A stretch of 64,000 nucleotides of DNA, from assembly GCA_021299455.1 (NCBI GenBank), contig JAJTGQ010000042.1, forward strand, positions 1 through 64,000, written 5' to 3'. The translations under genes were made by a program, and so were the position numbers. A model generated the notes under the pieces. That model saw only the letters and a program-made list of their open reading frames with translations. It did not search any database and was not told where the DNA came from. This DNA is from Flammeovirgaceae bacterium (lineage in GTDB: Bacteria > Bacteroidota > Bacteroidia > Cytophagales > Cyclobacteriaceae). Of the stretch, positions 1-64,000 are shown in pieces (position 1 is the stretch's first letter; the number at the start of each line of letters is the position of its first letter).

Positions 1-94
1 GAGTATTCCCCTTCTTCTTCAAAAAACGCACCACTTGCTCACGTACCGTAGCCTGAGCGGAGGCTGTCCTGTTCCTTCCATCTTTTTTTGCCAT
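1..94 (-). CDS. 5' end of a truncated gene (product unknown)
   Basis: The reverse strand reads ATG at 94 and stays open to the window edge, giving about 31 residues that begin MAKKDGRNRTASAQATVREQ and continue with a basic stretch VVRFLKKKGNT. A lysine/arginine-rich N-terminus followed by a short helix fits several nucleic-acid-binding proteins. RNase R in Bacteroidota starts in a similar way, but this fragment is too short to name. The rest of the gene lies beyond the left edge. Confidence 0.5.
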   Translation of the reverse strand, partial: MAKKDGRNRTASAQATVREQVVRFLKKKGNT

Positions 95-208
95 GCACAA
101 ATATACATAATCCTTACCAATTTATGCTCCTATTAATAATAACATAACCATTAAACGAAATCACCTGAGATATCCTACTTCTCAATTCATGCGTTACGTG
201 CTCTACAA

Positions 209-240
209 TAAAAAAGGAGCTGTAAAAACAGCCCCTTTTT
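209..240 (-). terminator. Rho-independent terminator after susD
   Basis: GGAGCTGT (216-223) and ACAGCCCC (228-235) form an 8-bp stem with one G-U wobble on the leftward transcript. A-rich and T-rich flanks lie on both sides, so the hairpin could end transcription in either direction. It lies 20 bp past the susD stop and marks the end of the susCD operon. Confidence 0.75.
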
Positions 241-260
241 AAAATTCAATAATCTATACT

Positions 261-1676
261 TTAGTAGCCTTCGTTTTGTCTTAACTCCTTATTCGTATCA
301 ATTTCAACTTGAGGTATTGGAAAAACAAGTTTTGGACTGTTCCATGGTAGGCCCGACTGGCTTCCTCTCGTGCGTTTAATATCATGAAGACGGCTTCCTT
401 CAAACGCCAACTCCAGATAACGCTCATTCAAAATATCTCCAATCCCATTTAGCGAAGTCAAATTTGCCAGACCGGCTCTATTCCGAATCCTATTCACATC
501 GTTCAATGGCGTATCACCAACAGCAGTACCAAGTCTGAAGTTGGCCTCCGCTCTTGTCAAAAACATCTCTGCAGTTCTGACCAAAGGTACATTGCCAAAA
601 CGGTCTAAGTGTTTTCTAGAATAAAAGTTAGACCCAACTTGTTCAAAGTAATTCCGCGTATCACCAACTGCATACTTTGCACGGTGTGCTGCAGTAATTT
701 TGCAATCACCACGGCCGGCCGTACCTGAAATGCTAGAAACCCCTATTCCGAAGTACGTGTTTAACGCGTTAACTCCATCTTGATTGGTCACCTTCATAGA
801 AAAAATATATTCTGCGGGGCTATTCCCACCATTAGTTAAAAAAGTAAACCATAATGAAGCGAAACTAGGAGCCAAGGGGTTTCTGTTTGATGCAATCACC
901 CGGTCTGCTGCATTACGTGCCTCAGCGAGAGCGGCCAACTGCGTAGGAGTACTTCCGGTAACACCCTGTGTCAATTTAACCCGGGCAAGCAAGGCCGCTG
1001 CAGAATTCTTATTGGCATAGATGCTGTTGCTCGCGGGCAATAGTAGTTCTGCTCTCGTCAAATCATCAATAACTTGTTGATAGACTTGAGCAACCGTGTT
1101 TCTAGGTCTAAAGTCAGCGGAAGAAGAAGTCTTTGTTGGCTGTAGCAAAATAGGAACACCGGCATTGGTGTTGTTGTCACCATCGTCCCATGTTTTTGCA
1201 TAGAGTCGAACGACTTCAAAATGCATCGCAGCGCGTAAAAACAACGCTTCGCCTTCTACCCGGTCTTTTGCTGATGTGCTAGATGTTATCTTATCTATAC
1301 CGGAGAGAACATTATTCGCCCTATTAATAACATCATAGGCTCTAGTCCACATATTAGAGGCGTCTCCGTTAGTGGCAGCCATTTCGGCTTTCCATGCGTC
1401 ACTCAAGCCAGCAAACGTACCGGTAAAAAAAATGTCTTCAGTGTTGCCAGTCAACTCACTTAGTGTGTGCATGTCGCCACCGTAAGCATTTACACTCTGA
1501 AGCCCATCATAGGCACCAATTAAAGTCACTAGAACGTCCTTTTCAGTTGATACAGCTTTGGCTTGATCCAATTGCTGAAAGGGCTCTATGTTTAGTTTAT
1601 CATCACAACTTGTGACTACTGCAAAGAGCAGCAACAATCCGATTAGTTTTTTCATAGTCATTATTTTTATTTTCAT
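261..1676 (-). CDS. RagB/SusD family nutrient-uptake outer membrane lipoprotein
   Basis: SusD-type surface lipoprotein that caps a SusC channel and captures a glycan or other oligomer outside the cell. The N-terminus has a hydrophobic stretch ending VVTSC, so it is a lipoprotein. Two further in-frame ATGs (1661 and 1655) lie before the hydrophobic core, and the ATG at 1655 (MKKLIGLLLL) gives the most ordinary signal peptide. The C-terminal part has the SusD helical signature: RTAEMFLTRAEANFRLG, then LNDVNRIRNRAGL, then ILNERYLELAFEGSRLHDIKR. At 471 residues it is slightly short for the family. It lies 14 bp after susC in the same operon. No glycosidase or regulator is adjacent, so the substrate cannot be inferred. 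Confidence 0.93.
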   Translation of the reverse strand: MKIKIMTMKKLIGLLLLFAVVTSCDDKLNIEPFQQLDQAKAVSTEKDVLVTLIGAYDGLQSVNAYGGDMHTLSELTGNTEDIFFTGTFAGLSDAWKAEMAATNGDASNMWTRAYDVINRANNVLSGIDKITSSTSAKDRVEGEALFLRAAMHFEVVRLYAKTWDDGDNNTNAGVPILLQPTKTSSSADFRPRNTVAQVYQQVIDDLTRAELLLPASNSIYANKNSAAALLARVKLTQGVTGSTPTQLAALAEARNAADRVIASNRNPLAPSFASLWFTFLTNGGNSPAEYIFSMKVTNQDGVNALNTYFGIGVSSISGTAGRGDCKITAAHRAKYAVGDTRNYFEQVGSNFYSRKHLDRFGNVPLVRTAEMFLTRAEANFRLGTAVGDTPLNDVNRIRNRAGLANLTSLNGIGDILNERYLELAFEGSRLHDIKRTRGSQSGLPWNSPKLVFPIPQVEIDTNKELRQNEGY

Positions 1677-1690
1677 CAGAAAATGTCGGT

Positions 1691-4600
1691 TTAGAATCCA
1701 ATATTAACACCAAACATGATGGTGCGTGGTTGTGGAGGGGTATAGAAATCATTCGCCTGTGCTACGTTATTGGTTGGGTTCACGTTTCCTGCTAACGGTT
1801 GTCCCTGTAAATCAGCATTCACTTCCGGATCCCAGAAAGGATAATTTGTAATAGTCAGCAAATTCAAACCTGAAACATATAGTCGCACTCGCTCCAACTT
1901 AACCCTGGTAAGCAGGCTTGTCGGAAGAGAGTAACCCAACGTCACATTTCGCAAACGAATGAAAGAACCGTCCACCACATAGCGGCTGCTCAATTGAGCC
2001 CCGTTGTTTTGAAAAAACCGCGCCTGAGGAATATTGGTGATCTGACCTGGGGTTGTCCATGCTGCTAATTGATCAACTGTTTGGTTGTCTTCAAACCTCA
2101 TGTTTGCTGAACTGAAACGACCCATCCCGTAGGTTGAAATTTGGTTTCCAAAAACCCCGTTAAAGAAAACGGACAAGTCAAACCCTTTGTACGAGAGGTT
2201 GTTGGTAAGTCCGGCAATATAATCAGGGTTAGGTTTGCCAACTGCAGTCCGTTGTGCTTGATTGTAACCCAAACGATTCACAGTAGACCGATCTAACGAG
2301 CCATCTGGATTTCTGGTATTTTTATAAAACAAAGCATCACCATTAGCAGGGTCAACACCAGCATATTCTACAGTATAGAATACCCCAACCGGCTGTCCTT
2401 CCTGAACTCGATTAAAGAATTGTGCATCAATAATTTGCCCTTGAGTATTAATAACCTTATTCTCGTTATAACCAATGTTAAAGCTCGTACTCCATTTTAA
2501 CTTACCTACCAGGTTTTGGCTGTTTAGCACTAATTCAAAACCTCTGTTTTGGAGACTACCCACATTTCTGTTCTGTGATCTAAATCCAGTCGTACGTGGA
2601 ATATTCACATTCAGCAACAAACCGGTTGTATTCTTCTCATAGTAGTCAATCTCACCGGTCAATCGGTTATTGAAGAAACCGAAATCCAAACCAATATCAA
2701 CTTGATCGGTTGTCTCCCAACGTAAGTCTGGATTTCCCAATTGCGAAGGCCTTTGCCCTGCAGCACCTGCATAACCCGCATCTCCCGAAAACAAAGTCCG
2801 TTGAGGAAAATCTCCGATTTCGGCATTTCCGACTTGCCCATAGCTTGCTCTCAACTTTAAGAAACTGATTGGACTAACGCTCTTTAAAAAGTTCTCTTCT
2901 GAAATTACCCAACCTACTGAACCAGCGGGGAAAACTCCATATCTGGCGTTGGATCCAAATCTGGATGATCCATCTCTACGAACACTAAAGGTTGCCAGAT
3001 ACTTATTGTTGAACTTATAATTAGCCCTCAAAAACAGCGAATTGAAGCTAAAAGCAGTCTCTTCCGAACTTCCGTCAGATTTGGTGGCCGCGCTGTTGAT
3101 CTTCTTATATGAGTCTGAAGGAAAATCTAAGCCTTCTACATCCGAATACCTAGCCGAGGATTGCTGATACTGCATGCCCCCTACCACATTGAGAGAACTC
3201 TTCCCAATATCTTTTGTGTACGTCAAGTAGTTTTGAGCATTAAGGTTCACAACAAAAGCTGACGCGTTTGATCCCACGCCATTGGTTGCACGTGTTTGAT
3301 TCCTAATTGTTTGTGTTTGGAAATATCCTTCCTCATTTTGCGCCAAAATGTCCACACCGAATTCAGTCTGGAAAGTGAGGCCAGACAATAGCTTGGCAGT
3401 ACCATAGATATTGCTCAGGTTTCTAAAACTCTCTTGCTCATAACGACCATAATCCAGACTTATTCTTGGGTTGTAATAAAGGCCGACATTAATATCTCCG
3501 GGGGGTGTTCCGGTAGGTAGTTTTGTTGTTGGATCATTGAAGGGTGTCATTGGCAACAACGCAACTGATTGGAGTGGATTCGAGAATGCTCCATCATTAG
3601 GAAGGCGAACATTGAGCGTACGTGCCATACTCATCGTCACTCCAAAATTAAACCAATCATTTGCCTTTTGGTCTAGGTTTACCCGCCCGGTAGTCCGTGT
3701 TAACTTAGTACCATACATTATACCTTCTTGTTCCAAATGTTGCATAGAGGCGAAAAACTTGGTCTTCTCGTTTCCTCCGCTCAATTGGAGGTCTAGTTGA
3801 TTAACCTTCCCTTCCTGGAAAGCTTGATCCTGCCAATTGTACGTTTTCTTAGGGTCAGTGTCCCATTGCCCAAAACTGTGATAGGACATTAGGTCTCTGG
3901 CATATTGGGAGTCGCTACTAGGATCATTCGTTGGAAGGCCATTTAGATCATCATTGTATTTCGCAGCTCGAAAAATAAGTTCCGCATACTGTTCAGAGTT
4001 CAAGAAATCAACCCTTCTTGTTTCCTTAGACGTACCTGTTGAATAGTTAATACTCACACTTGTTTTCCCTGATTTTCCTCTTTTGGTTGTGATTAGTATA
4101 ACCCCGTTGGCAGCGCGCGACCCGTAGATAGCCGCGGCCGAGGCATCCTTTAACACTTCCATTGATTCAATATCACTTGGATTTATATCCACGAGTGGAT
4201 TGGTGGCGCCCCCGTACGCGTTATTTACTGAAGTTGTAATGGGTACCCCATCCACAACATATAGGGGTTCGCTACCCGCGCTTATCGAACCGGTACCGCG
4301 CACGCGCACTGTAACTGCTTGACCCAGCTTACCGGATGAGTTCGTGACAAATACCCCAGCTGCTCTTCCTTGCAAAGCAGCATCTAATGTAGGCATTTGA
4401 ATGCTGGCAATATCAGAACCCTTCACAGATGCAACATTTCCGGTAAGATCTTGCTTGATCTGGCTACCAAAACCTGTTACAACGATTTCAGCTAGCTGAG
4501 TGACATCTAACCCTAGCTGGATATCAATAATTGTCCGGTCTCCAATTTCAATCTCGGTGGTCTTCAATCCAATAAATGAAAACACCAAGCTTCCCCCTGA

Positions 4601-4795
4601 GGAGGGCACAGAAAGGGAGTATTTTCCATCAGCATCTGTGACAGATCCGGTGGTGGTTCCTTTCACTACAACATTCACACCAGGTAAGGCCGATCCGTCT
4701 TCTGAGGACGAAACCCTACCTGTAATCACTCGCTCTTGAGCCCAGGCACTGAGCACAAAAACAAATGAGAAGCACAACAGTAAAAACTTCTTCAT
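1691..4795 (-). CDS. SusC/RagA family TonB-linked outer membrane receptor
   Basis: TonB-dependent outer-membrane transporter that partners the SusD protein encoded downstream. It has a signal peptide (residues 1-19, cleavage after AWA), a carboxypeptidase-regulatory-like domain (about 22-105), a TonB-box-like EIVVTGFG, a plug domain containing the SusC signature LYVVDG (about residue 180) and ASAAAIYGSRAANGVI, and a long beta-barrel that ends in an aromatic residue (TIMFGVNIGF). At 1034 residues it is full length. It is the first gene of a two-gene operon with susD. No anti-sigma or hybrid two-component regulator is adjacent, which argues against a classical polysaccharide utilisation locus. 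Confidence 0.95.
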   Translation of the reverse strand: MKKFLLLCFSFVFVLSAWAQERVITGRVSSSEDGSALPGVNVVVKGTTTGSVTDADGKYSLSVPSSGGSLVFSFIGLKTTEIEIGDRTIIDIQLGLDVTQLAEIVVTGFGSQIKQDLTGNVASVKGSDIASIQMPTLDAALQGRAAGVFVTNSSGKLGQAVTVRVRGTGSISAGSEPLYVVDGVPITTSVNNAYGGATNPLVDINPSDIESMEVLKDASAAAIYGSRAANGVILITTKRGKSGKTSVSINYSTGTSKETRRVDFLNSEQYAELIFRAAKYNDDLNGLPTNDPSSDSQYARDLMSYHSFGQWDTDPKKTYNWQDQAFQEGKVNQLDLQLSGGNEKTKFFASMQHLEQEGIMYGTKLTRTTGRVNLDQKANDWFNFGVTMSMARTLNVRLPNDGAFSNPLQSVALLPMTPFNDPTTKLPTGTPPGDINVGLYYNPRISLDYGRYEQESFRNLSNIYGTAKLLSGLTFQTEFGVDILAQNEEGYFQTQTIRNQTRATNGVGSNASAFVVNLNAQNYLTYTKDIGKSSLNVVGGMQYQQSSARYSDVEGLDFPSDSYKKINSAATKSDGSSEETAFSFNSLFLRANYKFNNKYLATFSVRRDGSSRFGSNARYGVFPAGSVGWVISEENFLKSVSPISFLKLRASYGQVGNAEIGDFPQRTLFSGDAGYAGAAGQRPSQLGNPDLRWETTDQVDIGLDFGFFNNRLTGEIDYYEKNTTGLLLNVNIPRTTGFRSQNRNVGSLQNRGFELVLNSQNLVGKLKWSTSFNIGYNENKVINTQGQIIDAQFFNRVQEGQPVGVFYTVEYAGVDPANGDALFYKNTRNPDGSLDRSTVNRLGYNQAQRTAVGKPNPDYIAGLTNNLSYKGFDLSVFFNGVFGNQISTYGMGRFSSANMRFEDNQTVDQLAAWTTPGQITNIPQARFFQNNGAQLSSRYVVDGSFIRLRNVTLGYSLPTSLLTRVKLERVRLYVSGLNLLTITNYPFWDPEVNADLQGQPLAGNVNPTNNVAQANDFYTPPQPRTIMFGVNIGF

Positions 4796-4843
4796 AGGTT
4801 TTGGTTTAGGTTAAACATTTAAGTCCCCCAAATTAAGGCATTA

Positions 4844-4857
4844 TTAACATATGTTAA
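4844..4857. promoter_or_regulatory. Perfect 14-bp palindrome upstream of susC (candidate operator)
   Basis: TTAACATATGTTAA is a perfect palindrome, 49-62 bp upstream of the susC start codon in a 246-bp spacer. A symmetric site at this distance is where a dimeric regulator would bind. No regulator gene is adjacent, so the binding partner is unknown. Confidence 0.35.
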
Positions 4858-4987
4858 ATACCGGAAGCTGACTTTTTTCCAAAATTTAATATTGCTGATG
4901 GAAAAAATTCGGAATAAAAGTATTACTTTCAAAAAATAAAGATCATTGCTATCGTTTGTCTGCCTCAGACATGTGATTCTTGGGCAC

Positions 4988-5019
4988 AAAAAAAGGTCAA
5001 CCAAACGGATGACCTTTTT
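4988..5019 (-). terminator. Terminator of the rplU-rpmA operon
   Basis: GGTCA (4995-4999) and TGACC (5010-5014) form a short stem with a 10-nt loop. It is flanked by seven A on the left and five T on the right, so the leftward transcript ends in a run of U. It begins 23 bp after the rpmA stop. Confidence 0.75.
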
Positions 5020-5041
5020 CTATTTGTATTTATAAAATCTT

Positions 5042-5299
5042 CTAGGCTTCGGCTATAACCGACACAAAAGACTTATTTTCCTTTCCTTTTTTAAAAACCA
5101 CAATACCAGGAATCAACGCGAAAAGCGTATGATCTTTTCCCATGCCCACGTTTCTGCCGGGGTGGTGCTTCGTCCCACGTTGGCGAACGATAATGTTGCC
5201 ACTAACTACTTTCTGGCCACCAAATGCTTTTATCCCTAAGCGTTTGCTTTCCGACTCGCGACCGTTTTTTACTTTACCTTCCCCTTTTTTATGTGCCAT
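5042..5299 (-). CDS. rpmA: 50S ribosomal protein L27
   Basis: Large-subunit ribosomal protein whose N-terminus reaches towards the peptidyl-transferase centre. The 85 residues begin [20 protein letters not shown] and contain the family core [20 protein letters not shown] followed by [14 protein letters not shown]. It starts AHKKG directly after Met, with no sign of the cleaved N-terminal extension found in Firmicutes L27. It lies 88 bp downstream of rplU in the usual L21-L27 order, and the spacer holds tandem 8-bp repeats. Confidence 0.98.
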
Positions 5300-5311
5300 A
5301 ATTTAATTCGT

Positions 5312-5382
5312 TGATTTGCTGATTTGTTGATTTGCTTATTTGAAAAACTATGATTCATCGAATTACCGAATCATCGAATCAA
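5312..5382. repeat. Tandem 8-bp repeats (TGATTTGN and CGAATCAN) between rplU and rpmA
   Basis: Four consecutive 8-mers TGATTTGC, TGATTTGT, TGATTTGC and TTATTTGA occupy 5312-5343. CGAATCAT and CGAATCAA follow at 5367-5382, preceded by TGATTC at 5351-5356, which can pair with them. The CGAATCAA unit recurs three times between atpA and atpG (50806-50829), so this is a dispersed short-repeat family rather than a local accident. Confidence 0.7.
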
Positions 5383-5387
5383 TTTCA

Positions 5388-5696
5388 TTATCCAATGCTT
5401 TCAATTTGAACCTTAGTGAACTGTTCACGATGGCCGTTTCTTTTAGCGTATCCTTTTCTACGCTTCTTTTTGAATACGATCACCTTATCACCTTTTACAT
5501 GCTCCAGTATCTTACCAGATACCTTCACTCCTTTTACAGTAGGGGCGCCAACTTCTATTGAACCACCATTATCAGTTAGAAGGACTTTATCGAATGACAC
5601 GGTTGCGCCAGCTTCGCCTTCCATCTTTGGTGCATAGATATATTGATCTTTAGCCACTTTGAACTGCTTTCCTGCGATGTCTACAATTGCGTACAT
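5388..5696 (-). CDS. rplU: 50S ribosomal protein L21
   Basis: Large-subunit ribosomal protein that binds 23S rRNA. The 102 residues start MYAIVDIAGKQFKVAKDQYI and include the conserved C-terminal block KVIVFKKKRRKGYAKRNGHR. Length and motifs are typical. It is the first gene of the rplU-rpmA operon and has a strong Bacteroidota promoter directly upstream. Confidence 0.98.
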   Translation of the reverse strand: MYAIVDIAGKQFKVAKDQYIYAPKMEGEAGATVSFDKVLLTDNGGSIEVGAPTVKGVKVSGKILEHVKGDKVIVFKKKRRKGYAKRNGHREQFTKVQIESIG

Positions 5697-5721
5697 GCTT
5701 GTTATTTTTAAAAATGGATCG

Positions 5722-5752
5722 CAAAGATAACGCTAGTTGCTCGAAAAACAAA
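5722..5752 (-). promoter_or_regulatory. Bacteroidota housekeeping promoter of rplU
   Basis: On the reverse strand TTTG (5752-5749) is followed by exactly 19 nt and then TATCTTTG (5729-5722). This matches the Bacteroidota primary-sigma consensus TTTG-N19-TAnnTTTG without a mismatch. Transcription would begin near 5714, giving a leader of roughly 18 nt before the rplU ATG at 5696. Confidence 0.82.
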
Positions 5753-5990
5753 CGATTCTGATAAAATACCCAAATCCCGCTCAAAAATGGGCTTTTAGCC
5801 AAAATAAATCTCTCACTTAATACCTAATTTCACTCGATTGTACAACAATTTCCACACTATTAAACTTTTAACTTTTTTTATTTAAGACTTCACTTTGGGC
5901 GCGTGTGTTAAGTGAGTGATAATGAATTCTTTTATAAAAGTGTTGCTTTTGTTTTTCAAAGAAACACACTCTTTCTGTGCTTCTCGCTCT

Positions 5991-6026
5991 TTTGAATTCT
6001 CTTATGCATTTTGGTTATTTGTCGAC
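5991..6026. repeat. 36-bp element, copy 1
   Basis: Consensus with copy 2: TTTGAnTTCTCTTnTGCATT then TTnGTTATTTGTCGAn, with four differences over 36 bp. The copies are 463 bp apart in the same orientation. TTTG at the start and TTATTTG near the end resemble the spacing of Bacteroidota promoter boxes, but the right-hand box lacks two bases of TAnnTTTG, so promoter function is uncertain. Confidence 0.6.
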
Positions 6027-6068
6027 AAGGATAATGAAAGAAGGGGGGTAAAATTGGTCAAAAAAAAA

Positions 6069-6093
6069 GAGGCTCCGAAGCCTCATTCTTTTT
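6069..6093 (+). terminator. Rho-independent terminator in the rplU-nrdB spacer (first)
   Basis: GAGGCT (6069-6074) and AGCCTC (6079-6084) form a perfect 6-bp stem closed by a CCGA tetraloop. It is preceded by eight A and followed by ATTCTTTTT. It points to a short rightward transcript ending here, with no open reading frame that accounts for it. Confidence 0.75.
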
Positions 6094-6252
6094 GGTTGTT
6101 GAAGAGTCCTAAGGAACCGCGTCAATTTATGCGCAGATTATTTGAACAGATCCCATCAGTCTGTTCTTCAAATATTCTTACTTAGGATAGATAAAGATTG
6201 GTTCATTAACCAATTTAATTCTGGAGGGGGTGTCGCAAGCACCTCCTTTTCT
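6093..6252 (+). ncRNA. Candidate structured small RNA or nrdB leader element
   Basis: Consecutive pairings suit one rightward RNA. An outer stem TCCTAAG (6107-6113) with CTTAGGA (6181-6187) is perfect over 7 bp. It encloses a long hairpin in which TATTTGAA (6139-6146) pairs with TTCAAATA (6167-6174) and CAGA with TCTG, plus a weak GCG/CGC arm. A second perfect hairpin ATTGGTT/AACCAAT (6197-6214) follows. A GC-rich hairpin GGAGG/CCTCC (6223-6246) with TTTTCTTTTT ends the unit. It does not match the conserved sequences I know for tmRNA, RNase P RNA or SRP RNA. It could be a free small RNA or a regulated leader. Confidence 0.55.
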
Positions 6253-6256
6253 TTTT
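6223..6256 (+). terminator. Rho-independent terminator (second), end of the structured RNA
   Basis: GGAGG at 6223-6227 pairs with CCTCC at 6242-6246, extended by GTG/CAC across a small bulge and closed by a short loop. It is followed by TTTTCTTTTT. It ends a rightward transcript about 370 bp before nrdB. Confidence 0.7.
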
Positions 6257-6453
6257 CCAGAGTTCAAGTTTATAACAATATCTGATCAAACCCAATAGAA
6301 TTTTTATACAAACGAAACTTTAACAAAAGCTAATTAATAATTTTATTTATTTGATCTAATCTAATAATTGACACCAGAAATTTGAAAGGGCTAGATACCA
6401 AATACTTATAAAAACCTGGCCGATCATATGTGTCTTTTTAGTCAATTTTGACT

Positions 6454-6489
6454 CTTTGATTTCTCTTGTGCATTTTAGTTATTTGTCGA
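6454..6489. repeat. 36-bp element, copy 2
   Basis: Second copy of the element at 5991-6026, same orientation, about 140 bp upstream of nrdB. Mismatches are scattered single substitutions, which suggests an old duplication under constraint. The position relative to nrdB would suit a promoter or regulator site. Confidence 0.6.
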
Positions 6490-6625
6490 TGCGGCTCTGA
6501 AAAGTTCTGTAATGGAATTAATTGCAGGCCGCTGACAAAAAATAAACTTGAAAAACGAGAAGGCATTGAAAACTTTTTATGTTTAACAATGTCTTTTTAA
6601 ATTATACTCTAACCACCTTATCTAA

Positions 6626-7615
6626 ATGACCCAACCTTTACGCGAAGAACCCATCTTAAAGGAGAACAAAGATCGATTCGTTCTCTTCCCCATCCGCCAA
6701 CACGACATCTGGAAGTACTATAAACAGGCCGAAGCCAGTTTTTGGACTGCCGAAGAGATTGATCTAGGGCAGGATATGAAAGATTGGCTCAACCTAAATG
6801 ATGGAGAGCGCCATTTCATTACACATGTTCTTGCTTTTTTTGCCGCCAGTGATGGTATTGTCAACGAAAACTTGGCGGAACACTTTGTGGGTGAAGTACA
6901 ATATACAGAAGCCAAGTTTTTTTATGGCTTTCAAATTGCGATTGAGAATATTCACTCGGAAACATATTCATTATTAATAGACACCTACGTCAAAGACCCA
7001 AAAGAAAAAGACAAACTTTTTCACGCGATCGAAACGATGGACTGCGTAAAGAAAAAGGCAGATTGGGCTTTGCGTTGGATAGATAAGGGAAGCTTTCAAG
7101 AAAGGCTGGTCGCTTTTGCTGCGGTAGAGGGGATTTTCTTTTCCGGATCGTTCTGTTCGATTTTCTGGCTGAAGAAACGTGGCTTGATGCCGGGTTTAAC
7201 ATTCTCGAACGAATTGATATCCCGCGATGAAGGCTTGCATTGTGATTTTGCCTGCCATTTGTACACCAAGCATGTGGTAAACAAGTTGCCTGAAGAGAGT
7301 GTGATTGCAATTATCAAAGATGCTGTGGAAATCGAGAAAGAATTTGTTACTGATGCATTGCCAGTAAATTTAATTGGCATGAACGCAGCCCAGATGCGCC
7401 AGTACATTGAATTTGTTGCGGATCGTTTGCTGGACGAGTTGGTGGGCAAGAAAATTTACGGTGCCACTAATCCATTTGACTTTATGGACATGATCTCTTT
7501 GCGAGGAAAAACAAATTTCTTTGAAAAGAGAGTAGCCGAATACCAGAAAGCTGGCGTGATGAACAGTATGGAAAAAGAAACATCGCCAAAGTTTTCACTG
7601 AACGAAGATTTTTGA
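6626..7615 (+). CDS. nrdB: Class Ia ribonucleotide reductase, small (radical-generating) subunit
   Basis: Houses the di-iron centre and tyrosyl radical that starts reduction of ribonucleotides to deoxyribonucleotides. The 329 residues resemble eukaryotic R2 more than E. coli NrdB. The radical-tyrosine segment [20 protein letters not shown] is nearly identical to the animal sequence. Iron ligands lie in [22 protein letters not shown] and EGLHCDFA. The C-terminal tail ends FSLNEDF, the peptide that docks on the large subunit. It lies 59 bp upstream of nrdA and is very probably co-transcribed with it. No NrdR-box pair was recognised upstream. Confidence 0.97.
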
Positions 7616-7674
7616 TATATTCGTTTCACCATTTTTTAAACTAGTTTTTTTACAACCTTACACCCTTTATTAAC

Positions 7675-10137
7675 ATGCTCGTATTAAAACGTGACGGACA
7701 CCGGGAGTCCGTGAAGTTTGATAAAATCACTGCCCGCATTGAAAAACTCTGCTACGGTTTAGATCCCAAATTTGTCAACCCGGTAGAGGTGGCGATGAAA
7801 GTTATCAATGGCTTGTATGACGGTGTCTCCACCGTAGAACTGGACAACCTCGCTGCGGAAATTGCCGCTTCGATGACGACCAGGCATCCTGATTTTGCCA
7901 AGTTGGCTGCCCGTATTGCGGTTTCTAACTTGCACAAAGTGACTAGTAAGTCCTTCTCGAACACCATGAAGCGACTGTACACCTATGTGGATCCTAAAAC
8001 AGGCGAAAACGCTCCGCTCATTTCCAAAGAAACCTGGAAAGTAATTCATGAAAATGCGGCTGAGCTAGACGAAGCCGTATTGTATGACCGCGACTTTAGC
8101 TACGACTTCTTTGGATTTAAAACCTTAGAACGTTCGTACTTGATGAAGGTGGATGGCAAAGTAGTTGAACGCCCTCAGCATTTATTAATGCGTGTAGCGA
8201 TCGGTATCCATGGAGAAGATATCCCTGCAGCCATTGAAACCTACAATTTATTATCTGAGAAGTGGTTCACTCACGCCACTCCTACACTCTTCAATGCCGG
8301 TACACCAAAGCCTCAGCTTTCGTCCTGCTTCTTGCTAACCATGAAGGACGATAGCATTGATGGTATCTATGACACGTTAAAACAAACTGCCAAGATTTCA
8401 CAATCAGCTGGCGGTATTGGTCTTAGCATTCACAATGTGCGTGCAAAAGGCTCTTATATTAAAGGAACCGGTGGAACATCCAACGGCATAGTGCCCATGT
8501 TGAGAAACTTCGACATGACTGCGCGTTATGTTGATCAAGGCGGTGGCAAGCGCAAAGGCAGTTTTGCTATTTATTTAGAGCCTTGGCATGCCGATATTTT
8601 TGATTTCCTCGAATTGAAGAAAAACCACGGCAAAGAAGAAATGCGTGCGCGTGATCTTTTCTATGCCATGTGGATTCCTGATTTGTTCATGAAGCGCATC
8701 GAAGACAACGAAATGTGGTCTTTGTTCTGCCCCAATGAGGCACCGGGATTAGCCGATTGTTGGGGCGAAGATTTTGAGCGCTTGTACGAGAAATACGAGA
8801 AAGAAGGCAAGTACCGCAAACAAGTAAAGGCACAGGATATTTGGTTTGAGATCTTAGAAGCTCAGATCGAAACCGGAACACCTTATATGCTTTATAAAGA
8901 TGCGGCTAACCGCAAATCGAACCAAAAGCATTTGGGCACCATCAAGTCAAGTAATTTGTGTACGGAGATTATCGAATACACATCACCTGATGAAGTAGCG
9001 GTTTGTAATCTGGCCTCTATTGCATTACCTAAATTTGTAACGGAAGACGGCAAATTCGATCATCAAAAGTTGTATGACATCACAAAAGTGATTACACGCA
9101 ACTTGAATAAAGTAATTGATGTCAATTACTATCCCGTGATTGAAGCCAAGAACTCAAACATGCGCCATCGCCCGATCGGTATTGGTGTACAAGGCTTGGC
9201 GGATGCGTTCATTTTATTACGCATGCCGTTCGATTCTCCGGAAGCTCGTGGTTTGAATAAAGACATCCACGAAACCATCTACTTCGCTGCCATGGAAGCT
9301 TCTATGGAATTAGCTAAGAAAGATGGTGCGTACGAAACTTTCAAAGGTTCGCCCATCTCAAAAGGAATTTTCCAATTTGATATGTGGGGTGTAACACCTG
9401 ATAGCGGACGTTGGGATTGGGAAAACTTGAAACGCGAAGTGAAACAGCATGGCGCCCGCAACTCGCTGTTGCTCGCCCCTATGCCAACTGCTTCTACTTC
9501 CCAAATTTTAGGAAACAATGAGTGCTTTGAACCTTATACCTCAAACATTTATACACGCAGAACTTTATCAGGAGAGTTCATTATTGCGAATAAGCATTTG
9601 ATGAAGGACTTGATCAGTGCGGGTTTGTGGAGTGAGACCATGCGCCAAAAGTTGATTTCAACGAATGGCTCTGTACAGTCCATTCCTGAGATACCACAAA
9701 ATATTAAGGACATCTATAAAACAGTTTGGGAGATTTCGCAGAAGGCTATCATTGACATGAGTGCAGATCGCGGTGCTTACATCTGCCAAAGTCAAAGTTT
9801 GAACATCCACTTAACAGATCCCAACTTCGGTAAGTTGACTTCTATGCATTTCTATGCCTGGAAGAAAGGGTTGAAGACAGGTATGTACTACTTACGGTCT
9901 ACGGCTGCTGCGGATGCAATCAAGTTCACGTTGGATAAATCTGCGTTGGAACCAACCGTTGCTGCGGTAACTGCTGCTGTCGCTGAACCGGTTATGGCCG
10001 TGCAATCTGTGGCTGTTGCTGAAAACCAGCAGGCTATCCAATACGAACAATTGCCACTAGCGGATTACGACCAGAAACGTGCGGACATGGCCTGTTCTTT
10101 GGATAACCCGGATGCTTGTGAGGCGTGTGGGAGTTAA
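7675..10137 (+). CDS. nrdA: Class Ia ribonucleotide reductase, large (catalytic) subunit
   Basis: Reduces ribonucleoside diphosphates together with NrdB. An N-terminal ATP-cone (about residues 1-90, [20 protein letters not shown]) provides allosteric control. The active site is of eukaryotic R1 type: SNLCTEI carries the thiyl cysteine, AVCNLAS and QLSSCFLL the redox cysteine pair. The C-terminus ends [14 protein letters not shown], with the swinging CxxC used for re-reduction. An Ala/Val-rich linker of about 50 residues separates this tail from the catalytic core. The 820-residue length is normal. A terminator follows at 10178. Confidence 0.97.
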
Positions 10138-10177
10138 CCAAAAGAATACAGAAATTAGAATATAGAATTCAGAAGAA

Positions 10178-10200
10178 AACCCGGTGATGAGCCGGGTTTC
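10178..10200. terminator. Bidirectional terminator between nrdA and the DUF3127 gene
   Basis: AAACCCGG (10178-10185) and CCGGGTTT (10193-10200) form a perfect 8-bp stem with a 7-nt loop. A-rich and T-rich flanks allow function for both converging genes. Just upstream, 10143-10176 is a run of loose TAGAA/CAGAA repeats. Confidence 0.75.
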
Positions 10201-10217
10201 TTATTAAAGCATGTTTG

Positions 10218-10577
10218 TTAAAATGGCAGATCGTCTGTGGCACTAGCATCCGGGGTAAATGGCTCTTCGCCTACTGGTGGACCGTCCGAGCGGCCATTAC
10301 TTGCCCCTGAGCCTTTTGCCACTTTCCAGGCACGCACATCGGTATACCAGCGGCCATTGTATTCGCGGCTTTCAACATTGACCGAAGCTGTGATGGTTTC
10401 ACCGGGAGTCAATTTAATTTCGTCTACTTTTTCGCCCCACAATGAAAGGCATACTTTCTTAGGATATTGACCCGGAGTTTCTAAAATAAACTCTTGCTTT
10501 TTCCAAACGCCATTTTTTCCCTGACCTGTTTGCAGCGGGAGAAGGTTGAGAACCTTGCCTGTGATGTCCATTGCCAT
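10218..10577 (-). CDS. DUF3127 domain protein (Bacteroidota family)
   Basis: A 119-residue protein with the DUF3127 pattern: an N-terminal DITGKVLNLLPLQTGQGKNG beta element, then KKQEFILETPGQYPKKVCL and a central WGEKVDEI...GETITASVNVESREYNGRWYTDVRAWKV block. The fold pattern is OB-like and recalls single-stranded-DNA-binding proteins. The tail (residues 90-119) is acidic and disordered, ending in a DDLPF motif like the protein-docking tip of SSB. A role in DNA or RNA binding is therefore inferred, not shown. It converges on nrdA. Confidence 0.85.
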   Translation of the reverse strand: MAMDITGKVLNLLPLQTGQGKNGVWKKQEFILETPGQYPKKVCLSLWGEKVDEIKLTPGETITASVNVESREYNGRWYTDVRAWKVAKGSGASNGRSDGPPVGEEPFTPDASATDDLPF

Positions 10578-10597
10578 ATGTACTTATAATTTATCGT

Positions 10598-11182
10598 TCA
10601 AATATAAAGTTTCTTAAGATCCATTTGCAAATCTGGCATTACATCAAATCCCTCAAGCTTCCCCTCAAAAGTAGCCACGGTTTTTATTAGTCCGTCTTTC
10701 GTATAGACGTAAGCATTTTTTTTAATTGGATCTATTAACCAAGCCAATCGGCAACCATTGCTAACCCAGTCATCCATTTTTAATTTTAACTGGGGAAGTG
10801 AATCAGACGGAGATCGTACTTCGATGATAAAGTCAGGGCATAGAGGGGGGAATTTTTCTTGTTGCTCAGGAGTGAGCGATTCCCATTTTTCCTTTGTAAC
10901 AAATGCCGCATCAGGCGCAAGGACGGATTTATCTGGCAGTCTAAAGCCAACAGAGGAATCAACGATGTATCCCAACTCTTCATGTGATTCTAACCAATCG
11001 CTTAGTATCCGATAAATTTTGAAATGGATAGCTCCAGTAGTTCCGCCTGATGGTGACATAATTATCAATTGACCTGATTTATTCCTTTCAATTCGAAACC
11101 AGTCATTGGTAGCACAGAAATCAAACAATTCGTCATCTGTGAATTGCGTGTGCTTGGGGAACTTCAATATGATCTGATCCAT
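10598..11182 (-). CDS. Uma2 family (DUF820) PD-(D/E)xK nuclease-like protein
   Basis: A 194-residue protein with the Uma2 core: an N-terminal DDELFDFCATND segment, IIMSPSGG, LAPDAAFV and the catalytic-type block CPDFIIEVRSPSDSLPQLKLKM. The last supplies the acidic residues of a PD-(D/E)xK fold. Family members are common and multicopy in Bacteroidota and Cyanobacteria, and their biological role is unsettled. A clear paralog lies at 35871-36452, sharing DDELFxFCAxN, LIIMSPSGG and WLIDPIxxxxYxY. It stands alone between DUF3127 and the OmpA operon. Confidence 0.85.
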   Translation of the reverse strand: MDQIILKFPKHTQFTDDELFDFCATNDWFRIERNKSGQLIIMSPSGGTTGAIHFKIYRILSDWLESHEELGYIVDSSVGFRLPDKSVLAPDAAFVTKEKWESLTPEQQEKFPPLCPDFIIEVRSPSDSLPQLKLKMDDWVSNGCRLAWLIDPIKKNAYVYTKDGLIKTVATFEGKLEGFDVMPDLQMDLKKLYI

Positions 11183-11259
11183 GATGCGTAAAGATACTAA
11201 AATTCGCTTTTTCGGAGAACCAACGTTGCCAAGAAACGGTACCTAGAAATACCAACCTG

Positions 11260-13380
11260 TCAATTATCCAACACAGTAAATTCTACCCGTCTGTTTTGTG
11301 CTTTGCCGTCTTTGGTCTTATTGGACGCCACAGGTTTGGCTGCCCCATAGCCTTTTGCAACTACGCGATCTTTCGCAACACCTTTCTTGATCACATAGTC
11401 TGTCACAGCCTTCGCACGATTAAATGAGAGCTTTTGATTAGTCGTTGCATTACCTACATTATCAGTGTGTCCGGCTATCTCTATTTTTAACTCAGGGCTG
11501 GCGTTCAAAAAATCAGAAACACGGTCAAGTTCGGGAAATGACTCCTTTTTCAAAATGGATTTGGCCGGATCGAAAAAAATATTGTTCAAGCGGATGGACT
11601 GCCCCACTTCGATAGGAACGATCACCAAGTCTTTAAAAATCTTTACATCCGTCTTCTCGGTACCCGTGGTTACTACCTCATACATCGGATAGTAATTGGG
11701 TGCTGCTGCGTTGATCGTATAAGACGAGGCGAGTGGTAGTTTCAATTCGTAATCTCCAGTAGCCGTATCAATCTTAGCCCAAACAGTAGACATTCCTTCG
11801 ACATTTATTCTGGCAGTAGAAAGGTTCGCCAGCGGCTTATTGGTCTTCTTGTCCAGAATCTTTCCAGTCACTATGGCCATCTTCAGTTCAGATAAAAATA
11901 AATCTTGGGTTATCTCCTGGTATTCTTCTACTTTGCTGAGGTCTAACTTTTGCACAATCGATTCATGCTTGCTCGCCTCCGCGCGCATTTGATAAACCAA
12001 GCCGTGATTCAATCGAACCTCATAAGTAGAGCTGGTCAAATTTAATTTTATTGAATCGGCCGGAATTGAATTGATCTTTACAATTGGTTTAAAAAAAGGA
12101 GAAATGAGAAGGTTTGTTCCTTGAATCATCAATTTTCCCTTCACCAAAACATACGGAAGAGGTGTGGCTTGTAAGTTTACTGTTGACCGGGTGAATTCTT
12201 TTATAGTAGATACATTTAATGAACTGTTTGTAGAAACAAAATTGGCAACAAGTGGAGATAGCGAATAGGTTTTACCCAATGGGAGCTTCAGCGTATAGGT
12301 AGCCGACTCTTTATTTATCTTTAAAGAGTCGGCTGGTTTGCCATCTACTAAAATAGTGAAGCTTCTTCCTTGCAATGGAAGTTTCGTTTTTGCATTGAGA
12401 ATGGTACCCGAAACGATCACAAACGGATTTTCCTCGAACAACTTTATTCGATAAATATCAGCTTTGCCCATTGAATTGTTTGTGGACGAGAAGTAGGCCC
12501 AACTTCCTTTTGTATTGGTCTTGAGGTAAGAATCCCAACCTGAACTGTTAATTGTATCGCTAAGCTTGCGAGGTTCAGACCACTCATTCCAATCGGAGCC
12601 GTTTCGGGTTGCTTTATAGATATCGAATTGATCTTTCACCAATCTATCGCTGGCGAAAAAAATACTCTTACCATCTGCTGATAGAAAAGGGGTTTCTTCG
12701 TTTGCTTTGGTGTTTAAGGCGTTGATCTTCTTAGGCCTTCTCCATCCTCCGTTTGCTTTCTTTTCAGAAACGTATAGGTCATTTCTTTCTCCATTGAATC
12801 GTTTAGAGAAGCTAAGCACAATGGTGTTACCATCGGTGGACATATATCCACTGCTTCTCATTCCTCTGTTCATTTTTGAAAGTCCTTTTACATACAACGT
12901 CTCTGGTGTCGTCCAGCCATCAAGATCTCTAAAAGACAACGAAAGTCCGCGTTCCTTCCAAATGTTTCCCTTTTTGTTGTAAACGCCATTGAGTAAAATA
13001 AACTTTCTATCGGCTGCCACTGACATCACCGCGTTGTATCTGCCAATATTTAAATTTGGAATGCGCACGGCATTCGACCACGTGCTGTCGGTAATTTTCG
13101 TGCTGTACCAAACATCTTCACTATCGCGTGAGCCAAAGGTATTCTCTGGATGGTTGACCCGAACAAAAAAGAGGGTTTTCCCGTCAGTCGAAACGACCGG
13201 ATTAATTTCATCATAGTCGGAGTTGATTGCTTTACCCAAATTCTTTGGCAAGAATGAAGATTGTGCGTGCCCAGCTTCAACAAAAAGCAAGAATACTAAG
13301 ACAGCAATCGAAACCCAAAGCGTCAACGGAGGTCGCCCGCATTGCCAAGAAAAACGTTTTACATCCATCGAGCGCGTCAT
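11260..13380 (-). CDS. OmpA-family outer membrane protein with PD40 repeats
   Basis: Peptidoglycan-anchored outer-membrane protein. After a signal-anchor (about residues 20-40) come PD40-type beta-propeller repeats (STDGKTLFFVR, SADGKSIFFASDR and similar, about 55-310). Then come three carboxypeptidase-regulatory-like repeats (about 320-580) and a C-terminal OmpA domain (about 595-706, IEIAGHTDNVGN, NRRVEFTVL). This order resembles the OmpA/WD40 subunit PorE of the type IX secretion machinery, but there is no TPR domain, so equivalence is inference. It overlaps the upstream DUF5723 gene by 4 bp and is the last of a three-gene operon. Confidence 0.9.
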   Translation of the reverse strand: MTRSMDVKRFSWQCGRPPLTLWVSIAVLVFLLFVEAGHAQSSFLPKNLGKAINSDYDEINPVVSTDGKTLFFVRVNHPENTFGSRDSEDVWYSTKITDSTWSNAVRIPNLNIGRYNAVMSVAADRKFILLNGVYNKKGNIWKERGLSLSFRDLDGWTTPETLYVKGLSKMNRGMRSSGYMSTDGNTIVLSFSKRFNGERNDLYVSEKKANGGWRRPKKINALNTKANEETPFLSADGKSIFFASDRLVKDQFDIYKATRNGSDWNEWSEPRKLSDTINSSGWDSYLKTNTKGSWAYFSSTNNSMGKADIYRIKLFEENPFVIVSGTILNAKTKLPLQGRSFTILVDGKPADSLKINKESATYTLKLPLGKTYSLSPLVANFVSTNSSLNVSTIKEFTRSTVNLQATPLPYVLVKGKLMIQGTNLLISPFFKPIVKINSIPADSIKLNLTSSTYEVRLNHGLVYQMRAEASKHESIVQKLDLSKVEEYQEITQDLFLSELKMAIVTGKILDKKTNKPLANLSTARINVEGMSTVWAKIDTATGDYELKLPLASSYTINAAAPNYYPMYEVVTTGTEKTDVKIFKDLVIVPIEVGQSIRLNNIFFDPAKSILKKESFPELDRVSDFLNASPELKIEIAGHTDNVGNATTNQKLSFNRAKAVTDYVIKKGVAKDRVVAKGYGAAKPVASNKTKDGKAQNRRVEFTVLDN

Positions 13381-14789
13381 TTTGATTTTTTTGTTTTAGA
13401 GTGGGGGTGCTTTTCTTGCGCCTTCTCTCTGCCAAAAATAAAATTGATACCTGTGCGGAAATTAAAATACTGCGTGCTATTGAGAAAAGAATTATAGCTT
13501 CCATTTGACAAATAAGAAAACGGTGCACTTAGAATATTATCGCCCACAAAATAAACTTGAATAGGCGCAAAGTTAAAAGAGAGTCCGGCACCGAGATTGT
13601 TAAACGAGCTATTGGTAATGGTATACGTCAGTGATGCCCCCACCCTTCTTCCAAATTCTCTATTTAGTGATGCCGTGAAGCCCGTCATAAACCTTCCCCG
13701 GAAGTTTTCAGCTGATAACAACGCGCCCACCGTCAGATTCTTTCTTAACTCATACACACCCGTTGCATAAATTTTCGTGGGCATTGCGGTGTAGTACGAT
13801 CCAATTCTTCCTTCAATAAACTTAAATCTAACCGCCAGAGAATCTGAAAGCGAGCTTGTGTAATCACCATTTCCATCCAAGAGTTTGTTCGCATCAATGC
13901 CTGCAAAAGTATAAGTAGCTTTCGCTGGATCCAATTTGTATCCGTACAAATCATTTTCCCAATTGATGCCGCCTATATCAATCAAGCTAATGCCGACAGT
14001 GAGTCGATCCATCATCCGATAAGTGGCGCCCAGATCAAACGCAAAGCCATTGTTATTTGTAAAGTCTCTCCAATTTTCTACGGCATCATATCCATTTTGA
14101 TCTAAATTGTGTATTCCGGATGTTTTGATGTCTGCATCGCCTTTGGCTGTGATTGCATAAGTATCTGACAAAGATAGATTGAACAAGGCTTTTTGCGTGG
14201 ATGCACTCATGGCACCTTTTAACAATTTTACCTTGACTCCGACTGTCAACTTTCTATTAACGGTATAGGCTGCGCCTAATCCCATTTCAGCATAGCTCAA
14301 CGCCTCTGCCTCTGGCGAAAGTGCCGCGCTTTGGTTCACATAGGCATCGGTGCCGTTGGCAAAAACACCTACCATCTCTTTTGGAAGCATGACACGCGTA
14401 TAGGCTTTGGCTGTCACATTGAATGTGAGGTATAAGCGCGCATCGACTTTCATACTCACACGAAGCAAATCTGCTTGAACATTATTGTTGATGTAATTCT
14501 TGTCCTTCATTTTAGCATATAGCTTACTCATGTCGGCAGTGAGTACGTTATTCTGCTTTGAAATAAAATCATTGTAGTTAAATCCATTATTGGAATATTG
14601 ATAAAATACAGATGAACCGGGCAAGCCAAAAGAGAACTTGTATTCAGGTTTGAACGCGGGATTGTAATAAGTTACTTGTGGAAGGCCTTTCATGAAGGGC
14701 ATCGTACCTTCTACTTGTGCCCATAGGAAGTTTGCAAAAAACAGGAACGAAAAAAATAACGCTGGCTTCGTTTTAAAACAAACTCTCAT
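13377..14789 (-). CDS. DUF5723-type outer membrane beta-barrel protein
   Basis: A 470-residue protein with a signal peptide (cleavage after LWAQ) and an N-terminal segment LPQVTYYNPAFKPEYKFSFG of the kind found in Bacteroidota DUF5723 and PorP/SprF-like barrels. Alternating aromatic/polar beta strands run through the rest, with a C-terminal strand FRTGINFIFG. It is presumably an outer-membrane barrel. It overlaps its neighbours by 4 bp on each side (ATGA), so all three operon products are translationally coupled. Its job is unknown, but the OmpA partner suggests an envelope complex. Confidence 0.78.
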   Translation of the reverse strand: MRVCFKTKPALFFSFLFFANFLWAQVEGTMPFMKGLPQVTYYNPAFKPEYKFSFGLPGSSVFYQYSNNGFNYNDFISKQNNVLTADMSKLYAKMKDKNYINNNVQADLLRVSMKVDARLYLTFNVTAKAYTRVMLPKEMVGVFANGTDAYVNQSAALSPEAEALSYAEMGLGAAYTVNRKLTVGVKVKLLKGAMSASTQKALFNLSLSDTYAITAKGDADIKTSGIHNLDQNGYDAVENWRDFTNNNGFAFDLGATYRMMDRLTVGISLIDIGGINWENDLYGYKLDPAKATYTFAGIDANKLLDGNGDYTSSLSDSLAVRFKFIEGRIGSYYTAMPTKIYATGVYELRKNLTVGALLSAENFRGRFMTGFTASLNREFGRRVGASLTYTITNSSFNNLGAGLSFNFAPIQVYFVGDNILSAPFSYLSNGSYNSFLNSTQYFNFRTGINFIFGREKAQEKHPHSKTKKSK

Positions 14790-16375
14790 AGGTCTACTGC
14801 CAGTTTTAGTTTTGCCTTCAAGCCAAAAATCACATTCATCTTGTAACTGGATTTAAATTTTACATCAATTTGATTTCCAGCTCCGTCTTTGGCTGTGTTC
14901 ATACGCGCCCTAACGATTATCTTTTTTGCGTCAAAGAGCTTGTCCAATTTTTCTTTTGGAATGGACGCCTCTGTTTCGGTTACCCCCGCATTTATCAATT
15001 CCCCCTGTGCGTTGACTGTGCTGGCTTTAACAATAGCTGTTTGCGCGTTGGTAAACAACGAGTCGGTGATGATGGAGTTCGCATTTGCAATATACAATTG
15101 TATAAAGGCATCAAGTGGAAGCTGATTACTTATTTTGGATCGAATGGCACCGCTCTCCACATCAGTGTCTTTTGCTTTAGATAGATCAATATCAAAAGTA
15201 TCAGCCAATACAATCCCTGTAGCTTTTCCATACAAAGGAATTTCCGCTTTGAATGTTACCCGAATTTTACTTGTATCCGCGCAGAAATTCGCTCCACTGG
15301 TTAATCCTTCGTTGATGCGTGCGCCCAACTGGTAAAAGAATTGATTAGGAGCAAAATTGATCAGTTGATTGGTATTCGTTACGCTAACGTCCGTATTGGC
15401 AGACTGTCCTAAGGTGGCTGGGGAATTTACAGATAGCGGACTCGCTGGGTTTATCTGTACGGGTAGTTTAGAGCCATTGCTTTTCCTAGCCTCTAAAGAA
15501 CCAAAAGTAACTTTTGTTGGAATGCCATAGTCGTTGGATACGCTCAAAGAAATCTTTGGCTGCGCGAATGAAACATTGGCCGTGTTCAATGACGTGCCAA
15601 AGGCATCTACGTCAATGGATTCGGGGGGAATATTCAGGGCAGATCGATCGCCAAAAAATCCTTTGATGTACTGAAAATCGATACTGTTAAAATCAATTCT
15701 TACAGAAGCAGTGGTAGGATTGGTAATGGTTACCGATGATGGATGTGGTTTTTCAAAAATGGCAACTTCCATCGGAAAAGTATTATCCGTAAGCACCGCC
15801 ACATAGTCCGTCAAAGAAAACGTAGCTGTTGTAGAATTGAGGGTAATTCTCCTTTGAAAAGGCACACCGTTTAATTGAAAATTGGGCAATCGCAGTTGAA
15901 TCTCAAACACACCTGATGCGGGATTGGTTGGAGCAAAAGTTACTGTTACCCTTAGGGTCGTATTCTTCAACTTTATTTCACTTAGCCTTTCAGGACTAAA
16001 GGAGAAGCTTTCAGTTGTATTTAAACTTGCATATTGAATCTCGGAAGCTCTTGCAGGTAGCGTTCCCGGTGGAACGGGTACTATCTTTGTAAAACTCCGG
16101 CTGGGAAAAATAATCAAATCGCGGATGCTTTGTGTTTTAAGTGTCTGTTGATAAAACAGATAAATTAATCCGTCATTGTAGACTTTTATTTGAGTTTGAT
16201 CGACATCTGAAAGAAAATCATTGGTGACCAAGTCACCCGAGGCAATTGGAAGAGCCAACGTGGGATTGCCGATGACCTTCTTCAGCTTATAGTCATCTGT
16301 GTTGAATGCATCTTTGCATGACCAAACAAGCCCCGCTGTCAACGCCAAAAAATAGACCACACTCCACCTTTTCAT
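14786..16375 (-). CDS. Putative lipoprotein of unknown function
   Basis: I do not recognise this family. The 529 residues start with a lipoprotein-type signal (hydrophobic core ending LVWSCKDAFN). The mature chain is rich in beta-forming, Asn, Thr and Ser residues and has no cysteine-based or enzymatic motif I can name. It is first in the operon with the DUF5723 barrel and the OmpA/PD40 protein, sharing 4 bp with the former. It is probably a periplasmic or surface-exposed component of the same envelope assembly. Confidence 0.8.
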   Translation of the reverse strand: MKRWSVVYFLALTAGLVWSCKDAFNTDDYKLKKVIGNPTLALPIASGDLVTNDFLSDVDQTQIKVYNDGLIYLFYQQTLKTQSIRDLIIFPSRSFTKIVPVPPGTLPARASEIQYASLNTTESFSFSPERLSEIKLKNTTLRVTVTFAPTNPASGVFEIQLRLPNFQLNGVPFQRRITLNSTTATFSLTDYVAVLTDNTFPMEVAIFEKPHPSSVTITNPTTASVRIDFNSIDFQYIKGFFGDRSALNIPPESIDVDAFGTSLNTANVSFAQPKISLSVSNDYGIPTKVTFGSLEARKSNGSKLPVQINPASPLSVNSPATLGQSANTDVSVTNTNQLINFAPNQFFYQLGARINEGLTSGANFCADTSKIRVTFKAEIPLYGKATGIVLADTFDIDLSKAKDTDVESGAIRSKISNQLPLDAFIQLYIANANSIITDSLFTNAQTAIVKASTVNAQGELINAGVTETEASIPKEKLDKLFDAKKIIVRARMNTAKDGAGNQIDVKFKSSYKMNVIFGLKAKLKLAVDL

Positions 16376-16456
16376 AAGCCTTTGCCATTAAGTTAGAAAT
16401 ATAAAGATTTAATTCGAGCTTGCTTTAATCGGTTGATACGGCAAAAGGTGACAACT

Positions 16457-18358
16457 TTAAGAAATCGCCCCCTTTTTAATCTCTTCGACAATTGCTGGGT
16501 CTAGTAAAGTAGTCGTATCGCCCAGATTAGATGTCTCTCCCTCAGCTACTTTACGTAAAATCCTGCGCATGATTTTCCCGCTGCGCGTTTTAGGCAGACC
16601 ACTCACAAATTGAATTTTATCGGGTTTGGCAATGGGGCCAATAATTTTTGAAACCACATCTTTGATTTCGTTGCGCAAATGAATAGGTTCATGCACCGGA
16701 TCGTACGTAACTACAAATGCGTAAACACCTTGACCTTTAATGTCATGCGGAAAGCCAACTACTGCCGATTCGCAAACAGCCGAATGTTCATCAATAGCGC
16801 TTTCGATTTCAGCTGTACCCATGTTGTGACCCGATACAATAATAATGTCGTCCACCCTTCCGGTGATTCGGTAGTAGCCATCTTCATCGCGTTTGCATCC
16901 GTCACCCGTAAAATATTTTCCGGGGAAGGTTGAGAAATAAGTGTCTTTAAACCGCTGATGATCTCCATAAATGGTGCGTGCCATCGATGGCCAGGGAAAT
17001 TTGATGGTCAATCGTCCTTCTACATTGTTCCCTTCTATTTCATTTCCAGCTTCATCCATGATGGCGGGCTGCACACCCGGCAATGGTAGTGTTGCAAACG
17101 CAGGTTTCGTTTTGGTAATGCCCGCCAAGGGTGAAATCATAATGCCGCCCGTTTCCGTTTGCCACCACGTGTCAACAATGGGGCAGTTGCCTTTGCCGAT
17201 GTTTTTGTCATACCAATGCCAGGCTTCTTCGTTGATGGGTTCGCCTACGCTGCCTAACACTTGCAGCGATGACAAATCATATTTCTCCACAAATGACAGA
17301 GGTGCTTTTTCTAACGACCGGATAGCAGTAGGTGCGGTGTAAAAAATATTGACTTTGTGTTTTTCAATGACATGCCAAAACCGTCCCATATCAGGCCAGC
17401 TTGGTACTCCTTCGAACATCAAGGTGGTGGCACCAGCTGAAAGAGGACCATAGATTATATATGAGTGACCGGTGATCCAGCCCACATCGGCCGTGCACCA
17501 AAACGTTTGACCTTCTTTGTATTGAAATACATTTTTGAACGTGTAATTTGTGTACACGGCATAACCACCACACGTGTGCACCATCCCTTTTGGTTTACCG
17601 GTGCTGCCAGATGTATAAAGAATAAAGAGCAGGTCTTCGGCATCCATCTCTTCGGCTACACAAACGTCACTTGTTTTTCTGATCTCTTCGTGCCACCAAA
17701 GATCACGAACGGGTTGCATGGAAACTGAAAGATTGGTTCGGTTGAGCACGATGCATTTATCTACAGACGGACATTTCTTCAATGCTTCATCCACAATTGA
17801 TTTCAAATCAATTCTTTTATCTCCGCGATAGGCGCCATCGGCAGTTAACACCATTTTGCAATTGCTGTCGTTGATGCGATCGACCAATGAACCTGCAGAA
17901 AAACCAGCAAACACAACCGAATGCACCGCGCCTACCCTGGCGCAAGCCAGCAGGGCAAAGGCTGTCTCTGGAACCATGGGCATGTAAATGCAAACCCGAT
18001 CGCCTTTTTGGATGCCATTTGCTTTCAGCATGTTGGCGGCTCGATTGACCTCAACCGAGAGTTGTTGATACGTAATTTTTCGAGAGGGTTCGGAAGGGTC
18101 GTTTGATTCCCAAAGAATGGCGGTTTGATGGGCGCGAGCGGTTAAGTGGCGATCGATGCAATTTTCTGTAATATTCAGTTTACCTCCAATAAACCATTTG
18201 ACTTCGGGCTTGTAGAAGTCGAATTCGAGTACGCGGTCCCATTTTTTTTTCCACAAAAGTGTTGACGCTTGTTTAGTCCAAAATTCCTCTGGTTCCAAAT
18301 TGCTTTCGCGATATTGCTGCTTGTATTCGACTAGATTAGTAATCATTCTCTGAACCAT
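16457..18358 (-). CDS. acs: Acetyl-CoA synthetase
   Basis: AMP-forming ligase that converts acetate, ATP and CoA to acetyl-CoA. The 633 residues cover the whole family. Motifs present are the phosphate-binding loop LYTSGSTGKPKGMVHT, the hinge region YFTGDGCKRDEDGYYRITGRVDDI, and the C-terminal TRSGKIMRRILRK, whose lysine is the usual acetylation site. VVDTWWQTETGGIMISP matches the acetate-binding region. Several ATGs occur near the start, and the first is kept because the N-terminal helix LVEYKQQYRESNLEPEEFW begins just after. It is transcribed alone and divergent from the nucleotidyltransferase gene. Confidence 0.97.
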   Translation of the reverse strand: MVQRMITNLVEYKQQYRESNLEPEEFWTKQASTLLWKKKWDRVLEFDFYKPEVKWFIGGKLNITENCIDRHLTARAHQTAILWESNDPSEPSRKITYQQLSVEVNRAANMLKANGIQKGDRVCIYMPMVPETAFALLACARVGAVHSVVFAGFSAGSLVDRINDSNCKMVLTADGAYRGDKRIDLKSIVDEALKKCPSVDKCIVLNRTNLSVSMQPVRDLWWHEEIRKTSDVCVAEEMDAEDLLFILYTSGSTGKPKGMVHTCGGYAVYTNYTFKNVFQYKEGQTFWCTADVGWITGHSYIIYGPLSAGATTLMFEGVPSWPDMGRFWHVIEKHKVNIFYTAPTAIRSLEKAPLSFVEKYDLSSLQVLGSVGEPINEEAWHWYDKNIGKGNCPIVDTWWQTETGGIMISPLAGITKTKPAFATLPLPGVQPAIMDEAGNEIEGNNVEGRLTIKFPWPSMARTIYGDHQRFKDTYFSTFPGKYFTGDGCKRDEDGYYRITGRVDDIIIVSGHNMGTAEIESAIDEHSAVCESAVVGFPHDIKGQGVYAFVVTYDPVHEPIHLRNEIKDVVSKIIGPIAKPDKIQFVSGLPKTRSGKIMRRILRKVAEGETSNLGDTTTLLDPAIVEEIKKGAIS

Positions 18359-18413
18359 TTACCTTACAAATTAACATGATAACTAGAAATAAAAAAGTGA
18401 GTAAATTTAGGGA

Positions 18414-19331
18414 ATGAAAAAAGAGCCCTTGAGATTCAGCATTGTTAGCACGTTAGCTTATTATGATGTCTTCTCCTATCCACTTACGCTGGTTGAGATT
18501 CACGCAAAACTGCCGCTTCGCGCAGAGAACGAAGAAGTTGCCAAGAGCGTTGATGAACTTGTAAACGATGGCCGGGTATACCGTTTCGATGAATTTTTTA
18601 CGCTGCGCAATGATTTTGGTTTGATTGAGAAAAGGAAAACAGCTAACGCACGAGCTCGCGAGCAGATGGATTTGGCGCGAAAGAAAGCCGCGTTTATCTC
18701 CAAGTTTCCTTTTATAAGAGGTATCTTTATTTCAGGATCGCTGTCCAAAAACTATGCAGACGATAAAAGTGATTTGGACTTTTTTATTGTGACTGCACCG
18801 CACCATCTGTGGCTGGCGCGAACGATTTTTGTTTATACGCGGAAATTGTTGGTAGCAAAAAAGAACTATCGAAACTATTGTTTGAACTATTTTATCTCCT
18901 CTGATAATTTGACCATCGATGAACGGAACGTCTTCACCGCAACGGAGTTAACGACATTGATTCCGGTTTATGGGCATACATACTATTTCCAGCTACTTGA
19001 ATCCAACAGATGGTTACATGACCTTTTGCCAAACTTTAAGATTAACCAAACTGATTTTTCTTCCGCTTCACCAATGAAGCGAACTGCTCTCCTGGAATTT
19101 TTTTTAGGTGTTTTTGGCGCACGAACCGAACGGTTTTTGATGAAGCTCACGCTTTTTAAACTTAGCCGCCAACACAAGAGTAAGTTCTCAAAAGAGGATT
19201 TTGCTATTGCCTTTAAAGCGAGAGCAGATGTTTCAAAAGTTCATATTGGTCATAACCAAAAAAGAATTCTTGACCTGTACGAAAATCGATTGAAAGAGCT
19301 GCAGCCACTTTTTGAAACGGCACCTGTATGA
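18414..19331 (+). CDS. Nucleotidyltransferase-fold protein of the glycan locus
   Basis: A 305-residue protein with a winged-helix-like N-terminus (about 1-65, FSIVSTLAYYDVFSYPLT). A pol-beta-type nucleotidyltransferase motif follows: GSLSKNYADDKSDLDFFIV at residues 108-126, with D120 and D122 as likely metal ligands. The rest is helical and unnamed. The substrate is unknown. It is the first gene of a five-gene rightward run in which each gene overlaps the next, and the overlap with the radical SAM gene is 4 bp (ATGA). Proteins of this kind precede B12-binding radical SAM genes in other polysaccharide or lipid loci, to my knowledge. Confidence 0.8.
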   Translation: MKKEPLRFSIVSTLAYYDVFSYPLTLVEIHAKLPLRAENEEVAKSVDELVNDGRVYRFDEFFTLRNDFGLIEKRKTANARAREQMDLARKKAAFISKFPFIRGIFISGSLSKNYADDKSDLDFFIVTAPHHLWLARTIFVYTRKLLVAKKNYRNYCLNYFISSDNLTIDERNVFTATELTTLIPVYGHTYYFQLLESNRWLHDLLPNFKINQTDFSSASPMKRTALLEFFLGVFGARTERFLMKLTLFKLSRQHKSKFSKEDFAIAFKARADVSKVHIGHNQKRILDLYENRLKELQPLFETAPV

Positions 19332-20767
19332 GCGTTTTGTTTACGCAAGGCTATTTGTATCCGCTCGATCAAAAGCAATGGAGCGCGAAGCAACCGTATC
19401 CTCCATTGGGAACCTTGCAGGCTGCAGCCGTGGTTCGCGATTCTGGTTTTGACGTCAATTTTGTTGATGTAGGTCTTTCCCACAATCCAAATTCCATTGC
19501 AAAAGCATTATCATCAATACCCGAATACTTTGTCATCTATGATGATGGCTTCAATTACTTAACGAAGATGTGCCTTTCGATAATGCGTCAGGCGGCTTTT
19601 ACAATGGCGTCATTAGCAAAGCAGCAAAATTGCATCGTCATCATTTGCAGTTCTGACTCCACCGATCATTTTGAAAAATATTTAGAACATGGTGTTGACT
19701 ATGTGGTGCGGGGAGAAGGCGAAGAAACATTGAAAGAGTTACTTATTTGTTTGGATGGGAAACACGACCCAACGCAGGTGGCAGGTCTTGCTTTTCGTAA
19801 AAATAACGAAACGATCAAAACACCAAATCGTGCCGTCATTCGCGACCTTGATCAATTGCCAATGCCCGCCTGGGACTTGATTGATTTGAAACCCTATCAA
19901 GACATTTGGCTGAAACACCACGGATACTTTTCGTTGAACATTGCTACCACGCGAGGTTGCCCATTTAAGTGTAACTGGTGCGCCAAACCCATTTATGGGA
20001 ATCGATACAATTCCCGCTCGCCCATATCGGTGGTCAATGAAATCGAATATCTGCTAAAAAGCTTTTCTCCGAATCATTTTTGGATGTGTGACGACATTTT
20101 TGGACTAAAGCCCCGGTGGATTCAAGATTTTAACTCAGAAGTAAAAGCAAGAGGCCTAAAATTCAAATACAAAATTCAATCGCGGGTTGATTTGCTTCTG
20201 GAAGAAAATACCATTGAGGCGTTGGCGGAGTCGGGTGCGGAAACGGTGTGGGTTGGTGCGGAGTCAGGTTCTCAAAAAATTCTGGACGCGATGGATAAGG
20301 GCACTACCGTAAACCAAATCTACGAAGCGACTCGACTTTTAAAGAGCAACGGCATTCAAACTGCTTTCTTCTTACAGTTTGGCTACCCGGGTGAAGACCA
20401 GGCTGAAATCAAAAAAACGCTGAACATGGTATTGGAGTTGATGCCAGACGAAATTGGCATCTCTGTTTCTTACCCGTTGCCAGGCACCAAGTTTTATGAA
20501 AATGTAAAGTCGCAATTAGGAGCCAAGCAAAATTGGTCCGACTCAGACGAGTTGGCAATGATGTTTCAAAACAAGTATCCCTCGGGATACTACAAGATAT
20601 TGCATCGCTATGTTCATGCTCGCTACCGAATGAAGCGAAATTTTTTGCAACTCGTCAAGCTTCCGCTGGCGGAGACGTTTAAGAAATTATTCTCTATCCC
20701 ATACTATTTAACGATTGCCGTGTGGCTGAATTTAAAAATGAAAAAATTGGCTCGCTATGGTAACTGA
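19328..20767 (+). CDS. B12-binding-domain radical SAM protein
   Basis: A 479-residue enzyme with an N-terminal Rossmann-like B12-binding-type domain (about 1-165). The usual DxHxxG cobalt-ligand motif is not visible, so cobalamin may bind base-off without a histidine, or not at all. The radical SAM core (about 195-420) carries CPFKCNWC with cysteines 211, 215 and 218 for the [4Fe-4S] cluster, followed by ESGSQKILDAMDKGTT and LQFGYPGE. A basic C-terminal region resembles that of BchE-like and lipid-modifying relatives. It probably methylates or rearranges an unactivated carbon of a lipid or sugar intermediate. The reaction is not predictable from sequence. Confidence 0.88.
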   Translation: MSVLFTQGYLYPLDQKQWSAKQPYPPLGTLQAAAVVRDSGFDVNFVDVGLSHNPNSIAKALSSIPEYFVIYDDGFNYLTKMCLSIMRQAAFTMASLAKQQNCIVIICSSDSTDHFEKYLEHGVDYVVRGEGEETLKELLICLDGKHDPTQVAGLAFRKNNETIKTPNRAVIRDLDQLPMPAWDLIDLKPYQDIWLKHHGYFSLNIATTRGCPFKCNWCAKPIYGNRYNSRSPISVVNEIEYLLKSFSPNHFWMCDDIFGLKPRWIQDFNSEVKARGLKFKYKIQSRVDLLLEENTIEALAESGAETVWVGAESGSQKILDAMDKGTTVNQIYEATRLLKSNGIQTAFFLQFGYPGEDQAEIKKTLNMVLELMPDEIGISVSYPLPGTKFYENVKSQLGAKQNWSDSDELAMMFQNKYPSGYYKILHRYVHARYRMKRNFLQLVKLPLAETFKKLFSIPYYLTIAVWLNLKMKKLARYGN

Positions 20768-21587
20768 ACCCAACCGACCAATCGCGGCCAGAAGTCATTA
20801 CGAGGATGTCAATGGAGCATTTAGTAAACAATCTGATTTATATGATGCAGACGATCAAGCAAACCCCATCTTATTGGCTTGGCGAAAGCAAGTTTACAAA
20901 CACGTTCAACGATTTCTACAGCCGAAAAGTCATATACTGGAATTGAATGCTGGCACAGGCATCGATGCTTGTTATTTTGTTGAGGCAGGACATCGGGTGC
21001 ATTGTGTGGAACTCTCGGATGGGATGGTTCGGCAGATACAAAACAAGATTACTCGTTTTGGTTTTCAGAATAAACTAACGGTTCAACAAGGCTCGTTTGA
21101 AAATCTGAATCAAGTAACGGGAGAATTTGAATATGTATTTTCTGATTTTGGTGGACTCAATTGTACTGATGATTTAAAAAAAGTGACTCGACACCTGCCG
21201 AAGTTGTTGAAACAAGGCGCTATGCTAACTTGGGTGATTATGCCACCGGTCTGTCCCTGGGAAATTATGTGGCTGCTGAAAGGTTATTTTAAACAGGGAT
21301 TGAGACGCTTCCATAAAAATGGTGTGATGGCGCATTTGGAGGGGGAATATTTCAAAACGTACTACTATTCACTTGGCGATATTAAGAAATCGCTCGGGGA
21401 AAATTTCAAATTGGTGAAATGTGAAGGATTGGGAGTGCTGTCACCACCGCCATCGGCAAAAGACTTTATCAATAAACATCCCAAACTTTATCATCAATTG
21501 ACGAAGTGGGATGAAAAAGTAAGATCTACTTTTCCATTCAATAGAATTGGAGACCACATCATTGCTACTTTTCGTTACACACCTTGA
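20757..21587 (+). CDS. Class I SAM-dependent methyltransferase
   Basis: A 276-residue methyltransferase. The SAM-binding motif I is ILELNAGTGIDACYFVEAGH, motif II VHCVELSDGMVRQ, and FSDFGGLNC sits where the catalytic-face loop lies. A later stretch of basic and aromatic residues may contact a lipid-linked acceptor. It overlaps the radical SAM gene by 11 bp and the next methyltransferase by 4 bp. It probably modifies the product of the same locus. Confidence 0.85.
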   Translation: MVTEPNRPIAARSHYEDVNGAFSKQSDLYDADDQANPILLAWRKQVYKHVQRFLQPKSHILELNAGTGIDACYFVEAGHRVHCVELSDGMVRQIQNKITRFGFQNKLTVQQGSFENLNQVTGEFEYVFSDFGGLNCTDDLKKVTRHLPKLLKQGAMLTWVIMPPVCPWEIMWLLKGYFKQGLRRFHKNGVMAHLEGEYFKTYYYSLGDIKKSLGENFKLVKCEGLGVLSPPPSAKDFINKHPKLYHQLTKWDEKVRSTFPFNRIGDHIIATFRYTP

Positions 21588-22375
21588 CACCACTTAAAAA
21601 TTATTTAGACAACCATCCACTTGTCAACAAACGAGCGGATGGTCTTTACTTTCAGAATAATTTCAGTTTTGAAACGTTCGAAAAACAGTACATTGAGGTT
21701 CGGCAAAAGGAGAACCGGCTGCACTCAGATAAAGAAATTCGCCTGCTTCCAAAAGTATCGACTGATCATCCACATCTTGAGGAATGGTTAATCAGAAAAA
21801 AATCAACTGGAAAACTAGCCAACTATTTGAAAAAAACACCCGTTGAAAATCTATTGGAGGTTGGTTGTGGAAATGGATGGTTTACTCATCGGCTTTCGTC
21901 ACAAGTAAAAGTGGATACGTGTGGAGTTGACGTAAATGAGTTTGAATTGGAACAAGCCGCCCGCCTTTTTTCAAACGGTGGAACAACCTTTTTGCAAGCT
22001 GATGTTTTCTCAGACATACTGCCCATCGGCTTTTTCGATGTTATCGTGTTAGCCAGTAGCGCCCAGTATTTCCCGATCTTTTCGAGACTAATTCAAAGAA
22101 TGTTTGAGCTAGGCAGATCAACTGCAGAAGTCCACATTATTGATACACCATTTTACCACCCTCTTCAAATCGCAGATGCCCATAAGAGAACCGAAGATTA
22201 CTTTGCGCAAATGGGTTTTCCCGCGATGGCTGCCAACTATTTTCATCGATCGATTTCAGAGCTGGATAATTTTAACTGGACGTATCTATACAATCCAGCT
22301 TCCCTGCAAAACCGAGTCGTGAGGAAATTTAGAAGAACATCGCCATTTCCGTGGATCGTAGTCAAACCAGCATGA
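21584..22375 (+). CDS. Class I SAM-dependent methyltransferase (second)
   Basis: A 263-residue methyltransferase with motif I LLEVGCGNGWFTHRL, motif II VDTCGVDVNEFELEQA and FFDVIVLASSAQYF. The start is a TTG at 21584 that overlaps the stop of the previous gene as TTGA. No ATG gives a better start before the SAM domain. It shares little with the neighbouring methyltransferase beyond the fold, so it is not a recent duplicate. It ends inside the ABC gene start. Confidence 0.83.
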   Translation: MTPLKNYLDNHPLVNKRADGLYFQNNFSFETFEKQYIEVRQKENRLHSDKEIRLLPKVSTDHPHLEEWLIRKKSTGKLANYLKKTPVENLLEVGCGNGWFTHRLSSQVKVDTCGVDVNEFELEQAARLFSNGGTTFLQADVFSDILPIGFFDVIVLASSAQYFPIFSRLIQRMFELGRSTAEVHIIDTPFYHPLQIADAHKRTEDYFAQMGFPAMAANYFHRSISELDNFNWTYLYNPASLQNRVVRKFRRTSPFPWIVVKPA

Positions 22376-24090
22376 GGTTCTTCAAAAACATTGTTTTGCC
22401 TTCGCTTCAATTAGCACGGCATCAAAGTCAAACCAGTGGCCCCCGGTTGGTTGTATTGTTATTCTTACAAACATTGTTAGATCTACTGTCTGTTGCTTCT
22501 ATTTTTCCTTTAGCCATTGCCATCGTACAGCCGGAATTCTTCAGTGAACTCCCTTGGTTAAAAAAGCTGATCTCGATTTTTCCTTTTTCAGATGATGCTT
22601 CAGTGAAGGTAGCAACAATCCTAGTTGTTTCATTGTTTTTTGTCGTTAAACATATTACGGGAGTATATATCACCCGTTACCGCACCACTTTTGCCTTTGG
22701 AATCGCCACTAAAATTTCAAAACAGTTGATTGAAAAAAACCTGCATCAGTCTTATAGCACCTATTACCAACAACGTGCTTCCGGAGAACTGATCAATGTA
22801 GTGCATCTGCCAGCCGCCTTTGCACAGAACATTATCTTGGCGCTCACAACTGTTTTGATCGAAACGATGGTCTTAGTTGGTATTATGGCTATGATTTTGA
22901 CTTACAATGCTCTCGCTTTTTTGTTTTTAGGCATACTGAGTTTGCCCGCTATCCTATACTACCGAGCCATTCGACAGAACCTTAGTTCAATTGGAAGCAT
23001 TCAAAAAGAAAACTATCCGCGTTTAATTGAGCGAGTGTTATCTGCCTTTGATAGTTTTTTGGAAATCAATATCTATCAAAAAACTAAAACAGTCGTCCAT
23101 GAAACAGATACACTGACAGAGCGATTGAATAAACTGCAAGTGGAGCAGGCCACCCACTATTCCAATGGCATGCGTTTTTTTGAAACTACGGCTGCGCTGG
23201 GGCTATGTGTAATGGTGATTTATTTGGTGATGGCCCGTGCGTCAACGAAAGAGGCTGTTTTCTTAATAGGGATTTACTCGGCCGCAGGTATTCGTGCCGT
23301 TCCATCCATCAACCGAATCATTGCCGCTCTTTTTCAAATTAAAACAAATGAGTATGTGGTGACCGATATCAGCACTCGCCTTAATGCTACAGCTAATGAT
23401 AAGAAGTACGAGGAGGCAGAAATTTCCTTTTTACAAACGATCGAATTCAAAAATGTTTCGTTTGCTTATGAGAAACGTCCAGCTCTTTTAAATCAACTAA
23501 ATTTTTCGATAGCTAAAGGGAGTAAACTGTTGATTACCGGAAAGTCGGGGTCGGGTAAATCAACCATTCTACTTTTATTAATGGGGTTTCTCCGTCCGCA
23601 AAGTGGTGTGATTGCGATTGATGGACAGCCCTTGGATGCCGCAGTTATTATGAGCTGGCAGAAGAATCTCTCTTATGTTCCTCAAAATCCGGTATTGGTC
23701 AATGGCTCTATCTTGATGAATATTGCTTTTGAAAACTCGGAAACTGGCGTTGATGAGAAGAAAATCGAAAAACTGGTTGAATCGCTTGGAATGGAATCTT
23801 GGTTACAACAACTGCCCGATGGATTGCACACCATATTAGGCGAACGAGGTTTACAAATTTCCGGTGGCCAGCGACAACGATTGGCCATTGCCCGAGCGCT
23901 TTACATGAATCGGGACGTAATTCTGTTGGACGAAATTACCAGTAATTTGGATGAACAAGCGAGTCACGAACTAATTCGACTGATCACTCAATTACCTCAA
24001 ACGGTTATCTTAATCACCCATGACGAAACGCTTCGAAGCTACTTTGATCACTCACTTTTATTGGAAGAAGGCAAACTGCGATCACTTTGA
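22372..24090 (+). CDS. ABC exporter, fused membrane and ATPase domains
   Basis: Half-size ABC exporter of the MsbA type. An N-terminal six-helix membrane domain (about residues 15-310) precedes a nucleotide-binding domain. All catalytic motifs are intact: Walker A GKSGSGKST (from residue 390), Q-loop SYVPQNPV, signature ISGGQRQRLAIARAL, Walker B VILLDEITSNLD and H-loop LITHDE. The ATG at 22372 overlaps the methyltransferase stop (ATGA) and is preferred to a GTG 21 bp upstream. It probably flips the lipid-linked product of this locus across the inner membrane. Its 3' end overlaps the convergent glycosyltransferase by 9 bp. Confidence 0.92.
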   Translation: MRFFKNIVLPSLQLARHQSQTSGPRLVVLLFLQTLLDLLSVASIFPLAIAIVQPEFFSELPWLKKLISIFPFSDDASVKVATILVVSLFFVVKHITGVYITRYRTTFAFGIATKISKQLIEKNLHQSYSTYYQQRASGELINVVHLPAAFAQNIILALTTVLIETMVLVGIMAMILTYNALAFLFLGILSLPAILYYRAIRQNLSSIGSIQKENYPRLIERVLSAFDSFLEINIYQKTKTVVHETDTLTERLNKLQVEQATHYSNGMRFFETTAALGLCVMVIYLVMARASTKEAVFLIGIYSAAGIRAVPSINRIIAALFQIKTNEYVVTDISTRLNATANDKKYEEAEISFLQTIEFKNVSFAYEKRPALLNQLNFSIAKGSKLLITGKSGSGKSTILLLLMGFLRPQSGVIAIDGQPLDAAVIMSWQKNLSYVPQNPVLVNGSILMNIAFENSETGVDEKKIEKLVESLGMESWLQQLPDGLHTILGERGLQISGGQRQRLAIARALYMNRDVILLDEITSNLDEQASHELIRLITQLPQTVILITHDETLRSYFDHSLLLEEGKLRSL

Positions 24091-25203
24091 TCGAGCTGAT
24101 CGTTCAATGACATCGATATAAAGATCTTTATATCGATTTGTTGTCCATGCTAAGTCATGTTGCGCTATCCACTCTTTGGATTTTTCTAACAGTCTTTCGC
24201 AGCAATCTTTATCAGAAAGCGTCTTGATCACCTTTTTAGCAAGTACCTGATACTCCCCTGTTGGCACGGTTATGCAGCACTTTTCTGCCAAGTCTGCGAG
24301 CAAGCCCACGTGTGTACCAAAAACCAATAGGCCATGAGCGAGCGCTTCATTGACGACTATCGCCTGGCTTTCAAATAAAGAAGTATGAAGCAACACATCG
24401 GCCGCCTCATAATATTGATAAATGGAATCATGTTCCACAAATCCTTTAAATTCTATAAGATGAGAGATTCCCAAAGCAGTAGCATGTCGCTGCACTTCGC
24501 CATTCATAAAATCTTGCCCAACTTGAATCAATCGGCATGGAATTGATTTTGCGAGTAAATGAAAACAATTGATGAGCGTGATTGGATCTTTGATAGGGTG
24601 CAAATAACCTACATGTAAGAATGTCATTTCACGTCCTGGCCAGTGAACGTTCTCTTTAGTTTTGACATTATTGTAACTTATGCCGCGCGCAATAATTTGA
24701 ACGTCCATCCGTAAAAATTCCTTCCGGACGTATGAATCTTGAAATTCTGTCAAAGCGGTGACGGCATCAGCCTGTTCTATTACATTTCTATTGATTTTCG
24801 TTCTCCGCGGATTTAGCAAATCTCCAAATTGGATTGATTCAATGCCAATTGCTTCAGCTGCATTTAGGGATACGACTACTGGAATCCTGAAAACTCTTTT
24901 AATCAGAATGGCCAGTTTTCCGGACGGGTAAGTCGAGTGGGAGTGAACAACGTCAAAACGTAGGCGCATATGATCTAGCGCAAAGCGCAGGAGAATCCAT
25001 AACACTAAAAGCCAGCGCTTATAATGTCGATAAGGATAGGAACGAATCAAGTATTGTGCATCGTACTTTTTTGAAATAGTAAACTCAGAGTAAACAACAA
25101 GTTCATATGAATTCGAGAGATTATTTAACAAAGCTCTATAACTTGGAATGATATGTGCCCCTCCACCAAACACCGCAATTCTGTCTATTTTCTTTTTAGC
25201 CAT
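24082..25203 (-). CDS. Glycosyltransferase, GT4-like
   Basis: A 373-residue retaining glycosyltransferase with the GT-B fold. The N-terminal Rossmann domain begins IAVFGGGAHIIPSYRAL. The C-terminal donor-binding domain has FLHVGYLHPIKDPITL and the family EX7E-like region FESQAIVVNEALAHGLLVFGT. It is the last gene of the leftward glycan operon, 9 bp after the upstream transferase and converging on the ABC exporter. The sugar donor is unknown. Confidence 0.87.
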   Translation of the reverse strand: MAKKKIDRIAVFGGGAHIIPSYRALLNNLSNSYELVVYSEFTISKKYDAQYLIRSYPYRHYKRWLLVLWILLRFALDHMRLRFDVVHSHSTYPSGKLAILIKRVFRIPVVVSLNAAEAIGIESIQFGDLLNPRRTKINRNVIEQADAVTALTEFQDSYVRKEFLRMDVQIIARGISYNNVKTKENVHWPGREMTFLHVGYLHPIKDPITLINCFHLLAKSIPCRLIQVGQDFMNGEVQRHATALGISHLIEFKGFVEHDSIYQYYEAADVLLHTSLFESQAIVVNEALAHGLLVFGTHVGLLADLAEKCCITVPTGEYQVLAKKVIKTLSDKDCCERLLEKSKEWIAQHDLAWTTNRYKDLYIDVIERSARSK

Positions 25204-25212
25204 GTTTAAAAT

Positions 25213-26313
25213 CTACCAAAAATGATCTATAACCTGCCTGATTTGTTGATATGACTTTCTAAAAGAATTTGCCTCCGACCATTTTCTAGCATTTTCTATT
25301 TTGGTCGATCTTTCTTCAGGATTTTGTACAACAGCGATAATTGCTCTTGCCAGCTCGTCAGCTTCGCCAGTTTCCGCCACCACACAGCAGTCGCTTCCCA
25401 GATCGGAAATCAAACCTACATTAGTGCCTGCAATAAGAACGCCACTTGCGGCAGCCTCTGTTACGGCCAAGCATTGCCCCTCATAGAGCGAGGTGTGAAT
25501 CAAAACATCTGCCCACTCGTAAAACTTTTGAATGTTAATGTGTGGGTTGAAGCCAGAAAATGTTACCAGGCTATGGATGTTTAATGATTTGCATTCCAAT
25601 TTTAAATCAGATTCCAGATAACCCTCACCCACCAGTTGAAGTACGGCTGGAATTTGTTGCGAGAGTTGGGCGAAACATTTTAACAGAGTTGATTGATCCT
25701 TAACCGGAATGAAACTCCCCACATGCAAACATCTTAAGGGCTGATGAAATTGTTTGGTATGAAAACAGAACTGATTTGCATCAACACCAAACGGAATGAC
25801 ATGGTAGGACCGACTCACAATTTCTTCAGCAAATTTCTTTTGGTATCGAGTGAGCGCAATGACCGTACTTGCCTTTTGTAAAGTCCATTTTACCAAACGT
25901 CTCGATCGGGGTTGTAATAAACCGCCATATTGAATAGCAGGAAAACCAACCACCTCACCGCCTTGCAAGTGAACAATAGCTGGAACGCGACAAATTCGCG
26001 CAACGAGCACGCACCAGAAACCAGCAGGATACGCCCAAAACGCGTATAATACATGGTGTTTGCGTTTGATGTGGGCGAACAAGAAAGCAGTGGCTAGCCA
26101 CAGCCATCTCAATATGCCAATTTTCAAAATTTTTGGAGCTGAGACGAAGTGATACGAAGATGAAAAATTTTCGTTCGCGCGAAATTGAGAATATACCGTA
26201 ACGGTATGATCTTTTGCCAACTCGTTTACCAGTGCCGCAATGTTTGGCTGACCCTGTGAATAAAAGCCACCGCCCACTCCACCATGCATGAATATGGCTA
26301 ATCGTTTTTTCAT
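25213..26313 (-). CDS. Glycosyltransferase, GT4-like
   Basis: A 366-residue GT-B glycosyltransferase. The start chosen is the ATG at 26313, which overlaps the stop of the GT9 gene as ATGA and gives the usual MKKRLAIFMHGGVGGGFYSQ start. A longer open frame to 26379 adds 22 unlikely residues. The C-terminal domain has CLHVGSFIPVKDQSTLL and YEGQCLAVTEAAASGVLIAGT. It is similar in layout to its downstream neighbour (24082-25203), so the two may have arisen by an old duplication and add successive sugars. Confidence 0.86.
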   Translation of the reverse strand: MKKRLAIFMHGGVGGGFYSQGQPNIAALVNELAKDHTVTVYSQFRANENFSSSYHFVSAPKILKIGILRWLWLATAFLFAHIKRKHHVLYAFWAYPAGFWCVLVARICRVPAIVHLQGGEVVGFPAIQYGGLLQPRSRRLVKWTLQKASTVIALTRYQKKFAEEIVSRSYHVIPFGVDANQFCFHTKQFHQPLRCLHVGSFIPVKDQSTLLKCFAQLSQQIPAVLQLVGEGYLESDLKLECKSLNIHSLVTFSGFNPHINIQKFYEWADVLIHTSLYEGQCLAVTEAAASGVLIAGTNVGLISDLGSDCCVVAETGEADELARAIIAVVQNPEERSTKIENARKWSEANSFRKSYQQIRQVIDHFW

Positions 26314-27332
26314 GGCTGAATGGAGATTAGCTGCTGCGATTTTTCGAAAACAAATTCTGGAGTGTAGCGGGTAAGGCAACGGTTATCGCCAAATTTACAG
26401 TTGGCCAGCATGCAAGCTCCACAGGGTAAGTCAGCGGAATGCAAACACAAAGACCAGGTTCCTTGTGGGGAAGACCAATCTGAACGACTTGATCCAAACA
26501 AAGCAAGAGTCGGCACGCCTTGTACCCAAGCCATGTGCATGAGCCCACTGTCTTCTGTCAACAAAAACGAAGAGCGGTTCACCAACGCAAAAGCTTCTGC
26601 AGGATTTGTTTTATTTATCAAGTGAATGACAGAATCTGATGCTTTCTCTTTTAGGGCATTTGCCTTGTCCAATATTCGATCAGTGCCTACCAAAAGGAAC
26701 TGCGTGTTTGGGTAATGTTTTTTCCACAATCCCATAAATTCAAAATAGTTTTCAACAGGCCAGTTTCTCGATTCAAAAAAACCGGCCGGATTGAGAATCA
26801 CGATCTTACTGAGCCCGTTCCAGCCTGCCGATTTCAATAGCTCATCTGTCGTTTTTTTTGGGATTCGTGTTTCCAATTTTGAATTGACAGAAACGGAACC
26901 CAGTCCAACTTTTTCGATGGCCTGCCGGTTTCGTTCTCCGGCTGACTGTGGAGAGTACCGATCAAATTCCACCCACGCTTTTGGGCGAATGATTTTGCGA
27001 ATAATGTTACTCAGTCGATGATTTTGCAAATCGAATACTACATCGTATTGCTGGGCGATTAGTCTAGGTAAATGACATAATGCCGAGACATATTGAAGTT
27101 TATTGTTTCGGCCGCCTCCAATTGAAAAGACACGATTAAAAAAAAGAAGACTCTCAGGAATTGTTCTGTTTTCTTCAAGCGTGAGAAAATCAATTTTAGT
27201 AGTGGGATGTTCCTTTGAGAAATCGCGGATATAGGGAAGTGTGATCACCACATCACCCAATGCCTGAAAGCGTATGAACAGCACCTTGCGAGGTGAAGAC
27301 GATTGATCCCAGACACGGTAAGTCAATTCCAT
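26310..27332 (-). CDS. Glycosyltransferase family 9 (heptosyltransferase-like)
   Basis: A 340-residue protein of the ADP-heptose:LPS heptosyltransferase family. The N-terminus KVLFIRFQALGDVVITLPYI and the C-terminal LTEDSGLMHMAWVQGVPTLALFG are family signatures. The ATG at 27332 shares its A with the stop of the upstream gene (TGATG), so it is preferred over a start 24 bp upstream. A cysteine-rich tail CGACMLANCKFGDNRC is typical of the family. It supports a role in lipopolysaccharide-type core assembly. Confidence 0.9.
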   Translation of the reverse strand: MELTYRVWDQSSSPRKVLFIRFQALGDVVITLPYIRDFSKEHPTTKIDFLTLEENRTIPESLLFFNRVFSIGGGRNNKLQYVSALCHLPRLIAQQYDVVFDLQNHRLSNIIRKIIRPKAWVEFDRYSPQSAGERNRQAIEKVGLGSVSVNSKLETRIPKKTTDELLKSAGWNGLSKIVILNPAGFFESRNWPVENYFEFMGLWKKHYPNTQFLLVGTDRILDKANALKEKASDSVIHLINKTNPAEAFALVNRSSFLLTEDSGLMHMAWVQGVPTLALFGSSRSDWSSPQGTWSLCLHSADLPCGACMLANCKFGDNRCLTRYTPEFVFEKSQQLISIQP

Positions 27333-28189
27333 CAATGTGTTTTTGGTGGAGTACAAAGAATGTCCGTCTCAATTTTTGCACCAGCCACAATGGGTTGGTG
27401 AGTTTTAAGATCCAATATTTCGTAACCCCAGTTTTGCAGAAGATCGATCACGTCTGTGGAGCTAAGCTGATGTATCCGTAGATTGGTGTCAATCACCTCG
27501 ATGACCAAAATTGGTCTATATCGTGCTATCGTTTTTTGTGCTCCCATCAACACGTGAAACTCGTAGCCCTCCACATCAATTTTGATCAGATCAATTCGCG
27601 TTGGATTAATTGAGGACATTTCATCATCCAGGGTAGCAACATTGATATGGGTTGAATCATATTGAGCGGCTTGTTCGGCAGGCAAAATGCGATTCATGCC
27701 TGCGTTGCGCTGCTCCAATTTTGAGAGAAGTGCCTGTCCCGGCTTACTCCCAAGTCCCTTTGGAATAATCGTAATGTTAGAAAATTGATTTAATTGGTGA
27801 TTTGCTCTCAAAGATTTGATGTGAGCAGGATCTGGTTCAAAAGCATACACATGACCCCTCTGGCAGATTTTTGCAGCCCGTAATGCCACTGTGCCAATGT
27901 TAGCCCCAATATCGATGACGGTAGAATCATCCTTCAGCAGATTGAATACTTCCAACGGAGCAAAATAATGGTTAAAAAAAAAGAGTGAGTGGCCGATGAC
28001 ATCGGAGATATCTAGCTTATATAAAACGCCATCGCGTTCGGCAAATCTAAGGGTCCTTTCCTGGTAAGCAGCTTCACGGGGTACCCAGGATCTAAACTTC
28101 CTCTTCTTTCGATATAAAAAGACTAAGAGACTCTCGGCTAACCTGTTTTTAAAACAGGATCGGATCATTTCCTTTAACCGCGTATTCAT
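27332..28189 (-). CDS. FkbM family methyltransferase
   Basis: A 285-residue SAM-dependent methyltransferase of the FkbM type. Motifs are STVIDIGANIGTVALRAAKI (SAM binding), VYAFEPDPAHIKSLRANHQL and IDLIKIDVEGYEFHVLMGAQ, the last a hallmark of FkbM O-methyltransferases. It is first in the leftward glycan operon and overlaps the GT9 gene by 3 bp. The ATG at 28189 is preferred over a GTG two codons upstream. It probably O-methylates a sugar of the glycan. Confidence 0.88.
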   Translation of the reverse strand: MNTRLKEMIRSCFKNRLAESLLVFLYRKKRKFRSWVPREAAYQERTLRFAERDGVLYKLDISDVIGHSLFFFNHYFAPLEVFNLLKDDSTVIDIGANIGTVALRAAKICQRGHVYAFEPDPAHIKSLRANHQLNQFSNITIIPKGLGSKPGQALLSKLEQRNAGMNRILPAEQAAQYDSTHINVATLDDEMSSINPTRIDLIKIDVEGYEFHVLMGAQKTIARYRPILVIEVIDTNLRIHQLSSTDVIDLLQNWGYEILDLKTHQPIVAGAKIETDILCTPPKTH

Positions 28190-28269
28190 TGACACTTTAT
28201 ATAAATATAGCGTTTTTAAACAATGTTATTTTTAGAAAAGCTCCGCAATAATTTGCTGGGCAACTCACT

Positions 28270-28289
28270 AAAATGGAGTTTTCCATTTT
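28270..28289. terminator. Probable terminator after the ZIP transporter gene
   Basis: AAAATGGA and TCCATTTT form a nearly perfect 8-bp stem around a short GTT-type loop, 21 bp past the ZIP stop. The stem is AT-rich and symmetric, with A and T tails inside the stem, so it may work weakly in either direction. Confidence 0.45.
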
Positions 28290-28309
28290 CAAAGATTTTA
28301 AAAACTGAA

Positions 28310-29053
28310 CTAAGCAAATAATTCTGTACCTACCGCCACAGCTGCAGCAAGAATTGCCACCCCCATCTTCTTTGCATTAAATTTATGATCCAGGCTGCTC
28401 TCGAAAACTATGGTCGTTGAGATATGAAGAAAATTTCCGCTTACCACGGCAAAAAAGAAAGTAAAAGCCTGAGAGGACATCCACTCGTTCGCTAGAAGAT
28501 AATTGGAAAGAAAAAGTCCGAATGGAGAAGCCAACGAAAAAATGAGTAAAAAAAGAAAAGCTCTTGTTTTACTCTTCACGTCACACAATAAAACAGACAT
28601 TAAGGCAAACGCTTCCGGTGCTTTGTGTAAGACGATTCCCCACAATAATGTATTCGAGTCATGATGGTGTGTAACCGTGCGAGGGTGTGCCAATAGTCCG
28701 CCTTCTAAGAAAGCATGGATGCACAAGGCAACCAAAACTAGGATGGCAGAGGACTCCCGATGTTGGTGATTCCTTTCATGGACATGAATATGACCGTGCT
28801 CAACACCACTGGATAAGAACTCCAGTCCTTGTTGAAGAAAAAATCCTAATAAAATGAAGATTCCGATATAGCCGGCATTGCTCCCATGCGAAAACAGCTC
28901 CGGGAAAATGTGAACCAGTGTAATAGAAAAAAGATATGCCCCGGCAAAGACAAGCCAAAGCTTATACGTGCCCGTGTTGATCTTGGGTATATAGAAAGCA
29001 ATGCCGCCAGCAATCAGTGCAACAAAAAAAAGAATTAATAAGGCTGTGATCAT
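28310..29053 (-). CDS. ZIP family divalent metal transporter
   Basis: A 247-residue membrane protein with about eight helices. It has the ZIP metal-binding helices LCIHAFLEGGLL and VLHKAPEAFALM (H-x3-E patterns) and a cytoplasmic His-rich loop (EHGHIHVHERNHQHRE) between helices 3 and 4. ZIP proteins move zinc, iron or manganese into the cytoplasm. It stands between apbE and the glycan operon, transcribed leftward. Specificity cannot be read from the sequence. Confidence 0.9.
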   Translation of the reverse strand: MITALLILFFVALIAGGIAFYIPKINTGTYKLWLVFAGAYLFSITLVHIFPELFSHGSNAGYIGIFILLGFFLQQGLEFLSSGVEHGHIHVHERNHQHRESSAILVLVALCIHAFLEGGLLAHPRTVTHHHDSNTLLWGIVLHKAPEAFALMSVLLCDVKSKTRAFLFLLIFSLASPFGLFLSNYLLANEWMSSQAFTFFFAVVSGNFLHISTTIVFESSLDHKFNAKKMGVAILAAAVAVGTELFA

Positions 29054-29132
29054 GACACTTGAATAGACGCAGCGTTCCCCAAGAAAATTTTCAAAATGGT
29101 TTTAGATTTTGTCAAAGATACGATCTTACAAG

Positions 29133-30197
29133 TTACTTCTTTGATTGCTTTAATTCGATAAGATCTTTTAAGCCCTGTGTATAATAGGTTTCAATTTTGC
29201 CAGCCGTTGAAGTGTACACAAAAAATGCATCCAATTCAGGATGCTGTTTCAATTGCTCTATAGCTTTTTCATGTCCCATCACCATAAAAGCTGTGGCCCA
29301 GGCGTCAGCCGTGCTGGCGTCCTGTGCAAACACTGAAGAACTGAGAATAGCTCGCTCCGCCTGATACCCCGTTTGGGGGTCAATAGTATGCGAATACTTT
29401 TTGCCGTCTACAACTCGATAGTTAAAATAATTGCCAGATGTGGTGAACGACCTATCTGTTAATTTGACGTAGGCGGTAAAAAAAAGGCTATCCCGCTTCG
29501 AATTAGGATCTAATATCCCTAGCTCCCAAGGTTCACCAGATTTTAAATTGATACCACATGCCATACCTTCTCCACCTAACTCCACCAGCATATTTTTAAT
29601 TCCCTTTGCCTTCAAAAAATCAGTCATCACATCTGCACCATACCCTTGACCTATGCCCCCAAAATCTAATTGAGTCTTTGGATTTGTCTTCCAAATACTA
29701 TCTGAATTAAAATTGATTTTATCAAAACCAACAAACGATTTTATAGAATCAATCTGTCCTTTGGTGGGAAGCGGTTTATCCTTTCTAGATCCAAAACCCC
29801 AGGCATACACCAATGGCATAACCGTGGGATCAAATGCTCCACCCGACTCTTGAGCAACTTCAAGAGCTTTCTTTGCAGCCGGTAAAAAGTAAGGTAAGGA
29901 ATAAACAAAAGAAGTCTTATTCCTATTAAAGCGAGAAACATCAGATTCGGGATCGTAATTATTAATCGACTTGTTCACCAGCACCAAAAGTGAATCGATG
30001 GAAGCCTTAAAGTTCCTGTTCGTCTCATCAAAATAGGTGATATGGTAGGTGGTGCCCATTGTTTCCCCCTCAATTTTCATGGGTTCCATAATTGTCGTCC
30101 CATTCTTTGACTTGTTTAACTCGCGCCATTTCCACACAGAGATCAACGCCACAATCAAAAGCAACGAATAGAGCGCATTTTTCCAACGATTATCCAT
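29133..30197 (-). CDS. apbE: FAD:protein FMN transferase
   Basis: Attaches FMN covalently to a Thr/Ser of partner proteins such as the Na-translocating NADH dehydrogenase, using FAD. The 354 residues carry a single N-terminal membrane anchor (about 6-24). Motifs follow the ApbE fold: GTTYHITYF, DPTVMPLVYAWGFG, DFGGIGQGYGADV, LVELGGEG, YSHTIDPQTGYQ and a final DASTADAWATAFMVMG. The ATG at 30197 is used instead of a TTG 9 bp upstream. It is transcribed alone, and the NQR or RNF partner lies elsewhere. Confidence 0.94.
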   Translation of the reverse strand: MDNRWKNALYSLLLIVALISVWKWRELNKSKNGTTIMEPMKIEGETMGTTYHITYFDETNRNFKASIDSLLVLVNKSINNYDPESDVSRFNRNKTSFVYSLPYFLPAAKKALEVAQESGGAFDPTVMPLVYAWGFGSRKDKPLPTKGQIDSIKSFVGFDKINFNSDSIWKTNPKTQLDFGGIGQGYGADVMTDFLKAKGIKNMLVELGGEGMACGINLKSGEPWELGILDPNSKRDSLFFTAYVKLTDRSFTTSGNYFNYRVVDGKKYSHTIDPQTGYQAERAILSSSVFAQDASTADAWATAFMVMGHEKAIEQLKQHPELDAFFVYTSTAGKIETYYTQGLKDLIELKQSKK

Positions 30198-30279
30198 ATC
30201 AAGCAAAATGAAAAATCAAAATTAGCAGAAGAATGTGCAGTTCACTTGAATCTTGACTATTAAATCTTGAATTTTGACC

Positions 30280-31311
30280 ATGCGTGAAGATTATCTAAAA
30301 GCAGATGGCGAAGGATTAGAGACCGGAGAAAAGGAGGTAGAGAAGGCATTGCGCCCACTTTCCTTCATTGATTTCACGGGGCAACAAAAAGTGGTAGACA
30401 ACGTCAAGGTTTTTGTACAAGCCGCGAAGCAACGAAGCGAATCGCTAGACCACGTCCTTCTTCACGGCCCTCCCGGTTTAGGGAAGACAACCCTCTCGTT
30501 TATCATTGCGAATGAACTAGGCTCTAACATTAAGATTACTTCTGGCCCGGTGCTCGATAAACCTGGAGACTTAGCCGGATTGCTGACCAATCTAGAAACA
30601 AACGATGTCCTCTTCATTGATGAGATCCATCGACTCAATCCGATTGTCGAAGAATATCTCTATTCGGCCATGGAAGACTTCCGTATCGATATCATGTTGG
30701 ATAGTGGACCTAATGCTCGATCTGTGCAAATAAGTTTGAATCCCTTTACTCTTATAGGAGCAACTACCCGTGCAGGTTTGTTAACATCTCCTCTACGTGC
30801 ACGATTTGGTATCAATGCCAGGCTCGAGTACTACGATTCAACGTTGTTAACAAAAATAGTAAAGCGCTCGGCAGCGATTTTGGCGACTCCTATTGTTGAT
30901 GATGCCGCCTTCGAAATTGCAAGAAGAAGTAGAGGCACGCCACGCATTGCTAACAATCTTTTGAGACGCACCCGGGATTTTGCACAGATAAAAGGAGATG
31001 GCACGATTACTAAGCCTATCGCACAGCTTGCGCTGAAAGCGTTGGATGTTGATGAAAATGGTTTGGATGACATGGACAACCGAATCCTCACTACCATCAT
31101 CGACAAATTTAAAGGCGGGCCGGTCGGGCTTTCTACCATTGCGACAGCAGTGGGCGAAGAAGCAGAAACTATTGAGGAAATGTATGAACCCTTCTTAATT
31201 CAAGAAGGCTATATCAAACGCACCTCACGCGGGCGCGAGGCTACAGAGCTTGCCTACAAGCATTTGAAAATTGTGGTGCCTGTTTCTAAGCGACCGGGAT
31301 TGTTTGATTGA
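30280..31311 (+). CDS. ruvB: Holliday junction branch-migration helicase RuvB
   Basis: Hexameric AAA+ motor that drives branch migration of Holliday junctions with RuvA. The 343 residues include Walker [13 protein letters not shown], Walker [11 protein letters not shown], sensor 1 [11 protein letters not shown] and the arginine finger region SPLRARFG. The C-terminal winged helix ends [14 protein letters not shown]. The ATG at 30280 is chosen over an upstream TTG. The stop shares its A with the ATG of the next gene (TGATG), so the DUF559-queG frame is translationally coupled to it. Confidence 0.97.
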
Positions 31312-32792
31312 TGAAACGTAGGATCTATTATAATCCAAAGCTCACTGCTCTTGCCCGTGAACTTCGCAACAATAGTACGTTATCAGAAATCTTATTGTGG
31401 GACGAGTTAAAAACCGGCAGAATGCTTGGCTTTGATTTCCACCGGCAAAAGCCAATTGATAATTTCATTGTAGATTTCTTTTGTTATGACTTAATGCTTG
31501 CCATTGAAATAGACGGAAGCAGCCATGATCACAAAATTAGCTATGATAAATCACGTCAAAAAAAACTCGAAGCCTTGGGCATTCGATTTTTACGATTTGA
31601 TGATTTAGATGTGAAGCAAAAGATTGAAACAGTGTTGGGAGAAATTAAAAGATGGATAGAGGAAAATAACACCCCCCTTATCCCCCCTTCCAGGGGGGAC
31701 TCGGAACAAAATAAGGAGATAGTTAACCCAACAGTATTTGATGTCACTAGAAAAAACAGGAAAACTAGTTCTGAAATTTCCGAAACTCCATTAAACACCC
31801 TGTTTCCCCCCTTGAAGGGGGGAGAGGGGGGTGTCGAACAAAACACAAAGCTTATTAAATCCCTTGCCTCTCAACTGGGGTTCAGCTTTTGCGGGATATC
31901 GAAAGCAGAATTTCTGGAAGAGGAAGCACCACGTCTGGAAGAATGGCTGAAGCGCGGCTACCAGGGCAAGATGAGTTACCTCGAAAACCATTTTGATAAG
32001 CGTCTAGATCCGCGATTGCTTGTGCCGGGCGCGAAGTCTGTGATCAGCTTAATGTACAATTATTACCCTCAAAAAGATTTATCCTCGGAAGCTTCAGCGG
32101 AGAAAGATCAACTCTCCTACGCCAAAGCTTCGGAGAGCAAGTGTAAAATCGCCAAGTATGCTTATGGCGAAGACTATCACTTCGTGATAAAAGAAAAATT
32201 AAAAACTTTTCTTGCTCTGATACAACAAGAAGTTGGCGAGGTGCACGGCAGAGCATTTGTTGACTCTGCGCCCGTCCATGAGCGAGCGTGGGCAAAAAAA
32301 TCCGGGCTTGGCTGGATTGGCAAAAACTCCTTGCTACTTAATCGAGAGATGGGTAGTTTCTTTTTTTTGGCCGAGCTGATTATTGATTTAGAATTAGAAT
32401 ATGATGGCCCCATCAAAGACTACTGTGGCACCTGCACCGCCTGCATGGACGCCTGCCCTACCGATGCCATCCCAGCACCCTACGTGGTTGATGGTAGCAA
32501 GTGCATTTCCTATTTTACTATCGAGCTGAAAGAAGAAATACCTAAAGAAGTAAAAGGCAAATTTGAGAATTGGATATTTGGCTGCGACATCTGTCAGGAT
32601 GTATGTCCCTGGAATCGGTTTGCAAAACCTCATCAAGAGAAAAAATTCGAGCCTCACCCCGATCTAGAGAAAATGACGAAATCAGACTGGCGAGAAATTA
32701 CAGAAGATGTCTTTGAAAAACTATTTAAAAAATCTGCCGTGCAACGAACAAAGTTGAGCGGGTTCAAGAGAAATATTCAATTCATTCAGTAA
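31311..32792 (+). CDS. queG: DUF559 endonuclease-like domain fused to epoxyqueuosine reductase
   Basis: An unusual 493-residue fusion. Residues 1-120 are a DUF559 (VSR/PD-(D/E)xK-like) domain: [38 protein letters not shown] and GIRFLRFDD. Residues 121-180 are a low-complexity linker encoded by two GC-rich palindromes. From about 183 to the end is Que[59 protein letters not shown] and two [4Fe-4S] clusters with cysteines at 372, 375, 378, 382 and 425, 428, 432. QueG makes queuosine from epoxyqueuosine in tRNA. QueG normally starts near residue 183, and no ATG lies there. A further in-frame palindromic insert lies near residues 258-276. Confidence 0.9.
31672..31710. repeat. GC-rich palindromic repeat, copy 1 (in frame)
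   Basis: CCCCCC and GGGGGG arms surround a TTCCA loop at 31681-31699 (TCCCCCC...GGGGGGA). It is preceded by ACACCCCCC and followed by CTCGGAACAAAA. It lies in the linker of the DUF559-queG fusion and is translated as [14 protein letters not shown]. Copy 2 shares the same layout. Confidence 0.85.
31795..31842. repeat. GC-rich palindromic repeat, copy 2 (in frame)
   Basis: CCCCCC (31806-31811) and GGGGGG (31817-31822) flank TTGAA. An outer pair ACACCC/GGGTGT extends the stem, and TCGAACAAAA follows as in copy 1. It is translated as [14 protein letters not shown]. The two copies are direct repeats about 80 bp apart within the fusion linker. Confidence 0.85.
32083..32137. repeat. Second palindromic unit inside the QueG domain (in frame)
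   Basis: CCTCGGAAGCTTCAGCGGAG (32083-32102) and a 26-bp segment at 32112-32137 (CTCTCCTACGCC...GGAGAG) are imperfect inverted repeats around AAAGATCAA, sharing GAAGCTTnnGCG when one is reversed. They encode [20 protein letters not shown], an insertion between MYNYYPQ and [14 protein letters not shown] where QueG relatives have a shorter loop. The sequence differs from the CCCCCC/GGGGGG family upstream. Confidence 0.75.
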
Positions 32793-32801
32793 AAGGGGTG
32801 A

Positions 32802-34031
32802 TTAAACACCCACGCATTTTTCGATAACATCGCAACACTCGTGAATCTGCTCTTCCGTAATCACCAAGGGTGGAGCTAGTCGAATAATGTTACCATGGGT
32901 TGGCTTAGCCAGTAAACCATTCTCAGCAAACTTCACACAAATGTTCCAAGCGGTGTCGCTTTCCGGTGTATCGTTAATGACGATCGCATTTAGCAAACCT
33001 TTTCCGCGCACTAATTTGATCATGCTGGATTTTTTCATGAACGCGGTCATCCTATTCCGAAACACGATTCCCAAACGCTCCGCATTTTCAGCCAGCTTTT
33101 CATCCTTAATCACTTGCAAGGCTGCCACTACTACTACTGATGCCAATGGATTTCCTCCAAAGGTGGAGCCATGTTCACCAGGTTTTATAACGAGCATGAT
33201 CTCATCATCCGCTAATACTAAAGAAATCGGAAATACACCTCCCGAAAGTGCCTTTCCCAATATCAACACATCCGGCCGAACTCCTTCGTGATCAGACGCA
33301 AGCATTTTACCAGTTCTCGCAATGCCCGTTTGAATTTCATCCATCATTAAAAGCACACGGTGCTTTTTGCAAAGTTCTTCTGCTGCTTTCAGGTATCCGT
33401 CTTGAGGCACATACACACCTGCTTCACCCTGAATGGGTTCAATCCACAAGCCGCATACGTTAGGATTCGCCAATGCTTGCTCTAAGGCGGCAACGTTATC
33501 ATAATCAACAATTTCAAACCCTGGCATAAAGGGACCAAATCCTTTTCGCGCTGCATTGTCGGTAGATGCAGAAATAATGGTGGTTGTGCGTCCGTGAAAA
33601 TTCTTTTTTACACCAACAATTACTGCTTGGTTTTCAGGAATACCTTTCTTGGTGTAACCCCACTTGCGTGCAAGCTTAATGGCCGTCTCGTTGGCTTCTG
33701 CACCACTGTTCATAAACAGTGCTTTATCATAGCCGAACGTATCGCACACATATTTTTCTGCAATCCCCAGCTTGTCGTTGTAAAAAGCGCGCGAGGTCAG
33801 CGTTAATTCTTTCGCTTGCGCAATCAATGAGTCAATGATCCGTGGGTGACAGTGGCCTTGATTAACAGCGCTATACGCGGATAAAAAATCAAAATAGCGT
33901 TTCCCCTCCACGTCCCATAAAAAAACACCCTCGCCTTTGCTTAAGACGACCGGAAGAGGATGATAATTATGCGCTCCGTATTTATCTTCGAGGGCAATGG
34001 CTTCTTGGCTGGATGCGATGGTGTCGATCAT
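32802..34031 (-). CDS. rocD: Ornithine--oxo-acid aminotransferase
   Basis: PLP enzyme that converts ornithine and 2-oxoglutarate to glutamate semialdehyde and glutamate. The 409 residues match class III aminotransferases of the OAT subgroup: [20 protein letters not shown] at the N-terminus, [50 protein letters not shown] and the PLP lysine in [13 protein letters not shown]. It is monocistronic, convergent with queG and divergent from rmuC. Confidence 0.94.
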
Positions 34032-34054
34032 ACTGTTACACGTTCAAAGAATGA

Positions 34055-34062
34055 CAAAGGTA
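34055..34062 (-). promoter_or_regulatory. Candidate -7 promoter box of rocD
   Basis: TACCTTTG on the reverse strand matches the Bacteroidota -7 consensus TAnnTTTG, 24 bp upstream of the rocD ATG. No clear TTTG is found 19-21 bp upstream, so this is a partial promoter call. Confidence 0.4.
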
Positions 34063-34151
34063 CTTAAATCAGTCAGATATTTCATCTGGATAATGGCCTG
34101 GTCAAAGGCACAAGGTGATTTGCTGATTGAAATAATATAAATTTACACCGC

Positions 34152-35471
34152 ATGGAAATAATAGTGGGAATAACGGGGCTGGTTATTGGCGGGTTAATCG
34201 GTTGGTTACTGAATAGATCCGCACAATCATCAGTTTTACAGGATGTACGAACGCGATTGTTGGTAGAACAGGAAAAGAGCCTGAGCTTAGCTAGTCAACT
34301 GAATGAAGAAAAAAAAGTTGCCTCAGTTGAACGGAATAAAGTACTTGAACTTTCTACCGTTTTTTCCCGAACAGATGCAGATTACAAAAATCTTCAACTG
34401 AAGTTGGCCGAACAGCAAAAAGAGATGGAAGGCCTGCAAGAGAAATTCACCACTCAATTTGAAAATCTGGCCAATAAAATATTTGAAGAGAAAGGGAAAA
34501 AATTTGCCGATCAAAACAAAATCAACCTTGGGGAAATCCTCAACCCCTTGCGTGAGAAAATCAGTGATTTCGAAAAGAAGGTTGAACTAACTAATACCGA
34601 AAGTATTAAGAATCATTCTGCGTTACGCGAACAGCTTACCAATCTGAAAGAGTTAAATCAGCAAATTACCAAGGAAGCAAGCAATTTGACCCGGGCATTA
34701 AAAGGAGATTCAAAAGCCCAGGGCAATTGGGGTGAATATATTCTGGAGAGTATATTAGAAAAATCAGGGTTAGTGAAAGGGCGAGAATATTTTATTCAGG
34801 AATCGCTTACTTCAGAGGATGGGAAGCGATTACAGCCCGATGTGGTGATTAAATTGCCGGACAGCAAAAACCTAATTATTGACTCGAAGGTAAGCTTGGT
34901 TGCGTATGAGCGATTTATGAGCGCAGATGATGAAACCGAACGTTCCGTTCAGTTGAAGCAGCATATTGTTTCCCTTCGTCAACACATCAAAGGACTCAGT
35001 GAAAAAAACTACCAAACCCTCTATAGCGCTGGAAGTTTAGACTTTATCCTGCTTTTCGTGCCTATAGAACCCGCGTTTAGCGCTTCTGTAAGGTATGATG
35101 TTGAAATCTTCAATGATGCTTTTGAAAAAAATATAGTCATCGTAAGTCCTTCAACGCTGATTGCCACTTTGCGAACGATATCCAGTATTTGGAAGCAAGA
35201 ATTTCAAAATAGAAATACAGTAGAAATTGCAAGGCAAGCCACAGCGCTCTATGAAAAGTTTAGGGGCTTTACAGAAGATCTTATCGAAATGGGCAATCAA
35301 TTGAAGCGAACGCAATCTTCTTACGAGGGCGCCATGAATAAACTCTCTACCGGCAAAGGAAATTTAGTTGGCAGCGTGGAGAAAATAAGGCTGTTGGGAC
35401 TAAAGCCCACAAAAACTATTGACCAGCGTTTGGTCGAGAGAGCAGATGACAATTCCGATTTGGTTGAATAG
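34152..35471 (+). CDS. rmuC: DNA recombination protein RmuC
   Basis: A 439-residue RmuC protein. One N-terminal membrane helix (about 2-19, glycine-rich IVGITGLVIGGLIGWLL) is followed by a long coiled coil (about 30-170). The C-terminal nuclease-like domain carries GNWGEYILESILEKSGLVKG, LQPDVVIKLPDSKNLIIDSK (the acidic and lysine residues of a PD-(D/E)xK-type core) and FVPIEPAFSASV. RmuC limits inversion at short repeats in E. coli, and its exact chemistry is unclear. It overlaps no neighbour but precedes the GroES-like gene by 4 bp. Confidence 0.93.
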   Translation: MEIIVGITGLVIGGLIGWLLNRSAQSSVLQDVRTRLLVEQEKSLSLASQLNEEKKVASVERNKVLELSTVFSRTDADYKNLQLKLAEQQKEMEGLQEKFTTQFENLANKIFEEKGKKFADQNKINLGEILNPLREKISDFEKKVELTNTESIKNHSALREQLTNLKELNQQITKEASNLTRALKGDSKAQGNWGEYILESILEKSGLVKGREYFIQESLTSEDGKRLQPDVVIKLPDSKNLIIDSKVSLVAYERFMSADDETERSVQLKQHIVSLRQHIKGLSEKNYQTLYSAGSLDFILLFVPIEPAFSASVRYDVEIFNDAFEKNIVIVSPSTLIATLRTISSIWKQEFQNRNTVEIARQATALYEKFRGFTEDLIEMGNQLKRTQSSYEGAMNKLSTGKGNLVGSVEKIRLLGLKPTKTIDQRLVERADDNSDLVE

Positions 35472-35475
35472 CAAT

Positions 35476-35850
35476 ATGAAGATTACAGCGGATAATAAAC
35501 TGAAAAAATTAATTGTTGTGGGCGACCGCGTCCTCATTCGCCCGGCAAAAAAATCTGAGAAAACAGAAAGCGGTCTTTATCTACCACCAGGCGTGCAAGA
35601 GAAAGAAAAAATTCAAAAAGGGTATATCATAAAAGTAGGACCTGGATATCCGCTGCCCATGCCAGCCGATGAAGACGACCTTTGGAAAGGAAAAGATGAG
35701 CAGGTAAAATACTTGCCCCTTCAGGCGCAAGAGGGCGATTTAGCAATCTTTCTGCAGAAAGGTGCCATCGAAGTATTGTATGAAAACGAAAAGTATTTCA
35801 TCGTACCTCAGGCATCTATCTTAATGTTGGAGAGAGAAGAAGATCTGTGA
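35476..35850 (+). CDS. GroES-like co-chaperone family protein
   Basis: A 124-residue protein with the Cpn10 beta-barrel: VVGDRVLIRPAKKSEKTESG at the N-terminus, KGYIIKVGPGYPLP in the middle and YFIVPQASILML at the end. It is longer than ordinary GroES (about 95 residues) because of an insert (PADEDDLWKGKDEQVKYLPL). This makes it a distinct Bacteroidota paralog rather than the partner of groEL, and no groEL is adjacent. The ATG at 35476 follows the rmuC stop by 4 bp. A longer frame from 35419 overlaps rmuC and is not needed. Confidence 0.88.
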   Translation: MKITADNKLKKLIVVGDRVLIRPAKKSEKTESGLYLPPGVQEKEKIQKGYIIKVGPGYPLPMPADEDDLWKGKDEQVKYLPLQAQEGDLAIFLQKGAIEVLYENEKYFIVPQASILMLEREEDL

Positions 35851-35870
35851 TTTTTATATAAATTTGAATA

Positions 35871-36452
35871 ATGGATTTGGTAACGATAAATATTCCCGAA
35901 GAATACCCAATGACGGATGATGAGTTGTTTGCATTTTGTGCAGCCAACAAAGAGTTAAGAATTGAACGAGATGAACTAGGCCAACTAATAATTATGTCAC
36001 CATCGGGCGGAATAACAGGGAATCTAAATTTCAGGATCTCAGGCATTTTTTTTCAATGGGCTGAAATGAACGGACAACTAGGCTACGGCTTCGATTCGGC
36101 AACTGGCTTTCGATTGGCAGATCGATCCATGCGATCACCGGATGTTTCTTGGGTAAGAAAAACAAGGTGGGATGAATTGAGATTAGAAGATCAGGAAAAA
36201 TTTGCTCCTATTTGTCCGGATTTTGTGATCGAGCTCCGTTCGAAATCCGATTCCTTAAGCCAGCTAAAATCTAAAATGGAAAAATGGATGGAAAATGGCT
36301 GCGAACTTGCTTGGCTCATCGATCCGATCCAACAAAAAACATACATTTATCAGCCCAACGTAGCAGTCTACGAAGTTACGGACTTTGATCAAAAACTGAG
36401 TGGAGGAACTCTACTCCCTGGTTTTGAACTCGATCTGGCAAGACTGAAATAA
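35871..36452 (+). CDS. Uma2 family (DUF820) PD-(D/E)xK nuclease-like protein, paralog
   Basis: A 193-residue Uma2 protein with LIIMSPSGGITGNLN, MRSPDVSWVRKTRWDELRLE and CPDFVIELRSKSDSLSQLKSKM. It is clearly related to the copy at 10598-11182 over its full length but with many substitutions, so it is not a recent duplication. It lies 20 bp after the GroES-like gene and 7 bp before a small unknown gene, so the three may be co-transcribed. The role of the family is unsettled. Confidence 0.85.
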   Translation: MDLVTINIPEEYPMTDDELFAFCAANKELRIERDELGQLIIMSPSGGITGNLNFRISGIFFQWAEMNGQLGYGFDSATGFRLADRSMRSPDVSWVRKTRWDELRLEDQEKFAPICPDFVIELRSKSDSLSQLKSKMEKWMENGCELAWLIDPIQQKTYIYQPNVAVYEVTDFDQKLSGGTLLPGFELDLARLK

Positions 36453-36459
36453 GGTATAA

Positions 36460-36669
36460 ATGTCCGGTCTATCTTTTGGAGCATTGCGCACTGGCAAAAA
36501 GTATTTTCTTATCAACTTTGGTGATCGGTATGAGTTTCAGATCGAGAATATCCTTGCCAATGGAGACTTCAAGGTAAAAGACCTTCACACGCTGGAACGC
36601 TACACCATCAAAGATCTGCTCAAGTTTGGCCGGGGGAAAGACTTTGAGATACGTGAACTAGGCGAGTAA
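36460..36669 (+). CDS. Small conserved-looking protein of unknown function
   Basis: I do not recognise this 69-residue protein. It begins MSGLSFGALRTGKKYFLINF, is hydrophilic with alternating beta-type residues, and ends DLLKFGRGKDFEIRELGE. No membrane segment, cysteine or signal peptide is visible. The good coding composition, 7-bp spacing from the Uma2 gene and same strand favour a real gene. Confidence 0.65.
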   Translation: MSGLSFGALRTGKKYFLINFGDRYEFQIENILANGDFKVKDLHTLERYTIKDLLKFGRGKDFEIRELGE

Positions 36670-36711
36670 ATTTTTCAAACAGTGCAACCCAACTAGACAC
36701 AATTTTCTAGC

Positions 36712-37512
36712 TTGCTAAAAATTCATTTGGAATACTTCGGCTACTTTTCCGCGATCTTTATCGGCTTACTGTTAGGTCTGTTGGGTGGTGGTGGCTCCAT
36801 TCTTTCCATTCCAATTTTAGTCTATCTTTTTCATTTGGATGCAGTCACCGCATCTGGCTATTCACTTTTTATTGTTGGCACGACCAGCTTTGCTGGTGCC
36901 ATTCCAAAATATAGAGATCACTTAGTTAATATTAAGACGGGCTTCCTTTTTGGTATTCCGTCTATCATTACTATTTTCATCACCCGGAAATTTATTGTTC
37001 CGGCTATTCCTGATGTCTTGTTTCAAATCGGGGAATTTTCGTTTACAAAAAGATTTTTGCTACTGGGCCTCTTTGCGATCCTAATGGTATTGGCTTCTAT
37101 TCCCATGATTCGAGGAAGAAGAGACATACAGCCACGTAGAAAAAAATACCAGACACTTTTGATCATTGTGGAAGGCATGCTCATTGGATTCCTGACCGGA
37201 TTAGTTGGAGCAGGGGGTGGCTTCTTGATTATTCCGGCACTGGTGTTATTAACTGGCCTGCCTATGAAGACGGCTGCAGGAACTTCGCTCTTTATTATTG
37301 CCATCAATTCCCTAACGGGCTTTTTGGGCGATGTTCTCAACAGCCCGATGGACTGGAAGTTCCTGCTTACCCTTACTGCCATTGCTATTGTGGGCGTGCA
37401 TTTTGGCAATGTACTCTCCCGAAAAATACCAGGAATCAAGCTAAAAAAGGCTTTTGGCTGGTTTACGCTCGCGATGGGCTGCTGGATTTTAACCAAAGAG
37501 ACTCTTCTTTAG
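36712..37512 (+). CDS. Sulfite exporter TauE/SafE family protein
   Basis: A 266-residue membrane protein with eight or so helices and the two-repeat TauE/SafE pattern. Repeat 1 has LLLGLLGGGGSILSIPILVY and repeat 2 GFLTGLVGAGGGFLIIPALV. Family members export sulfite, sulfoacetate or other organosulfur anions, and the substrate here is unknown. The start is a TTG at 36712. No ATG occurs before the first helix, and the TTG gives a natural length. Confidence 0.85.
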   Translation: MLKIHLEYFGYFSAIFIGLLLGLLGGGGSILSIPILVYLFHLDAVTASGYSLFIVGTTSFAGAIPKYRDHLVNIKTGFLFGIPSIITIFITRKFIVPAIPDVLFQIGEFSFTKRFLLLGLFAILMVLASIPMIRGRRDIQPRRKKYQTLLIIVEGMLIGFLTGLVGAGGGFLIIPALVLLTGLPMKTAAGTSLFIIAINSLTGFLGDVLNSPMDWKFLLTLTAIAIVGVHFGNVLSRKIPGIKLKKAFGWFTLAMGCWILTKETLL

Positions 37513-37562
37513 CTCTTTCATCTAAAATAAAGCAGCCAAATTAGCAACCTTTATTAGGTCTT

Positions 37563-37595
37563 TTTCGATTAATGATAGTAATACTATTATATTTG
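37563..37595 (+). promoter_or_regulatory. Promoter and overlapping operator of the TetR-ABC-HlyD-TolC operon
   Basis: TATATTTG (37588-37595) matches the -7 consensus TAnnTTTG, and TTTC at 37563-37566 is a one-mismatch TTTG 21 bp upstream. Between the boxes lies ATAGTA-A-TACTAT (37575-37587), a perfect inverted repeat. An operator placed between promoter boxes, directly in front of a TetR gene, is the usual arrangement for autorepression. The ATG is 18 bp downstream of the -7 box. Confidence 0.6.
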
Positions 37596-37612
37596 TTTAT
37601 ATCCGTATCAAA

Positions 37613-38302
37613 ATGCCTACACTTGCTTTCAAGCTGAACGACCACCTTTACCTACGAGACCCCCAACACACCCAGTTAGGCCAAAAGATTATTCATAGCA
37701 GCATGCTTTTAATCGACCAGCTGGGCTTTGAGCAGTTTACATTTAAAAAATTAGCAGAGGAAATCGACTCCACAGAAGCATCGATTTATCGTTATTTTGA
37801 AAACAAGCATAGGCTCTTGGTCTATTTAATCGCGTGGTACTGGAATTGGATGGAGTATCGAATGGAGATATTTACAAGTGCCGTGGCTGACCCCAAAGAA
37901 AAACTAAAAACTTGTTTGCGGATTTTGGCAGAAGAAAAAAAATATGACCCTACCTTCGAATTCGTGAACGAAGAAGCACTACATCGAATTGTGATTGCCG
38001 AGTTAGACAAAACGTATCTGACAAAAGGAGTCGATGACCTCAATAAAGAAGGATTGTTTGGTGGGTTCAAGAGCGTCTGTGGTAAGATAGCCTCGTTGAT
38101 CCATGTGATTAATCCGAATTACCCATTTGCCGAATCGTTGGTAAGCACCGTTCTCATTACCGCCAATCAACAACTTTTCTTTGCATCCCACTTACCATCC
38201 CTGACAAGTCTTGAAGCCAACGAAAGTCGCTACAACCGACTTTATAGTTTTTTGGAAAATGTAGTATTCTGCTCGATAAAAGCTGACAACAAATATGCTT
38301 AA
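37613..38302 (+). CDS. TetR/AcrR family transcriptional regulator
   Basis: A 229-residue repressor. The N-terminal helix-turn-helix (about 22-70) reads IDQLGFEQFTFKKLAEEIDS then TEASIYRYFENKHRLLVYLI, the TetR signature. The C-terminal ligand-binding domain is helical and unlike any I can name. It is the first gene of the operon and overlaps the ABC gene by 8 bp. It probably represses this operon through the palindrome at 37575-37587, with a substrate or envelope signal as inducer. Confidence 0.9.
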   Translation: MPTLAFKLNDHLYLRDPQHTQLGQKIIHSSMLLIDQLGFEQFTFKKLAEEIDSTEASIYRYFENKHRLLVYLIAWYWNWMEYRMEIFTSAVADPKEKLKTCLRILAEEKKYDPTFEFVNEEALHRIVIAELDKTYLTKGVDDLNKEGLFGGFKSVCGKIASLIHVINPNYPFAESLVSTVLITANQQLFFASHLPSLTSLEANESRYNRLYSFLENVVFCSIKADNKYA

Positions 38303-40454
38303 CAACCATCAAATAACGCGTTGCTTACGCGAGGTCGCGCTGGCCATGAAACATGGTTTCACTGTAGAAAGTATTCAGCACGTAGAGGCCAACCAACGAT
38401 CTTATGCAGAAGATGAATTTATAGAATTCAAAAGAGATCTGGTAGAAGCGGGCAATCAAATACGGATTATGTTTATGGAAAATCAATTGGACGAAAAAAC
38501 GTTCTTTGACTTTTTTCATGAGCAAACATCTCCGGTGTTGACTTTTCTACGGAGTGAAGGTGCGCTACACCCAGCGCTTATTGTGCCCGGAAAAAATAAA
38601 CCAAGTTTGATCAGTATCAAATCAGAGCGAAACGAATCAATGCCTTTCGACTCGTCTTCATTGCTCAAAAACGAAAATGGTGAAATTACCTTCTTTGCGA
38701 TTTACTCGTATGAAAGTCCGGTCAGTATTGGGGGGGACGAAGGGGAAATACCTAGTCCGGTGCGCAGGCTTTTTCAATTGTTAAAGACGGAAAAAAAAGA
38801 AATCTTTTACATCCTTTTTTATGCCATCGTGGTGGGTCTTATCAGCTTGATTGTGCCACTAGGCATTCAAACCACAGTTGAATTGATCTCCGGTGGAGTC
38901 ATATTTAGTTCAGTGTACTTGATGATAAGCCTGGTTATCGTGGGTGTGTTGCTGAGTGGTGTGCTTCAGATGATTCAAATTAGCCTGGTTGAATTTTTAC
39001 AACGAAGGATTTTTACAAAAGCAGCCTTTGAGTTTGCCTTTCGAATTCCACGCATCCGCCTCGAGGCACTTCAAAAGAACTATGCGCCAGAGTTAGTCAA
39101 TCGGTTTTTTGATGTGATGACCATCCAAAAAGGATTGCCAAAAATACTGATCGATTTATCGTCAGCCGTTATTCAAATATTTTTCGGCTTGTTACTCATT
39201 TCTCTCTATCACCCTTTTTTCGTCTTCTTTGGTTTGGTTCTATTGACCACACTCGTGTTGATATTTTACTACACAGGTCCGCGCGGTCTCAATTCTTCCA
39301 TTCAAGAATCAAAGTACAAATACAAAGTAGCGCAATGGCTTGAGGAGTTGGCGCGCGCGATACACTCGTTCAAATTAGCAGGGAACACAGAATTGCCCCT
39401 TCGGAAAACAGATTATAGCGTAAACAGCTACTTGAAAAATCGAAAAATTCATTTTCGGGTATTGATTACACAGTATTCAGCCATTGTCATCTTTAAAGCT
39501 CTAATTATCGGTGGCTTGCTTATCATGGGTACGTTGCTTGTAGTTGATCGGCAGATAACATTGGGGCAATTAGTCGCTTCTGAAATTGTGATCATTTTGA
39601 TTTTGAATGCGGTTGAGAAGATTATTATGTACATGGATGTTGTATATGATATGCTAACCGCGGTGGATAAAGTTGCCCATGTTACAGACTTACCTATCGA
39701 GCGCTCAGGTGGTTTTGATTTTCCGAAGATCACCGATCGAGGATTGTCGGTTCGTGTAAAAAATCTAAAGTACAAACACAAAGGAGCACCAGAATATGCC
39801 TTACGGGGAGTTGACTTTGAAATTGCCCCAGGCGAAAAAGTTTGTTTGACTGGATTCGGGGGCGCTGGAAAAGCCACCTTGGTGAATATTATTGCCGGGC
39901 TTTTCAGTGATTATGAAGGAGTGGCCACCATCAACAACTATTCTCTTCGTGATCTTGATCTTACTCATTTACGTGATTACGTAGCAAAAAATATTTCAAG
40001 GGAAGATCTTTTCGATGGAACGATTATTGAAAATATCACAGTTGGGAAACCAAGTGAATCTGTACAAGATGCTCTGGATGCGATGGAACAAGTGGGCATC
40101 TTAGACGCTGTAAATGCGATGCCTGACGGATTAAACACACATGTGTTAAGCGGTGGCATCGGCCTTTCGGGTTCATTCTGTTACAAACTTATTCTTGCCA
40201 GATGTCTTGCGGAAAAGCCAAGGCTTTTGATTTTGAATGACTTTTTCCAGGCACTCTCTAAAAAAGAAAAAATGGAATTACTCGCCATGTTAAACCACAC
40301 CGACACTAAACGAACGATGATTTTTGTTTCTAACGATCCGCTGGTGATGAGTGCTTGTGAACGAGTGATTGTTTTAGAACAAGGCGTTGTAAAAGCAAGC
40401 GGCACAATGGAACAGTTACTAAAAAATAACGACCTTAACGGAATAACCCACTAA
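38295..40454 (+). CDS. ABC transporter-like protein with a degenerate ATPase domain
   Basis: A 719-residue protein laid out like a type I secretion ABC exporter. It has an N-terminal soluble domain (about 1-150, no catalytic Cys/His of a C39 peptidase), six membrane helices (about 170-470) and a nucleotide-binding domain (about 490-710). Nearly all catalytic motifs are altered. Walker A is GFGGAGKAT (520-528, the lysine kept but Ser changed to Ala). The Q-loop has YVAKNI in place of YVPQ. The signature is LSGSF instead of LSGGQ (624-628). Walker B is LLILND (N648, D649 for DE). The H-loop is FVSND (N680 for His). As a homodimer it should not hydrolyse ATP normally. It sits between a TetR gene and an HlyD gene. 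Confidence 0.88.
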   Translation: MLNNHQITRCLREVALAMKHGFTVESIQHVEANQRSYAEDEFIEFKRDLVEAGNQIRIMFMENQLDEKTFFDFFHEQTSPVLTFLRSEGALHPALIVPGKNKPSLISIKSERNESMPFDSSSLLKNENGEITFFAIYSYESPVSIGGDEGEIPSPVRRLFQLLKTEKKEIFYILFYAIVVGLISLIVPLGIQTTVELISGGVIFSSVYLMISLVIVGVLLSGVLQMIQISLVEFLQRRIFTKAAFEFAFRIPRIRLEALQKNYAPELVNRFFDVMTIQKGLPKILIDLSSAVIQIFFGLLLISLYHPFFVFFGLVLLTTLVLIFYYTGPRGLNSSIQESKYKYKVAQWLEELARAIHSFKLAGNTELPLRKTDYSVNSYLKNRKIHFRVLITQYSAIVIFKALIIGGLLIMGTLLVVDRQITLGQLVASEIVIILILNAVEKIIMYMDVVYDMLTAVDKVAHVTDLPIERSGGFDFPKITDRGLSVRVKNLKYKHKGAPEYALRGVDFEIAPGEKVCLTGFGGAGKATLVNIIAGLFSDYEGVATINNYSLRDLDLTHLRDYVAKNISREDLFDGTIIENITVGKPSESVQDALDAMEQVGILDAVNAMPDGLNTHVLSGGIGLSGSFCYKLILARCLAEKPRLLILNDFFQALSKKEKMELLAMLNHTDTKRTMIFVSNDPLVMSACERVIVLEQGVVKASGTMEQLLKNNDLNGITH

Positions 40455-40459
40455 TCGAT

Positions 40460-41749
40460 ATGCTAAACATATCAAAGAACTCAGTTCAGAAAGTAATGCC
40501 ACAAGAGAAGCTGTATGCCTTGCGCTCACTGGATACACCGATGGCCGGAAAAATTTTGGCCAAGTGGATTTTTGGGATTTTCATGCTATTTTTTGTGATC
40601 TTATTCTTGCCGTGGCAGCAAAATATTCGCGGCAGTGGTAAGGTAACTGCTCTCTCGCCTAGCAATAGGCCACAAACTATTGAGACAACCATTGCAGGAA
40701 GAATTCAGGTTTGGAAAATTAAGGAAGGGCAATTTGTCAATCGCTTGGACACCATCGCCATCATTACCGAGGTAAAAGAAAAATACTTCGATCCACAGAT
40801 GCTCTTTCGCTTGCAGCAAGTAATTACCGCAAAAGAAAAGAGCCTTCAATCAAAAGAACAAAAAGCAAAGGCCTTGCAACGACAAGTGAGTGCACTCGAA
40901 GATGGCCTACGCAACAAAAGAGATCAGGCAAAAGCAAAATTGGAGGCGGAACGCGTGCGCTTCAACAACTTTAAAAACCAATATGAACGCAATCAAAAAC
41001 TATTTGAGGCTGGCAATATTCCGCTAACAAAATTTCAGGACATCGAATACAAATACCAAAGTAGCGAGGCCGACTTTGTCAATGCCGAAATTGAAATCGA
41101 ACGTGTACAGGCTGAATACCTGGATAAAATCAACAAGGCAGAATCAGACCTCAACAATACTCTTGCAGAGCAATTCGATACACAGGCAGACATTGCCAAA
41201 ATGCGCAACGAACTTTCAAATATGGAAATCCGCGCACAGCAATATTTTATTCTAGCTCCACAAGCTGGCTTTGTGGTGAAAGCAACTCAAGCGGGTATCG
41301 GAGAAACCATCAAAGAAGGCGATGCTGTTTGTACCATTATGCCACAATCTACCGATGTGGCGGTGGAGATGCATGTCAAAGCAATGGATGTTCCGCTCAT
41401 TAGTAAAGGAAGGCGTGTTCGAATAGAGTTCGATGGATTCCCGGCTTTGCAATTCAGTGGATGGCCGAGTATTTCTGTCGGTACGTTCGGGGGTACAGTA
41501 GAAGTTATTGACTACGTGAATACCAAACCCGGTGAGTTTAGAATATTGGTTATCCCTGATCAAAAAGATACTGCGTGGCCCAAACAAATCCGCGTGGGAT
41601 CTGGCATCAAGGGTTGGGTCATGCTCGATGACGTCAGTGTGTGGTATGAATTGTGGCGACAACTTAACGGGTTCCCTCCAAGTCTATACGCAGAGCCTGA
41701 AATGGAAGAGCCGAATAAGAAAAAGGAAACAAAAGATGAAGAGTCGTAG
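40460..41749 (+). CDS. HlyD-family periplasmic adaptor protein
   Basis: A 429-residue membrane-fusion protein. One N-terminal membrane helix (about 35-55, WIFGIFMLFFVILFLPW) precedes lipoyl-type segments (SPSNRPQTIETTIAGRIQVW and ILAPQAGFVVKATQAG). A long coiled-coil hairpin (about 115-265) and a beta-barrel domain follow. A GIGETIKEGDAVCTIMP motif is typical. Such adaptors bridge an inner-membrane ABC protein and a TolC channel. It starts 5 bp after the ABC gene and overlaps or abuts the TolC gene, so the three form one export unit. Confidence 0.92.
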   Translation: MLNISKNSVQKVMPQEKLYALRSLDTPMAGKILAKWIFGIFMLFFVILFLPWQQNIRGSGKVTALSPSNRPQTIETTIAGRIQVWKIKEGQFVNRLDTIAIITEVKEKYFDPQMLFRLQQVITAKEKSLQSKEQKAKALQRQVSALEDGLRNKRDQAKAKLEAERVRFNNFKNQYERNQKLFEAGNIPLTKFQDIEYKYQSSEADFVNAEIEIERVQAEYLDKINKAESDLNNTLAEQFDTQADIAKMRNELSNMEIRAQQYFILAPQAGFVVKATQAGIGETIKEGDAVCTIMPQSTDVAVEMHVKAMDVPLISKGRRVRIEFDGFPALQFSGWPSISVGTFGGTVEVIDYVNTKPGEFRILVIPDQKDTAWPKQIRVGSGIKGWVMLDDVSVWYELWRQLNGFPPSLYAEPEMEEPNKKKETKDEES

Positions 41750-41750
41750 C

Positions 41751-43214
41751 ATGAAAAAAGCGCTTCTTCTATTTTTCTGCCTTGGTACATTTGCTTCTAC
41801 ACAAGGGCAAACCGCTATGGATTCTATTTTCATCTTACCGGATACCATCAAAGCGTTTTCATTGGAGAATATGTATGCCTCCATGCTGGAGTTTCACCCC
41901 ATCGTAAAACAAACCCGATTGCTGAATGAAGTGGCCAGGCAGGAAATACGAATGGCAAGAGGTGCTTTTGATCCTAAAGTGCAGGCGCAAGTAAATGTGA
42001 AGGAGTTCGATAACAAAAATTATTATAATAAGATCAACACGTCCTTCACGATCCCCACGTGGTTTCCAATTGATCCTAAGATTGGCTATGAACAAAATAC
42101 CGGACAATTTATCGATCCCGAAAATATCGTAGGTGGTTCAACAGATAACAGTCAATTCACTACCGGAATATCATTGCCTCTTGGTCGCGGGTTATTCACA
42201 GATGATCGAAGGGCTGCGTTAAAACAAGCAAAGCTGTTTACTCAAATGGCTGAGGCCGAACAAATCAAGCTGATCAATAAAATCTTGCTGGAAGCCGCAA
42301 AAGATTATTGGCAGTGGTATTTTGCATACTATAATTATCGCTTATTGGATAGGAACGCGTTGATTGCCCAAGAAATATTCAGGCTGGTGAACCTAGATGC
42401 GAGTTTGGGTGAGGCCTCTGCGATCGACACCGTTCAGGCAAAGATTATCTACCAACAACGCATCGTAGAAAGGCAAGAAGCCTTTTTGGAGTTTTTGAAT
42501 ACGACTATCAAAACATCAAATTATTTATGGGACAATGCCGGTTACCCTGTTCAGTTGTCAGCGGATGTGGCGCCAATATTGGTTCAAAATGATGGTCAAC
42601 TTTTAGCACTAGAAACCTTGCAAGACCTGACTTTGCAAGCCAAACAAAATCACCCCGAGCTAGTAAAATTGAGAGTTAAACTCAATCAATTGGATGTAGA
42701 TAGAAAGCTGGCGTTAGAATACTTGAAACCTAGGCTCGACCTGAACTATAACTTTATCAATCAACCGCTAAGACCGGGTGGCGATTTCCAGTCTTTTCGT
42801 TTCGCGAATGACTATAAATTCGGTTTGGATTTTTCAATGCCTATACTGATCAGAAAAGAACGGGCAAAACTAGCTCAAACAAAAATCAAGATTCAAAGTA
42901 CGCAATACGAAAAAACACAAGCCGAGCGCGAGATCATCAACCAGGTAAATGCGGTGTTCAACCAAATCGTAAATACAAATGGTATTCTGGTTCAACAAAC
43001 ATCGGTGGCTGCTAACTATGATCGATTGCTAAAGGCAGAATTATTTAATCTGTCGAATGGCGAAAGTGATTTATTCAAAATCAACATTCAACAAGAGAAG
43101 TTGATCCAAGCACAATCAAAACTGCTTAAGTTGAAGTCGGAGTACGAAAAAATGAAGGCAACTATTTATTGGGCTGCTGGTGTCCGAAACTTGAATTTTA
43201 ATGAGGGCAACTAG
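41751..43214 (+). CDS. TolC-family outer membrane channel protein
   Basis: A 487-residue outer-membrane efflux protein. A signal peptide (KKALLLFFCLGTFASTQG) precedes two coiled helical repeats with the family block ALKQAKLFTQMAEAEQIKLI and KAELFNLSNGESDLFKINIQ. The ATG at 41751 lies 1 bp after the adaptor stop. A second ATG at 41736 and a long open frame back to 41532 overlap the adaptor gene, and neither is needed. It completes a TetR-ABC-HlyD-TolC operon. Confidence 0.9.
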   Translation: MKKALLLFFCLGTFASTQGQTAMDSIFILPDTIKAFSLENMYASMLEFHPIVKQTRLLNEVARQEIRMARGAFDPKVQAQVNVKEFDNKNYYNKINTSFTIPTWFPIDPKIGYEQNTGQFIDPENIVGGSTDNSQFTTGISLPLGRGLFTDDRRAALKQAKLFTQMAEAEQIKLINKILLEAAKDYWQWYFAYYNYRLLDRNALIAQEIFRLVNLDASLGEASAIDTVQAKIIYQQRIVERQEAFLEFLNTTIKTSNYLWDNAGYPVQLSADVAPILVQNDGQLLALETLQDLTLQAKQNHPELVKLRVKLNQLDVDRKLALEYLKPRLDLNYNFINQPLRPGGDFQSFRFANDYKFGLDFSMPILIRKERAKLAQTKIKIQSTQYEKTQAEREIINQVNAVFNQIVNTNGILVQQTSVAANYDRLLKAELFNLSNGESDLFKINIQQEKLIQAQSKLLKLKSEYEKMKATIYWAAGVRNLNFNEGN

Positions 43215-43225
43215 AACGTCCAGCC

Positions 43226-44677
43226 TTAAATTCCACGAATCGATTTAACAATTTCCTCCACCACGCGCGCGGCTGAATTTAGTGCACCACTGACAGTGCC
43301 TGAATCACCGTCCACATCGGTGGCTTCACCCGCAAAATATAATTTATCAGCCAGGGGTAACGACAAGTCCTTTCGGTCTGCATTGGTGGTACCAACCAAC
43401 GGATATGAAAATCCACCTTTGATATATTCGTCTTTTGTCCAATCTTTTACTAAATATAATAAGTTGGTGCTATCATTTGGGTTATCCAGATCGCGCCTGA
43501 TAAATCGCGTTGCTTGACCCTGATAAACCGCATCTAACTCGGCCAGTATTGTCAACACTTTATTGTAATCAGATAAGGCCGACAGCTGCTCTGCCCTTTG
43601 TCCATAAATGGTGAGCGCCATTGAGCGAAAAAATTTGCTCCTGCCGACTCCCGAATTAAAATACTGTGGCACCGTTGAACCTCCCCAGATATAGCTGGAA
43701 TCTAAACCCCAAAAATTGGTCTTAAAATCCAATACAATCCGCATTGCGGCATCCATCTTGAATTTTGCCAGCGCACTGGTTTTCGTGGCATCCAAGCCCG
43801 GGGTAAAGGTAATGTCTCCGTTTTTTAAAATAGACAATGGAACTGTTACGATCACTTTTGTTGCGGTATATTCTTTTCCGTTGCTGTCTGTAATGGTGAT
43901 TAGTGTAGAGCTCCAATCAATTTTCTTCACTACCGTATTCAAAACTATACTTGGAATCACCTCACTGAAACGGGAAATAATAATATCCTGCCACGGATTC
44001 GCGCGCGTCATCAGTTGTTTAGTATCGCGCCTGGATAGCTTCAACGATTCAGCGAGACCACGCGCACCAATGCGGTCACTGTTCGTTCCGTAGTAATTGC
44101 CGGTTTGTGAATTGAGTAACGCCTGTGCCCGTGTGGATACAGCGGCAGCTGTTTGAACGGTGTTTCCACCTGTATAATTCGGCAACCCATTCACAAAATT
44201 CTGAACCGCATTCCAGTCGCTATCACTTTTCCAATCCGCACCCGTTTTTGCCTGATTATCTAAAATGTAACGAGGCGCGGTTGGGTCTACCTCCACGTTT
44301 GGCAAACTAAGATCACTAATGATCTTTCCCCACGATGAATTCGATCCATAAACAACTTCGCCCCCCAATTCTATTGGAAAATCTGCTTGAGACGCAGTAT
44401 TGAAAGATTGATACTGCACATCAGTTTGGTTGCGTAACGAACGTATCCTGCCCCCAGGCTGACTGGAAGCTTCCAAGATTGTCACCTTGATGCCCTTCAC
44501 ACGCAAAATGTCGGCAGCATACAATCCGGCCGCGCCTGCACCAATGACAATTACATTTCCGTCATAAGGGACTTCCGGTCCCGGATCATCCTTGGTACAG
44601 GACATGAGATACCTTGGCAATAAAATGCCTCCTGACAATCCCAGTCCTAACTGTTTAAGAGCTTTTCTTCGTTCCAC
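43226..44677 (-). CDS. Flavin-dependent amine oxidase family protein
   Basis: A 483-residue FAD enzyme of the monoamine oxidase superfamily. The N-terminus has the Tat-like RRKALKQLGLGLSGG and a lipobox-like YLMSC, so export as a lipoprotein through the Tat pathway is likely. The FAD-binding motif is VIVIGAGAAGLYAADILRVK and EASSQPGGRIRSL. The C-terminal FAD motif is KLYFAGEATDVDGDSGTVSGAL. The start is a GTG at 44677, and the signal peptide begins right after it. It converges on the TolC gene. The substrate, possibly a polyamine or carotenoid-like molecule, is unknown. Confidence 0.85.
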   Translation of the reverse strand: MERRKALKQLGLGLSGGILLPRYLMSCTKDDPGPEVPYDGNVIVIGAGAAGLYAADILRVKGIKVTILEASSQPGGRIRSLRNQTDVQYQSFNTASQADFPIELGGEVVYGSNSSWGKIISDLSLPNVEVDPTAPRYILDNQAKTGADWKSDSDWNAVQNFVNGLPNYTGGNTVQTAAAVSTRAQALLNSQTGNYYGTNSDRIGARGLAESLKLSRRDTKQLMTRANPWQDIIISRFSEVIPSIVLNTVVKKIDWSSTLITITDSNGKEYTATKVIVTVPLSILKNGDITFTPGLDATKTSALAKFKMDAAMRIVLDFKTNFWGLDSSYIWGGSTVPQYFNSGVGRSKFFRSMALTIYGQRAEQLSALSDYNKVLTILAELDAVYQGQATRFIRRDLDNPNDSTNLLYLVKDWTKDEYIKGGFSYPLVGTTNADRKDLSLPLADKLYFAGEATDVDGDSGTVSGALNSAARVVEEIVKSIRGI

Positions 44678-44726
44678 TAGAGGTTATTTCAACTCGAAAG
44701 ATAATTAAATTTTACTCTGTCACAGT

Positions 44727-44740
44727 AACCAAGCTTGGTT
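44727..44740. promoter_or_regulatory. 14-bp palindrome in the divergent spacer (candidate operator)
   Basis: AACCAAGCTTGGTT is a perfect palindrome between the divergently transcribed oxidase gene (start 44677) and kinase gene (start 44800). Its position allows control of both, but no regulator gene is next to it. Confidence 0.35.
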
Positions 44741-44799
44741 GCATTGTTGTATGACTCGCTGAATATCCGTTTTAATAGCTATTTTGGAAAAAAAAGAAT

Positions 44800-45345
44800 A
44801 TGTCGTTTTCCCAAACCACTGAGTCGACCATCAAAAAGGTATGTGTAATTGGCCCTGAATGCACAGGAAAAACGGATCTTTCAAAGTTTCTTGCCAATCA
44901 TTTTAAAACCACCTGCGTGGAAGAGTACGCAAGGGCATATTTAACCAAACTTGGAAAGCCCTACACTCAGCCCGATCTGATCAAAATTGCACACGGGCAA
45001 CTCCGCATGGAAGACGAATGGCTTAGGGAGTCAAACAAGATAATGATTTGCGACACCAATCTGATTGTTGTCAAAGTGTGGAGTGAACACAAATATGGAT
45101 CGTGCGACCAGGAGATATTGGATAAGATGGCCGGTCGAAAATATGATTTGTATTTGCTCACCAACATCGACCTCCCTTGGGAAGATGATCCGCAACGAGA
45201 ACACCCGGAGAAACGAGAACATTTTTGGAAAATCTATCAGGATGAAGTGGCAAAAACGAATGTGCCGTTTATAGAAATTTCTGGACAGGGTGATAGCCGC
45301 AGGAAAAAGGCGGTCGAGGCCATCAACGCGCAATTTTTTCAATGA
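44800..45345 (+). CDS. AAA/NadR-type ribosylnicotinamide kinase-like protein
   Basis: A 181-residue P-loop protein like the kinase domain of NadR. The Walker A is VCVIGPECTGKT (P-loop from residue 18). EEYARAYLTKLG follows, and ICDTNLIVVKVWSEHKYG and YDLYLLTNIDLPWEDDPQRE are family segments. The domain phosphorylates nicotinamide riboside in NadR, and stand-alone copies in Bacteroidota may do the same. The NMN adenylyltransferase part of NadR is absent, and no PnuC transporter is adjacent. It overlaps the MFS gene by 4 bp, so they are coupled. Confidence 0.8.
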   Translation: MSFSQTTESTIKKVCVIGPECTGKTDLSKFLANHFKTTCVEEYARAYLTKLGKPYTQPDLIKIAHGQLRMEDEWLRESNKIMICDTNLIVVKVWSEHKYGSCDQEILDKMAGRKYDLYLLTNIDLPWEDDPQREHPEKREHFWKIYQDEVAKTNVPFIEISGQGDSRRKKAVEAINAQFFQ

Positions 45346-46583
45346 GCCCGTCTTCTGAAAATCCCTATGCAGCATTACTGGTGCGCGACTTTCGTTTCTT
45401 TATCCTCGCCAGACTGTTTGTCACGTTGGCTATTATGGTACAAGCTGTTGTGGTCGGCTGGCAAGTGTATGAAATTACAAGAGATCCACTTTCACTAGGG
45501 CTCATCGGCTTAGCTGAAGCCATTCCAGCAATAACCGTCTCGCTTTATGCAGGTCATTTGGCGGATGTGGTGCAGCGCAAAAAAATAATTTTAGTGTGCG
45601 TGATAACTCTCATGTTGTGTTCGATGGCGCTCCTTTATTTTACGATGGATCTGGGCGCATTTATCTTAGCCCGAGGCGCACTTCCAATCTACACAGTCAT
45701 TTTCTTGAGTGGCATTGCACGCGGGTTCTTGTCACCTGCTAATTTCTCATTCATGCCACAATTGGTTGATCGTTCGCTCTATCAGAACGCGATTGTTTGG
45801 AACAGCACCCTATGGGAAGGTGCAGCAGTAGGTGGCCCCATTGTAGGTGGACTTGTTTTTGGTTTCTATGGAATCACTGCCGCATATACAGTAGACGTAG
45901 CATTGGTCTTGGCAGGATTGCTTTGTTATCTAGCCATCCCCAGTCGGGCGTTACCGCCAGTAAGTGAAGAGCAAGGTATCTTTGACAAGATCAAAGCTGG
46001 CATCCAATTCGTATTCAAAAATCAAATTGTACTCAGTGCTATTTCACTTGATCTCTTCGCGGTTTTGTTTGGTGGAGCGGTTGCACTACTACCCATTTTT
46101 GCAGATGAAATTTTGCATGTAGGCAAAGAAGGGTTAGGGTTTTTACGCTCCGCCCAAGGCATCGGTGCCGTTGTTATGGCAGTCTATCTCACCCGAAATC
46201 CCATTAAAAAAAATATTGGAAAAATTCTGCTGTGGTGTGTAGCTGGTTTTGGATTGTGCATGATTGGGTTTGGTCTTTCTAAGCTCTTCTGGTTGTCAAT
46301 GGCATTGCTGATTTTAAGTGGTATGTTTGACTGTGTGAGCGTAATCGTTCGCAGCACGCTCATTCACACACTCACTCCCGAAAATATGAAAGGTAGGGTC
46401 TCTGCCGTTAACAGTATATTTATTGGCTCTTCCAATGAAATTGGCTCATTTGAGTCGGGGGTCGCAGCTAAGCTCCTGGGGGTGGTTCCCTCGGTCATCT
46501 TTGGGGGCTTGATGACACTTGGTGTGGTTGGTGTTACCTCATGGAAAGCAGACAAACTCAGGTCTTTGCATAATGTTCAATAG
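45342..46583 (+). CDS. Major facilitator superfamily transporter
   Basis: A 413-residue protein with about twelve helices, of the EntS-like MFS_3 group. The N-terminal region ARLFVTLAIMVQAVVVGWQV and the loop SLYAGHLADVVQRKK (the MFS GxLaDrxGrkk motif region) are typical. The second half begins near 215. It starts inside the kinase gene stop (ATGA). The coupling suggests export or import of a related small molecule, but the substrate is unknown. Confidence 0.88.
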   Translation: MSPSSENPYAALLVRDFRFFILARLFVTLAIMVQAVVVGWQVYEITRDPLSLGLIGLAEAIPAITVSLYAGHLADVVQRKKIILVCVITLMLCSMALLYFTMDLGAFILARGALPIYTVIFLSGIARGFLSPANFSFMPQLVDRSLYQNAIVWNSTLWEGAAVGGPIVGGLVFGFYGITAAYTVDVALVLAGLLCYLAIPSRALPPVSEEQGIFDKIKAGIQFVFKNQIVLSAISLDLFAVLFGGAVALLPIFADEILHVGKEGLGFLRSAQGIGAVVMAVYLTRNPIKKNIGKILLWCVAGFGLCMIGFGLSKLFWLSMALLILSGMFDCVSVIVRSTLIHTLTPENMKGRVSAVNSIFIGSSNEIGSFESGVAAKLLGVVPSVIFGGLMTLGVVGVTSWKADKLRSLHNVQ

Positions 46584-46624
46584 ACCGATTTAGGTTCGAT
46601 TCTGTTCATTTTTTCCTGAAAGGT

Positions 46625-46655
46625 TTTTTTTCAGAAGGTATAATTGATAGTTTTG
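46625..46655 (+). promoter_or_regulatory. Promoter of the ATP synthase operon
   Basis: TAGTTTTG (46648-46655) matches the -7 consensus TAnnTTTG, and TTTT at 46625-46628, 19 bp upstream, is a one-mismatch -33 box. The atpB ATG follows 32 bp after the -7 box. A weak hairpin CCTGAA/TTCAG(A)AGG overlaps the -33 box. Confidence 0.55.
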
Positions 46656-46687
46656 CAGTCCAATTAAAAGCCTCTGTTCTACCGACA

Positions 46688-47707
46688 ATGAAAAAGCCTT
46701 TTTTAATACCAAAAGCCGCCTTTTTAGTGCTCTTTTTTGTTGTGATTTCAGGGCGTCTGTTGTTGGCATCGGGCAATGAGCCTAGTGAAGAACCTAAGAA
46801 ATTTGACGCCAATGAGGTGATTCTTCACCACGTAGTCGATGACCACCAATGGCATTTCACTGACCATGTTGTTTTACCTCTTCCAATCATTGTTTATTCC
46901 TCCGAAAAAGGGTTGGATGCTTTTTCATCTTCACGCTTTTTTGACGAACATCATAATCCGGTAGACTACAATGGTTATAAATTAGACCACAACCATATTC
47001 TTTTGGCAGATTCGGGTAAGGCCGTCTTTGATTTATCCATTACAAAGAATGTGGCTATGCTGTTGATTAATGCTACCCTATTATTTTTGATTCTCACGGC
47101 AGTCGCCAAATCGGCAAAAAACAGAACAGGCAAGGCACCTAAAGGCCTTCAGTCTTTTATTGAGCCCATCATCGTTTTCGTGCGCGATGAAATTGTGAAG
47201 CCGAACATCGGACACCACTACGAAAAGTTTTTGCCATATCTGCTAACACTATTTTTCTTTATCCTTTTCGGGAATTTATTGGGTCTTCTCCCCGGATCAG
47301 GTAACCTGACCGGAAATATTGCCGTAACACTGGTGTTGGCCGTGCTTACCTTCATCATTACTAACTTTAGCGGCAACAAAAATTATTGGTCGCATATTTT
47401 CTGGACACCTGGAGTTCCTCTTGTGCTTCGCCCTATCATTTTACCCGTGGAGATCATCGGCATTTTCACCAAGCCGTTTTCATTGACCATTCGGTTGTTT
47501 GTTGCCATCACCGCTGGCCACATTGTGTTGCTGAGTTTGATTTGCCTAACGTTTATTTTTCAAAGCTACGTAGTGGGCGTGGGTGTATCTATCGCGGTAA
47601 TGTTTATCAACTTAATTGAATTGTTAGTGGCAGGTATTCAGGCGTATGTATTTACCTTGTTTACCGCATTGTATATTGGCATGGCCACAGCCGATGACCA
47701 TCATTGA
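46688..47707 (+). CDS. atpB: F0F1 ATP synthase subunit a
   Basis: Membrane stator channel subunit that carries protons past the c-ring. The 339 residues are longer than E. coli AtpB (271) because of an N-terminal signal-like helix and a periplasmic stretch (about 25-130, with HHVVDDHQWHFTDHV and several His and Asp). This extension is common in Bacteroidota. The functional core has FGNLLGLLPGSGNLTGN and the essential arginine region FSLTIRLFVAITAGHI, then LIELLVAGIQAYVFTLFTAL. It is the first gene of the operon. Confidence 0.95.
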   Translation: MKKPFLIPKAAFLVLFFVVISGRLLLASGNEPSEEPKKFDANEVILHHVVDDHQWHFTDHVVLPLPIIVYSSEKGLDAFSSSRFFDEHHNPVDYNGYKLDHNHILLADSGKAVFDLSITKNVAMLLINATLLFLILTAVAKSAKNRTGKAPKGLQSFIEPIIVFVRDEIVKPNIGHHYEKFLPYLLTLFFFILFGNLLGLLPGSGNLTGNIAVTLVLAVLTFIITNFSGNKNYWSHIFWTPGVPLVLRPIILPVEIIGIFTKPFSLTIRLFVAITAGHIVLLSLICLTFIFQSYVVGVGVSIAVMFINLIELLVAGIQAYVFTLFTALYIGMATADDHH

Positions 47708-47748
47708 GATGGAATGATTTGAATTTTTTGTTTCACTTAAATCTATAA

Positions 47749-48000
<252 letters not shown>

Positions 48001-48008
48001 GAAAAACC

Positions 48009-48054
48009 AGAAGAACTTGCTTTGGCAATGGGCCTGGCAAGTTCTTCTATTTTT
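48009..48054 (+). terminator. Intra-operon hairpin and T-run between atpE and atpF
   Basis: AGAAGAACTTGC (48009-48020) and GCAAGTTCTTCT (48037-48048) form a perfect 12-bp stem with a 16-nt loop, followed by ATTTTT. This is the form of a rho-independent terminator, yet atpF starts 48 bp later on the same strand. Partial termination, or protection of the atpB-atpE message, would help supply the many c subunits needed per complex. Which it does cannot be read from sequence. Confidence 0.65.
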
Positions 48055-48101
48055 ACAGAATAGAAACAAAAAACCAGATCAGAACATTAAACACTTAGTA
48101 C

Positions 48102-48596
48102 ATGGATTTATTATCTCCCGGAACAGGCCTAATTGTTTGGCAATTCATCATTTTCGTAGGCTTATTCTTTTTATTGAAAGCATTTGCCTGGAAGCCTATT
48201 TTGGCATCGCTTAAAGAACGCGAAGAATCCATTCAAAATGCGTTGGATTCTGCAGAAAAGGCGAAAATAGAAATGGCTTCTCTCAAGTCAGACAATGAAA
48301 AATTGTTGAAAGAAGCGCGGGAAGAAAGAGATCGCATGCTAAAGGATGCAAAAGATGCGGCCAATCGCCTGCATGATGAGGCGCAGGTTGCCGCAAGGAA
48401 AAACGCAGATCGTATTATTGAGGACGCGAAAGCCGTTATTCATACCGAAAAGCAAGCAGCCTTGCGAGATGTAAAAGCACAAGTGGCCATGTTCTCCCTT
48501 GCCATCTCTGAGAAATTGATCAAGAAGAACCTGTCAGAAGATAAGCAACAGAAAGAATTGGTCGACACATTTATCAAAGATCTAAAGTTAAATTAA
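48102..48596 (+). CDS. atpF: F0F1 ATP synthase subunit b
   Basis: Peripheral stalk subunit. The 164 residues have one N-terminal membrane helix (about 8-28, LIVWQFIIFVGLFFLLKAFA) and then a long charged helix (30-160) that forms the stalk. The segment WKPILASLKEREESIQNALD is typical for b subunits. It begins 101 bp after atpE and is followed by atpH 3 bp later. Confidence 0.95.
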   Translation: MDLLSPGTGLIVWQFIIFVGLFFLLKAFAWKPILASLKEREESIQNALDSAEKAKIEMASLKSDNEKLLKEAREERDRMLKDAKDAANRLHDEAQVAARKNADRIIEDAKAVIHTEKQAALRDVKAQVAMFSLAISEKLIKKNLSEDKQQKELVDTFIKDLKLN

Positions 48597-48599
48597 ATC

Positions 48600-49160
48600 A
48601 TGGCCGATTCGAGGGTTGCATCGCGGTATGTTAAGTCATTGCTAGGATTAGCAGAAGAACAAAATGCATTGGAGCAAGTAAAGGCAGACATGGAATTGTT
48701 CGCCAGTGCATGTGCTTCCAACCGCGACTTAACCAACATGTTGAAAAGTCCGATCATTAAGCACGATAAGAAACTTGCGATCCTTGAAGCCATATTCGAA
48801 GGCAAAGTAAACCCGCTTACACTTGCCATTATTAAAATGCTGACACTGAAAAATCGCGAGCCGCTTTTGCCCGCTATTGCAGCTGAATTCCATAATGCTT
48901 ACAACGTTCACAAAGGAATCCAAAAGGCAACCGTTGCAACCACTTTCACCATGGACGAGAAGATGAAGCTGGAGATGGAGAATTTGGTGAAGAAAATTAG
49001 TGGCAAAAATCAGATTGACCTGGTTCAAAAAGTGGATGCGGATCTTATTGGGGGGTTTGTACTCAATGTGGGCGACAAACAAATTGACGCATCGATTAAA
49101 AGTAAATTAAAAACCCTGAAGACTAAGTTTAGCGAAAACCCTTATATCAAAGAATTTTAA
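48600..49160 (+). CDS. atpH: F0F1 ATP synthase subunit delta
   Basis: Peripheral stalk subunit that links b to the alpha3beta3 head. The 186 residues have the typical N-terminal helical domain (ASRYVKSLLGLAEEQNALEQ). The C-terminal part has the delta/OSCP signature in DLIGGFVLNVGDKQIDASIK. It lies 3 bp after atpF and 30 bp before atpA. Confidence 0.95.
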   Translation: MADSRVASRYVKSLLGLAEEQNALEQVKADMELFASACASNRDLTNMLKSPIIKHDKKLAILEAIFEGKVNPLTLAIIKMLTLKNREPLLPAIAAEFHNAYNVHKGIQKATVATTFTMDEKMKLEMENLVKKISGKNQIDLVQKVDADLIGGFVLNVGDKQIDASIKSKLKTLKTKFSENPYIKEF

Positions 49161-49190
49161 CATCGAATTTTAAATTTTGAATTATACGTT

Positions 49191-50765
49191 ATGGCAGAGA
49201 TCAGACCAGAAGAAATTTCATCCATACTTCGCGAACAACTTTCGCAGTCACGCACGGATGCTGAATTAGAAGAAGTTGGCACTGTACTAACCGTGGGCGA
49301 TGGAGTAGCTCGCATCTATGGATTAACGAAAGCACAAGCCGGTGAATTGATTCAATTCGAAAACGGGTTGAATGCATTGGTGTTAAATCTAGAAGAAGAC
49401 AATGTCGGTGCGGTGCTTTTAGGTGAATCTAAAGGAATCAAAGAAGGTGATACTGTAAAACGTACAGGTCAAATTGCTTCCGTTAAAGTAGGAGATGGCT
49501 TATTAGGCAGAGTAGTAGATACGTTGGCAGCACCTATTGACGGCAAAGGGCCCATTAAAGGAGACTTATACGAAATGCCTTTGGAGCGTAAAGCACCGGG
49601 TGTAATCTTTCGCCAACCAGTGAATGAGCCTTTGCAAACTGGTATAAAGGCAATTGACGCAATGATCCCGATAGGACGCGGGCAACGTGAGTTAATTATT
49701 GGCGACCGTCAGACAGGAAAAACAGCGGTTGCAATTGATACCATCATCAATCAAAAAGAGTTTTATGAAGCTGGAAAGCCAGTGTATTGTATCTATGTAG
49801 CCATTGGACAAAAGGCTTCTACGGTGGCAGGTGTTGTTTCAACACTTGAAAAGGCAGGAGCAATGGCTTATACCGTGATCGTATTAGCTTCTGCTTCCGA
49901 TCCCGCTCCTATGCAATTCTTCGCTCCTTTCACGGGTGCATCCATTGGTGAGTTCTTCCGCGATACAGGTCGCCCTGCTTTGGTTATCTATGACGATTTG
50001 TCTAAACAAGCAGTAGCCTATCGCGAAGTTTCGTTGTTGTTAAGAAGACCTCCGGGTCGCGAGGCTTATCCTGGAGATGTGTTCTATCTTCACTCTCGCT
50101 TGCTAGAAAGAGCAGCCAAGGTTATCAATAATGATGAGATTGCCGGTAAGATGAATGACCTTCCGGCATCAATAAAGCACTTGGTAAAAGGGGGTGGTTC
50201 ACTCACTGCATTGCCGATCATCGAAACACAGGCGAATGACGTTTCTGCGTATATCCCAACCAACGTAATCTCAATTACAGACGGTCAGATTTTTTTGGAG
50301 ACCAATTTATTTAACTCGGGTATTCGGCCAGCTATCAACGTAGGTATTTCGGTATCTCGTGTGGGTGGAAGCGCTCAAATTAAGTCAATGAAGAAGGTAG
50401 CCGGAACATTAAAACTAGATCAGGCTCAGTTCCGCGAGTTGGAAGCCTTTGCAAAGTTTGGTTCTGATCTGGATGCAGCGACAAAATTAACCATTGAGCG
50501 AGGACGTAGGAACGTGGAAGTATTGAAGCAACCACAATATCAGCCTGTACCTGTAGAGGAGCAGGTTGCGATGATTCTTACATCCACCAAAGGTTATATC
50601 GACAAGGTGCCTGTAAACAAAGTAAAAGCATTTGAAGCAGAGTTTATTCTGATCTTGAAAGCCCAGTATAGAAGCGTCTTGGACAATTTCCGTGCTGGAA
50701 AATTTGAAGATGCGGATGCAGAGACGGTGAAGAAAGTAGCTTTAGAGCTAGCGTCTAAATACTAA
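49191..50765 (+). CDS. atpA: F0F1 ATP synthase subunit alpha
   Basis: Non-catalytic nucleotide-binding head subunit. The 524 residues are full length. The P-loop is GDRQTGKT (residues 171-178), with the family motifs [20 protein letters not shown] and the C-terminal [17 protein letters not shown]. The beta subunit is not encoded nearby. It is separated from atpG by a repeat-rich spacer. Confidence 0.98.
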
Positions 50766-50780
50766 TTTGTTGATGACCCA

Positions 50781-50829
50781 ATTCGTTGATTCGGTAATGA
50801 GTCAACGAATCAACGAATCAACGAATCAA
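50781..50829. repeat. Inverted and tandem 8-bp repeats between atpA and atpG
   Basis: CGAATCAA occurs three times in tandem (50806-50829). ATTCGTTGATTCG (50781-50793) is the exact reverse complement of CGAATCAACGAAT (50806-50818), so the spacer can fold into a 13-bp hairpin with a 12-nt loop. The same 8-mer occurs at 5367-5382. Confidence 0.8.
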
Positions 50830-50843
50830 TAAATTTATTGTGT

Positions 50844-51725
50844 ATGGCAAGTTTAAAAGAAGTTAAGAGCAGAATATCTTCGGTGATTTCTACCCAGCAA
50901 ATCACCAAAGCCATGAAAATGGTGGCAGCGGCCAAATTGCGCAAATCACAGGACAAGATTTCGCAAATGCGTCCATTTGCAAAGAAGATGAATGTGCTTT
51001 TACAAAACTTGTCAGCTGCTGGCACCGATGACCAGGCTTGGTACAATCAGGTAAGAGAAGAGAAGAAAATACTCATTGTTGCTATTAGTTCTGACCGTGG
51101 GTTATGCGGTTCTTTTAACAGTACCATTTTTAAAGCTGTCACGCGATTAGTTGAAGAAAAATACGCTGCCCAAGCAAAGAAGGGTCATGTGTCCTATTTG
51201 CCCATTGGCAAAAAGTCTTTTGAGTTTTTTGAAAAAAGAAACGCGCCCAGAATCAGTGATTATGCACTGCTTTTCCACGACTTAACCTTTGATAATGTAT
51301 CTAGGGTTGGCGAGCATTTGATAGCCGTTTTCAAATCCGGGGAGTTCGATAAGATTGAAATCGTTTATAATGAGTTCAAGAACGTTGCTACCCAAATACT
51401 ACGCATTGAGCAATTTCTGCCTATTCTACCTGTTGCAGATGGTCTAAAGAACTCAACCACTACTGACTATATCTACCAACCTAATCAGATCGAAATTCTT
51501 ACAGGCCTTATTCCTAAGTCTTTGAAAGTGCAGCTTTATAAAGCATTGTTAGATTCAAATGCTGCGGAAAATGGCGCTCGAATGACTGCTATGGATAAAG
51601 CCACCGACAATGCAGGTGAATTGCTAAAAGAATTGAAATTAACATATAACCGGACTCGCCAAGCTGCTATCACCAAAGAGATCCTCGAGATTGTAGCTGG
51701 AGCAGAAGCCTTGAAATCTGCCTAG
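50844..51725 (+). CDS. atpG: F0F1 ATP synthase subunit gamma
   Basis: Central rotor shaft. The 293 residues begin MASLKEVKSRISSVISTQQI, the universal gamma N-terminus, and end with the matching C-terminal helix TYNRTRQAAITKEILEIVAG. The ATG at 50844 is chosen over a TTG 6 bp upstream. It is the last gene of atpBEFHAG. atpD and atpC, which often form a separate operon in Bacteroidota, are not in the window. Confidence 0.96.
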   Translation: MASLKEVKSRISSVISTQQITKAMKMVAAAKLRKSQDKISQMRPFAKKMNVLLQNLSAAGTDDQAWYNQVREEKKILIVAISSDRGLCGSFNSTIFKAVTRLVEEKYAAQAKKGHVSYLPIGKKSFEFFEKRNAPRISDYALLFHDLTFDNVSRVGEHLIAVFKSGEFDKIEIVYNEFKNVATQILRIEQFLPILPVADGLKNSTTTDYIYQPNQIEILTGLIPKSLKVQLYKALLDSNAAENGARMTAMDKATDNAGELLKELKLTYNRTRQAAITKEILEIVAGAEALKSA

Positions 51726-51758
51726 GCGCTGAAAGGAATTCAACGCCATAGGCATTTT
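51720..51758 (+). terminator. Terminator of the ATP synthase operon
   Basis: GCCTA (51720-51724) pairs with TAGGC (51749-51753), and inside it GGCG-TGAA pairs with TTCA-CGCC, making a long hairpin that includes the atpG stop codon. It is followed by ATTTTAC. A second hairpin TGGTTT/AAACCA lies at 51819-51835 between this operon and the convergent frr gene. Confidence 0.6.
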
Positions 51759-51871
51759 ACTGAAAAATAGTTGGTGTTCAAACCCTCTCCGGAATTTTCA
51801 AATTCAGCTAGTTACAAGTGGTTTGGGTTAAACCAAGACTATGCGTTAGGAGTAAAATTTTGACTTCTAGA

Positions 51872-52426
51872 TTAAACCGTCATAATTTCCGCTTCCTTTT
51901 TTCGTAGGAAGGCATCAATCTTCAGCATGAAGTCATCGGTTAGTTTCTGAACCGTCTCTTCTGCATTCTTTACATCGTCTTCCGAAACGCCCTTTATCTT
52001 TTTTAAACTTTCGTTGGTCTCTTTGCGAATGCTTCGAATGCTAACTTTGCCCTGCTCACATTCGTGGCTAACCTGTTTTACCAATTGCTTGCGTCTCTCC
52101 TCCGTAAGCATGGGTATGTTGATAATTACTTGTTGCCCGTCATTTTGGGGGGTTAGGCCCAAATTTGCATTGATAATTGCTTTTTCAATCTCTTGAATCA
52201 ATCCCTTTTCCCACGGCCGTATGAATAGGGTTCGGGCGTCAGGAGTGGTGATAGATGAAACCTGGCTAAGTGGGCTCATCGCACCGTAGTAGGATACCAG
52301 TAAGCCGTCAAGCATTGACGGATTTGCTTTACCCGCTCTGATCTTGCTAAGTTCGAGCGACAGGTGATTGAGGGCCTTGTTCATTTGATCTTTGGCCTCG
52401 TCCAAATATAATTCGATTTCTTCCAT
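51872..52426 (-). CDS. frr: Ribosome recycling factor
   Basis: Splits post-termination ribosomes together with EF-G. The 184 residues give a three-helix bundle plus a beta domain. Signatures are LSKIRAGKANPSMLDGLLVS and YYGAMSPLSQVSSITTPDAR, and the C-terminal helix VQKLTDDFMLKIDAFLRKKE. It lies 79 bp after pyrH in the conserved pyrH-frr order. Confidence 0.97.
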   Translation of the reverse strand: MEEIELYLDEAKDQMNKALNHLSLELSKIRAGKANPSMLDGLLVSYYGAMSPLSQVSSITTPDARTLFIRPWEKGLIQEIEKAIINANLGLTPQNDGQQVIINIPMLTEERRKQLVKQVSHECEQGKVSIRSIRKETNESLKKIKGVSEDDVKNAEETVQKLTDDFMLKIDAFLRKKEAEIMTV

Positions 52427-52505
52427 ACTGCATTTTTGATTTAAGAACTACGATCTCAGATTTTGTGGGGTCATCTTATCATTTTCAAATCAATGAATTT
52501 TCAAA

Positions 52506-53210
52506 TTAACTAATTAGTGTTCCCGCTTCTTCGCCTTGGGCAATTTTTAAAAGGTTTCCTTTTTTATTCATATCGAAGACGATGATAGGAAGCTTGTTTT
52601 CTTGACAGAGCGTAAAGGCTGTCATATCCATGATATTCAAGTTCTTTTCATAAGCTTCTTGAAATGACAATGTTTTGTAACGAACGGCATCCGGATATTT
52701 TTCGGGATCTTTTGTGTAAACGCCATCTACTCTTGTTCCCTTCAGCACTACGTCTGCCTGAATTTCAATCGCGCGCAAACTAGCCGTTGAATCGGTCGTG
52801 AAGTAGGGATTACCAATGCCGGCCCCAAAAATTACAATTCTGTTTTTCTCGAGATGACGAATGGCTCTTCTTCTAATAAAAGGTTCGCACACTTGCTCCA
52901 TCTTGATACCGGCTAACAGCCTTGTATACATTCCATGTCGTTCCAGCGCGCTCTGTAGTGCCATTGCATTAATTACGGTGGCCAACATCCCCATGTAATC
53001 GCCTTGCACCCTATCAATTCCAAGAGCCTCAGCCTGACCGCCTCTAAAAATATTTCCTCCTCCTATCACAATCGCTATTTGCACCCCTTGATCTTTGAGT
53101 GCTTTGATTTCCGCTGAATATTGCTCGAGGACGGCTGGATCAATGTTGCTGTTTTTAGAGCCCATTAAGGCCTCTCCACTCAATTTAAGAACGATGCGTT
53201 TGTATTTCAT
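52506..53210 (-). CDS. pyrH: UMP kinase
   Basis: Phosphorylates UMP to UDP, feeding pyrimidine nucleotides. The 234 residues start [17 protein letters not shown] and carry [34 protein letters not shown] and [20 protein letters not shown], all of the bacterial hexameric UMP kinase family. It is co-transcribed with frr. rpsB and tsf, often upstream in other phyla, are absent here. Confidence 0.97.
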
Positions 53211-53282
53211 TTGTGTTTTGTAGGGGCTAAAACCTCGTAAATATGCATTGATTTTTAGAATTTCCCAGAGGGGCTAAATCAA

Positions 53283-54905
53283 CTATTTTCTTTGCAGTCG
53301 AACCAATTGTTCTTTCCAGATAAGCTTACCTCGTTTGTCCTCCAATTCTTTTCTAACCATAATATTTTCCGTAGCGCTCACAAACAACCTGGAAGTAACG
53401 GAATCAAATTTTACAGCATCATAAAACTGACGTTCGAATACAAAAACCGAATCAACCGAAAGGGTTGAAGTCAATTGCAAACGAGGCAATATCTCACGAA
53501 TGCACATTTGGTATTTCCCTCTTTCATCTTCACCATCCCTACAAAAACCCGGTTTATTCAATTCGAATAAATCGCTATTGATGAAGAGCAAATTTCTCTT
53601 GCGATAGATGGAAACTACCTTAATAGCTCCTTCTACCTCTTTTTCGTTTTCGATAGAGGCCCATCCCTTCAATTGATTACCCATAAATTTTTTAACTATC
53701 AATGAATACTCGGTTGGTGCAGCCCCAGAACTTTCTCGAGAGTACGTTGCCTCTTGAAGGCCTATGACACCCTTGCTCAGATAAATAAGTAAAAACGGAA
53801 TAAAGAAAAAAGTGAATAAGAGGTAGGAAAACCCAATCAATCGATATCTAAGTGTCAACCGGCCAAGTCCATTTGCCAGACGCACGGGTAGATCTTTCAA
53901 GTAAGGAATCGGCAGAAAGATTAAGACACCAATAAAGTTAAATAGAAAATGTGCAATAGCTATACTGATTGCTGCATTTGAATTGAAGGTGGCAGCGATA
54001 AACGCTGTGACGGTGGTGCCAATATTTGCGCCTAAAATAAATGGGACTGCTGATTTTAACTTGACCACTTTCTTCGCAACTAATGGTACTACCAACGAAG
54101 TGGTTACAGTGCTCGACCTGATGGCTGCCGTAGTAAGCAATCCCCAGGTAAATGACTTCAGTGTATTCTTAAAAAAGAATCGTTGAAATTTTTCTGGAGA
54201 GCTAAACCCTAGAATGTTTGTAATCACCTTTCTAAAAAATAGAATAGATCCAAATAGCAAGACAATAGAAAAGATTCCCAGTAAAAAACCGTTATCGATG
54301 GCTTCTGTCAGTAACGAGATAATCCACTCAAACCGGCCACCCAAAAAAGAAAAATTCACATGGATGGTGCCAGAGGGCTCATGGAAAAAATTTGTGGCAA
54401 TACTTCTCGACATCCCTGATAGAAATCCAAAATAATATTCAAGCGGAAAAAGAATTACGGTCGTTAAGATGTTGAAAAAATCGTGGTAGGTACCCGCGGC
54501 TACTGCGCGCCTGAATTCCTTTTTCTTGGTTATAAAACCCAAAGAAACGATGGTGCTGGTAATCGTTGTCCCAATGTTAGCGCCCATAATAATAGGGATC
54601 GCTGCTTGTAGTGAAATGGATCCCGAAGCAACCAACGCGACAACCATTGAAGTCGTGGCTGAACTGCTTTGAATAATGGCAGTTACTAGCAGCCCTATAA
54701 ACAAACCAGTAAATGGATTTGAGGTTGCCAACAAAATGGTCTCTGTTGCAACCTTTCCCAGTTGCTGCAACGATGCAATCATCAGATCAAGGGAGAACAG
54801 GAAAACGAGCAAAGCGGCAAGAATGTAGGCCGCATTTCGGAGGTAGATTTTCCAAGGTTGTGTTGCGCTTGGCTCTTGTTTTTCCGTAGGTGTGATTTCC
54901 TCCAT
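53283..54905 (-). CDS. Na/Pi cotransporter family protein
   Basis: A 540-residue membrane protein with the two inverted repeats of the NptA/PNaS family. Repeat 1 has GLLVTAIIQSSSATTSMVVA and repeat 2 LLTTAAIRSSTVTTSLVVPL, each followed by ANIGTT. About ten helices span residues 20-385. The C-terminal tail (about 390-540) is soluble but shows no recognisable PhoU motif. It probably moves phosphate with sodium. It is transcribed alone, between pyrH and the amidohydrolase gene. Confidence 0.88.
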   Translation of the reverse strand: MEEITPTEKQEPSATQPWKIYLRNAAYILAALLVFLFSLDLMIASLQQLGKVATETILLATSNPFTGLFIGLLVTAIIQSSSATTSMVVALVASGSISLQAAIPIIMGANIGTTITSTIVSLGFITKKKEFRRAVAAGTYHDFFNILTTVILFPLEYYFGFLSGMSRSIATNFFHEPSGTIHVNFSFLGGRFEWIISLLTEAIDNGFLLGIFSIVLLFGSILFFRKVITNILGFSSPEKFQRFFFKNTLKSFTWGLLTTAAIRSSTVTTSLVVPLVAKKVVKLKSAVPFILGANIGTTVTAFIAATFNSNAAISIAIAHFLFNFIGVLIFLPIPYLKDLPVRLANGLGRLTLRYRLIGFSYLLFTFFFIPFLLIYLSKGVIGLQEATYSRESSGAAPTEYSLIVKKFMGNQLKGWASIENEKEVEGAIKVVSIYRKRNLLFINSDLFELNKPGFCRDGEDERGKYQMCIREILPRLQLTSTLSVDSVFVFERQFYDAVKFDSVTSRLFVSATENIMVRKELEDKRGKLIWKEQLVRLQRK

Positions 54906-54992
54906 GCTTATCGAGTAAATATAAGCAGTAGTGGAATAATAGTTTCGATTGGTAACTTTAATTTATTCTGCAATCGCCAATGAATTCGACAA

Positions 54993-56183
54993 TTATGCGC
55001 TGAGTTGGGCAATCGCCATCCAAGCCATCAGTCCAGGCGCGAGCATCAATGCGTCTTCATCTATATCAAACGTAGGTGTGTGAACGTAAGATGTGATCCC
55101 CTTTGACTCGTTTCTGGTGCCCAGGCGATAAAATGAAGCGGGGATAACCTGCGAATAATAGGCAAAATCTTCTGAGCCGAGTGTCAGATCAATGTCCACC
55201 ACATTTTCCTTCCCTACATACTCTTCTGCTGCCTGTTTAACAAACCTGGTTAGCATTGGGTCGTTTTCCAGACAGGGGTAGCCATGGTGAATATCCACCT
55301 CGCACTTCCCACCCATCCCTTCTGCAATGTTTTCGGCCATCTTTTTAATCTTTTGCAAACCTTCTTCCCTCCAACGCTCATCCAATGCTCTGAACGTTCC
55401 GGCAATATTTACCTCATCGGGAATAATATTAGTAGCACCGTCTGCCGTGATTTTTCCAAATGTTAATACTGTGGGATGTTTTGGGCTTGCATTTCGACTG
55501 ATGATTTGCTGCAATGCAACGATTATGTGTGACGCGATAACTACCGGATCGATGGTTAACTCGGGTGTAGCCCCATGTCCTCCTTTGCCTACCACGCGTA
55601 AATAAATTTCATCGCTGCTGGCCATATACTTTCCTTCGCGAAAGCCAATTTTGCCAACCGGTAGTAGAGGAAACACATGCTGACCAAGAATGGCTGATGG
55701 TGCGGGATTTTCCAGTACACCCTCCTTAATCATGATAGAAGCACCACCTGGATTCTTTTCTTCCCCTGGTTGAAAAATCAGTTTGACAGATCCTTCAAAC
55801 TGGCCTTTGATTTGATTCAATATTTTGGCTGTTCCAAGCAACGAGGCGGTATGCACATCGTGACCGCAGGCATGCATGACTCCTTTGTTGGTTGATTTGT
55901 AATCTTTGGAATTGATCTCTTGAATCGGTAACGCATCAATATCCGCGCGTAACGCGATGATCTTCTTAGTTGGATTTTTACCTTCAATAATGGCTACCAC
56001 CCCGGTTCCTGCTATACCCTCATGGGCTTGTATCCCAAAAGAAAGAAGCTGCTTGGCAATAAACTTGGCGGTGTTATACTCTTGATAGGAAAGCTCAGGA
56101 TGGGCGTGCAAATGCCTTCTGAAAGAGATTACCTCGTCAGCATAAGCTGAAGAGAACTGTTGGATTTCTTTGAGAAGCGACAT
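54993..56183 (-). CDS. M20 family metallo-amidohydrolase
   Basis: A 396-residue zinc enzyme of the hippuricase/IAA-amino-acid hydrolase group. Metal and active-site segments are MHACGHDVHTASLLGTAK, LIFQPGEEKNPGGASIMI and GQHVFPLLPVGKIGFREG. The dimerisation domain lies about 185-300. The C-terminal LGSEDFAYYSQVIPASFY with a further metal ligand is intact. It cleaves an N-acyl or amino-acyl bond of an unknown substrate. It is separated from the SPOR gene by only 25 bp. Confidence 0.91.
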   Translation of the reverse strand: MSLLKEIQQFSSAYADEVISFRRHLHAHPELSYQEYNTAKFIAKQLLSFGIQAHEGIAGTGVVAIIEGKNPTKKIIALRADIDALPIQEINSKDYKSTNKGVMHACGHDVHTASLLGTAKILNQIKGQFEGSVKLIFQPGEEKNPGGASIMIKEGVLENPAPSAILGQHVFPLLPVGKIGFREGKYMASSDEIYLRVVGKGGHGATPELTIDPVVIASHIIVALQQIISRNASPKHPTVLTFGKITADGATNIIPDEVNIAGTFRALDERWREEGLQKIKKMAENIAEGMGGKCEVDIHHGYPCLENDPMLTRFVKQAAEEYVGKENVVDIDLTLGSEDFAYYSQVIPASFYRLGTRNESKGITSYVHTPTFDIDEDALMLAPGLMAWMAIAQLSA

Positions 56184-56208
56184 AAAACAAAAGTAGGCAA
56201 ACGAAAAG

Positions 56209-56763
56209 CTATTTGATCATAATTCGTTCTGGCACTAAAATCGCGTTAGTAAAAACCCTTTTTAGCCGATATAAATCCTTTTGTGCTTCCAAACGGGTAA
56301 AATACTTGCCGACAGTTACTCTAAATTTGGGTTGCTGGTATTGCACATTGGCTTTCAAATCTTGCATAAGCTCCGACATCTTCGCTTTTGTGTTTAATGC
56401 CTCTTCCTTCTTCTGGCCGGAATAGATTTGAATGGTATGGCCATCAACAAATTTTCTTGTGAGGTTGAACCGGTCTATGCTATCTAATATCGCATCTACT
56501 TTTTCATTCACTGCAAATTGAACCGGCACTGAAGGAACCGGACTCTTAACTCGTAGACTATCTTTTGGTTTAATCGTTTCTAAATTCACTTTCGGCCGGA
56601 GGGCGCTGAGATCTTCATAATAGGGCCTTGTGGGTCGCTGCGCCTGGCAAGCGGTGGCTAACAAGAAAAAGAAGATAGGAGTCAGAAGATAGAAGTTAGA
56701 ATGGGAGATTCCAGCTTCTGACTTCTGACTTCTGACTTCCATTTTTCTGTATTCCACTTTCAT
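56209..56763 (-). CDS. SPOR-domain lipoprotein, translationally coupled to secA
   Basis: A 184-residue protein with a C-terminal SPOR-like region (about 100-184): HTIQIYSGQKKEEALNTKAK, FRVTVGKYFTRLEAQKDLYR and FTNAILVPERIMI. SPOR domains bind septal, denuded peptidoglycan. A lipobox FFLLATAC lies at about residues 33-40, unusually far from the start. The first 25 residues, MKVEYRKMEVRSQKSEAG and onward, come from 7-bp tandem repeats (CTTCTGA, 56715-56735). The ATG at 56763 overlaps the secA stop as ATGA, so it is translated after secA. Confidence 0.8.
   Translation of the reverse strand: MKVEYRKMEVRSQKSEAGISHSNFYLLTPIFFFLLATACQAQRPTRPYYEDLSALRPKVNLETIKPKDSLRVKSPVPSVPVQFAVNEKVDAILDSIDRFNLTRKFVDGHTIQIYSGQKKEEALNTKAKMSELMQDLKANVQYQQPKFRVTVGKYFTRLEAQKDLYRLKRVFTNAILVPERIMIK
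56681..56735. repeat. CTTCTGA tandem repeats and their inverse at the SPOR gene start
   Basis: Three tandem CTTCTGA units occupy 56715-56735. GTCAGAAG (56681-56688) pairs with CTTCTGAC (56715-56722). The stretch is translated as the SQKSEAGIS part of the N-terminus. Looser repeats of the same TAGAA/CAGAA type are found at 10143-10176. Confidence 0.7.
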
Positions 56764-59700
56764 TGCTCAATTACAATACATCTGCCCGCTTGAATATCGT
56801 CTTCGACTTTCTTGTACTTCACATCTTTTAGAACACGCCCATCAGGATATTGTACGGTCACTTTATCATTTCGCCCAGCTATCTTTTCCGACTTAACCGG
56901 CATTACTTTCTCCTCCGTCTTTTGTTGCTGCGGCTGTGCGCCTCCACCCTGAAGTAATGAACGCGATTCTTCTTTTTGTTCGCTTAGCCGCTGGCGCTTT
57001 TGCGCCCTGGCTTCCTGCACCTGGTCTGAATCTTGGACAGGGATGTCACCTTTCATTAAAAAGGAGGCTGTCTCTTCGTTCACCTTGGCAATAAATCGTT
57101 TGAATGCCTCAAACCCTTCGAACTTATAAATCAACAATGGATCTTTCTGTTCATAGACAGCATTCTGAACGGATTGCTTTAAATCATCCATATCGCGCAA
57201 ATGCTCCTTCCACTGCTGATCAATAATAGCAAGCGTGATCATTTTCTCCATGGCCTTGATTAGCTCGCTGTTTTTTGTCTCCACGCACTTTTTCAAGTTG
57301 GCAGCAACTCCAATCTGCTTTGTGCCATCTGTAAAAGGAATCAAAATATCCTGAATAGTGGCGCCACGTGTTCGGTAGATGTCATTGATAAACGGCAATG
57401 CCTTTTCAGCAGCCATTTTGTTCTTGTGAGTGTATTGCTTTAAGGCCTCTTCATACAATCGATCACTGATAACCGCTTGGTCTAACTTCGCAAACTCATC
57501 AGCGGTTATAGCGAAGTCTACACCTAATGTTCGCAGCGCATTGATTTTGAAATCCTCGAGATTCTCTGCTGCTTTACCATTTGCTACCACATCATCGCAG
57601 GTATCAAAAAGCATGGTGAGAATATCCAGTTGCAGACGTTCTCCGAAAAGAGCATTGCGTCTTCTCTTATAAATAACTTCACGTTGAGAGTTCATCACGT
57701 TGTCATATTCCAACAAACGCTTACGAATACCAAAGTTATTTTCCTCCACTTTCTTTTGTGCCCGTTCAATTGAGCTGGTCACCATGGAGTGCGAAATAAC
57801 TTCTCCTTCTTTCAACCCCAATCTATCCATAATGCGCGCAATACGTTCAGGCATGAACAACCGCATTAGGTTGTCTTCCAGCGAAACATAAAACTGTGAA
57901 GACCCAGGGTCGCCCTGACGACCAGATCGTCCTCTCAACTGTCTGTCTACCCTACGTGATTCGTGTCGCTCGGTACCAATGATAGCAAGACCCCCTGCGG
58001 CACGTGACTCTGGAGTGAGTTTAATATCCGTACCACGACCAGCCATGTTGGTGGCAATGGTGACTGTTCCCGGCTTACCAGCTTCCGCCACAATCTCAGC
58101 CTCGCGCTGATGTTGCTTCGCATTCAGCACCTGGTGCTTTATTTTTTTCATTGTGAGTAATCGACTCACCAATTCTGAAATTTCAACCGAAGTAGTTCCC
58201 ACTAGCACCGGCCGCCCAGCTGCTGTCAGTTTTACAATTTCTTCTACAACGGCATTAAACTTTTCGCGCATGGTTTTGAAAACCAAATCGTCTTGATCCT
58301 TGCGAGTGGCTGGCTTGTTGGTTGGTATTACAACTACATCCAACTTATAGATATCCCAAAGTTCGCCCGCCTCTGTTTCAGCTGTTCCAGTCATACCGGC
58401 CAGCTTATGATACATGCGAAAATAGTTTTGCAATGTAATGGTGGCATAGGTTTGTGTGGCGTCCTCTACCTTTACATTTTCCTTTGCTTCAATGGCCTGG
58501 TGCAATCCATCCGAATATCTTCTGCCGTCAAGTACGCGGCCAGTTTGCTCATCAACAATTTTCACCTTCCCATCCACAATGATGTACTCGGTATCTTTTT
58601 CAAAAAGTGTGTACGCTTTTAAAAGTTGGTTAACACTATGAATGCGTTGCGATTTCGTAGAATAATCACGGATGAGTTCTTCCTTTTTTTGAAATCGCTG
58701 TTCATCGGTAAGTGCGGCATCCTTCTCTAGCTTATTCAACTCAATACCGATTTCTGGCATGATAAAGAACTTTGGATCTTCTCCCTCGCCAGTGATTAAA
58801 TCAATTCCTTTTTCAGTCAGGTCTACACTATTGTCTTTCTCATCGATCACAAAATACAAAGGCGCATCTGCCACTGGCATCTCCTTCTTGTTGTCTTGCA
58901 GATGGAAATTTTCTGTTTTCTGTAAGATTGATTTGTTACCCATCTCACTCAACATCTTGATGAGTGGCTTATATTTCGGCATCGCCCTGTATGCTCTAAA
59001 CAAAGACAACCCTCCGTCTTTTTCCATGCCGTCAGCGATCTGCTTCTTCGCATCGTTGAGATACTGATTGACTAACTTTTTCTGAGCTTCTACCAACTTA
59101 TTGATCCGTGGTTTAAGGTCATAAAACTCGTGTTCGTCACCGCGTGGAACGGGACCAGAAATGATCAAAGGCGTCCGAGCCTCATCAATCAAAACACTGT
59201 CAACCTCATCGACCATGGCATAATGATGACCTCGTTGTACCAATTCCTCGGTCTCACGCGACATGTTATCGCGCAGATAATCAAATCCAAATTCGTTGTT
59301 GGTTCCGTAACAAATGTCAGCTCGGTAAGCATCGCGTCTGGCTATCGAGTTGGGTTCATGTTTGTCGATACAATCCACCGACAAACCATGAAACTGAAAA
59401 ATGGGCCCCATCCATTCACTATCACGTCTCGCCAGGTAATCGTTGACTGTAACGATATGAACACCTCTTCTGGCTAGCGCATTCAAGAATGCCGGAAATG
59501 TTGCTACTAACGTCTTTCCTTCACCGGTTGCCATCTCGGCCACCTTACCTTCATGTAATGCAATACCACCGATGATCTGCACTTCATAATGCACCATATC
59601 CCAGGTGGTGAGGTTTCCGGCAGCCATCCACTGACGGCTCCATTGTGCCTTGTCACCATTTATTTTAACATTGGCATGCTTTGCTGATATAAGCCGATCA

Positions 59701-60104
59701 AATTCAGTGGCAGTGACTTCCAGGTATTCATTATCCTTAAACCTTCTGGCTGTCTCGCGAATAATGGCGAAAGCGCGAGGTAATACCTCTACCAAAACCT
59801 TCTCTAATTCTTTATTGCGATCCTTTTCAATCTGATCAATCTGGTTGAATATAGCTTCCTTCTCACTAATATCTTTGTCAGGGTCATCGGCAATTTGCTT
59901 GTGCAATGCTGCCAACTGATCATCGATTGATTTGAGTTTTTGGTTAATTTCTTCCTGGATAGCCTGTGTACGAGCTCGCAACTCGTCATGTGTGATAGAG
60001 ATCAGCTTTTCGCCTTCCTGTTTAGTTGCCTCTACGAGCGGCATCATCCGCTTAATATCCTTCTCTGACTTGGTGCCAAATAGCTTGGCGATAAGTTTTA
60101 ACAT
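56760..60104 (-). CDS. secA: Preprotein translocase ATPase SecA
   Basis: Motor that pushes unfolded preproteins through SecYEG. At 1114 residues it is about 200 longer than E. coli SecA, as usual in Bacteroidota. Walker A lies in EMATGEGKTLVATFPAFLNA (about 190), Walker B in AMVDEVDSVLIDEARTPLII, with a long insert at about 335-440. The helicase motif region TNMAGRGTDIKL and the C-terminal helical region are present. The zinc-binding CxCxSGxxxxxCH tail of proteobacterial SecA is absent, and the end reads VQYPDGRVLKDVKYKKVEDD. It is followed by the coupled SPOR gene. Confidence 0.98.
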   Translation of the reverse strand: MLKLIAKLFGTKSEKDIKRMMPLVEATKQEGEKLISITHDELRARTQAIQEEINQKLKSIDDQLAALHKQIADDPDKDISEKEAIFNQIDQIEKDRNKELEKVLVEVLPRAFAIIRETARRFKDNEYLEVTATEFDRLISAKHANVKINGDKAQWSRQWMAAGNLTTWDMVHYEVQIIGGIALHEGKVAEMATGEGKTLVATFPAFLNALARRGVHIVTVNDYLARRDSEWMGPIFQFHGLSVDCIDKHEPNSIARRDAYRADICYGTNNEFGFDYLRDNMSRETEELVQRGHHYAMVDEVDSVLIDEARTPLIISGPVPRGDEHEFYDLKPRINKLVEAQKKLVNQYLNDAKKQIADGMEKDGGLSLFRAYRAMPKYKPLIKMLSEMGNKSILQKTENFHLQDNKKEMPVADAPLYFVIDEKDNSVDLTEKGIDLITGEGEDPKFFIMPEIGIELNKLEKDAALTDEQRFQKKEELIRDYSTKSQRIHSVNQLLKAYTLFEKDTEYIIVDGKVKIVDEQTGRVLDGRRYSDGLHQAIEAKENVKVEDATQTYATITLQNYFRMYHKLAGMTGTAETEAGELWDIYKLDVVVIPTNKPATRKDQDDLVFKTMREKFNAVVEEIVKLTAAGRPVLVGTTSVEISELVSRLLTMKKIKHQVLNAKQHQREAEIVAEAGKPGTVTIATNMAGRGTDIKLTPESRAAGGLAIIGTERHESRRVDRQLRGRSGRQGDPGSSQFYVSLEDNLMRLFMPERIARIMDRLGLKEGEVISHSMVTSSIERAQKKVEENNFGIRKRLLEYDNVMNSQREVIYKRRRNALFGERLQLDILTMLFDTCDDVVANGKAAENLEDFKINALRTLGVDFAITADEFAKLDQAVISDRLYEEALKQYTHKNKMAAEKALPFINDIYRTRGATIQDILIPFTDGTKQIGVAANLKKCVETKNSELIKAMEKMITLAIIDQQWKEHLRDMDDLKQSVQNAVYEQKDPLLIYKFEGFEAFKRFIAKVNEETASFLMKGDIPVQDSDQVQEARAQKRQRLSEQKEESRSLLQGGGAQPQQQKTEEKVMPVKSEKIAGRNDKVTVQYPDGRVLKDVKYKKVEDDIQAGRCIVIEQ

Positions 60105-60183
60105 AAAATGGTCAATGGTCGATGTAAATAGTCAAATTTCGCCCTCGCAAAAGGCTTCAAAGTTAATGGAATTTGGGGTGCAA

Positions 60184-60957
60184 TTATAGTTCCAAGGTGC
60201 CCTCAAACACCTTTTTGGCAGGCCCAATCAGATAAACATCTGTAAACAAGCCATCCTGACTTGATTTAAACTCAACTGAAAGCAAACCGCCTAATGTCTG
60301 GATGCTGACTGGGGACGTGTACCCCTGAAATGATGAAGCTAAAGCCGCGGCTGTTACCCCTGTTCCACATGATAAAGTCTCATCCTCTACGCCCCTTTCG
60401 TAAGTCCGAACAAAAATAGTGTTGTTCGGTAAGAGCTGCACGAAATTCGCGTTGGTGCCGGCCGGCTTAAATGGTTCGCTGAATCTGATTTTTCTTCCCT
60501 CTTCAACCACGGGGAAATTTTTTGCTTCATCAACAATTTGTATCAGATGCGGAGATCCCGTGTTAATGAAAATCCCCTTGCCCGTGCTCTTCATCTCCTT
60601 GACATCATTCATCTTAAGCCGGACGATATGATTGGGGAGCAAGTTCGCTTCATGCAAACCATCGTAAGCATTGAAAGTAGCGTGATGCTTTATCATTCCC
60701 AACTCTGATGCCATCGTTACCGCGGCCCTGCTTCCATTGCCACACAAGCTAGGTGAGCCATCGCTGTTGAAATAAATTAAATTGAAATCATACGTGGGGT
60801 GTTTTTCGATCAGCATCAGTCCGTCTGCCCCAACCCCAAACTTTCGGTCACAAATTCTTTTTACTTGATCTTCCGAGAACGAAAACACGCCCATCAGATT
60901 GTCAATGATAACAAAATCGTTACCGGTGGCTTCGTATTTTTGAAAAGATATTTTCAT
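60184..60957 (-). CDS. dapF: Diaminopimelate epimerase
   Basis: Interconverts LL- and meso-diaminopimelate for lysine and peptidoglycan. The 257 residues carry both catalytic cysteines, in LCGNGSRAA (about residue 72) and SCGTGVTAAA (about 196), and FQKYEATGNDFVIID at the N-terminus. Length is typical. It lies 79 bp upstream of secA on the same strand but need not share its transcript. Confidence 0.96.
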   Translation of the reverse strand: MKISFQKYEATGNDFVIIDNLMGVFSFSEDQVKRICDRKFGVGADGLMLIEKHPTYDFNLIYFNSDGSPSLCGNGSRAAVTMASELGMIKHHATFNAYDGLHEANLLPNHIVRLKMNDVKEMKSTGKGIFINTGSPHLIQIVDEAKNFPVVEEGRKIRFSEPFKPAGTNANFVQLLPNNTIFVRTYERGVEDETLSCGTGVTAAALASSFQGYTSPVSIQTLGGLLSVEFKSSQDGLFTDVYLIGPAKKVFEGTLEL

Positions 60958-61025
60958 CAGTTGAAATAGGGGTAGTAAGTTGGATACTGGAGATCAGAAA
61001 CGTTGGAAAACGTCCAGCATCTAAT

Positions 61026-61232
61026 TCATTTTACTTCTTCATAGTCGATATAGTCGCCCCCTTTGATGGTGCCATTGCGCTTATCCTTCTTCGCAGCAGC
61101 CGGGTTATTATTTTCTGGTTTTCTGTATTGTGTCCGTGACTGCTGCGAAGCTGCCCCCGCCCGAAAGAACAACCCTCCGATTTTATAAAAAACATAAGCG
61201 ATGATCCCGAGGCTCAGAAGGAACTTGAACAT
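61026..61232 (-). CDS. DUF4834-type small membrane protein
   Basis: A 68-residue protein beginning MFKFLLSLGIIAYVFYKIGG, a single membrane helix, followed by a polar C-terminal part with KPENNNPAAAKKDKRNGTIK and a terminal YIDYEEVK. This matches the DUF4834 layout. The ATG at 61232 is preferred to an open frame from 61328 because a promoter-like box lies inside the longer version. Its function is not known. Confidence 0.75.
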   Translation of the reverse strand: MFKFLLSLGIIAYVFYKIGGLFFRAGAASQQSRTQYRKPENNNPAAAKKDKRNGTIKGGDYIDYEEVK

Positions 61233-61256
61233 AGTCGAATTTCTTGAATGCAAAGA

Positions 61257-61290
61257 CAAAAATAGCAATAGAAATACAAGAACGGAAAAA
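61257..61290 (-). promoter_or_regulatory. Promoter of the DUF4834 gene
   Basis: TATTTTTG on the reverse strand (61264-61257) matches TAnnTTTG, with TTTTT 21 bp upstream (61290-61286). The ATG at 61232 follows 24 bp later. The match supports the shorter gene start. Confidence 0.5.
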
Positions 61291-61302
61291 GTGATATTTC
61301 GG

Positions 61303-61379
61303 TTCGATTTGGACTGCAAAAAAACCAAAAAAGGGACACCTTAAAAAAAGGCACTTTTACGATTAGAATCCAAATCGAA
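61303..61379. repeat. 77-bp element with 11-bp terminal inverted repeats
   Basis: TTCGATTTGGA (61303-61313) and TCCAAATCGAA (61369-61379) are exact inverted repeats around an AT-rich centre with runs of A. They lie in the spacer between the DUF4834 gene and a small open frame. It has no coding capacity and might be a small mobile relic or a terminator pair. Confidence 0.5.
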
Positions 61380-61396
61380 AAGTTGGACAATCCCAA

Positions 61397-61552
61397 TCAA
61401 CGGTTCTCTATTTGATTTACTATTTTCATTTTTTGAAAAGCCTCAGATTTAGAAATCGGCCTTGAATTTTCTAGAAAATGTTTCCAACCCTTTTCCTTGT
61501 CTTCAACATCAAACGGATTTGGTGGAATGCTGGAAACGTTGTTCTGAATCAT
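61397..61552 (-). CDS. Small protein of unknown function
   Basis: A 51-residue open frame with an ATG at 61552 and a TGA at 61397. It starts MIQNNVSSIPPNPFDVEDKE and ends with a short amphipathic KMKIVNQIENR. Residues are hydrophilic and no motif is recognised. It lies leftward, 84 bp past the next small gene, and may be part of the carB transcript. Confidence 0.45.
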   Translation of the reverse strand: MIQNNVSSIPPNPFDVEDKEKGWKHFLENSRPISKSEAFQKMKIVNQIENR

Positions 61553-61635
61553 ATCTCAAAGGTGCAAAAAAATTAACCCTGACAGTAGTTTGATTCTATC
61601 TCACTTTCATTGGCAACCATCATTTGAAGAATTTA

Positions 61636-61848
61636 TCATTTATTCTCTATTAGCCTGGAAGCAACCAGCAAAATCCTCTTCTTGCTAATATAGCCCGTTT
61701 CTACGTTATAAAACAATTCTTTTGGGTATCCTTCTACTTCCATTAACCTCGATCTTTCATTTTTCAACACACTAACTATTTGTGCTTGCGAGATACGGTC
61801 TGGATCAGTTGAGAAATTTATTTCAGAAATATCAAGATCTAAATCCAT
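61636..61848 (-). CDS. Small protein of unknown function following carB
   Basis: I do not recognise this 70-residue protein. It starts MDLDLDISEINFSTDPDRIS, continues with an acidic and then amphipathic sequence (QIVSVLKNERSRLMEVEGYP) and ends ILLVASRLIENK. The ATG follows the carB stop by 2 bp, so it is co-transcribed. No membrane segment is present. Confidence 0.6.
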   Translation of the reverse strand: MDLDLDISEINFSTDPDRISQAQIVSVLKNERSRLMEVEGYPKELFYNVETGYISKKRILLVASRLIENK

Positions 61849-61850
61849 GC

Positions 61851-64000
61851 TTATCGACTCAAATACAGATTCCGCTCGTTGTAAATATTCAAGAAGTAAT
61901 CATCCATTAAATCGTCAATGAAATAAATCGCCTCACCCGTAGATTTCATCTCTGGGCCAAGTTCTTTGTTCACTTCAGGGAATTTGCTAAATGAGAAAAC
62001 TGGAACCTTTATCGCATACCCTTTTCTAGTTGGATTGAAATTGAAATCACCTACTTTCTTCTCGCCCAACATTACCTTGGTCGCGTAATTTACATAAGGC
62101 TCATCATAGGCTTTGCAAATAAACGGAACTGTGCGGGATGCCCGCGGATTTGCTTCAATAATGTAGACTTTATCATTTTTGATCGCGAACTGAATATTGA
62201 TCAATCCCACTGTTTTTAGCGCAATCGCAATACGTTTTGTATAAGTTTCAATTTGTTTAATGACAAAGTCGCCCAAATTGTACGGAGGCAACACGGCATA
62301 CGAATCTCCAGAATGAATACCTGCAGGCTCAATATGCTGCATGATACCAATGATATAGACGTCTTCACCATCGCAGATCGCGTCTGCTTCTGCTTCGATG
62401 GCACCATCGAGGAAATGATCTAACAATACTTTGTTCTCGGGAAGGTGTTTCCAAATATCGAGAATGTGATTTTCTAATTCTGTTTCGTTTATTACAATCT
62501 TCATGCTCTGACCTCCCAACACATAAGATGGACGAACTAATAATGGAAAGCCAATGGTCTTTGAAACTTCGAGTGCTTCATCCGCGTCCGTTGCAACTCC
62601 GAAGGTCGGATATGGAATATTGAGATCTTTTAAAAGGGTTGAAAAACTTCCGCGATCTTCCGCCAGATCAAGCGCCTCATAAGATGTGCCCATGATCCGC
62701 ACACCATATTTGTGCAGCTTCTCTGCCAATTTCAGTGCGGTCTGTCCTCCTAATTGAACGATCACGCCAATCGGCTTTTCATGTTGAATTATATCCCACA
62801 GGTGTTCCCAGAATACTGGTTCAAAATAAAGTTTGTCTGCAATATCAAAATCTGTGGAGACTGTTTCCGGATTGCAATTAATCATGATGGCTTCATACCC
62901 ACACTCTTTTGCTGCTAGTATTCCATGCACGCAAGAATAGTCAAACTCAATTCCTTGACCGATTCGATTTGGCCCAGAGCCTAAGACAATTACCTTCCTT
63001 TTATTGGTGGGAATTGATTCGTTTTCTGTATCGAAGGTAGAGTAGTAATAGGGCGTCTTCGCTTCAAACTCTGCCGCACAAGTATCCACTAATTTAAACA
63101 CGCGGTTGATACCCATCTCTCTTCTCTTCAAATGAACTTCGCTTTCGAGGCAATCCATCAGGTGAGCTAGCTGGCGATCAGCATATCCTTTTTCTTTTGC
63201 CGTACGCATTAAGTCTACGGGGATGCTATCAAGGCTATGCTTTTCAATTTCGCTTTCAAGCTCTATTAAATCCCAAATTTGTTCTAAAAACCACTTATCG
63301 ATTTTTGTCAGATTTTGAATCGTCTTCATAGAGATTCCCAACTTCATCGCGTCATAAATATGGAAAAGGCGATTCCAACTCGGGTGCTCCAGACTATACA
63401 AAATATCCGCTTGCTTGGTCAATTCTTTTCCATCCGCACCGAGTCCGTTTCGTCTGATCTCCAAACTCTGACAGGCTTTTTGTAAAGCCTCCTGAAAATT
63501 TCGACCAATACCCATTACCTCCCCCACTGATTTCATTTGTAATCCAAGCTTGCGATCAGCACCTGGAAATTTGTCAAAATTCCAGCGAGGAATTTTGACA
63601 ATAACATAATCAAGCGCTGGCTCAAAGTAGGCGGTCGTTGTGCCCGTGATGGCATTTGACAGCTCATCCAGGTTATAACCGATTGCCAGTTTCGCGGCTA
63701 TTTTTGCAATAGGATAACCAGTAGCCTTTGAAGCAAGAGCGGATGAACGAGAAACACGTGGATTTATTTCAATACCGATGATATCATCATTGTCAGGATT
63801 CACTGAAAATTGGACGTTACAACCTCCGGCAAATTGGCCTATGCCATTCATCATTTTTATCGCGAGATCACGCATGCGCTGGTAGACGGTGTCAGGCAAA
63901 GTCATGGCAGGAGCCACCGTGATGGAGTCACCTGTGTGTATACCCATCGGATCAAAATTCTCAATCGAACAAATAATAATCACGTTGCCGATTCCATCAC
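61851..64000 (-). CDS. carB: Carbamoyl-phosphate synthase large subunit (3' part)
   Basis: Makes carbamoyl phosphate from bicarbonate, ammonia and ATP for arginine and pyrimidines. Only the C-terminal 716 residues or so are in the window, and the 5' end lies beyond the right edge. Visible are [20 protein letters not shown], the first ATP-grasp half, then the second half from about 330: [55 protein letters not shown] and [20 protein letters not shown]. The chain ends soon after [13 protein letters not shown], well before the usual C-terminal allosteric domain of E. coli CarB, which is therefore shortened or missing here. An apparent GTG start at 63983 is internal. Confidence 0.95.

Follow-up and report, generated by a model that had tools for sequence, protein, structure and literature searches.

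6S RNA (RF00013) and 6S-Flavo (RF01685) are RNAs of a size range and closed-stem layout like those of the element described here. Unlike them, the candidate has no match to RF00013 or RF01685, either in the window (the whole 64,000-nucleotide stretch that was analysed, from the draft genome G000 of 3.9 Mb in 176 contigs) or in its own genome, the RF01685 test being a weak one because the cut-off was passed in none of 14 control genomes. Among the small RNAs (sRNAs) of Bacteroidota, Rfp18 of Flavobacterium psychrophilum is described as detected in transcriptomes and conserved across its genus (PMC9723704), and it and those of Bacteroides thetaiotaomicron (PMC7366714) as intergenic and independently transcribed. 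The candidate resembles both in being intergenic and strongly folded with a TTTG-type promoter nearby; it differs from Rfp18 in being known from three genomes of two lineages, and from sequence alone. Its surroundings are comparable to the nrdB promoter regions of the same family, of which the promoters P1 and P2 and the segment 6257-6454 are copies or relatives; here, however, a folded unit ending in a terminator interrupts a duplicated region, which is not the case in 95 of the 98 distinct spacers compared. Among the literature matches listed, the available portions of text make no mention of this element.

Folding and boundaries of the RNA candidate

The candidate lies in the 929-bp spacer between the divergent rplU and the nrdB-nrdA genes (Table 1), with the start of nrdB 370 bp past its 3' end, as the initial annotation had it. 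The nearest named relatives of the NrdB protein, among the best 80 of 584, are metagenome genomes labelled Cytophagales or Cyclobacteriaceae. A Pfam search of the longest ORF overlapping the candidate (89 aa) gave no match, and the remaining ORFs within 6000-6490 are of 47 aa or less. No Rfam family matches the window at its gathering score; within 5697-6626 there are 12 matches at E values of 10 or less, all far below theirs. A five-codon frame encoding MKEGG at 6034-6051 directly follows P1, ahead of T1, and is possibly what is left of a gene; the sole change in it between G066 and the window, 6045 G to A, is synonymous.

Table 1. Features of the rplU-nrdBA region of the window
Feature	Coordinates	Strand	Basis
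rplU, ribosomal protein L21, divergent neighbour	5388..5696	-	Pfam PF00829, E 1.9e-37
Native upstream module of the nrdB promoter	5808..5940	+	As in nearest insert-free relatives
P1, upstream copy of nrdB core promoter, TTTG-N23-TTTGT	5991..6025	+	Repeat; spacer consensus
Insert between the two promoter copies	6026..6454	+	Absent in G025, G011, G010, G012, G079, G059
T1, terminator-like hairpin, T-runs on both strands	6069..6093	+	Better on minus
Structured RNA candidate: head, hairpin, terminator	6093..6256	+	Folding; counterpart in G058
Head: closing stem enclosing two inner hairpins	6106..6188	+	Folding alone; closing-stem pair probabilities 0.76-1.0
T2, terminator of the RNA candidate	6223..6256	+	Stem 6223-6249, U-run ending 6256
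Second, foreign-type nrdB upstream region	6257..6454	+	Local alignment, BLAST matches
P2, nrdB core promoter adjoining nrdB, at -171 like near relatives' single promoter	6455..6489	+	
nrdB, class I ribonucleotide reductase small subunit	6626..7615	+	Pfam PF00268, E 4.8e-112
nrdA, large subunit with ATP cone	7675..10137	+	Pfam PF02867, PF00317, PF03477

All the structural parts initially described are present at their positions: a closing stem (TCCTAAG/CTTAGGA, arms 6107-6113 and 6181-6187, with one extra G-U pair and 67 nt between the arms), an inner hairpin of the head at 6135-6178, a second hairpin GATTGGTT-CATT-AACCAATT at 6196-6215 and a terminator with a U-run. Measured against dinucleotide shuffles, the plus strand of 6093-6256 folds at -51.3 kcal/mol versus -34.3 +/- 4.0 for the shuffles (z -4.29, 0/200 shuffles), and a recount gave z -4.67 (0/300). 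The minus strand of the RNA body reaches z -2.37, so that the folding is strand-biased to plus, and the 83-nt head attains z -4.94 without the terminator (0/300 shuffles). For comparison, 83 other rplU-nrdB spacers supplied 305 windows of the same length (164 nt), which, with 60 shuffles for each window, gave a median z of -0.37, with 11 windows at z <= -3, three at z <= -4 and a lowest value of -4.36. The excess of pairing claimed for this AT-rich spacer is thus borne out, and the candidate's folding lies at the extreme of its class, with the reservation that it was chosen for its pairing.

The intrinsic terminator at the 3' end lies on the same strand as the candidate, and one is also found in G058. 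Of the independent terminator said to precede the RNA, the stem (6069-6084) is real, but the minus strand has the better T-run (T9, against ATTCTTTTT on plus); T1 may double as the hairpin at the 5' end of a longer P1 transcript. Of the 98 spacers, 11 have terminator-like sites on the plus strand, with two each in the window and G066 and one each in G058 and eight others (L029, L058, L073, L145, L153, L159, L160, L161).

A doubled nrdB promoter around an insert

The two promoter copies constitute a 35-nt direct repeat, 91% identical, which flanks the candidate. For comparison we used rplU-nrdB spacers from genus genomes and named records: a first survey yielded 107, of which 85 are distinct, and 13 further distinct ones brought these to 98, L143 giving no rplU. 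The promoter motif TTTG-N19..24-TTTG[T/C], 120-280 nt before nrdB, is found in 71 of the 98 distinct spacers, and in 59 of the first 85 versus 2.8 of 83 after shuffling. Its spacing among these first 85 is 23 in 42 cases, 24 in 15 and 21 in two (L018 and L019), which we read as register shifts. In sequence, the motif agrees with the layout described for sigma-A promoters of Bacteroidota, in which a -7 box of the TAnnTTTG type occupies -12 to -5 (PMC9723704), and transcription start sites are predicted near 6026 for P1 and near 6490 for P2. P1 fits the nrdB promoter consensus, with T1 standing between it and the RNA body. Two full motif matches more than 100 nt apart are seen in 2 of the 98 spacers, those of the window and G066.

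The sequences preceding the two promoters have separate affinities. The segment 5800-5990 aligns with the spacers of G025, G010 and G011 (scores 172-185 versus a null maximum of 20.5), and 6257-6454 is similar to the sequence upstream of nrdB in a different clade (score 43 with L021 versus a null maximum of 20.5), its six best spacers being L020-L025 and 12 of 83 scoring above the shuffled maximum. In the native module, a stretch TTAAGTGAGTGATAATGAA is kept, by eye, in many relatives (L016-L019, L026, L032) and a 16-nt inverted repeat pairs 5808-5823 with 5905-5920; another clade has a different-looking module (ACTATCTACCAAATACTTACA) in its place, and all three are possible regulator sites. 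Downstream of P2, the nrdB leader (6490-6625) contains a GCGGC...GCCGC pairing that makes it a candidate structured leader; by eye the pairing looks partly kept in the close relatives L013, L016 and L018.

An insert of about 464 nt doubled the nrdB promoter in the window's lineage, and close relatives are without it: insert-free spacers measure 465-471 nt against 929 and carry one promoter each. The NrdB identity of these relatives is 99% (G025, G011), 97% (G012, G079) and 96% (G059), and G010, whose spacer of 466 bp also has one promoter, lies on a contig edge. In G025, P1-type upstream sequence passes straight into P2-type downstream sequence. When compared with 83 spacers (without G058), the RNA body scored marginally above the shuffled maximum in three (16, 16 and 15.5 versus 15) and 6026-6092 in none.

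G066 shares the insert in a nearly identical form. Over 5508-7820 it differs from G000 at 8 of 2,313 positions (99.65% identity), while the two differ at about 9 per 100 bases to the right of 7820 (nrdA 10%) and at 3 or more per 100 to the left of 5508, with gaps in the rplU-rpmA spacer (rplU 4.9%). This tract of about 2.3 kb covers the spacer and nrdB and reaches into the beginning of nrdA. We attribute it to recent recombination between G000 and G066, a chimeric assembly of either draft being less likely; in either event its near-identity informs little on selection. The single change within the RNA (6196/6215) turns a G-U into a G-C and keeps the pair.

A similarly built unit in a second lineage

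G058, with an NrdB 89% identical to that of the window, has a 923-bp rplU-nrdB spacer, and within it L141:527-684 matches the RNA model R1 (34.7 bits; E 1.3e-8, searching 28 kb). The parts are ordered as in the window: a promoter at -564, a hairpin, a folded body, a hairpin and a terminator (AGGGGAGCG...CGCTCCCCT with TTCTTTTT), beyond which come A+T-rich DNA and another promoter-like sequence. The latter matches the promoters of L026-L028 and L140 in its -7 half (26 of 29 letters with L028), and its -33 TTTG is not kept; the hairpin at T1's place is a terminator candidate listed on the minus strand only. The sister genome G007, with nrdB DNA 95.6% identical to that of G058, is without the insert (spacer 513 bp), and the two are alignable up to the end of the first promoter and then again from 70 nt before nrdB. 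Hence, in both lineages the foreign DNA starts immediately after the native promoter's -7 box. The two inserts may have been gained separately, or they may be what remains of a single ancestral state that recombination removed from the sisters. G058 also has a fragment of a second nrdB (G058:C79:45760-46209, L259), which covers NrdB residues 179-329 at 77% identity with one TAG inside.

Folded on its own, the G058 stretch takes up the topology of the window, namely a closing stem round two inner hairpins, a hairpin and a terminator (z -3.31, 0/200 shuffles, pair probabilities mostly >0.8). Judged by order and topology, the unit and its position are common to both lineages. The sequence similarity of the two RNA bodies is at chance level (14.5, null maximum 15.0). 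In a sequence-only alignment (A3), in which 86.3% of cells pair, changes on both sides affect 14 of 47 pairs, as opposed to 4.5 in shuffles and 1-5 in slid versions, and G058 keeps only 26 of 45 scorable pairs; a model-fitted alignment (A4) has both-side changes in 20 of 47. A head-only model (R3), run with filters off on 32 loci, returned 22 chance-level hits (8-11 bits, E up to 10) with G058 not among them, so that the R1 match in G058 rests mainly on the hairpin and terminator. The G058 head alone is weaker than that of the window, 49 of 1000 shuffles folding equally well, and a closed three-way head appears in 81 of 1000 shuffles of it; of 1094 windows taken from other spacers, 60 form such a head too. 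As a covariation check on two lineages only, the both-side changes in A3 are suggestive, but the head-only model misses G058; descent of the two heads from one ancestor appears likely.

Overall, the unit is found in 3 of the 98 spacers, those of the window, G066 and G058. DNA searches recovered the insert in 2 of 62 genus genomes, with short partial matches in nine more (in G070, G030 and G034 confined to 6332-6408), in 2 of 390 family genomes, with matches of 40 nt or less in two others, and in 1 of 395 class genomes, its own. R1 found 2 carriers in 390 genomes of the family and, in 390 of the order, one (its own), plus four weak matches (G109, G262, G488, G522). The model R2, which includes G058, found 3 of 60 genus genomes plus weak matches in G028 (twice), and its own genome among 186 of the family plus seven weak matches, none near nrdB (G107, G160, G228, G181, G120, G110, G109); in 100 sources, mostly nrdB loci, it was clear only in the window, G066 and G058. 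The genome samples overlap and searches over 40 genomes used strict filters; since these missed the sampled G058, the negative genome searches are weak and do not establish wider absence. Comparison locus by locus thus brings out a unit that searches of whole genomes, whether by sequence or by model, may overlook.

We rejected the weak R1 and R2 matches, as in the alignments of 12 of the 13 (all but the R2 match in G109) the terminator and hairpin fit and the head is deleted or mostly mispaired. The least clear cases are L250, L253 and L255, which kept a mispaired head; none of the 13 loci (L164, L165, L136, L137, L248-L256) has nrdB or rplU nearby. The model match at L086 comprises the terminator only, and further model hits fell in L064, L075, the window at 206-270 and second strands. 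BLAST leads in G046, G028 and G011 (28-44 nt) lie, by eye, in coding sequence or its start; the DNA match in G320 is 28 nt at the 5' edge only, the IMG/VR contig L166 has a 17-nt match, and a 26-nt pattern found nothing in IMG/VR. Among the matches listed, the best had E 0.03 for plasmids (20 of 27 records) and E 0.1 for phages (20 of 28).

A candidate small-RNA gene and its alternatives

Given that another lineage has a similarly built unit at the corresponding position, the folded unit is probably a small-RNA gene inserted behind an extra copy of the nrdB promoter. The initial annotation had proposed either a separate small RNA or a regulated nrdBA leader. The former is plausible in view of the strand-biased folding, the terminators on both sides, the longest ORF without a Pfam match and the like unit in G058; the latter is unsupported, since P2 lies between the RNA and nrdB. 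With moderate confidence, we favour a plus-strand sRNA transcription unit, ending at T2 near 6256, within an insert at the nrdB promoter, a foreign-type promoter being retained for nrdBA. As the foreign-type upstream region and promoter follow the RNA unit, nrdBA would keep a promoter of its own. Counted against this unit is that T1 separates the body from P1, the only recognised upstream promoter.

It is conceivable, though rather unlikely, that the insert is debris of foreign DNA, in which the hairpins merely stop transcription from P1 as a terminator or insulator and the body is non-functional. The terminators flanking the body, the MKEGG frame between P1 and T1, the dissimilarity of the bodies in the two lineages and the patchy distribution, with only recent sharing by G066, are all consistent with debris; however, the head folds significantly without either terminator, and G058 has its parts arranged in the same way. 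This recurrence would also agree with an attenuator or leader of nrdBA, wherein a second nrdB promoter, P1, would be active and polymerase passing T1 and T2 under some conditions would contribute to the expression of nrdBA, as would the location on the same strand at that short distance from nrdB and the native upstream module retained at P1. Nevertheless, with P2 placed downstream of T2, as in near relatives, and such an element wanting in 95 of 98 distinct spacers, an attenuator is very unlikely.

The orientation of T1 bears on a further alternative, an RNA of the minus strand that starts to the right of 6256 and ends at T1. Since T1 is the better terminator on that strand in both lineages, such a product retains a small probability, and 6061-6220 folds on the minus strand with z -3.68. 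Yet folding of the body favours plus (z -4.67 versus -2.37), the strand on which T2 works, and a minus-strand RNA is highly improbable; the promoter scan of that strand used an E. coli-type consensus only.

In the favoured plus-strand unit, RNA polymerase would start at P1, around 6026, under the native nrdB upstream module. A short product of about 68 nt would end at T1, and read-through of T1 would give an RNA of about 231 nt ending at T2 (about 213 nt in G058). Because P1 sits under the native nrdB module, the RNA would be expected to follow nrdB control: co-regulation with ribonucleotide reductase is predicted, subject to read-through at T1, and T1 and T2 together would insulate nrdBA from P1. 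Base-pairing in trans is our default guess for the mode of action; pairing of the RNA with the starts of nrdB and nrdA is not notable, 182 and 179 of 200 shuffles, respectively, pairing equally. The element is, then, most plausibly a patchily distributed sRNA-like unit that took over the native nrdB promoter and brought nrdBA a replacement, with probable transcription from P1 and probable co-regulation with ribonucleotide reductase.

More doubtfully, the nrdB promoter of this family might be a recurrent landing site for an sRNA unit that brings a replacement promoter with it. The RNA would take over the native ribonucleotide reductase promoter, its expression would accompany dNTP synthesis, and it would pass from one species to another through recombination, of which the G000/G066 tract is an instance. 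If it is transcribed, the unit would be an sRNA gene governed by a housekeeping promoter that has been duplicated; as sister species in both lineages preserve the empty site, its gain and its effect on dNTP synthesis would be directly testable.
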